Positions 1-64,000 of a stretch of DNA of 64,000 nucleotides are shown here, one piece after another. Position 1 is the stretch's first letter. Every line of letters begins with the position of its first letter. The notes beneath the pieces are model-generated. The model saw nothing but the letters and a program-made list of their open reading frames with translations. It was not told the origin of the DNA and searched no databases. The stretch is from assembly GCA_016647705.1 (NCBI GenBank), contig CM028326.1:26660901-26724900 (forward strand), read 5' to 3'. Made by a program: the position numbers and the translations under genes. Source of the DNA: Eucommia ulmoides. Taxonomy: Eukaryota; Streptophyta; Magnoliopsida; Garryales; Eucommiaceae.

Positions 1-474
1 CCACTCAAATTATATGTAATCTGATGAGATAGAGACTTTAGAAATATCAACGCGTATTTATAGAGAAAATTCTAAAGGATGTGTCAATTCCAATGGGTAC
101 ATACTGAAAGGGTATGTCTGTTCTAATAGGTGTTTATCGAAAAGAAGTGATTCTTAAGATCAAGAAGTGCACCCATTCACATGGTAATTCTCCATGAAAC
201 ATGGGGCCCATGTGGACGCTCAACGAGTCGACCCGACCCGCTCCATAATCCAACAACACACAAATCAATTTTTTTAATTTTATATTGAAACTGTAGAAAA
301 AATAAATTTTAATACTGAGAAATAAAAATAAAATTATAACCTAGAAAATTACTAATGTCAACTTCTAAAAGTTCATCACTCATATTATTTTATGAAAAAA
401 TATTAAATGACAAGTAAATACACTCATTTATTATATTAAAAAATATTAAATGATAAGTAAATAAACAGTAAATA

Positions 475-912
475 AACTCTTAGGTATGTTTAGTTGGAAG
501 GGTGAAAAAGAAAAAGGGAAATGAAAAAGAAAAAAAAAATTATGTTTTGAAGAGGGAAAATTATTTTTTTTAATATGTTTGGTTGGAGAGATATAGAAGG
601 AGAAGAAATAATATTTTGTGTATTAAAAAAAAGAAAAAAATAATATATTTTTTACTTAATTTATTATTGTACCCCTACTACAAATAAAATAGATATTTGT
701 TATATAAAATAAAGGGACAAAATGGTAATTTTGATTTTTTCCCCTCTAACTTTTCATTTTCACCTCCATTTGGGGGGGGGGAAGAACATTTTTCGCTTCC
801 CTTTTTATTTTCTTTTTCTATTTCATCTCCAACCAATCACACTATCCACCCTATTATCCACCTCATTATCCATTTCATTTTCCACTCTATTAAACACACC
901 CTTAGAGTCGTC
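475..912. mobile_element. Possible hAT-type MITE
   Basis: The two ends are imperfect inverted repeats. The left end reads CTCTTAGGTATGTTTAGTTG and the reverse complement of the right end reads GACTCTAAGGGTGTGTTTAA. The GTGTGTTTGG-like terminus and the pyrimidine/purine-rich arms are usual in plant hAT-derived MITEs. I could not fix an 8-bp target duplication. Two short open frames in the right arm are low-complexity and not genes. Confidence 0.35.
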
Positions 913-2185
913 TTCAAATTTTATAACTTTTTTTCTTCAAAAAACAATTTAAAATAATCTAATAGGCACTTTTTATATTGTTTATAGTTTACATTATTTG
1001 GTTAAGAATTAATAGAACTCTTTGGAGCACATGAAATTAATTGAATAAATTTTATATGTAATTAATAGATGAAGAGATATAATTTTATTAAATGGTTAGA
1101 TAGAGAGAATGAAATGGAGAGATAAGGTGACAAATGATTAAATACAATAAAAATAATCATCGAAGTATGGATAAATTTTACTAAGTTCACTCTCAATCGA
1201 AAAAATTATAATGACATCTCCTTTCATTTAGAAAATATCTCCAACAACCCCTTATTTTGATGTTAAATATAAAATTAATTATTTGTCCCTCTTACTATAC
1301 TATTAAAATATTAACTAAGACTATCTAATAAAAGAATTATGCCTATAACTCTCTTAAAATAATAACATTCTTGACAAGTTTTATTTTTGTTTTTAAATTT
1401 TGTTTATTTATTACATTTTCATTATCAATTCTTTTTTTATTATCTTTTTGATCAAATGATGGCTGTTAGTTTTTTTTTAATTATTTAAAGAGTATTTATT
1501 GCTAAATTTTTTGTATTTAAAATTATTCTAAGAATTAAATATTGTTGATTTATATGATACATTTTCAATTCAATTTTTTTTTTATTACTTTTGGAATGAA
1601 AAAAATGATTTTTACAGTTTTTTAGCATTTAAAAAGAACTTGATGCTAAATATTTAAAATTTAAAATTATTCTATGAATTAAATACTTTTGATTTCTTAA
1701 ATTTGGTTACAGTTTATATATAAGTTGTTTCATTTCATTTAGTGATGTTTTTTAAAATTGTTTGATGAATTCTTCGTATGAGACTTTATTTAGCAATTAT
1801 TTCATCTCAAGGTAAAAAACAATGGACTTGTTGACTTTTTGGTTGTTATTTTGAACTATGTATTGTGTTTGTCCTTTTTAGCTCATTTTGTATATGAAAT
1901 TGGTTGCATATATATATATATACTACTTCTAGCAATACTTATATGAGAAACAATGAATATAAAAATAAAAGCATTAATTTTTCTGAAAAAAAATTAAAAA
2001 GTATAGTAATTGAAGCATTTAAAAATTTTTGTTATATATATATATATTTTAAATATCTTTTATTTAAAAAGCAATAGAATTGTCATTCTATGTGAAGAAT
2101 AAATTATAGAAGGGTAAAAATATCAAATAAAATTAGATCTTATCCATTTGCAAGAGTTTTGAGGTGTCATTGTAAGTTTTTCAAA
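913..2185. other. AT-rich intergenic DNA
   Basis: Very AT-rich sequence with short poly-A, poly-T and TA runs (for example near 1910-1920 and 2035-2047). I see no open frame with gene-like composition and no RNA gene. Confidence 0.6.
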
Positions 2186-2342
2186 GGGTTAATTAGTCTT
2201 TGTCACCCTATGGTTAGGCCGTTTTGTACTTTGTCCCCCTGAAGTATTTTTTTCACCACTTTGCCCCCCTTGTAGTTAGGCTTTGTTACACATTTACCCC
2301 CGGTGTAGGTCTAACCACAAGGGGCCAAAGAGTAATTAACCC
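2186..2342. mobile_element. Mutator-like MITE with 9-bp target duplication
   Basis: A 157-bp element bounded by inverted repeats of about 34 bp. The left end begins GGGTTAATTAGTCTTTG and the right end, reverse complemented, begins GGGTTAATTACTCTTTG. It is flanked on both sides by the same 9 bases, TTTTTCAAA (2177-2185 and 2343-2351). A 9-bp duplication is the usual Mutator-superfamily footprint. The interior is built of repeats of the same CTTTGTCCCCC-like motif. No coding capacity. Confidence 0.8.
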
Positions 2343-2351
2343 TTTTTCAAA

Positions 2352-3700
2352 TGAAAATGAGTATTATGGAAATTTACCCACCAAAATATTCATGAATTGA
2401 AAATCTCAATATTTCAAATATTAGAAAAACATATAAAATCCATTCAACCCACCATAGTAAATAATAAATAAAAATTACATTCACTCAAATCACTATATTA
2501 ATGATAAATGATATTTAAAAAACCTAAATAGAGAGAAAGTGAGAAGAATTAAGAGACAGAATTTTGTGAACTCTCCATTTTCAAGTCTAGTCTTCCAAAT
2601 TTTAGTTATAGACATAAATGAGTAATGTAAATTTATTTGAATCCATTGTTCATTATATGATAATTATAAATTTATATTATTTTTAAAGAGTAAAACGAAA
2701 AGGGTAATCGTTTTATTTTATCTTTTGAAATATTATGAATAAGACAATCTCTAAACCTTATGAGAAGGAAAAAAATTAAAAATAATAGTAATTTAAATTA
2801 AGTTAAATATTAAATAAGTCATCAACAACAAATCCTCAAATTACATTTATGTGAAACAGTGATGTCACCACCAAAAAGAGTACTGGGAGGATCTGCACTT
2901 GATCATGGTCATCATATTGTTGTTGGGGAAAATATCATTGGGGGGATAGTATGAGAATTGTTGATCATGTGGAGGAAAACAATACGGGAAACATATGGCT
3001 TGTACTGTACCGATGGATTGACCGAGTAATCTTGAAAAACCATGTATGGAGAGGTAGTACCTCACTTCCAAAATTATTTTCCCAACAAATAAAAGCGTTG
3101 TCTTGAGATTATTCATTAAAATTAAAACTTCAGAGATGGTTGCAAACTAGATGTATGATGTATCTTGTTTATATTTTTTGGCGGATTTAGGTCTACTAGT
3201 ACCCCAAATGTTTTTTAATATTCTCAGGATGTTCTCCAACATCATAATCATTTTGAGAGTTATGAAATCCACCATTACCAAATAAACATCAATACTACTA
3301 GGATCAGCATAAGTGTCACCTCCTCCACTTGGTGTTACCAAATAAACATGAGCACTGTTAGGATCAACATAAGTTGCACCTCCTCTACTCGGTGTTACTC
3401 CTTGATCATAATCACTACCATCACCACCACCTTGACCAATGTCAAGACCTGAAGACCACAAGCTAGGAAGATTTTCACATTCTGGAATGGGTTGTAATCC
3501 TTTTTCATCACCATCAAGACCATTAATTCAAGTTTGAATTTTCGAGTCTCCGTCCAACAAAGGCATCTTTCTTTCTTTCAATCAAGGGTTTAATGGATCC
3601 TCCTCTTCAAAAATATAATTCAAATTAATTGGATTGAATCTACATATTTCTCCGAGAAGGGTTTGTAACAATTCCAATTTTCCGCTATCGATTTGTCAAT
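2352..3700. other. Intergenic DNA with a degenerate repeat-coding scrap
   Basis: Mostly AT-rich. On the minus strand 3147-3461 and 2865-3116 hold short open frames. The first contains two copies of a 20-residue unit (TPSRGG.TYVDP and TPSGGGDTYADP), a direct 60-bp duplication near 3290-3400. The peptide is rich in Gly, Asp and Ser and I do not recognise a family. It could be the decayed tail of a transposon protein or gene, and I would not call it a working gene. Confidence 0.4.
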
Positions 3701-3701
3701 T

Positions 3702-5222
3702 AAAAAGGGCAAAATGCACTTTTGGTCCTCCTATTCGGAAGTCCTTTTTTATGTGGCCCTCTAATTTGAGATTGTTGCAATTAGCCCCTCTAACTTCTTG
3801 TTATTGTTTTATGTGTTCCTTATGTTATAAATATTGTTAATTTTGACTAAAAAAATTACACTTCACTCCCATATTCTTTAAGGAAGTAACACTTGACTCC
3901 ATAAAATCCATCACTCAACACACTGTATATTTTTATTTCAATTATACTTGGAAAAATAGAGAAAAAAATAGAAAGAAATAGAGAAAATAACTTTTTGGTC
4001 TCTCATAAATGGCATTGGTATTCAATTGGCTCTCACTATTTAGTGTTGGACACATTTGGTCCCTCATAATTGAAATTGGGTTTAATTCGACCTAACTTAC
4101 AAATCTATTAGTTAAAGTTGACGGTTAACCGTTAGTGGAAGGGTATTCTGGTTATTTTGCATCCAAAGTCTATTTTCTCTCTTCAACATATATGGGTTAA
4201 TTACACTTTGCACCCTTATATTTCATTTTACAATTTTTAAAAATTTACATTTTTATTTTTATATTTAAAAAATTAATAAAATAAGACAAACTTTAAGATT
4301 TTTTGTTACGAAATTAAAATTTTATTTTCAAATTTAACCCTAATATGTTGATGCTAAAGACTATATTGTCCTTTAATCATAGTTTTAAGAATTAATATAA
4401 GATAATCGAAACAAAAAGGTGTGAAATAATATATATGAAATTTTTTAAGTTACATTTTTAGGGTTCAAACTGCTATATTTAAAAATTTAAGGGTGCAAAA
4501 TGCAATTTGACTTATTCCATTTCATCCCTTTGATCTTTCTATCTCTGCAAATTAAACGAACCACCCCCATAGCACCGGTACATCTTCCTTCACCGAAAAC
4601 ACCAACCACCACCACCACCACCACTCCAATGGCCAACCACCAATGTCGCTCCAATGACGAATCACCACCATGGTCTCTCTCTCTCTCACTCTCTCTCTCT
4701 CTTTGTGTCTCTGTGTGTGCGAGGCCAAAAAAAGTTATTTTCCCAAAGAAATAAAATTGAAGAAAATAGGGGGGGGAAAAAGGGAAAGAGAACCAAAAAG
4801 AGAAAACATAAAGGAAACAAACAAACAAAAAGAAAAAAAAAAGAGAGAGAGAGAGAAGAAAAACAAAAAATATAAAAGAAAAGTTAAGACAAAAAACTAA
4901 ACTAAACATTTTAATTAGTTCAAATTTTAGCCCATAAGTCTCATTCTAAAATTTGTACAAAATAATAGAAAAGAAAAAAAATGAAATCTGACTGACAAAA
5001 CAAAAAATAAAAATAAAAATACATAGGTGTGGGGGTTTCACAATATGTGGGGTAAAGTGTTGCTTTTATAAAGTATACCAGGAGAAATGTAATTTTTCAG
5101 CCAAAATTAACATTAGTTATAAAAGGATCACTAAAATAATGGTTAGAGGAGTTGATTGCAACAAGTAAACTTGAGTTGGAGGGTCGCTTAAAAGAAAGCT
5201 TACAAAAGTAGGAAAACCGTTT
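3702..5222. mobile_element. Long-TIR non-autonomous element, probably Mutator-like
   Basis: The left arm (about 3702-3920) and right arm (about 5025-5222) are diverged inverted repeats of roughly 200 bp. The left arm has ATTGTTGCAATTAGCCCCTC and the reverse complement of the right arm has TTGTTGCAATCAACTCCTC; a shared GTTAATTTTG(A/G)CT block follows in the same order in both. Long inverted arms without a transposase suggest a non-autonomous Mutator-like element. The interior holds a second, smaller inverted-repeat element and CT/GA microsatellites (near 4675-4700 and 4840-4856). Its right end stops about 73 bp before the first visible exon of the dehydrogenase gene. I could not define a target duplication. 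Confidence 0.6.
4194..4511. mobile_element. Nested MITE-like element
   Basis: The left end GGTTAATTACACTTTGCACC and the right end, reverse complemented (GTCAAATTGCATTTTGCACC), form an imperfect inverted repeat of about 28 bp around an AT-rich core. It lies inside the larger long-TIR element. No clear target duplication was found. Confidence 0.45.
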
Positions 5223-5295
5223 GTACTTCAAAAAATTAATATGTAAATATTTATTATATTAGAATTTTGATGATCCAAATACTATGATTTTGCAG

Positions 5296-8255
5296 CACCT
5301 CGCATACGAGTATGCAAGGAGAGGTGCATGCTTGTGTCTTGCAGCGAGGAGAGACAATAGACTCCGTGCAGTAGCCGATAGGGCACGCGAGATGGGGTCT
5401 CCTGACGTTATTATTGTTCCAGCCGATGTCGCCGATGTTAATGATTGCAGAAAGATTGTTGATCAAACAATGAATCACTTCGGCCAATGTAAGAAGTCAA
5501 ACATTTCCAAATTTCAAATCATTATGTATGTTTTGCATTTTTATCATGTTAAATTTCTTGTGCAGTGGATCATCTGGTGAATAATGCTGGTATTTCTTCA
5601 GTGTGTATGTTCGAAGAAACTGATGATACCACCGAATTCAGACCTATTATGGTAAATTCTCATCCCGAATTCGGTTTATTCTATATTTTTGTTTTAATTT
5701 ACACCCAGTTGCACATTAAACATGTGATTGAAAATGATTCTCGATCCATCTATATTACATAATAGGGTTTTCCTCTGCACAAAGACACTAAATATCAAAT
5801 TTTAAGTGTACAAAGATAGTAAATAATAAAAAAAAAAAAATCCAAGTTCTTAATGAAAATGTCTAGTGATAAATCAGAATAGAAAGATAATTAAATGGTC
5901 TAGATTTATATTTTAAAATATTAATGGTTGAGATTGAATTTGTGCGAATTTTCAAGTCTTGACCTACCAACTACAAATTTCTCTACGCTACTCAATCCAC
6001 TCAATTCAATGGTTTAGATGAAGAGATTGTAGGATAGATTTGGGTCTCTCTCAATCCCAAAAGTTAGTTCATAAGGTGAGCTTTTCATTCACACTTATAA
6101 CTTGACTACCAGTCTTTTCCACATCCGATAAGGGATAAACCCAACAATCTCTCATTCACAAATTGTGGTCAGCTAACCCTCGATCAGTCTCTTCTTTTTT
6201 GACTATTGAGCTAGAGTTGTTATCAATATAGTGCTGTAAGATTCTGAACAATCTCTAAAAAAAAAAAAATCTCAATTGTTGTAAAGATTTCTCTCATATT
6301 TTTATCTTACAAATTACTGAGTTCTCTCTTTTCATTTTTACATTTATCTCTATTTTATTCTCCTTTCGATTGTCAGTCTTACCAATACAATTTTAGACGG
6401 TCACAGCACATCCCCTCTCTCGGTAACATCTCTCTTTTTGTTCCCTATAACAGAAATTGTTTCTACTTTTCTATTTCCAACCAAGGTCTGCCCTTGCCAA
6501 GGCGACTAAATCAGTGGCTTAGGACCCCAAAATTTTAAAGGCGTTGTTCTCTATATTTTTTTTATTTCAAAATATTTTTTATTAGTATATTTCATCAAAT
6601 AAAAAAATCTTAATTTTGATTTAATGGTATATTAATTTTTTTTAATATTTTAATTTTTTAAAAGAATTATGATTATTCCAAAAAATATTTAAGTGTGTGG
6701 TTTTCAAATTTTGCTTTGGGCCTCTAATTTATCATGATCCTGTTTCTAACCTACATCAATAAAGATTATCTTTTCACACGGAAAAATAAAGTTCAAAAAC
6801 GGTTCTGAAAACCCATTTTTGAAAAGAAATTCAAAAAATATTTTAAATTCCAAACCAAACACCACCTAATACTAAAATACGATAAACACAAGTATCGCAT
6901 GTGCTTTAGTTATAGTGTAGAACCACCCAATGCATTTGATGGGCATATTCAGTTCTCATTTTCTCGGCATTTACTGCAAAAATCAAAATGAAATTATTTG
7001 TTGCGGTGATTTAGGGTTGTTTTTGATTGGCAGGATATCAACTTTTGGGGTTCGGTTTATATGACCCGATTTTCTGCCCCACATCTTCGAAATAGCAAAG
7101 GGAAAGTCATTGTTCTTTCTTCATCAGCTTCATGGCTGCCGGCACCCAGGATGACGTTCTACAATGTAAGCAAAATCAAATCCATGTCTGATTGATGAAA
7201 GTCTTATCCATTTCTGACCGTTGGATTTCATCCCAGGCGAGCAAAGCAGCAATGGCACAATTTTTTGAGACGTTGAGGATTGAGTTCGGGCCAGACATCA
7301 AAATTACACTGGTGACCCCGGGGTTTATTGAGTCAGAATTGACCCAAGGCAAATTCCTGCACAAGGGAGGGAAGTTAGAAGTTGATCAAGAGATGAGGGA
7401 TGTAAGTCTCTCTTCTAATTAAGATTCTTTTATCGAGTGACAAAAAATTACCTTTCTTTCTTTCTTTAAATTTGAACTTTTAATCATTTTAAAACAAGAT
7501 AAAATAAAAAAATACCCATGAGAACAACTAGGTTCAGTTCCCAGAAAAATGATCCAAAAGAATGGGAACATAATAGAAACAAATATTTTTGCCCCTATAT
7601 TCATGTTTATGTTCCCAGTTGTTTTAGTAACAAAAATAGTAACCCAGAAACAGATATATTAAACAAATGGATTTATTTCCAATATTTGTTACAGTTCCCA
7701 GAATATTAAATTAAAAGAAGAAAGAAAAGGAGAAAATTGGAATATGGCAGAAAAAAAAAATTGTTTCTGTTTTGTTCCTAGAAACATGGAAAAATACAAT
7801 AAAATACAGGGAAAAATTCTGTTCTCAGATGTCAAGAACAAATTTCTAAGAACAGAACCAAAAAAACATAGTATTTTTATTTTTTTTTCTGGAACAGAAA
7901 CACTAAACTTAAATTTCATATATCCTCAGAAAAGCATATAACTATGGTGTACCGTGTTTGGCAGGTTCAAGTGAGCTTGATCCCGGTGGTCAGAGTAGAA
8001 AGCTGCGCTAAATCCATTGTGAACAGCGCTTGCCGTGGGGATAGATATGTGACTGAGCCAGCATGGTTCAGGGTGACCCACGTCTGGAAGCTCCTTTGTC
8101 CAGAGGTGATAGAGTGGTTGTACAGGCTCCTCTATATCACCAGCCCAGGTCAATCCCCAAATGAAGCTCTTGGCAAGAAGCTACTGGACTTCACCGGCGC
8201 CCAGAAAGTTCTCTACCCAGAAACCATCCAAAACCCCGAGGTTAAGGCAGATTAA
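5296..8255 (+). CDS. 11-beta-hydroxysteroid dehydrogenase-like SDR (5'-incomplete)
   Basis: Short-chain dehydrogenase/reductase of the plant HSD/steroleosin group, which are NADP(H)-dependent, usually oil-body-associated sterol oxidoreductases. Visible exons: 5296-5488, 5566-5651, 7034-7165, 7237-7401 and 7965-8255. All have GT-AG borders and keep one frame across every junction. The protein reads from HLAYEYARRGAC, through the NNAG structural motif, the active-site serine region (VIVLSSSASW) and the YNASK catalytic Tyr/Lys pair, to the family's C-terminal block (CRGDRYVTEPAWFRVTHVWK). The exon carrying the N-terminal proline-knot anchor and the TGxxxGIG cofactor motif should lie 5' of the TTTTGCAG acceptor at 5288-5295, but I cannot find it in the upstream 5.3 kb. 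Introns hold a partial TRIM and hAT-like repeats. The gene may be a 5'-truncated pseudogene or may have a very long first intron; the visible exons have no stop. Confidence 0.85.
6028..6250 (-). mobile_element. Partial TRIM (miniature LTR element)
   Basis: 6028-6146 is one LTR on the minus strand (reads TGTTGGGTTTATCC...CTACA). It is followed by an internal stretch that matches, motif for motif, the internal part of the TRIM at 51658-51990 (GACTGATCGAGGGTTAGC versus GACTGGTCGAGGGTTAGC). Only a remnant of the other LTR is visible, ending near 6250. It sits in the intron between the second and third visible exons of the dehydrogenase gene. Old, broken copy. Confidence 0.7.
7500..7945. repeat. 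hAT-like inverted repeat in last SDR intron
   Basis: The last intron carries sequence of the 'GTTCCCAGAAACAG / CTGTTTCTGGGAAC' type in both orientations (around 7528-7640 and 7745-7905). This is common in plant MITE-like repeats. Ends and target duplication were not resolved. Confidence 0.35.
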
Positions 8256-8346
8256 CTCTCTCCCCTCTCTTTCACAAAAGAAAACATGTTTGGGTTGTAA
8301 TAACTGTGTTTTTTTTCCCTGCCGTCTTTTGTTGTTGTTTGATGAG

Positions 8347-8418
8347 AAGAATGTTTGGTTTGTAACCTGTGTATGTAATAAAGAAGAATGTTTGGTTTGT
8401 AACCTGTGTATGTAATAA
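8347..8418 (+). repeat. 37-bp tandem duplication with polyadenylation signals
   Basis: Two adjacent copies of a 37-bp unit containing GTTTGGTTTGTAACCTGTG start at 8347 and 8384. Each copy ends with AATAAA (8377-8382 and 8414-8419). It lies in the 3' untranslated region of the dehydrogenase gene, 50 bp before the stop codon of the convergent RMI1 gene. Confidence 0.75.
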
Positions 8419-8467
8419 ATAATCGTGGTTCATGGTTTGTGATGAATTTGACTCTGGGTATTGGCGG

Positions 8468-11400
8468 TTACGGAGATAAGTAAATGGGAACCGAAGGGGA
8501 AGGGTGTAGGGGTTGATTAGAAGACATGGATGATGAGTTTAGTCTTCTCAGAAGCAGAGAAGCCGCAGCAGGAGGACAGCCCTGGCTCATTTCAATGGCT
8601 ACTGGAAGAGGAGAAGCTCCATTCATCTTTACCACCATCATTCCCTGTTTGAAATAATAATCCAAGAAACAGCTTTGAACTGTAGAAATTAATGGCAATT
8701 TTGATTCAAGATCTCCAGAGAATTTTGTGAAAATTTAACAAAAAATTTGAACATTTGTTTGATTTGAATTTTGAAGATTTCTGAGAATATGAGTTTTTTT
8801 TTTTAATAAAAAATGAGGACAAAATAAAAATAAATATTTGTTGTTCCATATTTTTTGAAGTAAATTTTTGGGATCAGAACAGGAACATCTTTTTTTTTTT
8901 TCCCTGTTTTTGTTACACTAATCAAACGCCCATTAAATAACCATTTACCTCGAAATTCACTAAGAAAATCTGCAACTGTTTCAACTTCTCCTTCATATCC
9001 TTGTTTTGTTTTGCATCTGAAGAAGCAACAGCAGCACTGACCTCCTGAGGAGAATGACCTATATGTTCCTGAACAAGCTGAAGAATGCATGCATCCACGA
9101 GTTAGATTGTGATAAAAACTTTTACAGTGCATAGATTTCTAAATCCAAATCTAAAACTTACTTTGTGATCGATGAGGATCTCGGAGATGAGGCTTCCATC
9201 GTCGACATATACCCGAAGCTCGAATGTAGTCCTTCCCTTATATTGGAATCCCTTCACACCTGTCAGAAAACACTGCATATTTCGAATTCACATGTCAGCA
9301 TTGTTTTTTTGTATGAAGGATATAGTAAAAACGAAAACCCCATGGATATGTCAAAGGAGCTTTCACACAATTTTCTAGTGAGAAAATAATCAAATGTTAA
9401 AGATGATCAAGTCAAATAAATAATTTCTGAGCTTATAATACCATAATGTATCATGAATGGTCTTTCATATTATGCATCAAAGCTCACATCATCGATCGGT
9501 CAACCAAGAAAGCACATACCAGTTGATAAAATTCATGTTTTGGCAGGGCAATGCAGCTAGAAATTATGGTGTTCACAAAAAGAGATTTAAAAACATTTCT
9601 ATTATGAGATTAAGGGTGGGTTTGGATGAAGGATTTAGGGAAAGGATTTGATTTTTTATATGGAATTTTTTATATTCACAAGTCAAACTCCTTCCGTGTT
9701 TGGTTACCTCTAAAAGTATTCGTAAAAGAGTTATTAGAATTTCAAAATGGGATTTAAAAGGGGCAAAGTGACATCTATTTTATAGAGGTGTTTTTTTCTA
9801 TATCTTCCCAAATGAGGTATATAACCTCCATCCCGAGGTGAAATTATATCAATAAAATTTTAATTTCAAAATATATACCCGAATGACGAATCTGCAAATG
9901 GTGAGATTTTAAAAAATGAAAAACCAAAATTCCATCGTTTATAAATTCCATAAATTTATTAAATTCTTTATCCAAAGACACACTTAAAAATAGGTGCATA
10001 CCTTAATCTTTCCCTGGACGTTAGACGAGCTGTCAGTCATTGCAGCCAATTTTGCTGACAAACTGGCTAAGTAGGTGAAAGGCAATTCTCTGTCTCCACT
10101 TAGCATGAATGCCTGTTCCACCGCATCAGCCATTTGTACTTCCTCAAGATCTGATGCAGCAGTGGACGATGGGTTCAGTTCAGCATGTTCAAAATGCGTG
10201 GGAACAGCAGGCATCTCTGTAGTTCTCTCAGTGGTAGGCATCCCAGATACAGTGGCTAACGTAATGATGCAAAACCAAGTGAAAAGTCTTAAAAAACTTA
10301 TTATATGCCAGTGGAACATAACATCAGATATATTCACATAAACCTCTAGCATGGAAACTGGAATTTGACCGAGTCTAAAACTAATAGACTGATAAGCATT
10401 TGCACAATATCAATACGTGTGTGGCCAGTCATGTGTACTGCATGATAATCAGAATTATAATACACAATTTTTTTCTGAAACCTCAGTCGAGCGGGGAGAA
10501 CTTCACTGATAAACGCAAAGAATACAAAAATTCAGAGGGGGCAACGCCTGACCTGACATACACGCATAACAGTGTGTGTATGTCAACTTGTTTGAATCCA
10601 TGGAGGTTTGATTGTGGACTTGTTTGATAATGAGAATAATGTGTGGAAACAAGATTGACATCTCTGCAATATGTTTTTCTCAGTCAGTTCAGTAACAAAA
10701 TTATGATATTCTCATTTGAGTTATGGTCATATCAGTCAAAAGTTTCAGATAGGGGGAAATGGGCAAAACATCCTCCTAATGCCTTCACCTTGTAAGAGAT
10801 CAATTGTATTACAACAAAAAATCATGCAGCAAAACATACCGAGTCTGGAAGGACATTAAATACCTCGTTCATTTGCTGGAAATGAAGTTGCAAACCGTGG
10901 CATGGAAGTATTTATGTTGCCTCGAACATTTCGTTCATTTGCTGGAAACGAAGTTGCAGACTGTGGCATGGAAGTATTTGTGTTGCCTTGAACATTTCGT
11001 TCATTTGCTGGAAATGAAGTTGCAGACTGTGGCATGGAAGCATTTGTGCTGCCTTGAACATTTCGTTCATTTGCTGGAAATGAAGTTGCAGACTGTGGCA
11101 TGGAAGTATTTGTGCTCCCTTCAACATTGGCATGGTGAGGAGGCCATGCAGCATGAGTAGCCCTGGTTGCTAATGGCGGAACAACTCCATTTCTAGTTCT
11201 AGTATACAAAAGAAAAATGTTTTATTATTTCGATGTACCAAAAAGAGATACAAGTATTAGATCCTCAATTAAGGTTTGGACAAGTGGATTGAGTCAATTA
11301 AGGAAACTAATTTTGATGGATAGAACATGAGAAGTTTCCAGTAAAGGGACTACAACACATAGAGCAATGATCACCTAAGACATACATACCTTTTTCCCCT

Positions 11401-13883
11401 GGGTGGCTTATTTACTTCATTAACAAGCCTCTGCCTTGCAGCATCCAACTCCTCAACAAATCCTCCTAAAACTTGGAAAACCTCAGGCACCAACATTAGT
11501 AGCCCGTGCCTTACATTAACATTGCAGATGACAACCTACAAAAATGCAGCACATTTGAGTTAGATTCAATCACAATTCATTAACTATTCGAAAATCAGAA
11601 CAAATTTGTGATAGATTTGGACAAATCTTTACAAAGCTTAAGTGGTCTAATATAGATTCATGTTGGAGAATAATAATCAATCAATGATGTTATGATAATT
11701 AAGCATTTGGGCTATTGTACAAGGACATCATTCACAGAAAAACTAATAGCTGGCCATTTAAAATGTGAAAACTTGGCAGTAGCAATCAAAATTGATAAGC
11801 GATGAACAAAACAAAACAAAGAACAATAAAATAAGAACTAGAGAAACCTTCATGCCGGACCGAGCAAAAACATCAAGATCTTTGATAGGCCTGTATTCCA
11901 TGCCAAATACATGCTGAACTCCATCAGTCATAGACAACTTGAGGCACCTTTTAAGCCCTGAAGACGCATTCTGATATCTGCCTCGAAGAGGGCAACTAAT
12001 ATTTATTATCTCATCAACCTACAGAAATTCTGTTCAAGGTGAGGTAGTAACCAAATGGTATGTTATTCTTGAAAGAGAAATTAACATTAATTTTGCTAAT
12101 TATGTCATTACATATTTATAAGAGAAAGAAAAGAAATTTCAAGGGGGCACTAATTCTTCTTCAGTCCACTATAGCATATATTTTCCCAATTCCGCCCGGT
12201 AGTTTATGTATGTAATGATGTCATCGTTTTTCAGAAAGTTCACAAAAAATCCATTGAACTGTGGATTAAAAAAAACAGATAAAAAAACATATATTATCAA
12301 TGATTGTCTCGTCACGACGATCAATTTGAAAACCATGTTGTATTTTTGGTGTTGTTTTTAGATTTCAACTTTGAATATGGTGTTTCAACATAGTGCAATT
12401 GATTTCAACTTGAATATATTTTACGACGTAGTGTATTACCTCAAACATGATACTTGTTTGATTTCAACTTGAATACGGTATTTTTGTGTCAAGTTTCAAT
12501 GTAGTGTAGTTGAATTTTCTTTGAATACGATCTTTGATTAATTTCAACTTGACTATGGTGTTTTTCTATTGATTTTCAACATATTCAAAGTTGAAATCAA
12601 ACAAACATTGCATTTAAAGTTGAAATCAATCATAATACGTTAAAAGTCAAGTTAAAATCGACTACACTACTTTAAAATCAAGTTGAAATCATTAAACTAT
12701 TTGAGTATAAACTGAACTGTGATATTCAAGTCGCAATTAACATCACTAAATTTAAATTGAAATTAATTACATTGCATTGAAAGTTAAGTTGAAATCAACT
12801 ATACTACACTGAAAATCAACTACATTGCGTTGAAAGTAAAGTTGAATCAACTACACTATGTTGAAAGTCTAGCTGCAATCAATTACACTATGTTGAGAAT
12901 CAAATTAAAATCAACTACCCTATTTTGAAAATCAATTAACCCAACAAATTGTTGAAATATTCACACCGGTTCCATTTTTTGTTCATTTCATCTTTTAACA
13001 CGCACTTAAATGGATGAAGTTCTAATGTTTAGATGATCAAGTCATTACACATTTAGGGGTGACAACACAATTTTTGTTGGCATCAATGCAAAAGTTTTAA
13101 CTTTTTCAAGAAAAGTAGAAAGAAATGGTTAACATGACCCTAAGACTAAAAAAGAAAAATTCAAAATTCGTAGGATATAGAAAAATTACGAATTTTCTAC
13201 AGAACTAAACAAGAAAGCTAAGTGCAGACCACAACTACAAAACTGAATACCTGCAAGACATATGGTCCGGGGAGATCAACAAGATGCATGTGGTGCACAT
13301 CCTGAGGAAGAATTCCACCGCCGGTGTAGTTCATGTCCGAGTACAAGAACTGCTCGAAACATAGCTTCGCCTTCATTGAATCATCCAAGCTCGAAAACCC
13401 AGCGTCAGAGCTCTGAAGGCCCGCAATACAAGAATCCAGCCATTCTCTCCGCACTCTCAACCCTAGCCCCTGCAGAAAGCCACTGACGGGACTATCTGAT
13501 TCAAAGGCTCTGCTGGAAGCAGAACTCCTAGTACCGATTGTTGAGGCCGACGAGGACTGGAAAGACTGAGTAGGATGCGATGGTGGAGGAGGAGGGGAAG
13601 ATGGAAGCGGAGGTGGAGGAGATGGAGTCGTAAAGTCGTCAGGGACATCAATGAAGTCGTCGTCGGAGATTTCGAGCTGAACAGGCTCAGAGGGATAAGA
13701 GTTGGGAACAAGACTAGGGTTTGAAGAGTTTAGGGTTACATTTTCGAGATTGAGAGTCGAATCCTGTAGTTCAACTTCAATGTCGTCGACTTCTTCGTCG
13801 AATTGAAGCTGTTGAGGCTGTATTCCTGGTGGATCTTCGTCTTCGTCGGAGGAGCAAACCATCTGGACCCTTCTTCTCATCAT
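8468..13883 (-). CDS. RMI1: RecQ-mediated genome instability protein 1 (RMI1)
   Basis: OB-fold scaffold of the RecQ helicase-TOP3A-RMI complex, which dissolves double Holliday junctions and limits crossovers in the nucleus. Exons, 5' to 3' on the minus strand: 13251-13883, 11848-12018, 11390-11535, 10864-11198, 10002-10255, 9162-9272, 8949-9077 and 8468-8644. All junctions are GT-AG and in phase, giving 1,956 bp and 651 residues, close to the Arabidopsis protein. Order: acidic, Pro/Ser-rich N-terminus (1-135); RMI1_N helical domain (GLGLRVRREWLDSCI); first OB fold (LVDLPGPYVLQ onward, about 200-316); linker with four 22-residue repeats (341-428); C-terminal OB fold (LPFTYLASLSAK... to SQGCP, about 495-625). 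Start is the first ATG of the open frame; a second ATG follows at once. No stop or frame break seen; appears functional. Confidence 0.93.
9611..9987. mobile_element. MITE in RMI1 intron 5
   Basis: Ends are imperfect inverted repeats: left TAAGGGTGGGTTTGGATGAA, right reverse complement TAAGTGTGTCTTTGGATAAA. GTGTGTTTGG-type termini are usual in hAT-derived plant MITEs. It lies between RMI1 exons 5 and 6 in the minus-strand gene. No clear 8-bp target duplication. Confidence 0.5.
10865..11128 (-). repeat. 66-bp coding minisatellite, four units, in RMI1 exon 4
   Basis: Units start at 10865, 10931, 10997 and 11063, exactly 66 bp apart, so the frame is kept. Each encodes a 22-residue unit of the form NVxGSTNTSMPQSATSFPAN plus ER. 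The three units farthest from the donor are nearly identical; the unit touching the exon-4 donor is the most diverged (NVRGNIN...PRFATS). The array ends one base from the splice donor at 10862-10863. Confidence 0.92.
12355..12960. repeat. Fold-back array in RMI1 intron 1
   Basis: Short imperfect repeats of about 30-45 bp built on TTTCAACTTGAATATGGTG run in one orientation from about 12355 to 12585. They then run as the reverse complement (AAGTTGAAATCAACTACACT and variants) from about 12585 to 12950. The whole stretch is an inverted array that could fold into a long imperfect hairpin in the RMI1 pre-mRNA. Confidence 0.65.
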
Positions 13884-14017
13884 TTTCCCCTTCTATCGAG
13901 TTCCAAAACCCCCAACAATGAAATGAATGTCTAGCTTTTCCCTCCAAATTTCTAAGCTATATTTTTCAAAAATGACGCAGTGATAAGCGAGTCCGAATTT
14001 GTATGTGTTCCGTGATT
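13884..14017 (-). promoter_or_regulatory. RMI1 upstream region
   Basis: The 130 bp directly before the RMI1 start codon, bounded by a transposon-like repeat. This should hold the 5' untranslated region and core promoter. I see no convincing TATA box and no named regulatory site; the assignment rests on position only. Confidence 0.3.
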
Positions 14018-14511
14018 TAGGTAACCGTTTATATTCTAGAAATTATGATTCCATTCTCAGATTTTTTGTTTTTGAGAATAGCATAATTTTTGTTCTCGTT
14101 CTTATTCCATTTTCATTTGAGAATTGTGCCAATTTTTTTTTTTAAGAAATGAAAAATAAAAAAAATTTGTTTCTCGTATTCCCATTTCATTCTCAAAATT
14201 ATTGTCACTGTTCATCTGCCACCGGCCATCTTCGGCAACCGTCGCTAGTCACCTCTGGCATCGCCTACCGCCCACCATCCGGCCACCGTCACCGCCGCCC
14301 AAAACAAAAAAAAATCTCAAATAAATAAAAAAATGGATTTAGGATAAAATTGTTACCAAACGCGATTCTGTTTCCAAAAAAAAAAAAAAATTATTGTTAC
14401 CAAACGCGATTCTACTCTCAAGAAGGAAACAAAATTCTCATCTTATCTCATCTCATTCCTATTCCACTGCTGGAATAGAAACAAAAACGGTTACCAAACG
14501 CCACCTTAATT
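14018..14511. mobile_element. MITE-like element upstream of RMI1
   Basis: Left part reads GGTAACCGTTTATATTCTAG and the right end, reverse complemented, reads GGTGGCGTTTGGTAACCGTT. Both are followed by TTTTTGTTTCTATTCC-like blocks in inverted order. The same right-end sequence occurs at 17560-17592, so this is a repeated family. A CCG/CCACC-rich patch at 14215-14300 interrupts it. Target duplication not resolved. Confidence 0.45.
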
Positions 14512-14550
14512 TTCTCCTAAAATTTTGATCGATGTTATAGAAATATAGTC

Positions 14551-14598
<48 letters not shown>

Positions 14599-14990
14599 AA
14601 ATTTAAAAATAATTTAGGATTATTTTTTAAAGAGATTTTTATTTTTTTAGTCCTTAGAGAAACCATTTAGAAAAAAAAAAAAAAAAAAAAATTCAACTTT
14701 TCACTCATAATTCAGACCGTACATTACAACCAATTAAGTATTTAGTCCTTGGTAGACACAAAAAAAATCGTAAAATGACAAATATGCCCCTTTCTCTCTC
14801 TTATTTTACGCTAAAATTAACTCTCTTTATCCGTGAGCACTGCACAATCCATATACCATTCACTCACAAAGTAATTTCAAATTTCATGAGAAAGAGTATC
14901 TCTCTAAAAACCCTAGGTAAGGGCGGTGGCAATTTCTTCATTCCTCTCGGCAATCCTCTCTTTTTCTCACGCTCTTGCTCTTGACCTTAC
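14512..14990. other. Intergenic DNA with TA microsatellite
   Basis: Contains a TA run of about 40 bp (14555-14596), a poly-A run (14669-14690) and otherwise unremarkable AT-rich DNA. No gene seen. Confidence 0.6.
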
Positions 14991-16031
14991 TGTCATGGAC
15001 CATTGTTATCAAGACGGTCAGAACGAAAAATCATGCTGGCTAGAGGATTGAGCACTCAAATGCAGCTCTCAACCAGGTGTGAGCATCAACAACAAGTAGG
15101 TGTCCATTCAGAGTCAAGGCGTATCAACCCGGTTAAGTTCGAAGAATACATCGCTGGTCGTGGACCTGACAAAAGAAGAAAGGGTTAGGCCTCCCCTGCA
15201 CAAAGTGGTCGGGAGTTGGAGCCGCTCTCTTGATGAGCTCAAGATAGGGCGAAACCAGTCAACATCCTAAAGAAGGCAGACTTGCCCCAACTTAAGCGAA
15301 CGCGTTGGGGCGCCGCATGAGCAAATGCCATTGCGAAAATGTGAGCTCGTGACAAGTGGTATCAGAGCAGGGCACGATTAGCTTCACTGGCGGGTGACTC
15401 GCTTGAGCCGTAGGGACGGTACTCCAAGCGGGAAGAAGTTGAGCTGCAAGAGATATTGCACCTAGCGCCATCGGCGGATGAGCAGGGAGTCGTGATTCAC
15501 TAAGCACTCATGATAGAGCAGGCAGGGTTTCACAGAACATCACGTCGAAGCGTGGATAGTGCGATCCTGACACCTCACCCGTTTTTCTCTCTGTTGCACG
15601 AAGTACGGAGGCATGACAAAAGGCGCAGCTTCGAGAGTTGTTGGCATCGCAATAAGGACGTTTGCGATATTGGGTGGGGGAGAGTGTCATGGACCGTTAT
15701 TATCAAGGCGATCAGAACTAAGAATCATGTTAGCTGGAGAGTTGAGTACTCAAATACAGCTTTCAATCAGGTGTAGGCGTCCATTAGGAGTCAAGGCATA
15801 CCGACCGGGTTAAGTTCGAAGAATACGCCGTTGGGCGTGGACCTGACAAAAGAAGAAGAGGTTAGGCTTCCCCTGCACAAACTAATTGGGAGTTGTAGCC
15901 GCTCTCTTGATGAGCCCAAAGCAGGGCGAAACCAGTCAGCATCTTAAAGAAGGCAAGCTTGCCCCTACCTAAGTGAACGCGTTAGGGTGCCGCATGGGTA
16001 AATACCGCTACAAAAATGTGAGCCCTCGACA
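14991..16031 (+). mobile_element. TRIM retroelement with two LTRs
   Basis: Miniature non-coding LTR element. LTR copies at 14991-15354 (364 bp) and 15685-16031 (347 bp) both start TGTCATGGACC and end CGACA/TGACA. Directly after the first LTR lies a primer-binding site TGGTATCAGAGC (15357-15368), the initiator-tRNA-Met type used by plant Copia and TRIM elements. A purine tract GGGTGGGGGAGAG precedes the second LTR. The 330-bp internal part has no gene. TTAC flanks both sides (14987-14990 and 16032-16035). Structure looks whole; LTRs differ visibly, so it is not recent. Confidence 0.85.
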
Positions 16032-16299
16032 TTACTTTCTCTAACTCTTCACATCTCACTGTAAGTTCTTCTTATCCCTTCAACTTCAAACTCTTCACAT
16101 CTCACTGTAGATCTTTTCATCCCTTCTATTCGGAAACCCTAACCATCAAGCAAGTGTTGGACGCTGTTACCAATTGTCAAATGGGTTGTTATCGACAATC
16201 AACTTATGGGTCAGTCTAACACCACCGCAAATCGTCGTTGTAAGACCGGAGTTTTGTTTATAAGTTTTTTCCTGTTTTTCTCCGGCAGACGACAAATCA

Positions 16300-16455
16300 A
16301 TGGCAGTTCCTGTTTTGTTGTGTATGGTACTATTAACTCAGTAGGTTAACTCGGAGTCGCTTCTGGATAAGCAAGCCCTACTTGCTTTCTACGACCAGAT
16401 CCCACACAAGAATTGCCTCCAATGGAACGCTTCTGACTCTCTTCATTCTCTTTAA
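16300..16455 (+). pseudogene. N-terminal fragment of an LRR receptor-like kinase
   Basis: Reads MAVPVLLCMVLLT, a signal-peptide-like start, then after one in-frame TAG (16342-16344) [20 protein letters not shown] and [12 protein letters not shown]. This resembles the start of plant LRR receptor-like kinases of the RLK902/At2g26730 kind, where '[13 protein letters not shown]' and 'QWN.SDS' precede the first leucine-rich repeat. The match ends at the point where the Cys-Trp pair and the repeats should follow, and a TAA closes the frame at 16453. No kinase domain nearby. A dead fragment of a host gene. Confidence 0.65.
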
Positions 16456-16615
16456 CCTCTCTCCATTCTAACTAATCTTTCTCTCTCTCTACCCTAATCT
16501 CATCTGCAACCCATCGTGGACCCAGATCTGGGTTTTCGTCGTCGCCCATCATTTTTAAGATCTGTGCTGATTGCGGTACCTCAAAAACCCCTCTCTGGAG
16601 AGACGACTGGTAGCG

Positions 16616-17340
16616 TGTAAACACATCGCTACTTTCACCGCAAGTGTACGGGTCAAGTTTTAGTATAATAGGAAGAGTAAGGGTTGTCGTATTCACAGGG
16701 ATTGGTTGAGATTATCGTCAAGTACCACAATTATCATAACCTAACTTTATTTAGGCAATAAAAATTGGTTTATAATTAATAAATACTAATCTAATTAACT
16801 AATTATACTAATTAAACTATAATATTAATATGAGATGTTTAGGGGAATGAATTATCTAGGGATTAACTTCATTTACTTTAATGTGTTTGATCTCGTTTGA
16901 CTTACGTTAACGGTATTCGACTTATTTGACAATCTCTGTATTGTAAACTCGCTCACTCTCTCTCCCGAGTATAAAGCGAGCGAATACGTGACTTCGCGTT
17001 GACGCCGAAGTCCTCATCTAGTGTCTTTTCTAACACATAGTCACATGAGTCTTGCCCCAACGTCATGAATTGCACACTTTCTAATGCCCTCCTGGGTCGT
17101 TAGATCGTCACGTTGTGTTTAACCCTAGTCTGAATACGGGATTACCTCTCCTGAGTGTCAAACCATGTATTCTCAATATATCTAAATAATCATATAAACG
17201 AAGAATAATGGTAAACACAATCAAATAATAAAGAACAACCATTAACAAAACATCGACTGAATTCTAAAATGGGTATCTTTGGAGGACCAAAAAATTAATT
17301 ACCCTTTTTTAAATTAATTAAGAATATAAAAACAAAAAAG
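16616..17340 (-). mobile_element. LTR fragment, same family as 30444-33997 and 37586-39292
   Basis: Shares with those two elements, in the same order, a terminal block (CGCTACTTTCACCGCAAGTG), a TTTTAGTATAAT block, 'CACAGGGATTGGTTGAG', and the TCTCTCCCGAGTATAAAGCG and ACGCCGAAGTCC blocks. Only one end of the LTR is present; the other is lost at the edge of the next repeat. Fossil, non-coding. Confidence 0.6.
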
Positions 17341-17592
17341 ATGTCGATTCTTATTTCCACCATTACCCCCGCCGGTCACCATACATTTAATGCAAAAAAA
17401 AAAAAAAAAGGTTGCAACCAAACTTGTTTCTCGTTTCTGTTCTCATAAATTAAAAAGAAACAATTTCAAGACAATGGTCATTACCAAACATGTTCTTATT
17501 TTTGAAATATTTCAGAACGGAAATCGAATTCTAATCTTATCATATCTCAGTTTATTAGGAGTAGAAATAAAAACACTAACCAAACACCACCT
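17341..17592. mobile_element. MITE-like repeat split by the MULE insertion (left part)
   Basis: Similar in type to the element at 14018-14511, ending GAAATAAAAACACTAACCAAACACCACCT. The Mutator-like element at 17593 is inserted at this end; the duplicated target AACACCACCT reappears at 26148. Confidence 0.5.
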
Positions 17593-17793
17593 GAGTTCTT
17601 TACCTAATAAATACAAAAAAAAAAAAAAAAAAAAATCTGACACCGAATTTATTTAAACTTATTTACCGATTCCGTGTATTTCGGAGTTGGTAGTGCCGGG
17701 AACTGAGATCCCGAGATTGCCAACCCCGGGATTTGGCCGATTAATTTTATTTTTTTTTTTGGACAGATGGTCCCGGGGTTGGTAACCCCGGGA
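17593..17793. repeat. Left terminal inverted repeat of the MULE
   Basis: Pairs with 25945-26147. Contains a poly-A run, ATTTACCGATTCCGTGTATT, and palindromic GGTCCCGGGGTTGGTAACCC-type motifs. The equal motifs in the other arm occur in the same order in reverse complement. Confidence 0.93.
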
Positions 17794-17970
17794 CCTTATG
17801 CTCACGGCTGCAGCTGCACAAGCAGCCGTGACCATCCCGGGATTGGTAACCCCGGGATCTTATGGTCACGGCTACAGCTGCTTGAAGTAGCAGCAGCTGC
17901 TTGTGCAGGTCCACAAGCAGCCGTAGCAGTGACCATAAGGTCCCGGGGTTACCAACCCCGGGACCATTCG
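17769..17970. repeat. GC-rich fold-back just inside the left TIR
   Basis: GGTCCCGGGGTTGGTAACCC at 17769 recurs in inverted form near 17940-17966 (GGTCCCGGGGTTACCAACCC, itself a near-palindrome). Between them CACGGCTGCAGCTGC and GCAGCTGCTTGTGC motifs also pair in inverted order. The 200-bp block could fold into a strong hairpin. The matching position in the right arm carries a shorter, different version. Confidence 0.75.
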
Positions 17971-18651
17971 TCTAAAAAAAATAAAAAATTAATCCGCCAA
18001 ATCCAACCCCTTCAGCAGCTGCTTGGAACTCTTTCCTCTCTCGGCCTTCTCCAACCGACCCCTTCTTACAACTCTTTCTCTCAGATCTTCAGGTAATTTT
18101 AATATATTTGTTAATTTGATTATTATATTTTTTACTTATTTAATCAATTAGTTTACTTAATTTATAATTAATTTGTTAATTTAGTTAATTTATTTTTTAA
18201 GTTATTTTGCTAGTTTAATTTATTAATTTAGTTATTTAATTAAAAATTAGGAACTTTAACATCTCAAAATTTGAATAAATTATTATTTAGTTAATCTGTT
18301 TATTATTTACTTTACTTATTTAATTTGTTAAGTAGTTAGTTAATTTAATTTGTTTGATTACTTGTTTAATTTCTTAGTTAGTTTGTTACTTTAATGTTTT
18401 TTTGACAACTATTTTTCGTGATGTTATCTACTTTATTTCTTATGTATTGTCTTTGTTATGTATTGCGTTTGTTATACCTTGTCTATATCATGTCTACCTT
18501 CGAAAAATTTTCTTTCAAATTCAAGAAGAATAAATATGTACGGTAGATTAACAACTTTTTAACCTCTACAAATATTAAAAAAAAAAAAAAAGGATTATTT
18601 ACAAAAAATTGTATTTACAATCCTATACTTAAACTACTACTATTTAACTAA
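17971..18651. other. MULE left subterminal region
   Basis: A pyrimidine-rich stretch to 18091 is followed by AT-rich DNA (TTAATTTGTTAATTTAGTTA-like). The AT-rich part resembles, in inverted orientation, the part of the transposase intron near 25240-25620. It contains the 3' flank of the PMD gene. No gene seen. Confidence 0.5.
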
Positions 18652-20992
18652 CTATGTACCACAAGGCCTCGGTCGGACGTTCCTCCGCCCTCGACGTTGA
18701 GCAATCGGAGGTTCCTCAACCTCGTCATGAAGCTGTGTAACTTGTCCATCGTCCCCCAACCATGGCACCGGTGACACTTGTCTTTCCAATCTTGTCAGTT
18801 GGACAAATGCCATTGGAGGAATCACGCCTGAAGTTGAGACAATTTTGTCCATCGCAGGAGTGAAGAATGAAGGTGACGGTTGTGTACCTAGCTGCAATGG
18901 CTCATGCGAATAAGGGTCGTGCATCTGGTACACGTCGGAAGGCCGAGCACCGTCACCCAATCCGTACGTGCTAGATGGTCCGTCATAAGCACCCATGTTG
19001 TACGATGTGGATGGTCCGACATCACCCACACTATCTGGATAGTAGGTATCAGAAGTCCATGGCTGAGGAGGAGACTGATGAGCAGGCTGAAGAGATGGAG
19101 GAACGTCAGCTGCCTCATGGCGCTTTACTTCTCGGTGCATCCTCCCAATGGTGCCATCATTGATGGCATAAGCCAACGCGATACCTGATTCCGCAGTACC
19201 CGACCGTAGAGTTAGATCACTCAAGCGTATCAGGTTCGATACCTCTGTATCCTACGAAACACATATAATTGTTTAATTAATACATTGAATAATAACAACA
19301 TAATCAAACTCAAATAACTAAACAGATGGTACAGTCAAATGGGGGCCATACTTCTAACGCAACTCGTCCTCCCGTTGCTAGATACCTAAACTGAGGTCGG
19401 TACTCCGGGTTGACCAAGATCCTTCGTGTGATTCTCCAATACCAGTCCATGTATCCTTGGTCAACCCCTATCCTTTACTGAAATTTGCGCATATCTAGTG
19501 CTCGTCGTCTATTCCACGCAACTACATGTGTGTGGTGCTTCTCAGTCCAGTTTACACCAAAGTATCCCCGTCGAGTCATTTTGTGCAAGTCCCGATCCAT
19601 AATTACCGGCTGAGGAACCCCTTGGCAATAACCAAACTGTCGTAGCATGCGCAGGGGATACGTGTATTCGACGACCTCGAAACAAATGAGAGGCAGCGAT
19701 GCTATCCATACATCTTCTCCATTTGTAGTATATGGAGGCAAAGTCGACAAGATATAGGGCATCCAAATAACTTGTCAAAACAAAATATAAATTTATTTAA
19801 ATAAATAAAGAAATAAATTTATTTAAATTTTGATATAAATAAATAAGTAACCTTGTCATTCTGCAAGCGATCTAACTGATCGCGATATACCACTAAAACA
19901 TGCATCGACAAGTTTTCTAAATTGAACTCAAGGGTCCACCTGTACAACAAACATATAAATCATAAGTTTAATATCCATAAATAAATATTTATTACATGGT
20001 AAATGAAATTAAAAATAAAATACGAATTAGTTACCAAACACCCCTTGGAGCAGCTGGGAACGTCACACCATTACCGAAGTCCAGTTCTCCGATTGCGATG
20101 CCATACTGGGGTTCAGGGATAACTCCAGGTCGAAGCCTCGACAACCGCTCCCAGGCCCAACACTCCAACAAAAATAGACAACCGGCTATGTCTTTCGTGT
20201 TGGCCTTCAACGCCTTACATAGCTCGCGGTAGAGGACTGCTAGCGTCGCACTGCCCCAGCTATACTTGACGGTAGGTGTCAAGTTACCAAGCAATGGGAG
20301 GTAGATTAGCCTGACGCTATTCTGCGATTTATCAGGCAGCAACATCTGGCCAAGTATAATCAAGCAATATGCACGTGCGTAGCAATGCATGACTTCCTCG
20401 TCGGCATCCTCAGGAACTTCGGCAAAGGTGTTCCGTAACTACTTGAGCTTCAAACACTCATTCCTAATCTGTGGCTCTGGCGGTACTACTCCAAGGAGCT
20501 AGAGGCAAAGTGCTTGCCATTCGGGTCCCGCTCGCGCTGGCTCATTGGCGATAACCGGCTTCCCATGCACGGGTAACCCCAACAAGACGGCAACGTCCTG
20601 TAACGTGATGGTCATCTCCCCGATGGGTAGATGGAAAGTGTGTGTTTCCGGACGCCATTTCTTTACCAATGCGGTTATGACGGCCCTATCTAACTGCTTC
20701 GGCCACAACCTGAACGGGCCGTAGAAACCGGCTGATTCTATCAATTGTATAATTTGAGGGAGGATGTTTTCTCTCCACTCTCCTCCATTGGATCCAGGAC
20801 AGTCAAGAGAACAAATATCCTGAAACATTAAATAAGACACAATAAATAACATTAAATTTTTTAAAAACTAAAATAAAAAAATTAATGCAATGCAATAACC
20901 TAAATATTTACCTGTGTTGCCCAGACTACTTCAGACCTATGCTGCACCTGCATATGTAGAACTGAAACATCTTCGGGTCCAGGGATTGACAT
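18652..20992 (-). pseudogene. Plant mobile domain (PMD, aminotransferase-like) protein in MULE
   Basis: Exons on the minus strand: 20912-20992, 20035-20819, 19852-19939, about 19352-19770 and 18652-19251. The N-terminus MSIPGPEDVSVLHMQVQHRS leads into the PMD core (GFYGPFRLWPKQLDRAVITA, HTFHLPIGEMTITLQDVAVL, LLGLPVHGKPV, WAWERLSRLRPG, VYRDQLDRLQND). It ends in a Pro/Ser-rich tail with RRGRRNVRPRPCGT. PMD proteins occur both as host silencing factors (MAIN, MAIL1) and inside plant MULE and Gypsy elements; this one is inside a MULE. In-frame stops lie at 20499-20501, 20439-20441 (TAG) and 19475-19477 (TAA). The exon 3/4 joint is one base out of phase as I read it. Role in the transposon is unknown. 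Confidence 0.85.
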
Positions 20993-21177
20993 AGCTGAAA
21001 TTTGGTCCGTCAACACTTGTGGTAAATTTGTTAGTATGAAATTAAAATTTAATGACATTTATAAATAAAATATAGCATTGATCATGAAGAAATGTGTGCA
21101 TGGAATTTATAATATATAAAATTTGACATAACAAACAAATAAAGTAGCATAAACATAATTATAATGAACCGACAAGA

Positions 21178-24100
21178 TTAATTGGGCATATGACGGGGTC
21201 GGGATGGATACCTCCGCCTATCATGTCCAGTTTGGGAACATAAACCACAACGATTTGTCATTATTCTCCGAGATTGATCCATCTCGTTTTGAATGCGAGT
21301 GGAATTTGGTCGACCACGATGCACAACCCGAAGTCTGTCATGATCTGGAATCAGGTTCGAAAAATTGGTCTCTAGCCAGTAGTTCTAGTGAATAATCGGG
21401 CGAAACGATGACTCCCATGCCATCAATTGGTTTGTCATTGTGTACTCAGCTGCAATATAGCGAAATGTATAAACTCCACTATACTCGGTGGCCGCAAGCA
21501 TATGGGAGCACGGATATCGCCAAATTTTATACTTTCCACATGTGCAATTAGCGTCATCCCCTAATGTGACTTCATGAGCGATCAGACCCCAATGAGAGTC
21601 TTTCTAGTTTTCACGTGGTAGATCTTGTTCTCTCTAGAAAAAAAATTATATTACATTAAATATGTGTCGATGCAGTTATATGTAACATGAAAATAATTAA
21701 AAAATAATAAATTACCGATTGAATATTTGAACTTCGTATGTTTTAAACTTGGCTTGAGATTTCAGTATTTTCTCAACGACGTGTTTAACATATACATAAC
21801 CATCGGCCGAGTCCTTTAGAGCTTGTTGTCGACCAATATCAAAGTATTTAACCATCCTGTAGAACGTAATCTTCACGGATGCAGTAATTGGAACATTTCT
21901 TGCACCCTTCAAACAATTGTTAAATACCTCTGCATAATTGGTTGTCATCACTCCCCAACGCTTACCATCGTCGTGTGCCCTGGTCCATTTATAAGGTGGA
22001 TGATTGCTCAACCATGCATGCGCCTGAACATCAATTTTTTTGATCTCTTCCATGATAGCATTATATTTTCAAATTTGTGTTGCAGCACCCGCATTCCAAG
22101 CAAGATCTTTGAGATGCTGATTTTTAGCAATCTTGTTGAAATTGCTGCAAAGGTGACGCAAACAAAATCGATGATGTCGGACAGGCTCATTATGTTGATT
22201 AAGCCAAATATTGTCAACCGCACTAGTAATGCCGCCGTGTCTGTCCGATATCAATGTTACCTCAGGGCGATTTTCGACAATATGCCTCTTAAGCATGTAG
22301 ATGAACCATCGCCAGCATCGGTAGTCCTCTGTCGGTACGATGGCGAATGCCAATGGATAGCACTTGTTAGACGGCGTCATTCCAATGGCGATTAAAATAT
22401 TTCCCTCGTATTTACCATACAAGTGCGTCCCGTCGATGGTGATTATGGGGCGACAATAACGCCATCCGTCAACTGAAGCTTTGAATGCCCAAAATACCAT
22501 GTCGAATGTCTTGTAGGTAGGCATATCAGTCGACACAGTCCTCCACTCGACAATCGTTCCCGGATTATAGTGCTGCAATGCGAACATAAACTTCGGCAAC
22601 TTCTGATAAGATTCGTCCCAATCTCCGAACAAGGTCTCGATGGCTTTAGCTCTAGCCATCCAAGCTTTTCGGTAGGAGATGGTGAATCCCTGAGACTCTT
22701 TGATGTAAGCCACAATCACGCCAATCTTCAATTCTGGATCCTGTTCGACTTGTCCAAGTATTAGGTTCGCAATGAGTCCATAATCCAAATTTTTATGATC
22801 TACAGCAGTATGATTATAAAAACATGTGTATTGCCCTTCATACTGCGTAATCTGAAACATACTGTGACTTTTTTTCCTACCCGCCCGCAACCTCCAACTG
22901 CATCCATGCAAACAATGAACCGACCAGACCTTTTTGTTCGTTTCCAACACACGAAACTCTTTGTTTTTCTTTACGTGGTAATATTTAACGGCCTGCTGCA
23001 CATGTTCCTTATCCTTAAAGACCATACCAATACGAAATTCATCCATCTCTGGTGTCCAAATTTTTTTCCGCAATTTCGGCTCGTATTTCGCCATATCATC
23101 GTCATCACCCCATTCCAAGTTACTGAAAAATGGAATATCCCTTTCCAACGGTAATTGTTGATTCTCACTCCCTTGCCCACTAGGCCCAGCATCTACAACT
23201 TCATCTGGGTCAAACGCAACATCTCCATCTAACTCTTCTTCTGACACATCATGACGACTATCAATTGTATCAAACTCACCACCATAATTACTTGTGTCAT
23301 GTTACGGTGGACTACTTGGTGAATAATGGTGATGTGGAAGACCAGAGTTGGTACCCTGATCATGATCAGATTGGGGGTGCGACATGAGAGTACTGTGGGA
23401 ATGATATTGTTATGGAATGTAAGGGGGTGGGACAATATAATTAGACTGGACTGCTTGGGAGAAGGTGCCAAAAAATTGGCCATCAGATTGGCTACTGTAC
23501 GGATTAAAACTATGACTCATTAAGTTGGTAAAATGACCACTTCGAGGGAAAAAATTCGAACCATCAGCAAATGCTCGTTCTACCTCTACATACACCTCAA
23601 CAGCAAGAAGCGAGGGTATGTAAAGTGGTAACTCAAGTACTTGATTTAATGCTGAGTCATCCCCGATAGAAAATAGGTTATATTTATAATTCGCCCCGAA
23701 AAGTGCCATCGACATCCTACACTTCAGTTTTAAATTCCCATCAGCCTCATTCTCAAGAACACACGGTTTTATCATCTCAATTAATTCATCTAAGGTTGTT
23801 CCCCTATGGACAACCAAAGATTTTATAGCTGATGTACTGTAACAAATCCCGAATTCAGTACCTTCCAATATTCTACCACCCCAATACAATAACAAACGAA
23901 CGTGATCTATTTCAAGCGGCTATCATTTCAAAAGGCAAAACAAAACAAGAAAATAATATAATCAACTAAAACTCAATCATAAAAGTATGTTCTTATACCA
24001 ATGTTTACAGTGTTAATTTTTTATGGCTTTGAGTATGTTTTAAACCAATATATATATTTTTCTAATTTGCATAATTTTGAGGGGTCAAAGTGCACAATTT

Positions 24101-24699
24101 TTAATTAAAAATTTATAAATTAAACAACTAAATTCATAAATTTAACTTAAAATTTAACTAACTAATTCACAATTTTAACTAAATCAAAAAAAATAAACAA
24201 CTAACAATTTATTTTAAAACAATAAAATAAATTTTATATTTTTCTAATTGTCATACTTTGAAGGGTCAAAGTGCATTTTTTTAATTAAACTAAAATTAAC
24301 TTACAATTTATTTTAAACCAATATATATATTTTTCTAATTTGCATAATTTTGAGGGGTCAAAGTGCACAATTTTTAATTAAAAATTGATAATTAAACAAC
24401 TACATTCATAAATTTAACTAACTAATTCACAATTTTAACTAAATTAAAAAAATAAACAACTAACAATTTATTTTAAAACAATAAAATAAATTTTATATTT
24501 TTCTAATTGTCATACTTTGAAGGGTCAAAGTGCATTTTTTTTAATTAAACTCAAATTAACTTACAATTTATTTTAAACCAATATATATATTTTTCTAATT
24601 TGCATAATTTTGAGGGGTCAAAGTGCACAATGTTTAATTAAAAATTGATAATTAAACAACTACATTCATAAATTAAACTAACTAATTAACAATTTTAAC

Positions 24700-24739
<40 letters not shown>

Positions 24740-25662
24740 CCAACTAACAATTTATTTTAAAATAATACATTAAATTTTATATTTTTCTAAAACAATACAT
24801 TAAATTTTATATTTTTGTAATTGTCATACTTTGAGGGGTCAAAATGTAATTTTTTTTAATTAAACAACTAAATTCAAAAAATAAACTCAAATTAACTTAG
24901 AATTTATTTTAAACCAATATATTTTAATTTTAATTTTTATAATTTTTCAAATTTTGAGGGGTCAAAGTGCACATTTTTTAATTAAAATTTTATAATTAAA
25001 CAACTAAATTCATAAATTAAACTAAATAATTCAATATTTTAACTAAATTAAAAAAAAAAAAAAAAAACAACTAACAATTTATTTTAAAACTTTTCTAAAA
25101 CAATACATTAAATCTTATATTTTTCTAATTGTTATACTTTAAGGGGTCAAAGTGTATTTTTCTAACTAACTAACAATGTTTTTAAATAATATATTAATCT
25201 ATATTTTTCTACACATGTGAAAGGGGCCATAGTGTAATTTTTAATTTAACAACTAAATTAACAAATTAAACTAACCAACTAATTTACAAATTAATTTAAC
25301 TAACGAACCAACAAATTAAACAAGTAAACTAACTAACAAAATAAACAAAATTAACTAACAAATTAGACAAGTAACAAATTAAAATTAAACTATCCTCTAA
25401 TGTTTTTTTCATGTTTTAAAAAAATTAAATTAACAACTAAACTAACTAATTTATTAAATAGTGTATTATATAATGTGTAAAAAACAAGTAATCAATTAAA
25501 CTAACAAACAAGAAAATTAAACAAAAAAATTAAACTAACAATTAAACAAGTAAGTAAATTTAATAAGTAAAAAACATACTAATCTAATTAACAAATAAAT
25601 TAAAAAAATTAAAATAAACTTACCTTTTGTAGTAGGAGGAACATGTTGTGAAGTTGTGACAT
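21178..25662 (-). pseudogene. MURA-type MULE transposase
   Basis: DDE transposase that binds the TIRs and cuts and pastes the element. Exons: 25624-25662 (MSQLHNMFLLLQK), 21716-23919 and 21178-21633. Order: N-terminal domain (LLLYWGGRILEGTEFGI), acidic linker, MuDR DNA-binding region (GMVFKDKEHVQQAVKYYHV), MULE catalytic core, SWIM zinc finger (CTCGKYKIWRYPCSH), and a C-terminal zinc knuckle-like CGLCSQTGHDRRRY whose last Cys is Tyr. The DDE triad is present: Asp in TIDGTHL (22432-22434), Asp in SDRHGG (22243-22245), Glu in TTNYAEVFNN (21928-21930). In-frame stops: 23410-23412 and 23302-23304 (TAA), 22069-22071 (TGA), 21604-21606 and 21385-21387 (TAG). The exon 2/3 phase is uncertain. Start chosen because exon 1 joins in frame. 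Confidence 0.9.
23920..25623 (-). repeat. Tandem AT-rich repeats filling transposase intron 1
   Basis: Four or more diverged copies of a unit of about 270-300 bp, each holding TTTTGAGGGGTCAAAGTGCA and CATACTTTGAAGGGTCAAAG. They start near 24050, 24310, 24575 and 24900. Very AT-rich, with a poly-A run at 24706-24737. It separates the tiny first exon of the transposase from exon 2. Confidence 0.8.
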
Positions 25663-25944
25663 TTGTCAAATATTGATGAAGAAAATCGAGCAAATAAATG
25701 ATGAACAATCTTCGTTAAATTGAAAAAAAAAATGGAATGATCAAAATTTGTGAAATTGAGGAAGGAACAAGGAGAAGGAGAAGGAGAAGGCTGAGAGTTG
25801 CATGAAATGGAGGAGGAGGGTTGGGGTTTATAAGGTTGGGGGGGGGCAAACCGTCCGGTGGTTTTCAAAACCGGACGGACAGCTGCATAAAGCAGCTGGT
25901 CACGGCTGCTTTAAGCAGCTGCTTTTGCATCCGTGGTTGAACAA

Positions 25945-26147
25945 CATCCCGGGGTTACCAACCCCGGGACCATCTGTCCAAAAAAAAAAAAAAAAATTTA
26001 ATCGGCCAAATCCCGGGGTTGGCAATCCAGGGATCTCAGTTCCCGGGACTACCGACCCCGAAATACACGGAATCGGTAAATAAGTTTAAATAAATCCGGT
26101 GTCAGAATTTTTTTTTTTTTTTTTTGTATTTATTAGGTAAAGAACTC
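25945..26147. repeat. Right terminal inverted repeat of the MULE
   Basis: Reverse complement of the left TIR apart from a handful of differences and poly-A length. It ends GGTAAAGAACTC and is followed by the duplicated target. Confidence 0.93.
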
Positions 26148-26157
26148 AACACCACCT

Positions 26158-27172
26158 AAGTGTTGCATTAGACTTTTTTTTTTTTCCTTTCTAGAACATA
26201 GAATTCTAAAGTTCAACCATTAGGATGCATTGGAGTGAATTATTTGATAAATTCTTGGAATTTATAAATTATAGGATTTTAAAATTTTAAATTTTAAAAT
26301 ACTATGTATAAATTATTTGTTTGGATAATTATTTTAAATCAAAAATTTATTTGTGTAATTTCATAATTATCATGTTTGGATACGCAAATATTGTACATAA
26401 ATTTAATCCATTGAATTTTAAATTATTTAACAACATGCTAATTTTGGTTGTCAAATAACTCAAATTAGCTAGTTACGAATGTTGATTCTATTTTGAATGC
26501 TATTTTTGGATAAATTACATAAGCAAAGCCAGATGAGTACAAGAGGAACTCTAGAAAAAAGTACGTTAGATTTGGCAAAAAAATGTCCTCCTATAAGAAA
26601 TGAATTGAAAATCTCATTTGGCCCTTGAAATTTTATTTTAACTTAAGACCACTAAAATAATGTGACAAAACGAACTTTTCAAGCCAAGCATAATGTTAGA
26701 CCTAAGGTTTTTCTATTTAACTTATCTTTTTACTTTTACGAGGGGCCAAAATATAAAAGAACATGCTCAATAGGACTGTGCAACAAGTGGGTTGAACGGG
26801 TTAGGCCTAAATCATGGGTCGACCCAAGATGAATCGGATTTGTTGTGATGAACCTGTTGGGCGACTAATAGCTTTGAGTTGGGCCGCTCATAATCGGTCT
26901 ATCTTTCGGGTGGGTCATAGACCAACCCATGAGTAGGTAAACCATATCTTTGACTTGTGTTATGGTTTGAGAAGAGAGAGAGAGTTCACAAAGAACAAAA
27001 TATTCTCAAGAACTAAGGGAAGAAAATCGAACCTGTAGATAGAGTTTTTAGTGCATTTGGGCACAAAAGCTAACAGTAAGGAAATGTAAAAACTAATGGG
27101 CAAGTAAAGTTTTTAGTGCACGAAATCTCTATTCTATTATATAAATCAAGGTTTCTTTCACTATTCATTTTT
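26158..27172. other. Intergenic DNA between MULE and Gypsy element
   Basis: Starts with the other end of the repeat split by the MULE. The rest is AT-rich, with a GC-richer patch around 26780-26940 (GGGTTGAACGGGTTAGGCC, GGGTGGGTCATAGACCAACC) that looks like part of an unrelated repeat. No gene seen. Confidence 0.5.
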
Positions 27173-27177
27173 ATATG

Positions 27178-27975
27178 TGTTGGTGCATAAATTGGTACAC
27201 ACCTCGAGTATGGTCCAATCGGATGACGGTTGGATTCTCCTGCTGAAGTGGAGTCATCAGTTGGAAATTCTTCGGGTGAGATGCACTGGGTTCTGGAGGG
27301 ACTGACCTACTATGTCCAGAGTCCTGCTCCTCAGGGAGTGTACCTTTAGAAGGCTCAGACTGAGATTTATCCCGGTGAAACCCCTCCGGCGTGATAATCA
27401 GTGCTCAGAGAGAAAATGTACAATAATGCAGTAAGAAAACAAATAAACTTGCGCATAATCTAAGTGTATTCAAGCGTACCTCGGGCTTGCATAGCCCCCG
27501 ATATATATAAGAGTTGGAGATGATTAGTCGGGTCTAAACACGGTTAATTAGTCGAAACCTTGTGTTTAGCCGATAATCCGGGGCGTTTAGGAGATAATCG
27601 TTGGGCTTGGGCTTTTGGGCCCATTTGGTAAAGCCCACAGGCCTTTGTCAAGCCCGTGGAGGTGAGCCGGTGGAGGAGAACGGAGATCTGTGGAGTCCTA
27701 AAGAAGAAACGAGCCAAAAGCGGGAGCCGGTTAAGGTGAACGGCTGAGTCCCTGAAATTGATTGTCCAGGGCATGGCATAGAGCTTAGAGCGGCACGCCC
27801 CTGCGAGGCTCCTCACTCCTCCCTGGGTACAAATGAGATTCTAGGGAGGAGTTGTGGTCGGCGTATGTTCCAGCGTGGTATTGTGGATTCCAGAATATGT
27901 CCCTGGCACTACGAGGACGGACACGTGGCTGAGTCCTAAGTATTGACCCAGAGGTGCCAAAAAATACCCTCATCA
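27178..27975 (-). repeat. Gypsy LTR (left copy)
   Basis: 798 bp, pairs with 35671-36468. Starts TGTTGGTGCATAAATTGG and ends ATACCCTCATCA. Confidence 0.9.
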
Positions 27976-28099
27976 GTTGCCCCCTAGCCTTGTACGGCGA
28001 GAGAAGCGAAGCGGTTAGTGATATCAATTCTTGGCTAAAATAGGCGTCCTGGAGACTTCGAAGCGCAAGAAACACCTCTGATCGACATTTTTCCAAGAG

Positions 28100-28450
28100 T
28101 TAGTTTTTTTCTTGAGAAGTGTATTCAAAATAGGGCTTCATATGTTCAGGGTCCGGGGTTAGGTAGCACGGCAGGGCGACCCCGAATTTCTTCAATTTTC
28201 AGGACGACAATTTTTCAAGAGTTGACTTTTCCTAGGGAGCGAATTTGAAATAGGCCCCCACACGGTCAGGGTTCGAGGTCAGGTAGCACGGTAGGGCGAC
28301 CCTGAATTTCACCGATTTTCAGGACGATGCTTTTTCCACGGTTAGAAGTTTTTTAGATGAGTTAATTTGAAATAGGCTCCCATACGGCCGAGGTCCTGGG
28401 TCAGGTAGCACGATAGGGCTGCTCCAATTTTTTTAATTTTCAAGGCGACA
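28100..28450. repeat. Tandem repeat of about 120 bp in the Gypsy interior
   Basis: Three diverged copies, each containing CAGGTAGCACGGTAGGGCGA-like and TTTGAAATAGGC-like blocks. It lies in the non-coding part beside the left LTR. Confidence 0.75.
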
Positions 28451-29784
28451 TACATTCACTGTGAACATGTCCTGAGCATGGGTCAGCCTTCATCGCGGAG
28501 AAAATTGAGGCGAGCCCCAGAGGAGTGCTCGTTGCGGATTGGCAAGAGGGTTAGGCAGTGTGCTCCCCATTCAAAATTTAAGGGGGGGCGAATAGAAGAA
28601 AAACAAAAAGAGGGGGGAGGGGGGCTGCCTCTTCCCTCTCACGCTGGCCACAAGGCCAGCAACCCTCGCCCCCCCTTTTTTTGGCATGGCTGCCCTCACC
28701 CCCTTTAAATTTTTTTTTGCATACGCCCTCCCCTACTTAATTTTTTTTTTGTATCGCTGCCCTCTCCAACCTTAATTTTATTTTGTATTTTTTTTTTTCG
28801 TACTCATGGATTTTTTTAGGGGAGAATTTGTGATAGATCCCTATCTGAGCCCAGTCGGCCTGGGGCAGCACGGCAGGACGGGAAAGCAGGATTAGATGAC
28901 GCCAGCCCGATGAGATGTGGTGCAATTTCTAGACAACACTCCTGAACGACGTTCTTGGAGAAGGTTGTCACTGGACCTTGCCGCCTAGGAGTAGCACGGT
29001 AGGGTGATGTCCGTCGCTATCCGAACCCTGACGGCTAGCGTGACAGGGTGGTGCCCTTCAAAATTGATAGTTTCGATTACGGGGCACTGAGGTTGAACCC
29101 CTAGACGGTGCCACGTACAAGGGCGCCAAGGTAGACAATGCTGACGAGGGGGCCCCTGAAGAGGGTGAGATTGACTTCACTTCTCTCACATGGACGCCCT
29201 TTGCAACGAGGGCGGAGAGGACTAAGGATTTTGTAGACTCCCTTTTGCTTATTCTTGTTTTTCTGCGTGCAAGTATGTAAGATTTTGAGCGGCATAACCA
29301 GGGTACCTCAGAGTCTACTCCTTTCTCTCGACGTTTTCGCCAGGTCATTCTCTTCCTAGCATGGTTTTTAGAGTTGTAAAATTTTGAAAAGTTTACAAAA
29401 ACTTCAAGAATTTCTCGTCTCTATCCAGGGCCTTAGACTACTACCCCCTAGTCCAGGACATGAGTTAATTGTGAGAAAATCGTGTCGCGGACTTAGGAGA
29501 ATGGTATCCTAGGGCGCCTAATCTTCTCAGTCCATATGGGCGCAACGCGATAGTTGGACCCCCATGGCCGGTCATCGAGGAGTTCTTCGTAATCAAGCTC
29601 ATTCAAGAACCCTTTCATGTTATCTCCATTTGGTCCATGCAGGATCACTTTTCCCTTTAGAGCGTCGGACTTAGTCGACTAGTGGGGAGAGATACTTAGC
29701 TTCAGGCCCTTAGACCCGATCAATGCCCCGCCCTTGGTGGATGACTTCGGTCTTTCCCCAGGTACAGACTATTGACTTTCGGAG

Positions 29785-30020
29785 AGGGTCTGGTTGTCAC
29801 CCCCGACGCCGAGCACCGAAATAAGGCTTGTGGAGAGTTACTAGCGACGTCGAGAGTCAGGATGTTGGGTGGAGAATTATCCGTGGCTCAGGGGGTTAGA
29901 ATGCAATTATGGAGAATCAATCGCGATGCCAAGAGCCGAGATACGACTCAGGGGGTCAGAATGTAGTCGTGGAGAATCACTCGTGACGCCGAGAGCCAAG
30001 ATACAACTCAGGGGGTCGAA
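29785..30020. repeat. Tandem repeat of about 60 bp in the Gypsy interior
   Basis: Three to four diverged copies, each with CTCAGGGGGT(C/T)AGAATG and GACGCCGAGAGCC(A/G)AGATAC blocks. Confidence 0.7.
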
Positions 30021-30443
30021 AAGCCGTTGACCGGAGAAAACACAAGGTATATTGCACAAAACGCATTCTTTATTTTGATAGGCAAAACTACAATACTTTG
30101 TACAAAGTGGAAGTCGTTCACAAAAGTGGATCATCCTGATAGAAGTTTCACTTAAGCTAGTCAACATTCCGTGGGTACCTGAGCGGCATATTCTTTTTTA
30201 TTTCAAGATCGTATGTGCGCGAATGTGTGACCCTAGTGACTCTTTATGTCTTCGGAGTTGAATCTACCGTGGATGTGGTTGATTTCACCATCCACGCATT
30301 GGTGATCCTCTCTGGCCTCAACTCTTCGGGGTAGTGGATAGTTATGGTTTCCCCTTCTTCTCTAGGCCCGAAGCTCTCCCTGTGGTTCATCCCCATCAAG
30401 CTGCTCCTGATTTCCTCTCCCGATGTAGTTCCAGAGATAGCCT

Positions 30444-33400
30444 TGTATGAAGAGGTTTTTACGCTCACGTCTGACTCACTCGCAACTGCAAGAGGTCAAG
30501 TTTTAGTATAATGGATCTTTAAGATCGGATATCGTTCAACTGGAAAAGTGTTTGAATAATTGAATACCGCAATTTGCATAGTCTTATATTATCCCGACGA
30601 TTCAATAAATGTTTAAAGTAAAATAATTAAAACTATGTTAAACTAATCACTATTGGGTTAGTTCTAATTAAGTTGATTACCTAGGGATTGATTTTATTCA
30701 CTTAATACACGTTTGACTTCGTTTAGTTAACAATAATATTGTTTTATCCTATCCAACAATCTTTATATCTTAAACTCATTCACTCCCTCTCCCAAGTGTT
30801 TAGTGAATGAATATGTAACTTCGTGTTGACGCCGAAGTCCCTCTCAAATGTCTTTTTGAACACATAGTCACATGAGTCTTGACCCAACGTCATGAATTGC
30901 ACACCTTCTAACGCCCTCCCGGGTTGGTAGAACGTCGCGATGTGTTTATCCTAATCCGAATCCGGGGTTACCTCTCCCGAGTATCAAACCCTGTATTCTC
31001 AAAACCAACCTTAATACCCTTACAAGTATGTTAAGATCATAATAAACGGTGAACACAATCAGATTTAAACAAACAACCATTAAGGAAACATATATTCCAT
31101 CAAACTAGTATATACATGAGTTAAAACAATCCCTAGCTAATATTTATTTAATCTAACATGATCTTAGCCATTGAAACATTAATACAAGAGGGATTCAACA
31201 TCATTCACAATAAAACATTAAGTTACAAAGATAGAAACAAAGAAAGAGAGGTCAAATCTTAAAGTGGAGTGATCCACTGTCGCCAACGATTGATCCGAAA
31301 GTGTTTCCTTTTCTCCGATATGTGAATCTCCTCTTTGAGCTCTTCAAGAATGGCCAAGGATCAAGTTCTAATGTTAGGGACGTCTTGAGATGTTAGTTAT
31401 AAGTGGGAGAACAAGTTTTATAGCTGCAAGGGTCCAAAAATATCTGAAAATATCATAATTCTGTGCAGAGCTGACCGCCGCGGCGTTGGGGATCGTTGCT
31501 GCGACGGTGGTTATGTCGGTTTGCTCTTTTATCTTTCACCACATAGGCGGTAGAACAAGCTCCAAACTCTCTGCACTTTCACCGCCTCGGCAGTGGGACT
31601 TGTGCATTTTAGCATCTCCCAGCATTCTTATCGCCGTGGCGGTGGGTCTGCTGTTCTTGAAACCTTGCTTCTTCAGCGTTTCTTCACCGTTTTTCCACCG
31701 TTTCGCTCGTTTATAGCTCGTTAACGTCCCTACACCTAATTTACATAACAACAAACTAAAACGCAATTAAATATTACTAATACACTCGAAAACTACCAAA
31801 TTCGGCTTAGAAGTAGATAAGTATATTTCAACCTATCAAATATCCCAAAATTTGAAATTTTACTAGTCCTCAAGAAAAATACCCTAACACTAAATTAAAC
31901 TAACTATACTACTTGACTAACTACTTAACTAAAAATGAATGACTTTAACAAAGAAGAAGTAAACGCATGCGAGTTCCAAGTTCAATCGAAAAAACTAAGT
32001 GGTTCTTCCCTCAACAACCCTCAATCAGATCAAGTTCGGAAAATAACATACACCACGTGGTGTTCTAGAATTTCAACACTTAATATTAATAAAAACCATT
32101 CTAGATTCATTTAAATTGTGTGTGTGAGAACTCAAATGTATAACTAACCAAACACCGGATTGGATTATTCAGTAACTAAGCTCATGACTTAAACTTTAAA
32201 GGATTCAGGAAAACCATACGCTTGACTGGGCTCAACTATCCACTAATGTAGGTTCGGACATTCACAGAGATCAATAGGGTTTGATTTTTCTTTGAAGAAC
32301 GACCAAAGGTATCGCAGGAATAGAAAACAGAAAATCGTTATAATTTAAGGATACTCGAGGCACAAACGCTTGTCGCTCTCTCTCTCTCGTAACCCCACAT
32401 ATTTAAAACACAACCCTGAACAAGAATTTAAGAACTTTTGTATTTACTTGTCGAAAGTAATGAAAATAAAAACTATATTCACATAGTTTTTTTTTTTTTT
32501 TTAAGACATAACACACCCCCAAACGTATTTGAATTTATACAATTTTAGGAGCGTGCAAAAAGAAATTTAAGAGAATGACAAGTGAATACACTAATATCGA
32601 ATTAATAAAAATTCATCTGAAACCTGTCAAGTAGCATAAACTAATACTAATTTGATTTCACTCAAATTTGTAGCGACAATGGTTTGGAAAAATTTAATTG
32701 TATAGAGTATTGATACGTGTTCAAAATTGAAAAGATTATCGGCGTCGACGGGGAACAAGGGATAAAATTTTCAGGTTAGCTACAATGGTTCAAGCAAAAA
32801 AATTGAAGGCCTAAATCATGCTTTTGGAATTATCTTACCTAGGATTTCACCTCAAGTTTTCCCCAAATCAAGTTTTAGATTCCTCATTTCTTTCATGAAC
32901 TTATTACTGAATAATCGACGTCAAATCGTTCAGATAATTAAACACTATTTCTATATGATTGAGCGATTTAGGATCAAAATAATTTTTACCTAATCGACAT
33001 GCTAAGCACACAAAACACACATGAATGGTATCATTCCTGACCTCGATATACAATTAAGAGATAATTTTCATAATCGGGAAATGGCCCAGACGAACTCAGC
33101 AACTCAACACGCAAATACAACTTCATACATAAACATTTCTACATTAACTTTAAATACTACATACATACACTAAACTAAGCATTTAACATGCAAAAACATG
33201 AAATTTTAAATAAAACTTAGGAAAACTTTTTGAGAGGTCCCTAGATTCCTAAAATAAATTTTTAAGGACCATTTCATGTATAAAAAAAATCACTGTTACA
33301 AGACTCCATAAAGTGATATTTTTATGGGATGGCACTTTTGGGAGAATTTTCCTAGAACTTAACTATATGTTTAAAGTCTACAATATACATTTAAGCTTCT

Positions 33401-33997
33401 ACAAAGCGTAACTACGCATAAATAAAATATCTAAATCTAATACATCAAAAAATTGTTCATCATTCTTCTTCAAAAAACAAAAATAGATGAACACCCGGAT
33501 ATGTGAATCTCCTCTTTGAGCTCTTCAAGAATGGTCAAGGATCAAGTTCTAATGTTAGGGACGTCTCGAGACGTTAGTTGTAAGTGGGAGAACAAGTTTT
33601 ATAGGTGTAAGGGTCCAAAAATATTTGAAAATATCATAATTCTGTACAGAGCTGACTGCCGCGGCGGTAGGGATCACCGCTGCGGCGGTGGGTATGCCGG
33701 CTTGCTCTCTGATCTTTCACCGCCTAGGCGGTGGAATAGGTTCCAAACTCTCTGTACTTTCACCGCCTCGGTGGTGGGACTTGTGCATCTCAACATCTCC
33801 CAGCATTCTCACCGCTACGGTGGTGGGTCTGCTATTCTTAAAACCTTGCTTCTTCACCGTTTCGCTCGTTTATAGCTCGTTAACTTCCCTACACCTGATT
33901 TACATAAAAACAAACTAAAACGTAATTAAATATTATTAATACACTCGAAAACTACCAAATTTGGCTTAGAAGTAGATAGGTATATTTTAACCTATCA
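30444..33997 (-). mobile_element. LTR element nested in the Gypsy gag region
   Basis: Starts TGTATGAAG, ends ACCTATCA, and is flanked by a 5-bp duplication AGCCT (30439-30443 and 33998-34002). 30444-31838 is an LTR of the same family as the solo LTR at 37586-39292. The last part (about 33498-33997) repeats the segment from about 31315 to 31838, so a shorter second LTR piece closes the element. The 1.65 kb between them is AT-rich with no recognisable protein. Non-coding relic; younger than the Gypsy element it sits in. Confidence 0.75.
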
Positions 33998-34046
33998 AGC
34001 CTATTTGGATAAGAGTTTCAATCTCCTGTCGGAGCTAGAAACAGTT

Positions 34047-34901
34047 TTATGTGGAGTGACCTCGATCTTGGTGGAACTCACAGTATTGGGTCATCGATCT
34101 CCCGACCGGACTTCTTCTCAGGGAAGGTGGAGGAGGGAAGAAGTCTTGCCCTGAGTTTTCTGTAAAGATGGTGGCCACTAAGGCCGTAAGTGGGGTGAAC
34201 TCTGGTTGGTGACGCCTTAGAGGAAGAATTGGCCTCCTGTCTCTGGGCAGGGGTCTAAAACTCCCTTCAGCTCGTAATCTTCTCAAGTCTTTGGCTTGAT
34301 TCGAACCTTCATTCCCTGGTTCATTCGGTTTGTTTACTCCATCCTATCCTCTCCTGGTTGCAGTACGGAGGTCAACACCATGGAATCTTGTCCCACGGTC
34401 TAGAGCTTGATCGAGTGTGAGCGTAGAATTGGAGCAGAGATCGTAGGATAATCTCTAATGCTAGAGCCCGTCAACAAAGGCATTTAGCACAACAGCATCA
34501 GGAAGGTCATCGCACAAATTTGCTTCTCGGTTGAAATGCTCAACGTAATCATCCAAAGATTCAGTGGGCTCTTGCCGAAGAGTGAGGATATGAGCCATAG
34601 TCCTTGGCCTCTGCCGGGAAAGGTTGAAATGAGCCAGGAACAACTGCTTGAGTTCCCTGAAGGTGGAGATGGACGCTGGCCTCAAACTTTGGAACCGCGA
34701 TCTTGCAGCACCTATAAGGGTGATGGGAAAGGCTCTACACCATAAAGCTACAAAGGTCATCTGCATGTCCATATGAGACTTGAACATAGACATGTGGTTA
34801 ATGGGATCTGAAGTCCCATCATACGAACTCATCTGGGGTTGAGTGAACTGCCTCGACGCTACTTCTTCTAGATGCTTATCCACAAAAGGAGAATTCACCA
34901 C
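34047..34901 (-). pseudogene. Gypsy gag remnant
   Basis: Contains a retrotransposon gag signature (SYDGTSDPINHMSMFKSHMD, FRELKQLFLAHFN, EPTESLDDYVEHFNREA) and, nearer the left end, a CEFHQDRGHST motif like the tail of plant Gypsy gag. Part of the 27178-36468 element. Fossil, not expected to make a working protein. Confidence 0.8.
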
Positions 34902-35670
34902 TAGAATAACACCCAGTCCTACCTGGCCTCCTTACACCTCTTGAAAATGGGCTTCCATGTTGGCCAGGCGACGTTCCATAGCCTCCCCTACTCAAGGCTC
35001 TCCCTGGATCTGACTGTCCACAACTCGGGCAGTAGGGTGATGAGAGAGAGGTGAATAGGAGTCAACCTCACACTCACGCCGACCTCTATGATTAGACCTG
35101 CCAGGCTAATGAAGAGCTCGATCATTAGGGGATACCAACATATCCCTTGGCACAAATTCACGTAGTGGTGGAGGTGGAGATCTCGACATTGCAGGGGGGA
35201 CCTCTCCGGCCTACAACCTCAGGATTGCGAGGCGGAGGGCGGCCCTCGGGCTTTTGCCCATTCGGAGTGTCCATAAAAACATCGTGGTCTTGAGGTAGCC
35301 CCTTGGGTGTTGCGGGCTGGAGGGCTGGTCCACCTTGAGCAGAGGGAGGTGGAGAACGCGCAAGGACAAATTATACATTAGACTTGAACTCTTACATTTA
35401 GCGCTCAAGGAGATCAACCCGAGATGCCTCCACAACTCCTGAGGTCTGTCCCGCAGCCCCAGGAAGAGTAGATGGTTCTGCCTGACCATGGGGGGCAGTT
35501 ATCTTGGTTGGTGGGAGCTGGGAAGTATACACTTGGATTTTTCAACATGTCTTCTCGTTCTTTTGTTTTGTATCTATCTAATTGGATCTTGTGATCACTC
35601 AAGCTCAACTGAGCAGAGAGCAGTGATCAGGGAAAGACTTTTTGCATAGTTCTCACAGACGGCGCCAAAC

Positions 35671-36468
35671 TGTTGGTTCATAAAACTGGTACACACCTCA
35701 AGTATGGTCCAGTCGGATGACGGGTGGGTCCTCCTGCTAAGGTGGAGTCGTCGGTTGAAAATTTTTCAAGTAAGATGCGTTGGGTCCTGGAGGAATTGAC
35801 CTGCTATGTCCAGAGTCTTGCTCCTCAGGAAGTGTACCAGCAGAAGGCTCCAACCAAAGTTTATCCCGGTGAAGCTCCTCCGACTTGGTAATCAGTGCTC
35901 AGAGAGAAAAGACACAGTAATGCGGTAAGTAAACAAATAAACTTACTCATAATCTAAGTGTATTCAAGCGTACCTCAGGCTTGCATAGCCCCCGATATAT
36001 ATAGGAGTTAGAGATGATTAGTCGGGTCTAAACACGGTTAATTAGTCAAAATCCTGTGTTTAGCCAATAATCTGGGGCGTTTAGGAGATAATCATTGGGT
36101 TTGGGCTTTTAGGCCCATTTGGAAAAGCCCACAAGACTTTACCAGGCCCGTGGTGGTGAGTCGGTAGAGGAAGGCAGAGATCTGTGGAGTCCTGGAGAAG
36201 AAACGAACCAGAAGGGGGAGTCAGTTAAGGAAAATGACTGAGTCCCTGAAATTGATTGTCTAGGGCGCGGCACAGAGCTCAGAGTGGCATACCCCTATGG
36301 GCTCTTCACTTCTCCCTGGATGCAAATGAGATTCCAGGGAGGAATCATGATCCACGTATGTTCCAGCATGGCGTTGTAGATTCCGGAACGCGTCCCTAGC
36401 ACTACGAGGACGGACATGTGGCTGGGTCATAAGTGCTAACCTAAAGGTACCCAAAAATACCCTCATCA
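35671..36468 (-). repeat. Gypsy LTR (right copy)
   Basis: 798 bp, pairs with 27178-27975. The primer-binding region lies immediately to its left on the minus strand. Confidence 0.9.
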
Positions 36469-36473
36469 ATATG

Positions 36474-36843
36474 TAAAATTGCATATTTATCCTCCAAATT
36501 TGTGAAAACTAAAGGTCAATGTTTTTACCTATTTATACATATTATATAAATATTATATATTTGTGACTCTAATTATTCAAAGTTAAAGTATTTTTTTTTC
36601 ATTCATATCTATAAGTAAAATCATAAATTTATTATTAAAAAAAAATAAAACTAAAAGTTCATTTTTTTTTTTATTTTTTAAAATAAATGCATTTAATATT
36701 TCTATATATTTTATAGTAATAATGTATATGTAAACATATAGACAATTTTTTTTGTATAATAATTTTATACACAAAGTAGATTTACAAATTGAACTTAAAA
36801 TTTTAAAAATTGTTCTACCATTTTTGTATTGCATACTTAAAAT
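36474..36843. other. Intergenic AT-rich DNA
   Basis: No gene or named element seen. One short minus-strand open frame (36583-36834) is low-complexity. Confidence 0.55.
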
Positions 36844-37585
36844 TAGGGATGTAAACGAACTGAGCTCCTAAAAATGTTCGTTTAATAATTGAGCCAAGTC
36901 AAGCTTGTTCGCGAGCCGCTCGATTTTTATTCGCGAACAAAACCTAAACGAGCCAAGCTTGTTCGCGAGCTCATTTTATATTCACGAGCTCAACCGTGTC
37001 AAGCTACAACCCTAATGCCGCCTTCGACGCGATCTGGTACTCTCTCTCTCTCTCTCGACTTCTGTCGCATTATTCATTCAGAATAATGTTTGTTCCTTTA
37101 TTTTTTGTAAAATCTGCTTAAATTTTCATTTAGATTCCTTTATTTTTTGGTGTAGTGGATTCCTTGATCTAGTGTTTGTTCCTCAAACATGCTTTTAATT
37201 ATATAAAAACGGAAAAATCGTGTTTCTTTGTGTGCAAATGTGGAATCTTGTTATTTTTGTTGTGTGCGGAACTTGGATTTGGATTGTTATTTTGTGTATG
37301 GATCGGATTATGATTCTTGATTGTTTTAAGGTGTAGAATGAATTGTTCTTTGAATTTACAACTGAAAATTTAAGGTGTAGAATGAATTGTTTTTCCCTAA
37401 AAACTTGTTCCAATATTGGCAGTAAAAAACAGTCCCACCCCCCTTCCTTCTTTCTGTTTCTGTTCCCAATTTTCACAGGTTTCTATTTCTGTTTCAAGAA
37501 CAAAAATGGAAATTAGGGAACAAAATATAGTTTCTATTCTCTTCTCAGGTTTCTGTTTCTGTTTCAAGTTTTATGGCAATAGAGG

Positions 37586-39292
37586 TGGTAGGGCTTAAAA
37601 TACACCGCTACTTACACTCACAAGTATACGAGGTCTAAGTTTTAGTATAGTGTGATCATGAAATATCGGGTTATCGTATCCACAGGGATTAGTGTCGTTA
37701 CTATCGAATACCGCGTTTGTCGTGACCTAATTTTATTTAGGCAAAAAACAAATGTAATTAATTAATTAAACTAATACTAATATAACCTAAATTAACTACA
37801 CTAATATGCTAATATGTTTTAGGGTGAGGAATTGCCTAGGGATTAACGTGTTTACAAATACGTGTTCGATCTCGATTTAGTCACGTTTACGGTGTTCGAC
37901 CTATTCGACAATATCGGTACGTAAACTCCATCGCCACCTCTTCCGAGTGTAAGACGGGGGAATACATGACTTCGAGTCAATGAAGAATTCCCCCTCAACG
38001 TCTTAACGACCCTAGGTCACGTGAGTCTCGCCCAGCGTCATTGATTGCACACAATCCAACTCCCTCCTGGGTTATTGGATCGTCGCGTTGTATTTACCCT
38101 ATCGACAATCTCCGTTCTAAAACTCCCTCGCCACCTCTTCCGAGTGTAAGACGAGGGATATAGAGCAACTTTGAGTCAATGATAAGTCACTCTCAACGTC
38201 TTAACGACCCTAGGTAGCGTGTGTCTTACCCCACGTCATCGATTGTCCACAATTCAAACCCCGACCGGGTTATAGAATCGTGGCGTTTGTTTACCCTAAT
38301 CCAAATTCGGGGTTTGTAAAAACCCCGTATTCTCCATTTACCATTCTAAGCATAATAAACAAACAATATGATAAATACAATCAAATTACGAAGAACATTC
38401 ACAAACGAAACACCGAAATCATCCAAACAACGTATTTATAAATATAGTGTTAATCCCTACTACAATCTATATTTAACTCATGACCATAGCTGCATATACA
38501 ATGAAATAACGAGCTAAACATGCTCACATGATCCTAAGATAAAAAAATAAGGAAAAACAATCGAAGAACTTAGCCTCGTCCGAAGATAAACCGCTAAAAA
38601 CGCTCTACGATCGATTCGCCGTCTTCTCCACTTCGGGATGTGAGCTCCACCTCTAAAACTCCTAAATATACCCTTAGATATATCCTAAGGGGCTCAAAAA
38701 GCCAAGGGGGCAAGAGAGAGACCGGCCAAGGGGGAGGAGATGGGGTATTTATAGCCAAAATATCCTAAAAATATCTAAAAATATCTCAAGACCGTGCAGG
38801 GGAAATCTGCCTAGGCGAAGAAAACTGCGCCTAGGCGGAGTTAGGTCGGTTCGGCTGACCGCCTAGGTGGTGAAGTAGGCGGTGGACTGGGAGAACATTC
38901 TGTTGGATTTTTGCCTAGGCGAAGAAAACTTCGCCTAGGCGAGCGGCTATCAATAGCCCATCTTCATCTTCTGCTGGATTTTCGCCTAGGCGAAGGAAAT
39001 TTCGCCTAGGCGGTCGTCCATTAGTAATATTTTGCTCTTTTCTCAGCTTCTTCACCGCCTAGGCGGTAAGCCTATTTCATCCTTTAGCCTCCGAGCTTGT
39101 TTATCCACCATAACTTCGAACCGCTTTGGTTCGATCTCATCGTTTTCGCTTCAGTTTCCTATCTTTTTGCCCCACACACCTGATTTAATACAAAAATATA
39201 AAAACTAATTAAAACATAATAAAAATAACTATAAACGTAATCGAAAACTAACAAATTCGGATTGGAAATACGTAGGTAATTTACACCTATCA
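37586..39292 (-). mobile_element. Solo LTR (1.7 kb) with CCTAGG palindromes
   Basis: Starts TGGTAGGGC, ends ACACCTATCA, and is flanked by a perfect 5-bp duplication AGAGG (37581-37585 and 39293-39297). It lacks any internal domain, so it is a solo LTR. It is related along its length to 30444-31838 and, in part, to 16616-17340. A direct repeat of about 200 bp (CGACAATATCGGTACGTAAA and CGACAATCTCCGTTCTAAAA versions) lies at 37910-38110 and 38100-38300. 38800-39070 holds a cluster of TTCGCCTAGGCGAAG-like palindromes. Confidence 0.8.
38800..39070. repeat. Cluster of GCCTAGGCG palindromes
   Basis: About eight copies of CCTAGG in extended palindromes (CGCCTAGGCG, TTCGCCTAGGCGAA, CCGCCTAGGCGG) within 270 bp. 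Weaker versions occur at the same place in the related LTRs (31470-31640 and 33655-33830, for example CACCGCCTAGGCGGTGG). Confidence 0.85.
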
Positions 39293-40237
39293 AGAGGCAA
39301 AACAAACCAAAAATAGAAAGCTACAGGTCTTAAATATATTGCTTTGAATAGAAACATTTTGTTATGTTTTTTTGTTTTTAATAAGAGATATATGAAAGTG
39401 AAACAAATGGTTGCAACTAAAAGGAAATATTATTCATTTGGTGCAGAGTAAAATATTTAGACAACATGTTTACATTATCTGTTCATAATGTCTCGTGTTC
39501 TAAAAATTAGTGCATTCTATGGAAGCTATGTTAACCTAAAATGTAAACTATATGCTGAAATAGTTTTAGGTCATGAATGAAGATGCTAGAATGGTCCTCA
39601 GTGATTTGGACTACTTGGTTGGATAGAGCTACTGTAATGGTTTGACTACTTTTGGACTGCTTTGGACAGAGCTGGTTTGGACATTCTCTATTGTGTAATG
39701 GTTTGGATTGGTTTTTGGACAGGTTTTATTTGGTCAAATCTTAATGAGATTGATGTATTGTTGGCTTTTGTGATTTATGTACTGTATTGTAATAGTTTGG
39801 TACTGGGTTGGAGTTTGGTCATGTGTTTTATTTGGTCATCTGAGCAGGTATTTTATTTGGTCATATGACCATGTGTTTTAAAGTCATCTTTAACACATGA
39901 ATAGGTAAATTGATTAATGTTTTAAAATGAAGTTTGTATAATTAAATTTATCATCTTTATCAAGCTATTTGAGCTCGAAATAAGTAACGCGCTTTTTGAG
40001 CTCGAGTTCGAGCTTTTCGAGCTCATGTTCGATCTTTTCGAGTTCGAGCTCAAAAGCTCGTTAAATTTAACAAGCTCGAGCTCGAGCTCCATGTTTTTTA
40101 GTCGAGCCAAGTTCGAACGGGCAGTTCAAAGCTCGGCTCGAGCTCGAGCTCGGCTTGTTTAAATTTTACCTTAAATAAACAAGCTTGTATATCTACTACT
40201 TGGCTCGGCTCAGCTCGTTTACACCCTTACCTAAAAG

Positions 40238-43200
40238 TAATACTATTTGGCATATATATATAAAAAAAAAAAAAAAAAGAACCTCAAATTATTTAATAGA
40301 AATATAAAATGTAAAAATAATTTTAAAAAATTATCTAACCACAAGCATAATTACAAATATTTAATTTAAGATTTTTTAAATAGTTTTAAAATACATGTTA
40401 AAAATAATAGATGATATTTTTCACTCTATTTAGAACAAAATTTATATTAATTTGATACTTTTGATAGTTATAGATTTTATTTTTGTTCTTTCATAAAAGT
40501 TATAGATTTATTTTTCTACTTTCATAATAGTTATAAATTTTATTTTTTGTACTTTCATACATTTTGTGGGATTATTATCATCAGTAATTTATTTTTTTAA
40601 TTATAACATATAAAAATAAATCAACAGTGTTAACTAACTGTGATTGACTCTACGACTATTATATGACTTATTTGGTCATTTTAATTATGATGTTTTCAAA
40701 TGTGTTGTGTACTCAAATTTACATTCTCAATATTTTGCTGCTAAATTTATTTCATCAACTATATTATTTTATTTTTTATCAAAACACATAAAAAAAATAT
40801 ATATACAAGAGCATGCATCGTAAACAGCTTCAAAATCACAGTTATTGTCTATGGAAGTATCTTTCATCTTTTGATCATATTATGTGCACATGCTTATTAT
40901 TAGTAGTGGGGGTGTAAATCGGTAGGTCGGATCGGGGTTGAAGGATTTCAGTCAATTGACCTGAAGAAAAATTTCGACAGCTCCCCGAATTGAAAACGAC
41001 CATGTGGCCTTGGTACCCCGGTCTAATTCGGGGTTGGTCAGGGTTGGTTATGTCAGTCGGTTGTCGGGTAACAAGAACAAAAGACAAAGATGAAATACTA
41101 AATATTTGTAGATTTGATTTTTTTTGAAAATTTGAGATAAAGAAGGAGAAATAATCAAGAAACATAGTAAAGAATTAGGAAAAAAAAACTTACAGATCAT
41201 CAGATCGAAGCAGGAGATAAAGAAGGAACAAGAGATTGAAACAGTGATGAACAACAATATTGCCAGAATTATCAACGACGAGATTATTAGGGTTTGATAG
41301 ACGTAGGATTATTAGATGACACAGGAATCATCGACGTAAGAATCATTGAGGAATTATCTATTAGGGTTTGATAGACGACGATGGCTCTGGGATTGAGAGA
41401 GAGGGGGGCGGGAGGAGGAGGAGGGCAACAGCCGTGGGGATGAAATTTGGAAAATGAATAATCTAAATCTGATTAGGGTTATATTTATATATGGGGTCTT
41501 TCCGTAATATACCATGTTTCATGGGGTATTTGGTAAATATATATTATTAGGGTTTACGGTTTGGTCAAGTTTCGGTGCATCAGGTATGGGTGGATAGGTA
41601 CCCGAGACGAAGTGTTTTTGGGTTCAGATGGGTTAGGTTCGGGTGGAAGAAAAAAAAACTATTTATAACTGACCGACCCCGCCATCGGGTCGGACAAGTA
41701 GGGCGGAGTGGGTTGGATTTTCAAATAACACCATTAATTAGTAGACATGATAAATTCCTCTTGTAGTATATTTATGTTTTTTTTTTTTTCTTCTTATCAT
41801 CATTTAATTTAGAGCATAATATTTGTATTCAACTTAATTTCAATTTTTTAGTTAACTATAACCTTACCATTTCTTTTTACTTCCATTAATTGTTTTAAAC
41901 AAGTTTCAACATTTAATATTATAAAAAATAAGAAATTTTTATATATTATATTTCTTTATTGATTTTAAAAATAATAATTAATATGCATATTTTCAGTGTG
42001 ATCTTTAATGAACAAATAATGTAAAAATTTACAAGTATGTCAAAAAAAAAAAAAAAGAGGGCACGTGACCCTCATGTGCTCTCTACCTAGTCTTTGTATA
42101 ATTCCAAACTAAACAATACATGCAAGCCAAAAAAAAAAAAAAAAGAAAAAAGAATACACACATAAAGCATATCCTCAAAAAATTGGAATTTTATTTTATT
42201 TTTTTCTAAAAAGATAAAATTAGAATTGTTCTATTTTTTACTGACTAATTGATTAGTAAATAAATAAATAAATTAATTTCACCATTCAACTTTTAGTATG
42301 AACCTAATAGATCACACACAATAGAGAATTGAAGGTAGAAGAGTCATTGAAAAAGAAATGGATAGTAATGCTAAATTAGAAAGTTCGAATATCAAACAGT
42401 AAATACCAAAAAAAAAAAAAAAAAAGGGTCTTGGGTTTGCCCTAGACAATCTTTATAAGGTGGAAGACCGTGATGACTGCCAACCCAAATTAAAGTTTTG
42501 GCCACTCCCTGCAGGTTTTGGCCTCCATGTTTCTCAAAGACAATCAATCTTATTTTGTCTGTAGGATTTTATTTTTCAATTTCACCTACTGATTCGAATT
42601 TTACTAACCCTGGATTTAAATCAAAGTTATTTTAGAGTATTAAGATTAGATTCACTCTTAGAAATTCTAAGAACACTTTTCTACCGAAAATCCTTTGTGT
42701 GGATATTGTTAGATGTAAGACATTTGTGTCATTTTTTAGAGAATCAATTCTCTGCATCGATATTGTTCGTCATAATAGCCTTATCAGATCACACTTTGAA
42801 AATTATCAGTTTTGAGGCTGAAACACGAAAAAAGGTAATCAATATATATATGATTTAATGTTGTCTACTTTATTATTTTAATATTAATACGGATAGATTT
42901 GGCTTTAAGTTATTGGATATTAATTGTGATATAAATTTATATATTCTATTGTGTAAATATGTTCAACATCCGATCCCTATAGTTTGAATGCCCACATCGT
43001 TTGTTTTAACCTTTAGCTCTCATGTATTTACATCTGATTTGTGGGTAGATACTTTGAGAAAAATCAAATTTTCAAAAGGAAAAAACTGACTAGCAGTTGT
43101 AGGTGTCAAAGGTCCTGATTTTTTGCAACAGTAACATCAACTATTTAGTTGATTTTTATTTATTTTTAATCAGAAGGCCATTATTATGCACAAAATTATG

Positions 43201-44155
43201 AGGGAAGAAAACCTAGAAAATACTGAAAAATATATACTTAGGATTTAAGAGATAAGGAAAAATATTATGAGAAAAACACTTCGAAATCTTCTACTAAAAA
43301 CTAAACAGTCCTCGATCTAAGTTTTTCAGTTGGAGGCCTGAGGTTCAACATGGTTTAATCTTTCCAACCGAAATTCGGTAAGATCAATCTAGTTTCCAAT
43401 TAGGTTTAAATCGTTGTTGATTATCGTTTAATATGTAAAGTAGATTTGAATTGGTTTGTGCAAGATCTAAAAACTCAGTAGGATAAATTTGCATGTTTGC
43501 TTTACTTGATTAATTACTTTTATGCTATATTGATCTTATTTATAAATCAAGTATTTGTAATTAAGATTCCTCCAAGTTCATATATCGTGATAATATTTTT
43601 TTGTACTGAAATTATCTCTGAATTGATTCATTCTAAAACCTAGAAATACTAGTAGATTTAACTGTAAATAAATCATTTTATCGAGTAAACAAGTTTTGAG
43701 AATCATCTTTATTGATTTTGGATAATTGAATCATAAATTGAAAGTTTTACACGTGTAATATTCCAAAATAAGATAATGATTATTAATTTTAATACAATAT
43801 ATTTGATAGGGAAGAACTCAAACTGCCGACGTGATTTAATCACACTAAAATCTTAAATTCCCCAGTACCTATTGAAAGGGATAACCTATAATCATTCATT
43901 ATTCTTTATTATCTTATTATTGAGTGGTTAATCTTTTAAGAAATAAGATCGTTGAACGAAATTAAAATAAAAAAATTGTGCTTTAAAGATAGAAAAATCA
44001 AATCTAGAAAATGTGTCAAACCCTTATACATATATTTTTTTTTTTCTTTGAGTTGTCTAATTGTATACTTGTTCTTCATTTTCACTCTTGTACTTCATTT
44101 GTATATCTATCATTTTGAGTGACATTGTATTGGAGCACAAACACTAGAGAGATAT
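40238..44155. other. Gene-poor AT-rich region
   Basis: No convincing gene. 40905-41745 has GC-richer ends (GGTGTAAATCGGTAGGTCGG at the left, CCATCGGGTCGGACAAGTAG at the right) that may be a diverged hAT-like or other repeat, but I could not prove its borders. 42060-42520 and 42960-44130 contain unique-looking AT-rich DNA and poly-A runs. No RNA gene seen. Confidence 0.5.
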
Positions 44156-47100
44156 TGAAAACGGATCTCAAGTTTTTCATACATTCTCTAAAATTATACA
44201 AGAGTATATATAGAGCTTTATTCTAGAACATCTCCAGAATCAATCTATTACAGAATCTAAATTAGGAAGCTATTACAAAATTTAGTAAAGTATATTTTCA
44301 ACCTTATTTAACACTCCCCCTGAAGTTGACGCATGTATGTCCTACATGTCCAATTTGTCTAATTTTTTTAAGAATACTTGATTTGAGACTACTTTGATGA
44401 GGATATGAGTCAACTGATCCTTTGATCGAATCTTAGACAATTCCATAATCTTTTCATACAACTTTTCCTTGATGAAAAATCTGTCGACCTCGACATACTT
44501 TGTACGGTCATGTTGAACTAGGTTATGTGCGATGTCACATGCTGTTTTATTGTCACAAAATAATTAGATAGGTTGCTCATATAGGTAACCTAGACTTTGT
44601 AAAAAGAGTCTTATCCATAATGTCTCACACAGTACATTTGTCAAACCTCTGAATTCAATTTCTACACTTGAACGAGTTACGACATTTTGTTTTTTGTTTT
44701 TCCATGTCACAATGTTACCTCCTAAAAAGGTAAAGTATCTAGAAGTAGATCGTCTGTCACCCACATCACCAGCCCAATCGGCATCGATATAGGCTTTTAT
44801 ACTTTGATGGTCTGTATTTTTAGTGAATAATACTCATTTTCTTGGAACAAAGTTTAGGTACCTCAAAATGTGCATAACTGTCAGGATTATGCATAAATTG
44901 GCTGACAATACTCAAGGCATAAGTCAAATCTGGTTTGGTATGAGATAAGTACACAATCTCTCTACAAGTCTTTGGTATCTTCCTTTATCAACTGGTACAT
45001 GCTTGAGCTCAACACATAGCTTTAGACCTTCTTCTACTAATGTATCAACTGGTTGACATGCTGACATATAGTCTTTTGTAATAGATCTAAAGCATATTTT
45101 CTTGGAGACAGAACTATCCATTTGTTAGATCGGAATACTTTAATCTCAAGAAAATATTTTAGAGGGCCTAGATCTTTCATTTCAAATTCTTTGGACAAGT
45201 AATTTTGCAAGATGTTTTTTTTCATTAGGATCATTTCTTGTAACCATCATATCATCCATATATACAATGAGCATAATTATCTTACCTTACTCCCTTTTGA
45301 GGAAAAGAGTATGATTTGAGTTACTTTGATGGTAGCCAAAGGCTATCATAGATTTTGTGAACATTTCAAACCATGCTTTAGGAGACCATTTCAACTCATA
45401 TAATGATTTCTTTAGTTTACGAACCTTTTGGCTGTATTTTTTGGGTATTATGCATCTTGGTAGGAGATCCATGTAGACTTATTTAGATAATTCACCATGT
45501 AAAAATGAATTATTCACATCAAATTGTTATAAGGGTCAATCCCAGTTTGTAGCTAAAGACAGTAAAACACGAATTGTGTTGATTTTGGCTACAGGTGCAA
45601 ATATTTTTGTGTAATCAATCCCGTAGGTTTGAATGTATCCCTTTGCTACTAGTCTCGCTTTAAAGCGTTCAATTGTGCCATCAGCCTTGTACTTCACGGT
45701 GTAAATCCACTGACATCCAACTGGTTTTTTCCTGGTGGATGATTAACTAGTTCTCATGTTTTATTTTATTTTTTTCTAGAGATTTCATATCCTCTTTCAT
45801 AGCTGCTTTCCACCTAGGATCAGATAAGGCTTCATGTACACTGTTAGGAATAGATATAGTATATAATTGATTCACAAATGACATGTTTGATTCTAACAAA
45901 CGATAGTTGGATACATAATGACTCACGTGATATTTTACTTTACTAAAGAGTTCAGGTTTATATCTGGATTTAGGAATATCTCTCATATGACGTTGTGGTA
46001 ACTGTCTTCTGTGTGGCTTAGGAACATCTTCAGTAAATGTTTGGTGTGATATGTCGACCGGGGATGGAGCATGAACCTTGATTTTTGGTTGAGTTGGAAA
46101 ATGATCCACTTCCTTAGTTATTTGGTTCTCATCACGATTTTGATCTAATATCATACCACTTAAATCCAGGTCACCCATTTCCTCATTTTATTTTAGTCTG
46201 TGAGTCAATACTACTAGAATCAATGTTATATCAATTATCTCCAAGTTGCCCTCATCTTGGTGATTATAATTTAGAATTCGAATTTCTTTTTAGTACTCTC
46301 CCTAAAATTCAGGTTTGGAGAAGTACATTGTATCTTCATGGAAAAAAACATCTATCGTGATAAATAGTTGACATGTTGGAGGATGATAACACTAATATCC
46401 CTTTTGATGTGTCGCATACCCAACAAAAACACATCTCAATGCTTGAGGAGTTAACTTGGTGCTTTGATATTTGTGTAGATGTTCAAGCACCATACATCCA
46501 AAGACATGAGGAGTTAAACTTAAGGCAGTTGGAGCAACAATCTTACCATTAAGAGTTTGGGACAGTGTTTTGAAATTGAGGGAGCCGGAAGATACCCGAT
46601 TGATTAAATAAGTTGTAGACGTTAAAGCCTCTCCCCAATAAGAAAAATGCGTATGGGCTTCGATTAGTAAAACTCGAGTAATCGCCAACAAGTGTCGATT
46701 TTTTTGCTCGGCCACCCCGCTCTGTTAAGGCGTAGTGGAATAAGAGGTGTGATGGATCATTTCTTATGCTTTCAAATAATATTGAAATTCAGTACTCTAA
46801 TATCGCACCATTGTCACTGTGAAGAATTTGGATCTTTTTATTGTACCGTGTTTCAATCTTTTTATGAAACTTTTGGAATATCGAGTTCACTTCACTTTTG
46901 GATTTCATAAAGTAAAGTCATGTCTCCTGGTACTATCATCAATAAACATTACAAATCAACGTGACCCACCCAAAGTAGTAATTTTTTATGGACCCCAGAC
47001 ATCAGAATGAATAATCATAAATGGAAGTGGACTTTTATTCAATCGTAATGGAAACGAAGAACGATGGCTTTTTGCAAGTTCACAAGTATCACACTAAAAA

Positions 47101-48316
47101 CTAGAAACGTCAGCATATGTAAATAAATTAGGAAATAATCTTTTGAGATATCCAAAACAAGCATGCCCAACCCGTCGATGCCTCAACCATATTTTTTTTC
47201 TTTTTCTGTCTTCAGAACCTCCCACTGCCAGAGCTTGCTGTAGGCTTTTAGTACTCTTTGATTTCAAGTCCAAGTAATACAGTTTCCCCACCGTCCAACC
47301 CTTAGCCTCTGCTGTACAACCCATATCTTGCTTCGCCGCCACTATTAAGATGTTTGCCACAGCTGTTCATTATCTCAACTACGGCGTGTTTCTCCGCCGC
47401 TTCTTCTATTTTATTTGTTTTCTGGTTGTGGTTGCTGCTTCTACTGTTGGGTTTGGGCCGAGAAATACAGTGAGGTAAAGTATTGGACAACCCATAAACT
47501 GGGCTTGACCAAGAACTTCTGTGAGGTAAAGAACAACTTATTGTGTTAGTCTTTCTTTTATTGTTGAAAAAAAAATGAGTGAAAAAATATCCTTTCCAGT
47601 TGTGGTTTTGTAAAAAGGCGTTTTTAACGCCGGAATCACCTTCATTGAATCAAATTACAATATAGGGTCTTAACTAATGGAAATGCAAATTGCTGAAAGG
47701 GACAAGATCTCATATATCCGTGGCAAAACTAAACCACTTGCAGAATCTGATGAAGGCTATAAAAAATGGTATGTTGAAAATCAGAACGTCAATTACGGCT
47801 ATTGATGTCTATGTCTCCAGATATTATGAGGAGTTATTTACGCTTACCCACTACCTACGACATCTACACTACCTTGTCCAAAACATTCTATGATAGAATG
47901 GATGAGTTGCAGGTCTTTACTATGAATCAAAAGGGTTTTTCTACAAGACAAAATAAGTGAATTCTCTCTATGTATAATGGACAATTAACTGAAATCTTCC
48001 AAGAGTTAGACCATTGTGATATGGTTATGAAAGATCCAAATGATGTCAAAGCCCACCTCCAGTCTATTGAACGATTAAAAGTTCACATCTTTCTCGCTAG
48101 CTCAGATGAGAAACAGGGGTTTCAACACTTGTGCCAATTTAATCAAACGAACAGTGGTTGAGATTTGGACGGTCAGCCACGACGAATCAGGTGGTTGGTT
48201 CTGGGCAGCGGTGGAAGCGCTTGAGAGGCGACTAGGGTTTTGGTTTCTGGTGAAGGTTTTGGCGTTTGGAGCGTTGAAACAACGACAAGGGTTTTTGATA
48301 TCTGGTGAAGGTTTCG

Positions 48317-48357
<41 letters not shown>

Positions 48358-48574
48358 AGATTGGATCTAATTCATGGCTCTGATGCCATATTGAAAAAAG
48401 ATCTCAAATTTTTCATACATTCTATAGAAATATACAAGGGTATTTATAGAGTTTGATTTTAAAGCATCCCTAGAATCAAGCTATTATAGAATCTAAATTA
48501 GGAAACTATTATAGAATTCAAATTAGGAAGCTATTACAGAATTTAGGAAAGTATATTTTTAGCCTTATTTAACA
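44156..48574 (-). mobile_element. Ty1/Copia LTR retrotransposon relic
   Basis: Short LTRs at 44156-44313 and 48392-48574 end in TTATTTAACA. Next to the right LTR, on the minus strand, is TGGCATCAGAGCCA, a Met-tRNA primer-binding site; next to the left LTR is the purine tract AACTTCAGGGGGAG. Minus-strand protein pieces appear in Copia order: GAG-pre-integrase (47094-47360), integrase core (46392-46715, AEQKNRHLLAITRVLLIEA), linker (45747-46178), reverse transcriptase (45037-45472) and RNase H (44564-44764). A gag-like stretch at about 47650-48161 (TEIFQELDH, SIERLKVHIFLA) reads on the plus strand. Broken many times. No matching target duplication found. Confidence 0.85.
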
Positions 48575-49840
48575 AGTTATTTGTGTTGTATATCAAAATA
48601 AAGTGTTTAGAAGTCGTATTTATGTTTGAGAATACAAAACCGATAGATTGAGTAAACATGTTTACTCAACAATAAGAATTTCCTCGAGAGCTTTTCTTGT
48701 TATAAATTTATTGTATTTCATCATAAGAAAACCAGAAGGATAAGATCTTAACTGAATCATCAAGAGAGGAATAAAAACAAAGGAGAAGCCTTAGTGAAGA
48801 GTCAGTTTGATCTCTCCAGTGAAGAAGAACATGGGAAGAAATCTAACAGACAAAATCTTGGGAGTGTGGCTTAATTTCTGTCTGGAAACAGGATGAAGAA
48901 ATCCAAGAAAGTAAATATGGATAATCTCTGTCTGGAAACAGGATGAAGAAATCCAAGAGAGTAAATATGAATAATTGTAAGAGTTTGATTCTTGCATGAG
49001 AAGAAGATTAGTAAATTAATGGATTAGAAATCGTTGTGTCTCGTGTTTGTGCTTGTTATATGTCCCTTAATCTCTTTGGTCTTTATATTTTTTATTGTAT
49101 ACTTGTTATTTCATATACCCACTTCACACCTAGGCTAACTATACTAAAATGATTATTGAGTACTTTGTTGAGACAAATTTAAAAAGGTTGAAAAGTTTAC
49201 AAGACTGAATTCACTACATTCCCTCTTGGGTATCTCTAGGCCAACAATTATTGGCCCAAAAGCTACCCAAGGAGGATTTGATAAGTCTAAAACATTTTTT
49301 TTTTTTAATTTAACACTTCATAAATTACAACTTTTGTTAATTTAAATTGGGTAAACACTCACCACAAATTCAACAAAAACGTCAAACCAATAATCACACA
49401 AATAAACTTACACTGACACAATATATAACAAGAGTTAGATCCACTTGACACATTGAAATTTAAAGTGTATTTGCTCACTATTTTTTTTATGAATTTCCTT
49501 TTCTCTCTCTCTCTCTCTCTTTTTTTCCCCTCAAATATGAAGAATAATTTGCAACATCTTCAAAGCAATTTCTCATTATTGAGGCAGAGCATGTGTACTC
49601 CTTTCTTCTTCAAAAATGGTATCGCGAGGGGAAAACTACAACGAAAAGAAAATGAGGCAAAACATACAAGCTCTTGAAAATTCCTTCATGTGTTCAAATC
49701 TTAAAACTCCTCAATGCAATCCATCATAAAAATTGATGGAGTTACCGATTTTGAGTGACTTGACACGATTTGGATATTTTAAGGTTTATTGTGTTCAAAT
49801 TGAAAGTACGGACCTAAAGTGAAATTTTTCCAAAACTTCT
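48575..49840. other. Intergenic DNA with a short tandem duplication
   Basis: A unit containing CTGTCTGGAAACAGGATGAA occurs twice in tandem (about 48873-48974, period about 48-50 bp). The rest is AT-rich with a CT run at 49500-49525. No gene seen. Confidence 0.5.
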
Positions 49841-49849
49841 GGGGCACAA

Positions 49850-51170
49850 AGTGCAAAATCCTCTCAATTTTATTTGAGTTGCTTTTTATGGATTTATACC
49901 ATTTACCTCTTATGTCATTTTGTCTTAAATTAGATACATTCTCTATCATTTTACAAATATCAATTAACCCCTTTGACCATTTTTTTTTGGGATAAAAAGA
50001 CATAAATGTCTTTTATTTTGAAAAAAAAAAATTATGTGTTTTATTTTTATAAAAAAAAATTATTAACAACCTTTATTTTTAAAATATTATTTTTTACCCT
50101 TAATTTTTAAATAATTATATTTATTTCCCACCCTACCCTAACGATGGGGTATTTTTGATCTTATTGAGAGGGCAATGGTGGTAGCTTCCTACAAACCTGA
50201 GTTCTCGAGCGGCCGACCAAGAATGGCCGAAATCTTGTACTACACACCGTCAATTCTGGTGCCCATTACTGATTCTCTTCCTTGAGCCGCTATCGAGTTT
50301 CTCACGAGTGTTACCACGAGCCTAATTAGCTCCATAAATTCTGCATTGACCTCGCCCATATCGAACAATGAAGTACTTGAACTTGCCAATTTGTGCACCA
50401 AGGAGAATCGTTGGTGGAAAAACGAAATGGAAAAACTTTGAGGGGAAAATCGGAGAGAGAGAGAGAGAGAGAGAAAGGCGGCACAGATCCGCGGCATCCG
50501 CCATGGATCTGTCCATGGTGGAGAGAGAGAGAGAGAGAGAGAGACAAAACCCATTACAAAACATAAGCTCCCTAATTTCCAAGTAACAAAAAACTCCATC
50601 CAAACAAAGGCTACCAAAACCAGACGCCTTCCTCTATCCCTCCATCATAGAGTTCTGCTTGAGTTGTCGAATTTGAGGGGAGGACATTTACCCCTAGGGA
50701 ACGAGCAAAATCCCAATGACCCCAACCCAAACGCAGGTTCTGGAAACGATCCACCCAATGCTGGAGTCAGAGTGGACCCACCTAACATCGGGGTTGGAGA
50801 GAGAGACAGAGAGAAGTTGGTGGTGGTGGAGAGAGAGAGAGAGAGAGAAGGGCAAAAGAAGAAACTGCTCTTGTTCTTGTTTTTTAATTTTTTTAATTTG
50901 TTTTAAAAAAGGGTAAAAGTATATATTAACAAATTTAAAGGGTTAAATATGTATTTTAATTTTTAATTATTAGATCCTTTTTAAATAGTTAAAGGTAAAA
51001 TTGTCATTAAAATAAAAAAATTACTAATTTTTTATCTATAAGGGAGCTAAGTGACATTTGACCAAAAATAATAAGAAACTAACCGGTATTTATAAAATAA
51101 CAAGAAAAATAACTAGTTTAGGACAAAATGACAAGGGATGTAAGTGATATACACCCCACTATTCTTCTTG
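49850..51170. mobile_element. Long-TIR non-autonomous element
   Basis: The left arm (about 49885-49990) contains TGTCATTTTGTCTTAAATTA and the right arm (about 51055-51165), reverse complemented, contains TGTCATTTTGTCCTAAACTA. The similarity extends on both sides for about 100 bp. The interior (50160-50900) is GC-richer, with GA microsatellites at 50454-50475, 50520-50545 and 50829-50850. Open frames there are low-complexity. It resembles the 3702-5222 element in design. Family (Mutator-like) is inferred; target duplication not resolved. Confidence 0.5.
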
Positions 51171-51380
51171 GTTCCCTTGTTTAGGCTTTGGTGGTTGCTT
51201 GCCTTTTAAATCTTTTCACCTCTTATTGCTCAATAAATTTAATTTTAGAGAGAGAGAGAGTCGAGAAATAAACATGATATATAAGAAAAAAATAAAAAGC
51301 AATATGCTTTGATCAATCTTTACATGTTTTGTTCTTCCTGAGATGATTGAATACATGAAAAGTAATAATCTCAATCAGAA

Positions 51381-54300
51381 CTAATCAAAAACCATACCTC
51401 CAGTCTGAGATTTTAAGGGTGTCTGATCCCAGGATCTAGCTATTCCAGCGCTGAATATCCTTTGTAACACATCCAATCGCTCTGCTACGACCGATTCCTC
51501 AAGTTCATCCATCTGGGCTTGTTCCTTCTCCATTATTTCCTCCAGTTCTTCAAAATGCTTCAGCTTTCTTTCTAGTTTATTCATCTGTGTTTATTTATTC
51601 ACGCAAATAAACAAAATCATGTATTGGATAAAATCTCAATTAGGCAATGTTTGAAAGTGTTGGGTTTATCCTACATCGGATGTGGAAGGAATTTGTGGTC
51701 AGGTTATAAGTATGAGACAAAACCTAACCTTATGAGCTAACTTTTGGGGTTGAGAGAAGCTCAAACCTCCCTACACTGGTATCAGAGCCCAGGTTACAAC
51801 AACTCTGACCCAATAACCATAAAGGGAGAGACTGGTCGAGGGTTAGCCGACCAAAGACACTGTGCGAGGGAGAGATTGTTGAATTTATCTCCGGTGGAAA
51901 AGACTGGTGGTCAGATTATAAGTGTGAGGGAAAGTTTCTCATCATGCACACTAGTTTTGGAGGTTGAGAGAGACCCAAATCCACTCTGCAGAAAGCACAC
52001 ACTTTCGAGTCTCAGAATTGAATTTAGAAATGAACCCAATTTTTGTTTTTTTAGATTTTTACATTTATTGATTTCTAATTCAAATTACATAGAGCCAAAT
52101 GCTACCTTAATGGGAGATGGTGAAAAAAACAGCGAGAAGAGAATATCAAAAACCTGAGTTTCGATTATGGTTGCCACTAAATTCTCAATTTCTCTATCTT
52201 CTTGATCGGCCAATAGTTTGGCATGAGCAGCGGCAGCACCAAGAGCTGTTGCAGTTGCAGCTCTCATTCGTAGTGTTAAAGGAATGGTCTCTTCTGCTTC
52301 TGCCACAAAGAACATCAATATTAACAAATTCACATTACCGTTGAGTAATTACAGCTTGTGACAACATACCAGACTGAGCACGCTTCTCCTCCATTGCTGA
52401 ATCTTCAACTGGTGGGGTTCTAAAGCAGTAAATAGAAAAAATTATTGCAAATCTTCATAGTTTTAAAAAAAAAAAAAAAAAATCTTCTTCAGTAAGTGCT
52501 ATCAGTGAGGTAGTGTTTGGCAACACGGAATTGGAATTGAAATGAACATGTCGCCAAACACTACCTAACAGAAAACAGGAAGACCTCTAACCTTTCTTTC
52601 TCACCAACATCATCATCATCATCATCAAATATTTCTCTACTACATTGATTCTCATGACAAAGAACTGTGACAGCAGCCTCAGCTGCAGCAGCAGTGACGT
52701 GTTCTCCAACCATGGTAGAGATTCGAGCTACCTACAGGAGAGACAGGTTAAAAAAATTATTTGTGCATGAGGAAATTTGAGAGTATTTGAGAGGACCACA
52801 TACCGAAATTTTTTCAATTTCATTTTAGGGCTCGTTTGGCTGTCTAAATTATCTTATTCTAAAAATTATCTCATTTTGAATTAATTAATTTCTGTAGTTC
52901 TCCATTTACATATAAAATTAATTAAATTTACACCTTTTTTCGGTAGAAGAAAGAAACATACCACCAGTTCCAGGCATCTGAAACTGGCTTAAGGGCATAT
53001 GCACAAAAAAAAAACTAGGTAATCACATGCACACGCACACAAAAAAAAAACCACTAATTTATGTCACCATTAAGAACAAAAAATATATTTTTCAGAGCAA
53101 AAAACGTATAAAATATTACAAAGATAATACCTGTTTCATCAGCGAACTACAGGCATCTGAAACTGGCTTAGTGCATATTCTCTTTGGAGGAGGAGGGCTT
53201 TGATCTTTGGCTTCTAGTTCTACATTCTCATGGCTTCCATCTTTAACCTTATCAGATTCCTCTGGTTTTTCAGTATCTGGTAACTCAGCTGAAGCCATTT
53301 GTACTTGTTTGGCACTGCTTAATTCGCCATTACTACACCAAATACTACCCTTCCTGTGTCTTAACATAAGATCCCCAAAAGGCAGCTGTATAAGCTTGTA
53401 AATGCAGTCCAGTTTAGTCTTGGTTTGGACATTCTGAGCAACAAGCTCCCAGTCATCTCCATGCTTCAAAACCGATTCCAAAAGAAGTAAAGTCTCTGCT
53501 TCGGTCCAAGAAGCACTAGGGCTCTCACTGTTCGTGCTGGAATCGACGAATTTGAAATCTTCTGCCGATTTGTTGTCCCCATAATTTTTATTTTTGAAAC
53601 ACTTGTCACAAATGACAAACTTTGGCTCCTGATGCAATAAGCAAAATAAAGAAACCAAAAAAAAATTATAAAGCTTATGGTGACAAAATGACATAACTTT
53701 TACTTCAAAGAAAGGGGGTGAACCCAGCATAGTTAAATCATTCTGCTAGCTAAAGAGCGCTAGGTGCAAAAGCCCTAAGGCCTTAGCGTTTTACATAGGA
53801 CTCAACATGCAAAAGCCGATTAGAGCGCTTTAGATACTGCACAACTCTAGAGCACACGGCTAAGCGCTTAGCCACGCATACTTAGAAGCGCACAACCTAC
53901 CGCACAACGTGATTTAACTAGCATAACCTTCTCCGTCATAACTTATAATTCAATAAATTGTAGAAAACAATCAAATTATATAAATTTTCCGTTTGGCTGT
54001 AGTAATTTGTTGATCAATTGCTTAGTTGAGCAGACCAATCACAAAATACTCGCGACTTGAGCAAACTCGATGTGCGTGTGGATCCTAAAAATTGTAAAGA
54101 TAAATTAGTGTGTTTAGCTATCTTACAGTGGGCAACATAGATATTTTCACGTGTTCTTGTCACACCAAAAATAACTACCTTATCCTTTGCTCTCCTCTTA
54201 TGTGTAATATAGATCACAAATATGAACAATATGACATCACAATGGTGGTTTTCTAAACCTCGTACAACTTGTACTTAAAAGATGGAATCAGACAACAAGA

Positions 54301-55676
54301 TCATAGGAAGAAATAGAATCCCGAATTAACTTGGAATTAGACAACAAGATCATAGGAAGAACTAGAATCACGAATTAACTTTTTTTCAGCAACATATTAA
54401 CTTCCATAACACCGATTTTCATGGTAAGGGCCACACACAGTTCATCCCTTTCATTTAGAATATCTTTTACAGTTAGAAAACCTCTTATAAACAATGATCA
54501 AGGTCAAAGATGAAATTATAACAGGTTTCTTATATAGTCATAGAAAATACGAAATACAAGGGAAAAAAATCAGAAAATTTTGGGAAATAAAAGAGGAACT
54601 ATAGCAATTATGCAAAATATAATTGAAAATCGAAATACATCATGATTGCACATGGTTGAATTCGTTTTGAAGATCTTCAAGATGGAAATTTTATGTATTA
54701 ATTATGAAGAAAAACTGAAATGAGAAACAGTATTATCATTAGCCACCATAATCTACCCAAAATATTAAGTAATGACAGGCTGCTTCCTTTTTTTTTTTTT
54801 TTTTTTTGTGAGTTCCAACATTCAGAAAATCATCATCTACATGAATTTACAGATTCCAGTGAACTCAGAATAACTATACCAAAGGGAAATTCAAAGATAA
54901 AATTAGTTGGCAATGGAGAAACTAGTGTACCTTGGTGTATTCGTAGTGTCCAGAATCGCAACTCTCTTTGCAATTTCCACAAATCACCCCCTTGCGCCTC
55001 ACCAACTCCCCATAAACATCCGTATAAGATGCCAATGGCGGAAACCTGAACCCATCGTCCACCACATCACCACCACCACCACCAATATCGCTAGCAGGTG
55101 GTGGAACAACTGGCTTCAATGAATTCGGAACCGCCACAATTTTGACTCCGTGGGGAGCCCCTTCCTCGGCCCTAACCTTCCACTTCTCGTCCTCTTTGTC
55201 GTCGTCATCCAACGGTGCCGTCAAACCAAAATTGATCAACCCCCACTTTTCCAGAAAAGAGAACACCTTCTGGAGATAGGTGATGTCTCCGACCAGTGAT
55301 TTGCGGACGTCGGTGAAGGTAAGCCTCCGCGAAGGATCCTCCCTGAACTTGGAAATAATGAAGTCCCTGTAGTCCTTGTAGATTTTAGGGCTTCTCGTGA
55401 TTGAGCTTCCATCGAAGAACTCCCCCAGAGATTCTCTCTCTATTTCGTGTATGTCGTTCCAGGAGAACCAACCTGTAAGACAGAGAGAGAGATTTAGGGT
55501 TAGGAATCCTAGGATTTGGGAACAGGAAGGAATTGGATTGATTGAATTAGGGTTCAGGTGAGCGTAGAGAGAGAGGAAGGGGACTTACTTGAGTGGCTGG
55601 GGATGGTGTAGAGGTCGAGGTCTGGATCGTCGGCGGGAACTGGAGGTTTGAAACCGGGGTTTTGTGAGTACTCCAT
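51381..55676 (-). CDS. SWI3A: SWI/SNF complex subunit SWI3A
   Basis: Core subunit of the plant SWI/SNF (BAF-type) chromatin-remodelling complex in the nucleus. Exons 5' to 3': 55589-55676, 54931-55472, 53131-53628, 52592-52731, 52370-52419, 52154-52299 and 51381-51584. All junctions are GT-AG and in phase, giving 1,668 bp and 555 residues. The SWIRM domain (about 28-115; WFSWNDIHEIERESLGEFF, TFTDVRKSLVGD, FLEKWGLINF) is followed by a zinc-binding region (CGNC...CDKCFKNKNYGDN, about 194-225), a SANT domain (SWTEAETLLLLESVLKHGDD, about 245-295), an Ala-rich stretch (TATALGAAAAHAKLLADQED) and a C-terminal coiled coil (KLERKLKHFEELEEIMEKEQ). The sequence follows Arabidopsis SWI3A more closely than SWI3B/C/D as I recall them. 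No stop or frame break. Intron 6 holds a TRIM. Confidence 0.93.
51658..51990 (+). mobile_element. 333-bp TRIM in SWI3A intron 6
   Basis: LTRs at 51658-51775 (118 bp, TGTTGGGTTTATCC...CTACA) and 51877-51990 (TGTTGAATTTATCTCC...CTGCA). The first LTR is followed by the primer-binding site TGGTATCAGAGCCCA (51777-51791). A perfect 5-bp target duplication GAAAG flanks it (51653-51657 and 51991-51995). The internal part is only about 100 bp, with no gene. Whole in structure; it lies antisense in the SWI3A intron. Confidence 0.88.
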
Positions 55677-56219
55677 GAAGAGTCGGAATCCGAGTTGAGC
55701 CGAGTCGAGTCAGTACACGTTTCCCCCGCCCTCTGTGTGCTGCAATCTATGGTTGTGCGTAATAATAACATGAATATCCGGACCGACCGGGAATGGGCAG
55801 TACAGTCGTTTAAACAATTAGGCTAACTTTTTCAAATAATCTAATATCGAATATTAATATATAAAAATAGAAAGAAGGATAAACTTTCAATGAAATTTAA
55901 GAATGATTGTTTCAATTTTTTTTTTGTGTATTTTTATTTTTTTTTATTAATTATTATCATTTTTTCCTAATTTTTTTTTCTTTTTTTTTTCATTGATAAG
56001 CCTCCTCCAAAGTCTTTTGAAAACTTCACAAAAATCAAAATCAAAATAATAATAATCTAATAGTAAAACCTAAAATTGGAAGCCAAAGCCTTGAATTGAA
56101 AGAGAGCTCAAGATTGACCATCTCTTCACTCTCATTGATCGCTACCTCCATATGGTTCCACAACTCCTAACCTGCCGTTTCAAATTGCCACCTCCATCTC
56201 CATTAATTATTATTCATTC
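55677..56219. promoter_or_regulatory. SWI3A upstream region
   Basis: 540 bp upstream of the SWI3A start codon. It contains GC-richer DNA near the start, then a poly-T tract (55915-56000). No specific site recognised; it must hold the SWI3A promoter by position. Confidence 0.3.
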
Positions 56220-56426
56220 ATGGAAGCTCAATCTAACGTTGCAGTCATCAAATCGTTGTTCCCATTCATCAATGAGCCGCTCCTCCATCATCATTCCCTC
56301 AATCAATTAGTCGTTCGAAGCCCTACAATAACCAACAATTCCCAAAATCTACCGTTGCAAATTTTGCCGCCGTTCCAACGCTCTATTTCAACCTCCACTA
56401 ATGGGTCTTCAATTATTCATCAATGA
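56220..56426 (+). CDS. Hypothetical short open frame
   Basis: 68 residues starting MEAQSNVAVIKSLFPFINEP, rich in Ser, Asn and His, with no recognised family. It lies in a cluster of broken gene pieces and may itself be a fragment or chance. It would need transcript support to be called a gene. Confidence 0.15.
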   Translation: MEAQSNVAVIKSLFPFINEPLLHHHSLNQLVVRSPTITNNSQNLPLQILPPFQRSISTSTNGSSIIHQ

Positions 56427-57109
56427 TTTCTCCTCCTCCTTGAAAGGTAATGGTTTCTAACTTCAATTCATAGATTATATAAATCAAGTTTTTTCCACTT
56501 CTTCTTCATCACTCAAATCTTGAATTCTCTTCTTCCCTCTTCTCTATATCTATTATTAACAAAAGTTTTGACTCCTAGAGGTTTCATCTTCTTCTCAATC
56601 TTCATTATCTTAAGGTAAGAAACATATAAATATTTGATGCAGCTGTTCACACTCGGTGCACACCATGTTTTTGATACTTTTCTCCAAACAAATTTTCTAC
56701 AACTTGATTTCCTTCTCTGTTTTTTTTTTGTTTTTTTCTTTGCCAATACATGGTTTTCTAGATATTGAATGTGCAATGCACACTTCATGATTCTTTAGGA
56801 CAGGCACATGAAGAGATTTAGGGAGAAAGTGCAAAAGTTTGAAAGGTTTTTAGGAATGGGGCAGCATTTATAAGATTTATTCTGGAAGTAGAGGTTTTGT
56901 GCATGTGTGGGCTCAACATAGAGATTTTTTTATTTTTTGTTTTTAATTTGGATTTTGATGCTTTTAAGAGTGATGATGAATGTAAATATGAACAAGCTCC
57001 AATCACACAAACTTCTTGAAATCAAGTGCAAAGACATAAATTTGTACTGGAAAACCAAAACTAATAAAAAGTATTTATAGTCTTGAAAAAAGTGACAAGA
57101 GATATTGAT

Positions 57110-57540
57110 GATTATTGTTATCCGTTCAACCTTCCTCCTATACCTGCTACCCTTCAATGGGTCAACTTCTACAGGGTCAGGTTCCCACCTGAAGAATTGC
57201 AACCATTCAGAGAAACATGTTAAGCAAAAGTGCCTACTGCCATTACATATTCAATGCACTAAGACAACTAATTTCATTTTTCTAGGAATGACAATGTGCA
57301 CATATTGTTGGGCATTGATCCAAGCTTGCTTATCATCAATGTTGATGTTATCATCAACCATAGTGTTCTCTTGGTTTTCTTCATCCCGACTTAACTCTTC
57401 AAGAAGGCTATCCCCAGTATTTCTAGGACCATTGGGGTTCGTACCAGTACCATCAGTAAGCATTGTCACAATGCATTTAATCGTATCTTTCCGCCCCTTC
57501 AGATATTCCCTTATTGGTTCACCGACTGCTTCAAGGAAAA
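57110..57540 (-). pseudogene. APC2 fragment (anaphase-promoting complex subunit 2)
   Basis: APC2 is the cullin-like subunit of the cell-cycle ubiquitin ligase APC/C. Two exon-like pieces are clear on the minus strand. About 57302-57540 reads FLEAVGEPIREYLKGRKDTI, KCIVTMLTDGTGTNPNG, DSLLEELSRDEENQE and DDKQAWINAQ. 57119-57188, after a CTTCAG acceptor, reads WEPDPVEVDPLKGSRYRRKV. The 113-bp gap looks like the original intron. Similarity fades after RRKV, and I see no cullin-homology or winged-helix exons nearby, so this is a small internal part of the gene. A retained intron argues for a DNA-level copy, not a retrocopy. Confidence 0.8.
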
Positions 57541-57756
57541 CATAATAGATTGGTATGGTACATGAGCAAGAGGAATAATTGATTGTAATCCGGCAGGATT
57601 GTCTTTGCATTTAATGTATCCCCTTCCCAGGGTTAGTGAGCTTGCACAAAGATTGGATAATTCCTAAGTATTGTTTAGTTTTTCATCATATGTGTTTGAA
57701 CCATGAGAATTTCAACTCTATGTATGTGCCAACATCTCAGTAATAAGTTTTTAATG

Positions 57757-58000
57757 AGGACTGAGCCTTCATTGGGTAGTGCTTTGATTAAAATGTATGC
57801 GAGGTGCGGGTCGATCAAGGATGCGATCTAGGTATTCGATAAAATGTCTGAGAGAAATTCAGTGTCTTAGAAAGCCATGATTTTGGGGTACGCGAAGAAC
57901 GGGTTGTGCAGGGAGGTGTTGAAGATGATTTATCGAATGGAAGCAGAAGGGATTGAGGTGGATGATTGTGCTTGCTCTGGTTTTGATCAAGTGTGGGGAT
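57757..58000 (+). pseudogene. Pentatricopeptide repeat (PPR) protein fragment
   Basis: Reads LGSALIKMYARCGSIKDAI, then VFDKMSERNSVS, then KAMILGYAKNGLCREVLKMI and YRMEAEGIEVDD, the usual PLS-class PPR pattern of organelle RNA-binding proteins. In-frame TAG codons fall where Gln and Trp are usual (57829-57831 and 57868-57870). Only about two repeats remain. A dead gene fragment on the strand opposite the APC2 piece. Confidence 0.75.
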
Positions 58001-58195
58001 TTTGAGTGGAGTTTGGATGGTGAACCTGTTTTGAGTTCTTGATTTAGGAAAGGGTTAAGTTAAAAAGAAATGAGTTTTTGTTTGAGAGAAAGTTAATGCA
58101 TTATGTGAATGTAGAAAAATAAATTATATATTTCATTGTGCTAACATACATGAATTTAAGTAAAATTAATATTTGATTATATTTTTGCAACGATC

Positions 58196-58291
58196 AATGC
58201 TGCCGGGAAAGCATGGTACCAGACCATGATTTCAGACAACGACTACACCAAATTTAAGAACTTCTCCAAATGGTTGGGGGTGTTACAGTGA
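58196..58291 (+). pseudogene. Unrecognised C-terminal coding fragment
   Basis: An open stretch reading [20 protein letters not shown] then [12 protein letters not shown] and TGA at 58289-58291, followed by T-rich DNA like a 3' untranslated region. Composition is protein-like, but I do not recognise the family and see no start. It may be the last exon of a captured or decayed gene. Confidence 0.35.
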
Positions 58292-58560
58292 TGATGATAG
58301 AAAACTAATTTTTGTTAGTTATTGTTTTAGAAGTGGTAAGAGTCGTCGGTCTTTGGGTTTTCAAAGGCATGAAAGAGATTATTAAATGGGAGGAGGACTA
58401 CTGCAAGCTTAAGTTGTTTTGTTTATTTGCTGAGTTTTGTGTTGAATTGTTTTTGTTCTCCAGAATGTGGTTTATTTTGTTGAAACAATTTGTATTTCCA
58501 AGTTTTCTGTCTAAATGTTGGATATTGTCTCTTGAGTTGAATTGGCCTTTTCATCCTTAA

Positions 58561-59193
58561 ATAAATAAATTACTTTCTCTGACGGTACACCTTAGGTGGC
58601 TGCAATCTCAAATAATGGTGAGTGTGAAATTAGGAACTATAAAATATAAATAAACAATCATTTAATTTTATACAATTGACCATTTAATTTTACACTTAAT
58701 TTTAATTTAATCATTTAATTTGAATATAAACAATTGAACATTTAATTTTATACTTAATTTATCTTATCAAAATACGAAAAAAATTAATGCTAAAAAGTAA
58801 AAAAAAAAAAAATGTATTTGAATATTCCTGTTGATACTATAAAATTGATGTAAAATTATCCATTGTGTACAGCTATCGTTGACTCTGTAACTTCTCCATC
58901 TCCGAAGATCTGTTGGACTACAATTGTGACGGAAAGCGACAGAAGAACACCAGGTTAGTCTTATGTTTAATCATTCCTTTTATCCTAATAATTATATGCG
59001 TATATTTTATTACGTCTTCCGTCTTGGTGTTGTATGAGTATTGATAATGTTACGCATACAAGAGCATAAGAACACAATCCAAAGTTCAAATTGTCTCTTT
59101 ATTTTAAAATCTAAAATAAAAATTAAAAGGAGATTCTTACTATATAGTTCTCAATCTTTATTTTATTTATATTTCTTATGATGTTTATGGAAG

Positions 59194-59234
<41 letters not shown>

Positions 59235-60642
59235 TAAGTAAAAAAAATAAAACAAAAATACTAAATTTAAAAAATAAAAATAAAAATAAAAATAAATTTC
59301 AATTTCAATATAATTAATTTATTTTTCAATATAAAATAAAAATTAAAAATAGATTCATCCCAAATAAATTATATTTTTATTGTAAAATTGTAACGAAATC
59401 GAACACAATACATGTTAAGACATAAAAATAAGATCAAATAAATGAATAAATGAAGGGAAAATTATGCACATATCAATATCTATAAATTTTTTAATGGAAT
59501 ATTATATGACTTTTGAAAGTATCAAAGAAAATTCAAAATTGATTAATTTAATTAAATCAATATTAATATAAATCCAATCAAACAAATTCTACCCAACCCT
59601 AATAATATAATACTAAGAACAATTTCTCTAATACTAATTATCTAGAAAGATGTATTATATATAAAAATCATAAGATAATTTGTTTTAAAAGATAATCAAT
59701 TTTATTTTAACTAAATATGAATAAAATAATAAATATTTCAAAATTGTAGAGATTAAAATTTAGAATAAGTGATTTACTTTTTAAATATAAAATAAAAATT
59801 ACAAAGTGATTTTTAATATATAGTTTTCAACTTTCAGTTTCTATTTTTTAATTTATTGAAAACAGATGATTCAAAAAAATAAAAACGATTAATTTAAACA
59901 AATATTATGAACTTTCAAAAGTATCAAAGAATATCCAAAAATGATTAATTTAGAATATTTCTTTTTTTTGTTTGTTTCCAAATCTAATGAATAAAAATAG
60001 ATAAAAAATAATAACTATTTTAAGAATAATGGATTTATTTTTTAAATATAAAATAATCAATTTTATTTTAACTAAATATGAATAAAATAATAAATATTTC
60101 AAAATTGTAGAGATTAAAATATAGAATAATTAATTTACTTTTTAAATATGAAATAAAAATTACGAAGTGATTTTTAATATATAGTTTTCAACTTTCAATT
60201 TGTATTTTTTAATTTATTGAAAACTAAGGATTCAAAACACTAAAAATGATTAATTTAAAAAAATATTATGAACTTTCAAAAATATCAAAGAATATCCAAA
60301 AACGATTAATTTAAAATATTTCTTTTTTGTTTGTTTTCAAATTTAATGAATAAAAACAGATAAAAAGTAATAACTATTCTAAGAATAATAGATTTATTTT
60401 TTAAATATAAAATAAAAATTAGAAAGTAATTCTTAGTATATATATATTTTTTAATTTCTTATTTTTTTTGAAAATTGAGGATTTTTAAAAAAACAAATAG
60501 CTAAAGCAAAGATAAAATAAAAAGATCAATTTTAAAAACAACTTATTAATTTTTTTCAAACAATTTGGAATATAATTTTTTTTTTATTCATGCCATATAA
60601 TTGAATTTAATTGTGATTGAAAATGAAGAAAAAGTGATGGTA

Positions 60643-60737
<95 letters not shown>

Positions 60738-63700
60738 CACACACACACACACAAAAGCACCACAATTTCATAGACTTTTTATGTCTTTTCAAATGAGGAA
60801 CTAATAAAAGTTCAAATTGCCTCTTTATTTTAAAATATAAAATAAAAATTAAAAAGAGATTCTTACTGTATAGTTCTCAATCTTTATTTTATTTATATTT
60901 CTTATGGTTTTTATAGAAGATAAAAAAAAATAGAAAACAAAAAAAATAAAACAAAAATACTAAATTTAAAAATAAAAATAAAAAATAAATTTAAATCTTA
61001 ATATAATTCATTTATTTTTCAATATAAAATAAAAAATAAAAATAGATTCATCCCAAATAAATTTTATTTTCATTACAAAATTGTAACAAAATTGAACACA
61101 ATACATGTTGGGACATAAAAATGAGATCAAATAAATGACCAAAATATGAAAGGAAAATTATGAGCATATCAATATCTATAAATTTTTTTAATTAAATATT
61201 ATATAACTTTCAAAAGTATAAAAAAATTTCAAAATCAATTAATTTTTTTTTTTATTTTTTTTTTCCAAATCTAATGAATAAAAATAGATAAACACTAATA
61301 ACTATTTTAAGAATAATGGATTTATTTTTTTTAAATATAAACTAAAAATTAGAAAGTGATTCTTAGTATATAGTTTTTTAAATTTCATTTTTTTTTTTTG
61401 GTATATATTTAAAACTGAGGTCTAATTTTAAAAACAACTTTTTAATTTTTTTTTCCAACAAAAACAAAATAAAATGAACAATTTTTTTAGTTTCGTTCAT
61501 GCCATATAATTGACTTTAAATGTGATTAAAAATGAAGAAAAATTGATGCTATGGAATATATATCACATATACATAAAATTATTAAACTCACTAGTTTTTC
61601 GATGTATGACAATTAACATTCTATGATTGCTTTTGTAATTTTATATTCATTTTTGAAAATAACAGAATAAAATATTATAAAAAATAAATAATTTCTCTAA
61701 TACTAATTAACTATAAAGATGTATTATATATAAAAAATCATAAGATAATTTGTTTTAAATGATAATCAATTTTATTTTAACTAAATATGAATAGAATAAT
61801 AAACATTTCAAAATTATAGAGACTAAAACAAAATAAAAAATAAAAATAAAAAAATTTAAGAACACCAAAATAAATAACAAATAATTTTTCATTAAAAAAT
61901 TTACTAAAAATAAGCAATATTCAATATTGAACAATTTCGACTACAATATCATTTTCTAACACTTTACAATAATACTATTAAGCCTTTATGATAATATTAC
62001 TCAAAAAACAATCACAAAAAAAATTGCACATAAATTTACTAAAATATGATCTTTCTTTAACTATAACACAATTAAAATTTTGGATTTACCATCCACAACA
62101 CTTTAAAATTAAGAGTGTGATGAAGTAAAATTTTGAAAATTCTCATTTTAACTTACAAATTAAGTAGAATCAAGTCAACCTAACTGAATTAAAATATTAT
62201 TTTAATAAGAATATAAATAAATGAAATTGAACGATTTTTAATTGGATAAATAATATACCGTAATAACAAATACTGTAACTTATTTAAAAATTGGCATACA
62301 TTTAATAATACCAAGAATTATGCGTAACATATATTAACCAACTATGCAAAATGTAAATAGTTGAAGAATAGTTTATAATTTCATTATACCTAAAAATAAA
62401 AACAAATGTTACATGATAATTATTGTAATAGTAATTGATTTATTTTTTAAATATACAATAAAAATAATAAAGTGATTCTTGGCATGTAAAAGAATGTTTA
62501 ATAACACTATATCAAAAGAAGTGAAACAAATAAACTAAATTTAAATATTTTTCTTCCGAAATTTGATGAATAAAAATGGATAGAAATGATATGTTGATAA
62601 TTATCCTAAGAATAATTCATTTATTTTTCAATATAAAATAAAAATTAAAAATAAATTCATCTCAAATAAATTATATTTTTATTTTAAAAATGTAACGAAA
62701 TCAAACACAATACATGTTAGAACATAAAAATAAGATCAAATAAATAAATGAGATCAAATAAATGACCGAAACATGAAGGGAAAGTTATGCGCATACCAAT
62801 ATCTATAAATTTCGTTAATTGAATATTATATAACTTAAAAAAGTATAAAATAAAAACCAACATATATTTCAACAAAATAATCAAAATAATTGAGAGATAG
62901 AAACACATTAGTATGACATAAATTTAATCTTTTATGATTATTTATCATGTCAAAATTATTCTGTTAAATTTTTTAACAAAATCATGCAATGAATACAAAT
63001 ATACAACAACCAAATAAACAACAAATCATTTCTAGATAAAAAAATTTTATTAAAAATAAGCAACATTCAATATTGAACAACATCGGCTACAATATCATTT
63101 TCTAAGAGTTTACAATAATATTATTAAGTCTTTATAATAATATTACTTAAAAAACATGACCAAACAAATTGCACATAAATTTACTAAAATATGCTCTTTC
63201 TCTAACTATAACACAAATAAAAATTTGAATTTACCACTCACGTCACTTTAAAATTGAAAGTGTGTAAAACTAAAATTTGATAGGTTTATCAAACATTAAA
63301 CAATACTCACAGTTTCAACAAGAAAAACTACAATTCTCATAAGAAATCAATCTGTTATTGACAAATATTACTGATAACACCATATCAAAAGAGGTGAAAC
63401 AAATAAACTAAATTTAAATATTTCCCCCTCAAAATTTGATGAATAAAAATAGATAGAAATGATATGTTGATAATTATCCTAAGAATAATTCATTTACTTT
63501 TCAATATAAAATAAAAATTAAAAATAGATTCATCTCAAATAAATTATATTTTTATTTTAAAAATGTAACGAAATCAAACACAATACATGTTAGAACATAA
63601 AAATGAGATTAAATAAATGACCGAAACATGAAGGAAAAATTATGCGCATACCAATATCTATAAATTTCATTAATTGAATATTATATAACTTTAAAAAGTA

Positions 63701-64000
63701 TAAAATAAATTCCAACATATATTTCAACAATATAATCAAAATAATTGAGAGATAGAAACACATTGGTATGACACAATATCAACCTTTTATGATTGTTCAT
63801 CATGTCAAAATTATTTTGTTATTTAATTTTTCAACAAAATCATGCAATAACTATAAATATACAACAACCAAATAACCACAAATCATTTCTTAATAAAAAA
63901 ATTATTAAACATAACCAAGATTCAATATTGAACAACATCGGCTACAATATTATTTTCTAAGACTTTACACTAATATTATTAAGCCTTTATAATAATATTA
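58561..64000. repeat. AT-rich higher-order repeat region
   Basis: More than 80% A+T by eye, no gene. Blocks recur at several spacings. A 280-bp block at about 59690-59965 repeats at 60048-60330. A block starting AAAGTTCAAATTG at 59085 recurs at 60808. AATTCATTTATTTTTCAATA occurs near 62610 and, with one change, near 63482. TTCAATATTGAACAA-containing blocks recur at 61921, 63068 and 63921. Also a TA run (60645-60720) joined to GA and CA runs, and a poly-A run at 59198-59231. The window ends inside the array. Confidence 0.75.

Follow-up and report, generated by a model that had tools for sequence, protein, structure and literature searches.

A decayed two-gene MULE of Eucommia ulmoides and the possible VANC-like anti-silencing role of its PMD gene

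Published MULEs already include elements that bear PMD, both in sense and in antisense, and the association of a MURA transposase with PMD is catalogued for several plant MULE groups in Table 1 of PMC6446971. The same source describes MuDR as an element of two genes, mudrA and mudrB, and the VANDALs as elements devoid of TIRs or provided with short degenerate ones, its table crediting the VANDAL group with 'PMD and/or DUF in half the members'. According to the account given in PMC5735166, VANC proteins carry DUF1985 and bind family-specific motifs located in non-coding tandem repeats. An anti-silencing role for the PMD of MULEs has also been proposed previously, in PMC5418596 and PMC8616336.

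The MULE considered here occupies positions 17593-26147 of the window, i.e., the whole stretch of 64,000 nucleotides analysed from Eucommia ulmoides (GCA_016647705.1, CM028326.1), and possesses both transposon ends and a target duplication. Its two genes are located on the minus strand, the PMD gene lying downstream of MURA; a previous sequence-only reading of this DNA had claimed this arrangement, with which the Pfam profile matches agree. The upstream gene matches PF03108, PF10551 and SWIM (PF04434), and the downstream gene matches PF10536 (PMD) in three open pieces belonging to two exons. The features are given below, with in-frame stops counted against the exons of another copy, L048.

17583-17592, no strand: left target site duplication, AACACCACCT, identical to 26148-26157
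17593-17834, plus strand: left terminal inverted repeat (blastn and repeat search)
18652-19251, minus strand: PMD exon 5, variable part with an arginine-rich C-terminus, open to the stop codon
19325-19774, minus strand: PMD exon 4, PF10536 positions 238-324, one in-frame stop
19840-19941, minus strand: PMD exon 3 (matched stretch), from the match to the L048 exons
20034-20822, minus strand: PMD exon 2, PF10536, two in-frame TAG stops
20912-20992, minus strand: PMD exon 1, which has an ATG of its own and lies 189 bases beyond the end of MURA
21178-21582, minus strand: MURA exon 2, SWIM zinc finger PF04434, CCHC-like end (by eye) and stop codon, one internal stop
21715-23919, minus strand: MURA exon 1, with PF03108 and PF10551 and a match over 735 codons, three in-frame stops
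24003-25236, no strand: tandem-repeat array upstream of MURA, nine copies of GGGGYCAAAGTGYA, all on the plus strand
25897-26147, minus strand: right terminal inverted repeat (blastn and repeat search)
26148-26157, no strand: right target site duplication, AACACCACCT, identical to 17583-17592

The termini, the inverted repeats and the perfect 10-bp target duplication previously claimed for the element were all found, with AACACCACCT on both sides. The earlier figure of 200 bp for the TIRs, which are real, is slightly short because the inverted repeat (17592-17834 versus 25897-26148) aligns over 254 columns, i.e., about 250 bp, with 88-89% identity, the outermost 40 bases being identical between the two ends. 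Of seven related GC-rich palindromic repeats of the TCCCGGGGTTGGTAACCCCGGGA type, four lie in the left end region 17706-17963. The target duplications of MULEs range from 8 to 11 bp in length, and the window element, with its MURA-type transposase, TIRs, 10-bp target duplication and SWIM zinc finger, is a genuine member of this group. Its description as structurally complete holds for the ends and not for the genes, which contain the seven in-frame stops listed above; the window copy is therefore dead and decayed, neither full protein being encodable. A search for a solved structure of a PMD relative, using one exon 2 piece as the query, returned none at E <= 1.

The family of the window element is large in this 947-Mb plant genome, where no fewer than four lineages (A, B, C and D) combine MURA with a PMD gene that is separate and has five exons. 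Among the 68 scored A-type MURA copies, a scored A-type PMD match occurs downstream on the same strand in 62 and on the opposite strand in none, while a broken PMD follows MURA in four of the remaining six. PMD or pieces of it thus accompany 66 of the 68 copies, and PMD-bearing copies, far from being unique to the locus, are numerous. In 58 of the 62 A-type MURA-PMD pairs, one or both of the scored stretches contain a stop. A fusion of MURA with PMD is not supported: in a survey covering 12 of the sense loci, the MURA stop codon is retained in all 12 copies and PMD has its own ATG in 11. The full PMD is readable through GT-AG introns in two of the four copies tried, as proteins of 664 (A) and 683 (B) amino acids. 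The PF10551 and PF03108 transposase was also confirmed in one B and one C copy, and matches to MURA exon 2 (SWIM) extend to further loci of A as well as to C and D loci.

In lineage B, PMD is located on the strand opposite to MURA in 26 of the 34 B-type MURA copies and on the same strand in none, the other eight being without PMD among the matches listed. The B element exhibits a 10-bp target duplication and TIRs of about 3.3 kb, and many near-identical copies occur in this lineage; the only B element read from end to end yielded no SWIM exon (MURA exon 2). An independent capture of PMD in lineage B, which the opposite orientation could suggest, is rejected by the homology of the B PMD to the A PMD, with which it aligns at 80% over 2.7 kb, by the end of MURA exon 2 carried by the B PMD block, and by the occurrence of L030, a decayed sister of the B PMD (tree support 100/99; dS 0.13-0.16). 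The sense orientation of this sister indicates a later date for the inversion in B, and the PMD block of this lineage is inverted yet still kept. The inverted layout is not supported as the cause of recent spread, because the sense lineage C also contains near-identical copies (L051 versus L018, PMD exons 1-4, dN 0, dS 0.018).

Both MURA and PMD are under purifying selection between lineages. For five pairs with dS of about 0.4-0.9, dN/dS amounts to 0.15-0.22 for MURA and 0.28-0.42 for PMD, in counts that include copies with stops and drop only the stop codons themselves. The values for MURA and PMD are, respectively, 0.19 and 0.33 (A-B), 0.19 and 0.28 (A-D), and 0.22 and 0.29 (B-D), with bootstrap limits of 0.22-0.42 for the PMD values. 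A PMD dN/dS of 1 or more occurs in 0 of 1000 bootstrap replicates in each of six copy pairs, which answers in the negative the question, raised by the sequence-only reading, of whether PMD evolves neutrally. The PMD/MURA ratio of dN/dS is only 1.06 to 2.77, and its confidence range includes 1 in three of the six pairs. Comparisons within lineage A give higher PMD values (dN/dS 0.46-0.73 over exons 1-4), as could be expected of decaying copies and also of weaker constraint. The conclusions leave aside the pairs with saturated dS, namely, for PMD exons 1-4, every A-C and every host pair.

The non-coding DNA of lineages A and B carries one short motif in arrays that resemble VANC targets, a feature which is new as far as the literature was searched. 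The motif, picked by eye from the array, occurs with up to two mismatches in nine copies in the window element and 51 copies in the B element. Tandem duplication by itself multiplies motif copies. The array of lineage A occurs on the MURA side only, and those of lineage B lie mostly within the inverted repeats of about 3.3 kb. A single motif common to every lineage is not supported, the C and D loci giving 0 matches each (two mismatches or fewer) and containing other repeats; the borders of the D element were not found. The arrays could also bind the transposase instead of PMD.

In profile comparisons, DUF1985 is matched by nine of 13 PMD rows, which include close relatives, and is the sole other family matched by more than two rows. 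In the reverse search, PMD is matched, colinearly, by all three DUF1985 proteins, which are all genomic and 88% alike. The hhalign probability for PMD versus DUF1985 is 94.6, the profiles being shallow and the scores below the Pfam cut-offs. This match in both directions, new as far as the literature was searched, suggests a remote kinship of PMD with proteins by which transposons lift the silencing imposed by their host.

The co-inheritance of MURA and PMD, the selection on PMD, its status as a separate gene, the link to DUF1985 and the arrays were all counted in favour of a VANC-like anti-silencing function, which we tentatively infer as the most likely role of PMD in this dead two-gene MULE family. 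Working like the VANC of VANDAL elements, the PMD protein would be the anti-silencing factor of its element: it would bind the short motifs repeated in the non-coding DNA of that element and, once bound, would remove or block the silencing marks at these motifs, and the expression of MURA would then be allowed.

It is unlikely that PMD is instead a transposition accessory factor comparable to the mudrB of MuDR, which would aid end binding or integration and play no role in silencing. The mudrA and mudrB genes of maize are convergent, an arrangement shared by lineage B, and the inverted repeats that harbour most of the B arrays are where sites for the transposase or a helper are expected. In addition, the B copy read whole is without the SWIM exon and the lineage is rich in near-identical copies, which would fit a partial takeover of end binding by another protein. 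However, the array of lineage A is restricted to the MURA side, and it is in silencing, not in integration, that the PMD relatives VANC and MAIN/MAIL1 have been described (PMC5418596, PMC5735166, as far as these accounts go).

Rather improbable, too, is a host-derived PMD that would now block the host's MAIN/MAIL1/PP7L complex, serving as a decoy or as a dominant-negative mimic of it. Host PMD proteins are reported to act with PP7L in TE silencing (PMC7156037, PMC8616336), and the genome contains, at C4:25.80 Mb, an intron-bearing PMD gene whose 7-kb locus is free of MURA matches; the 150 candidates scored, out of 1958, include no second close copy of it. The MULE PMDs are, however, only about 42% identical to this gene over exon 2, the host row stands on a long branch with an unsure place in a tree composed of this genome's rows only, without a named MAIN/MAIL sequence, and motif arrays would be superfluous if silencing were blocked in general. 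That PMD is a captured Pack-MULE-type passenger without function for the element is very improbable: host gene pieces are captured by MULEs (PMC5418596) and stops affect 58 of the 62 A pairs, but a PMD dN/dS below 1 in all six pairs rejects neutrality, PMD persists across several lineages and has survived an inversion, and selection wholly before capture is unlikely because the A-B dS values of MURA (0.40) and PMD (0.41) match.

The VANC-like anti-silencing role leads to a broader proposal, possible but doubtful, in which PMD and the DUF1985 of VANC would belong to a single superfamily of anti-silencing factors carried by transposons. PMD would bind lineage-specific arrays in its own element (GGGGTCAAAGTGCA in A, GGGGCSAAAGTGTA in B) and MAIN/MAIL1 would be related host proteins, one domain thus occurring on both sides of the arms race. 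The putative sequence link ties PMD to plant transposon proteins of demonstrated anti-silencing action, and this genome offers several two-gene lineages, a natural inversion, measured selection and candidate target motifs. With motifs that can be named, a guess on the role of PMD in transposons becomes testable by binding and methylation.

With respect to the known systems, the PMD-bearing groups 42 and 45-50, as described by Dupeyron et al. 2019 (PMC6446971), similarly associate a MURA with SWIM and a PMD gene of either orientation, with TIRs and 9-10 bp target duplications, a likeness of gene content and ends. They differ from the present elements in that both orientations occur here among close relatives, within one genome and with homologous PMD; moreover, the inverted copy read whole has no SWIM exon, and the selection acting on PMD was quantified. 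In grasses and Amborella (PMC5418596), a MULE-borne PMD likewise occurs, there fused to the transposase, whereas here PMD is separate from MURA. The VANDAL/VANC system of Arabidopsis, as presented in PMC5735166 and PMC10398659, is comparable in consisting of a MULE with an additional gene, whose DUF1985 domain appears to be related to PMD, in its non-coding motif arrays that vary from lineage to lineage, to which the arrays of A and B may correspond, and in the lower conservation of the additional protein relative to the transposase. In contrast, the Eucommia elements possess PMD in place of DUF1985 as well as long terminal inverted repeats. Finally, the maize MuDR is also a two-gene MULE, and the genes of lineage B face each other as well, but here PMD would take the place of mudrB.

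The transposon that combines a MULE transposase gene (MURA) with a plant mobile domain gene (PMD) is real, old and under selection. The copy of the window, which belongs to a lineage named A, displays the following features:

17583-17592 and 26148-26157: 10-bp target duplication AACACCACCT, flanking the element on either side
17593-26147: MULE copy, with MURA (PF03108, PF10551, SWIM) followed by PMD (PF10536), both on the minus strand
17706-17963 and 25944-26063: CCCGGG-rich palindromes (TCCCGGGGTTGGTAACCCCGGGA type), seven related copies distributed over the two end regions
between 24081 and 25236: array of GGGGYCAAAGTGYA, nine copies in a single orientation (up to 2 mismatches)

The exact termini, the target duplication and the occurrence of both genes on one strand, as described in the sequence-only reading, were borne out: the outermost 40 bases of both ends are identical, the inverted repeats share 88-89% identity over ~250 bases, and a 10-base direct repeat precisely bordering an inverted repeat is very unlikely to arise by chance (~1 in a million). 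The claim of a structurally complete element holds for the ends but not for the genes: when matched to the exons of copy L048, MURA contains four in-frame stops and PMD three, seven in total. The window copy is therefore not a working element but a fossil whose ends are well preserved.

PMD-bearing copies are not unique to this locus on contig C2; uniqueness would, according to the same reading, have spoken against a functional transposon. Searches of the 946.7 Mb genome yielded at least 51 matches to the TIR (40 of 530 candidates scored), at least 102 to the MURA core (102 of 4754) and at least 145 to PMD exon 2 (145 of 1818), which are lower bounds because a fraction of the candidates was scored. 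By pairing the MURA-core and PMD exon 2 lists, 62 A pairs and 26 pairs of a second lineage, B, were recognized among the matches listed. Among the 68 A-type MURA copies (at least 87% identity, window copy included), these 62 are followed downstream by an A-type PMD in the same orientation, and no A-type PMD lies in the opposite one; when the six others, with no PMD listed, were fetched, same-strand PMD pieces occurred in four, and PMD was absent from the ~1.7 kb read at the remaining two. Of the 34 B-type MURA copies (83-85% identity), 26 are followed downstream by a B-type PMD lying on the other strand; a same-strand one occurs in no case, and for the remaining eight no PMD is listed. Both scored stretches are stop-free in 4/62 A pairs versus 15/26 B pairs.

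In L051, the copy of lineage C, the MURA exons and the PMD exon stretches 1, 2, 4 and 5 are open, the exon 3 stretch contains one stop within the match, and a splice search found no full PMD frame; in L050, the copy of lineage D, both MURA and PMD exon 5 are interrupted by stops. Both retain the sense layout. The MURA synonymous distance between A and C exceeds 1 (1.2-1.4), and the MURA-PMD pairing is therefore old. In two of the four copies tried, PMD can be read across five exons separated by four GT-AG introns, giving 664 residues (A copy) and 683 residues (B copy), both ending with an arginine-rich tail. A fused MURA-PMD form is not supported: the MURA stop is kept in 12/12 sense copies examined, and PMD has an ATG of its own, located 187-252 bases past that stop, in 11 of the 12.

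One B element was read whole (C2:2604705-2617055; 12,351 bases; ends GAGTTGTTTACC...GGTAAACAACTC). It is bordered by a perfect 10-base target duplication, ATTATATGAG, and its inverted repeats of ~3.3 kb (87%) contain tandem repeats. Compared to A, the PMD block is 80% identical over 2.7 kb and MURA aligns in reverse at 86-87%. Next to the inverted PMD lies the 3' end of MURA exon 2 (~13 codons with the stop); the rest of exon 2, including the SWIM finger, was not found within the element. The closest B relative in the PMD tree (L030, support 100/99) is decayed, yet retains exon 2 as well as the sense layout, and the inversion in B therefore looks derived. From the one B copy read whole and the abundance of near-identical B copies, we infer that B spread following the loss of the SWIM exon.

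The dN/dS values were estimated by the Nei-Gojobori method with 500 codon bootstraps, using all five exons for PMD.

dN/dS of PMD (range in brackets) and MURA, and synonymous distances, between copies
A-B: PMD 0.33 (0.26-0.42), MURA 0.19; synonymous distance MURA 0.40, PMD 0.41
A-D: PMD 0.28 (0.22-0.36), MURA 0.19; synonymous distance MURA 0.68, PMD 0.81
B-D: PMD 0.29 (0.22-0.36), MURA 0.22; synonymous distance MURA 0.62, PMD 0.78
A-L030: PMD 0.42 (0.32-0.52), MURA 0.15
A-L029: PMD 0.29 (0.22-0.37), MURA 0.15
B-L030 (closer pair): PMD 0.39, MURA 0.37
D-L029 (closer pair): PMD 0.40, MURA 0.27
A-window (closer pair): PMD 0.46, MURA 0.24

Neutral evolution of PMD, the second outcome named in the sequence-only reading, is rejected: the PMD value reached 1 in 0/1000 bootstraps for each of six pairs. 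The PMD:MURA ratio of dN/dS lies between 1.06 and 2.77, and its confidence range exceeds 1 for three of the six pairs. Closer pairs show raised values in both genes, and the 0.46-0.73 observed for PMD exons 1-4 among A copies matches what would be expected where many copies decay. The synonymous distances of both genes are similar, as would be expected had they travelled together.

Other PMD loci occur in the genome. Nine listed PMD matches (L009-L017) are clustered within 97 kb (C4:2507473-2604771), six of them stop-free across the whole domain, with long open frames of ~780-910 aa in the two inspected (L009, L011); four that were compared share only 21-26% identity with an intron-bearing PMD gene (C4:25.80 Mb). 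The cluster looks like a tandem expansion of host PMD genes. Another PMD gene, L063 (C9:5407500-5413500), with mostly open exon matches, adjoins remnants of MURA that are decayed (39-49% identity) and contain stops. In this gene, the exon 2 match extends to about query residue 220, as in the host gene L052 and in L064 and unlike in the A-D elements, and L063 is possibly a domesticated MULE PMD or the relic of an old capture.

With respect to non-coding DNA, GGGGYCAAAGTGYA (up to 2 mismatches) occurs eight times, scattered, in the other 55 kb of the window, 7 and 15 times in two further A loci, and not at all in the C locus, the D locus and the host PMD gene. The B element forms a mirror image: the 26 copies of its left half all point in reverse, the 25 of its right half all forward. 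At one mismatch, 10 window matches (nine in the element) compare with 0.02 expected, for a motif picked post hoc and multiplied by tandem duplication. In a motif-free test, the commonest 9-mers containing three or more G or C reached 7-15 copies in three A loci (non-coding DNA on the MURA side) and in the two B arrays (shuffles at most 4), 7 per side in C (shuffles at most 3), and 5 and 6 in the D locus (shuffles at most 4 and 3), whose repeats may lie inside the element. In C, both end regions carry palindromic repeats of their own, and the CCCGGG-rich palindromes of the window element are a second candidate protein-binding repeat.

Thirteen PMD rows from the genome, drawn from MULEs, the host and the cluster and in several cases closely related, were scanned against Pfam. 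Four families were matched in total: besides PMD, DUF1985 by nine rows and the remaining two by two rows and one row. Reciprocally, three DUF1985 proteins of the same genome (88% alike) match PMD (E 1e-4 to 1e-3, profile positions 26-153), and hhalign aligned both families with a probability of 94.6 over 130 columns, in a single comparison of shallow profiles. The VANC proteins contain DUF1985 (PMC5735166, legend of Fig. 5) and undo the silencing of VANDAL MULEs through binding to short motifs within tandem repeats of non-coding DNA. A 72-bp tandem repeat overlaps the last PMD exon of the D copy (L050:2438-2704); the variable regions of VANC are likewise reported to be associated with tandem repeats (PMC5735166). 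The sections consulted of the literature retrieved for DUF1985, VANC and plant mobile domain hold no statement of PMD-DUF1985 homology, the nearest being the entry "PMD and/or DUF in half the members" for the VANDAL group (PMC6446971); one paper that mentions VANC21 as well as the plant mobile domain covers them in separate talks. Taken together, the link with DUF1985 and the arrays favour a VANC-like model as the most likely one, in which PMD would exert a putative binding and demethylation activity. Same-strand pairs of DUF1985 matches ~5 kb apart also occur at several places in the genome (e.g., C4:21694371 and C4:21699437; C8:66717178 and C8:66722235), suggestive of a further repeated element that carries two genes of this type.

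The two-gene MULE belongs to a known kind. In MuDR, the two genes face each other. MULE groups 42 and 45-50 are recorded with a PMD in sense or antisense orientation (PMC6446971, Table 1). An anti-silencing role of MULE PMDs has already been guessed in print (PMC5418596, PMC8616336), and TE-borne PMDs have been proposed as a counter-silencing strategy alongside VANC21 (PMC8616336). In contrast to the transposase-PMD fusions reported for grasses and Amborella (PMC5418596), MURA and PMD are unfused here.
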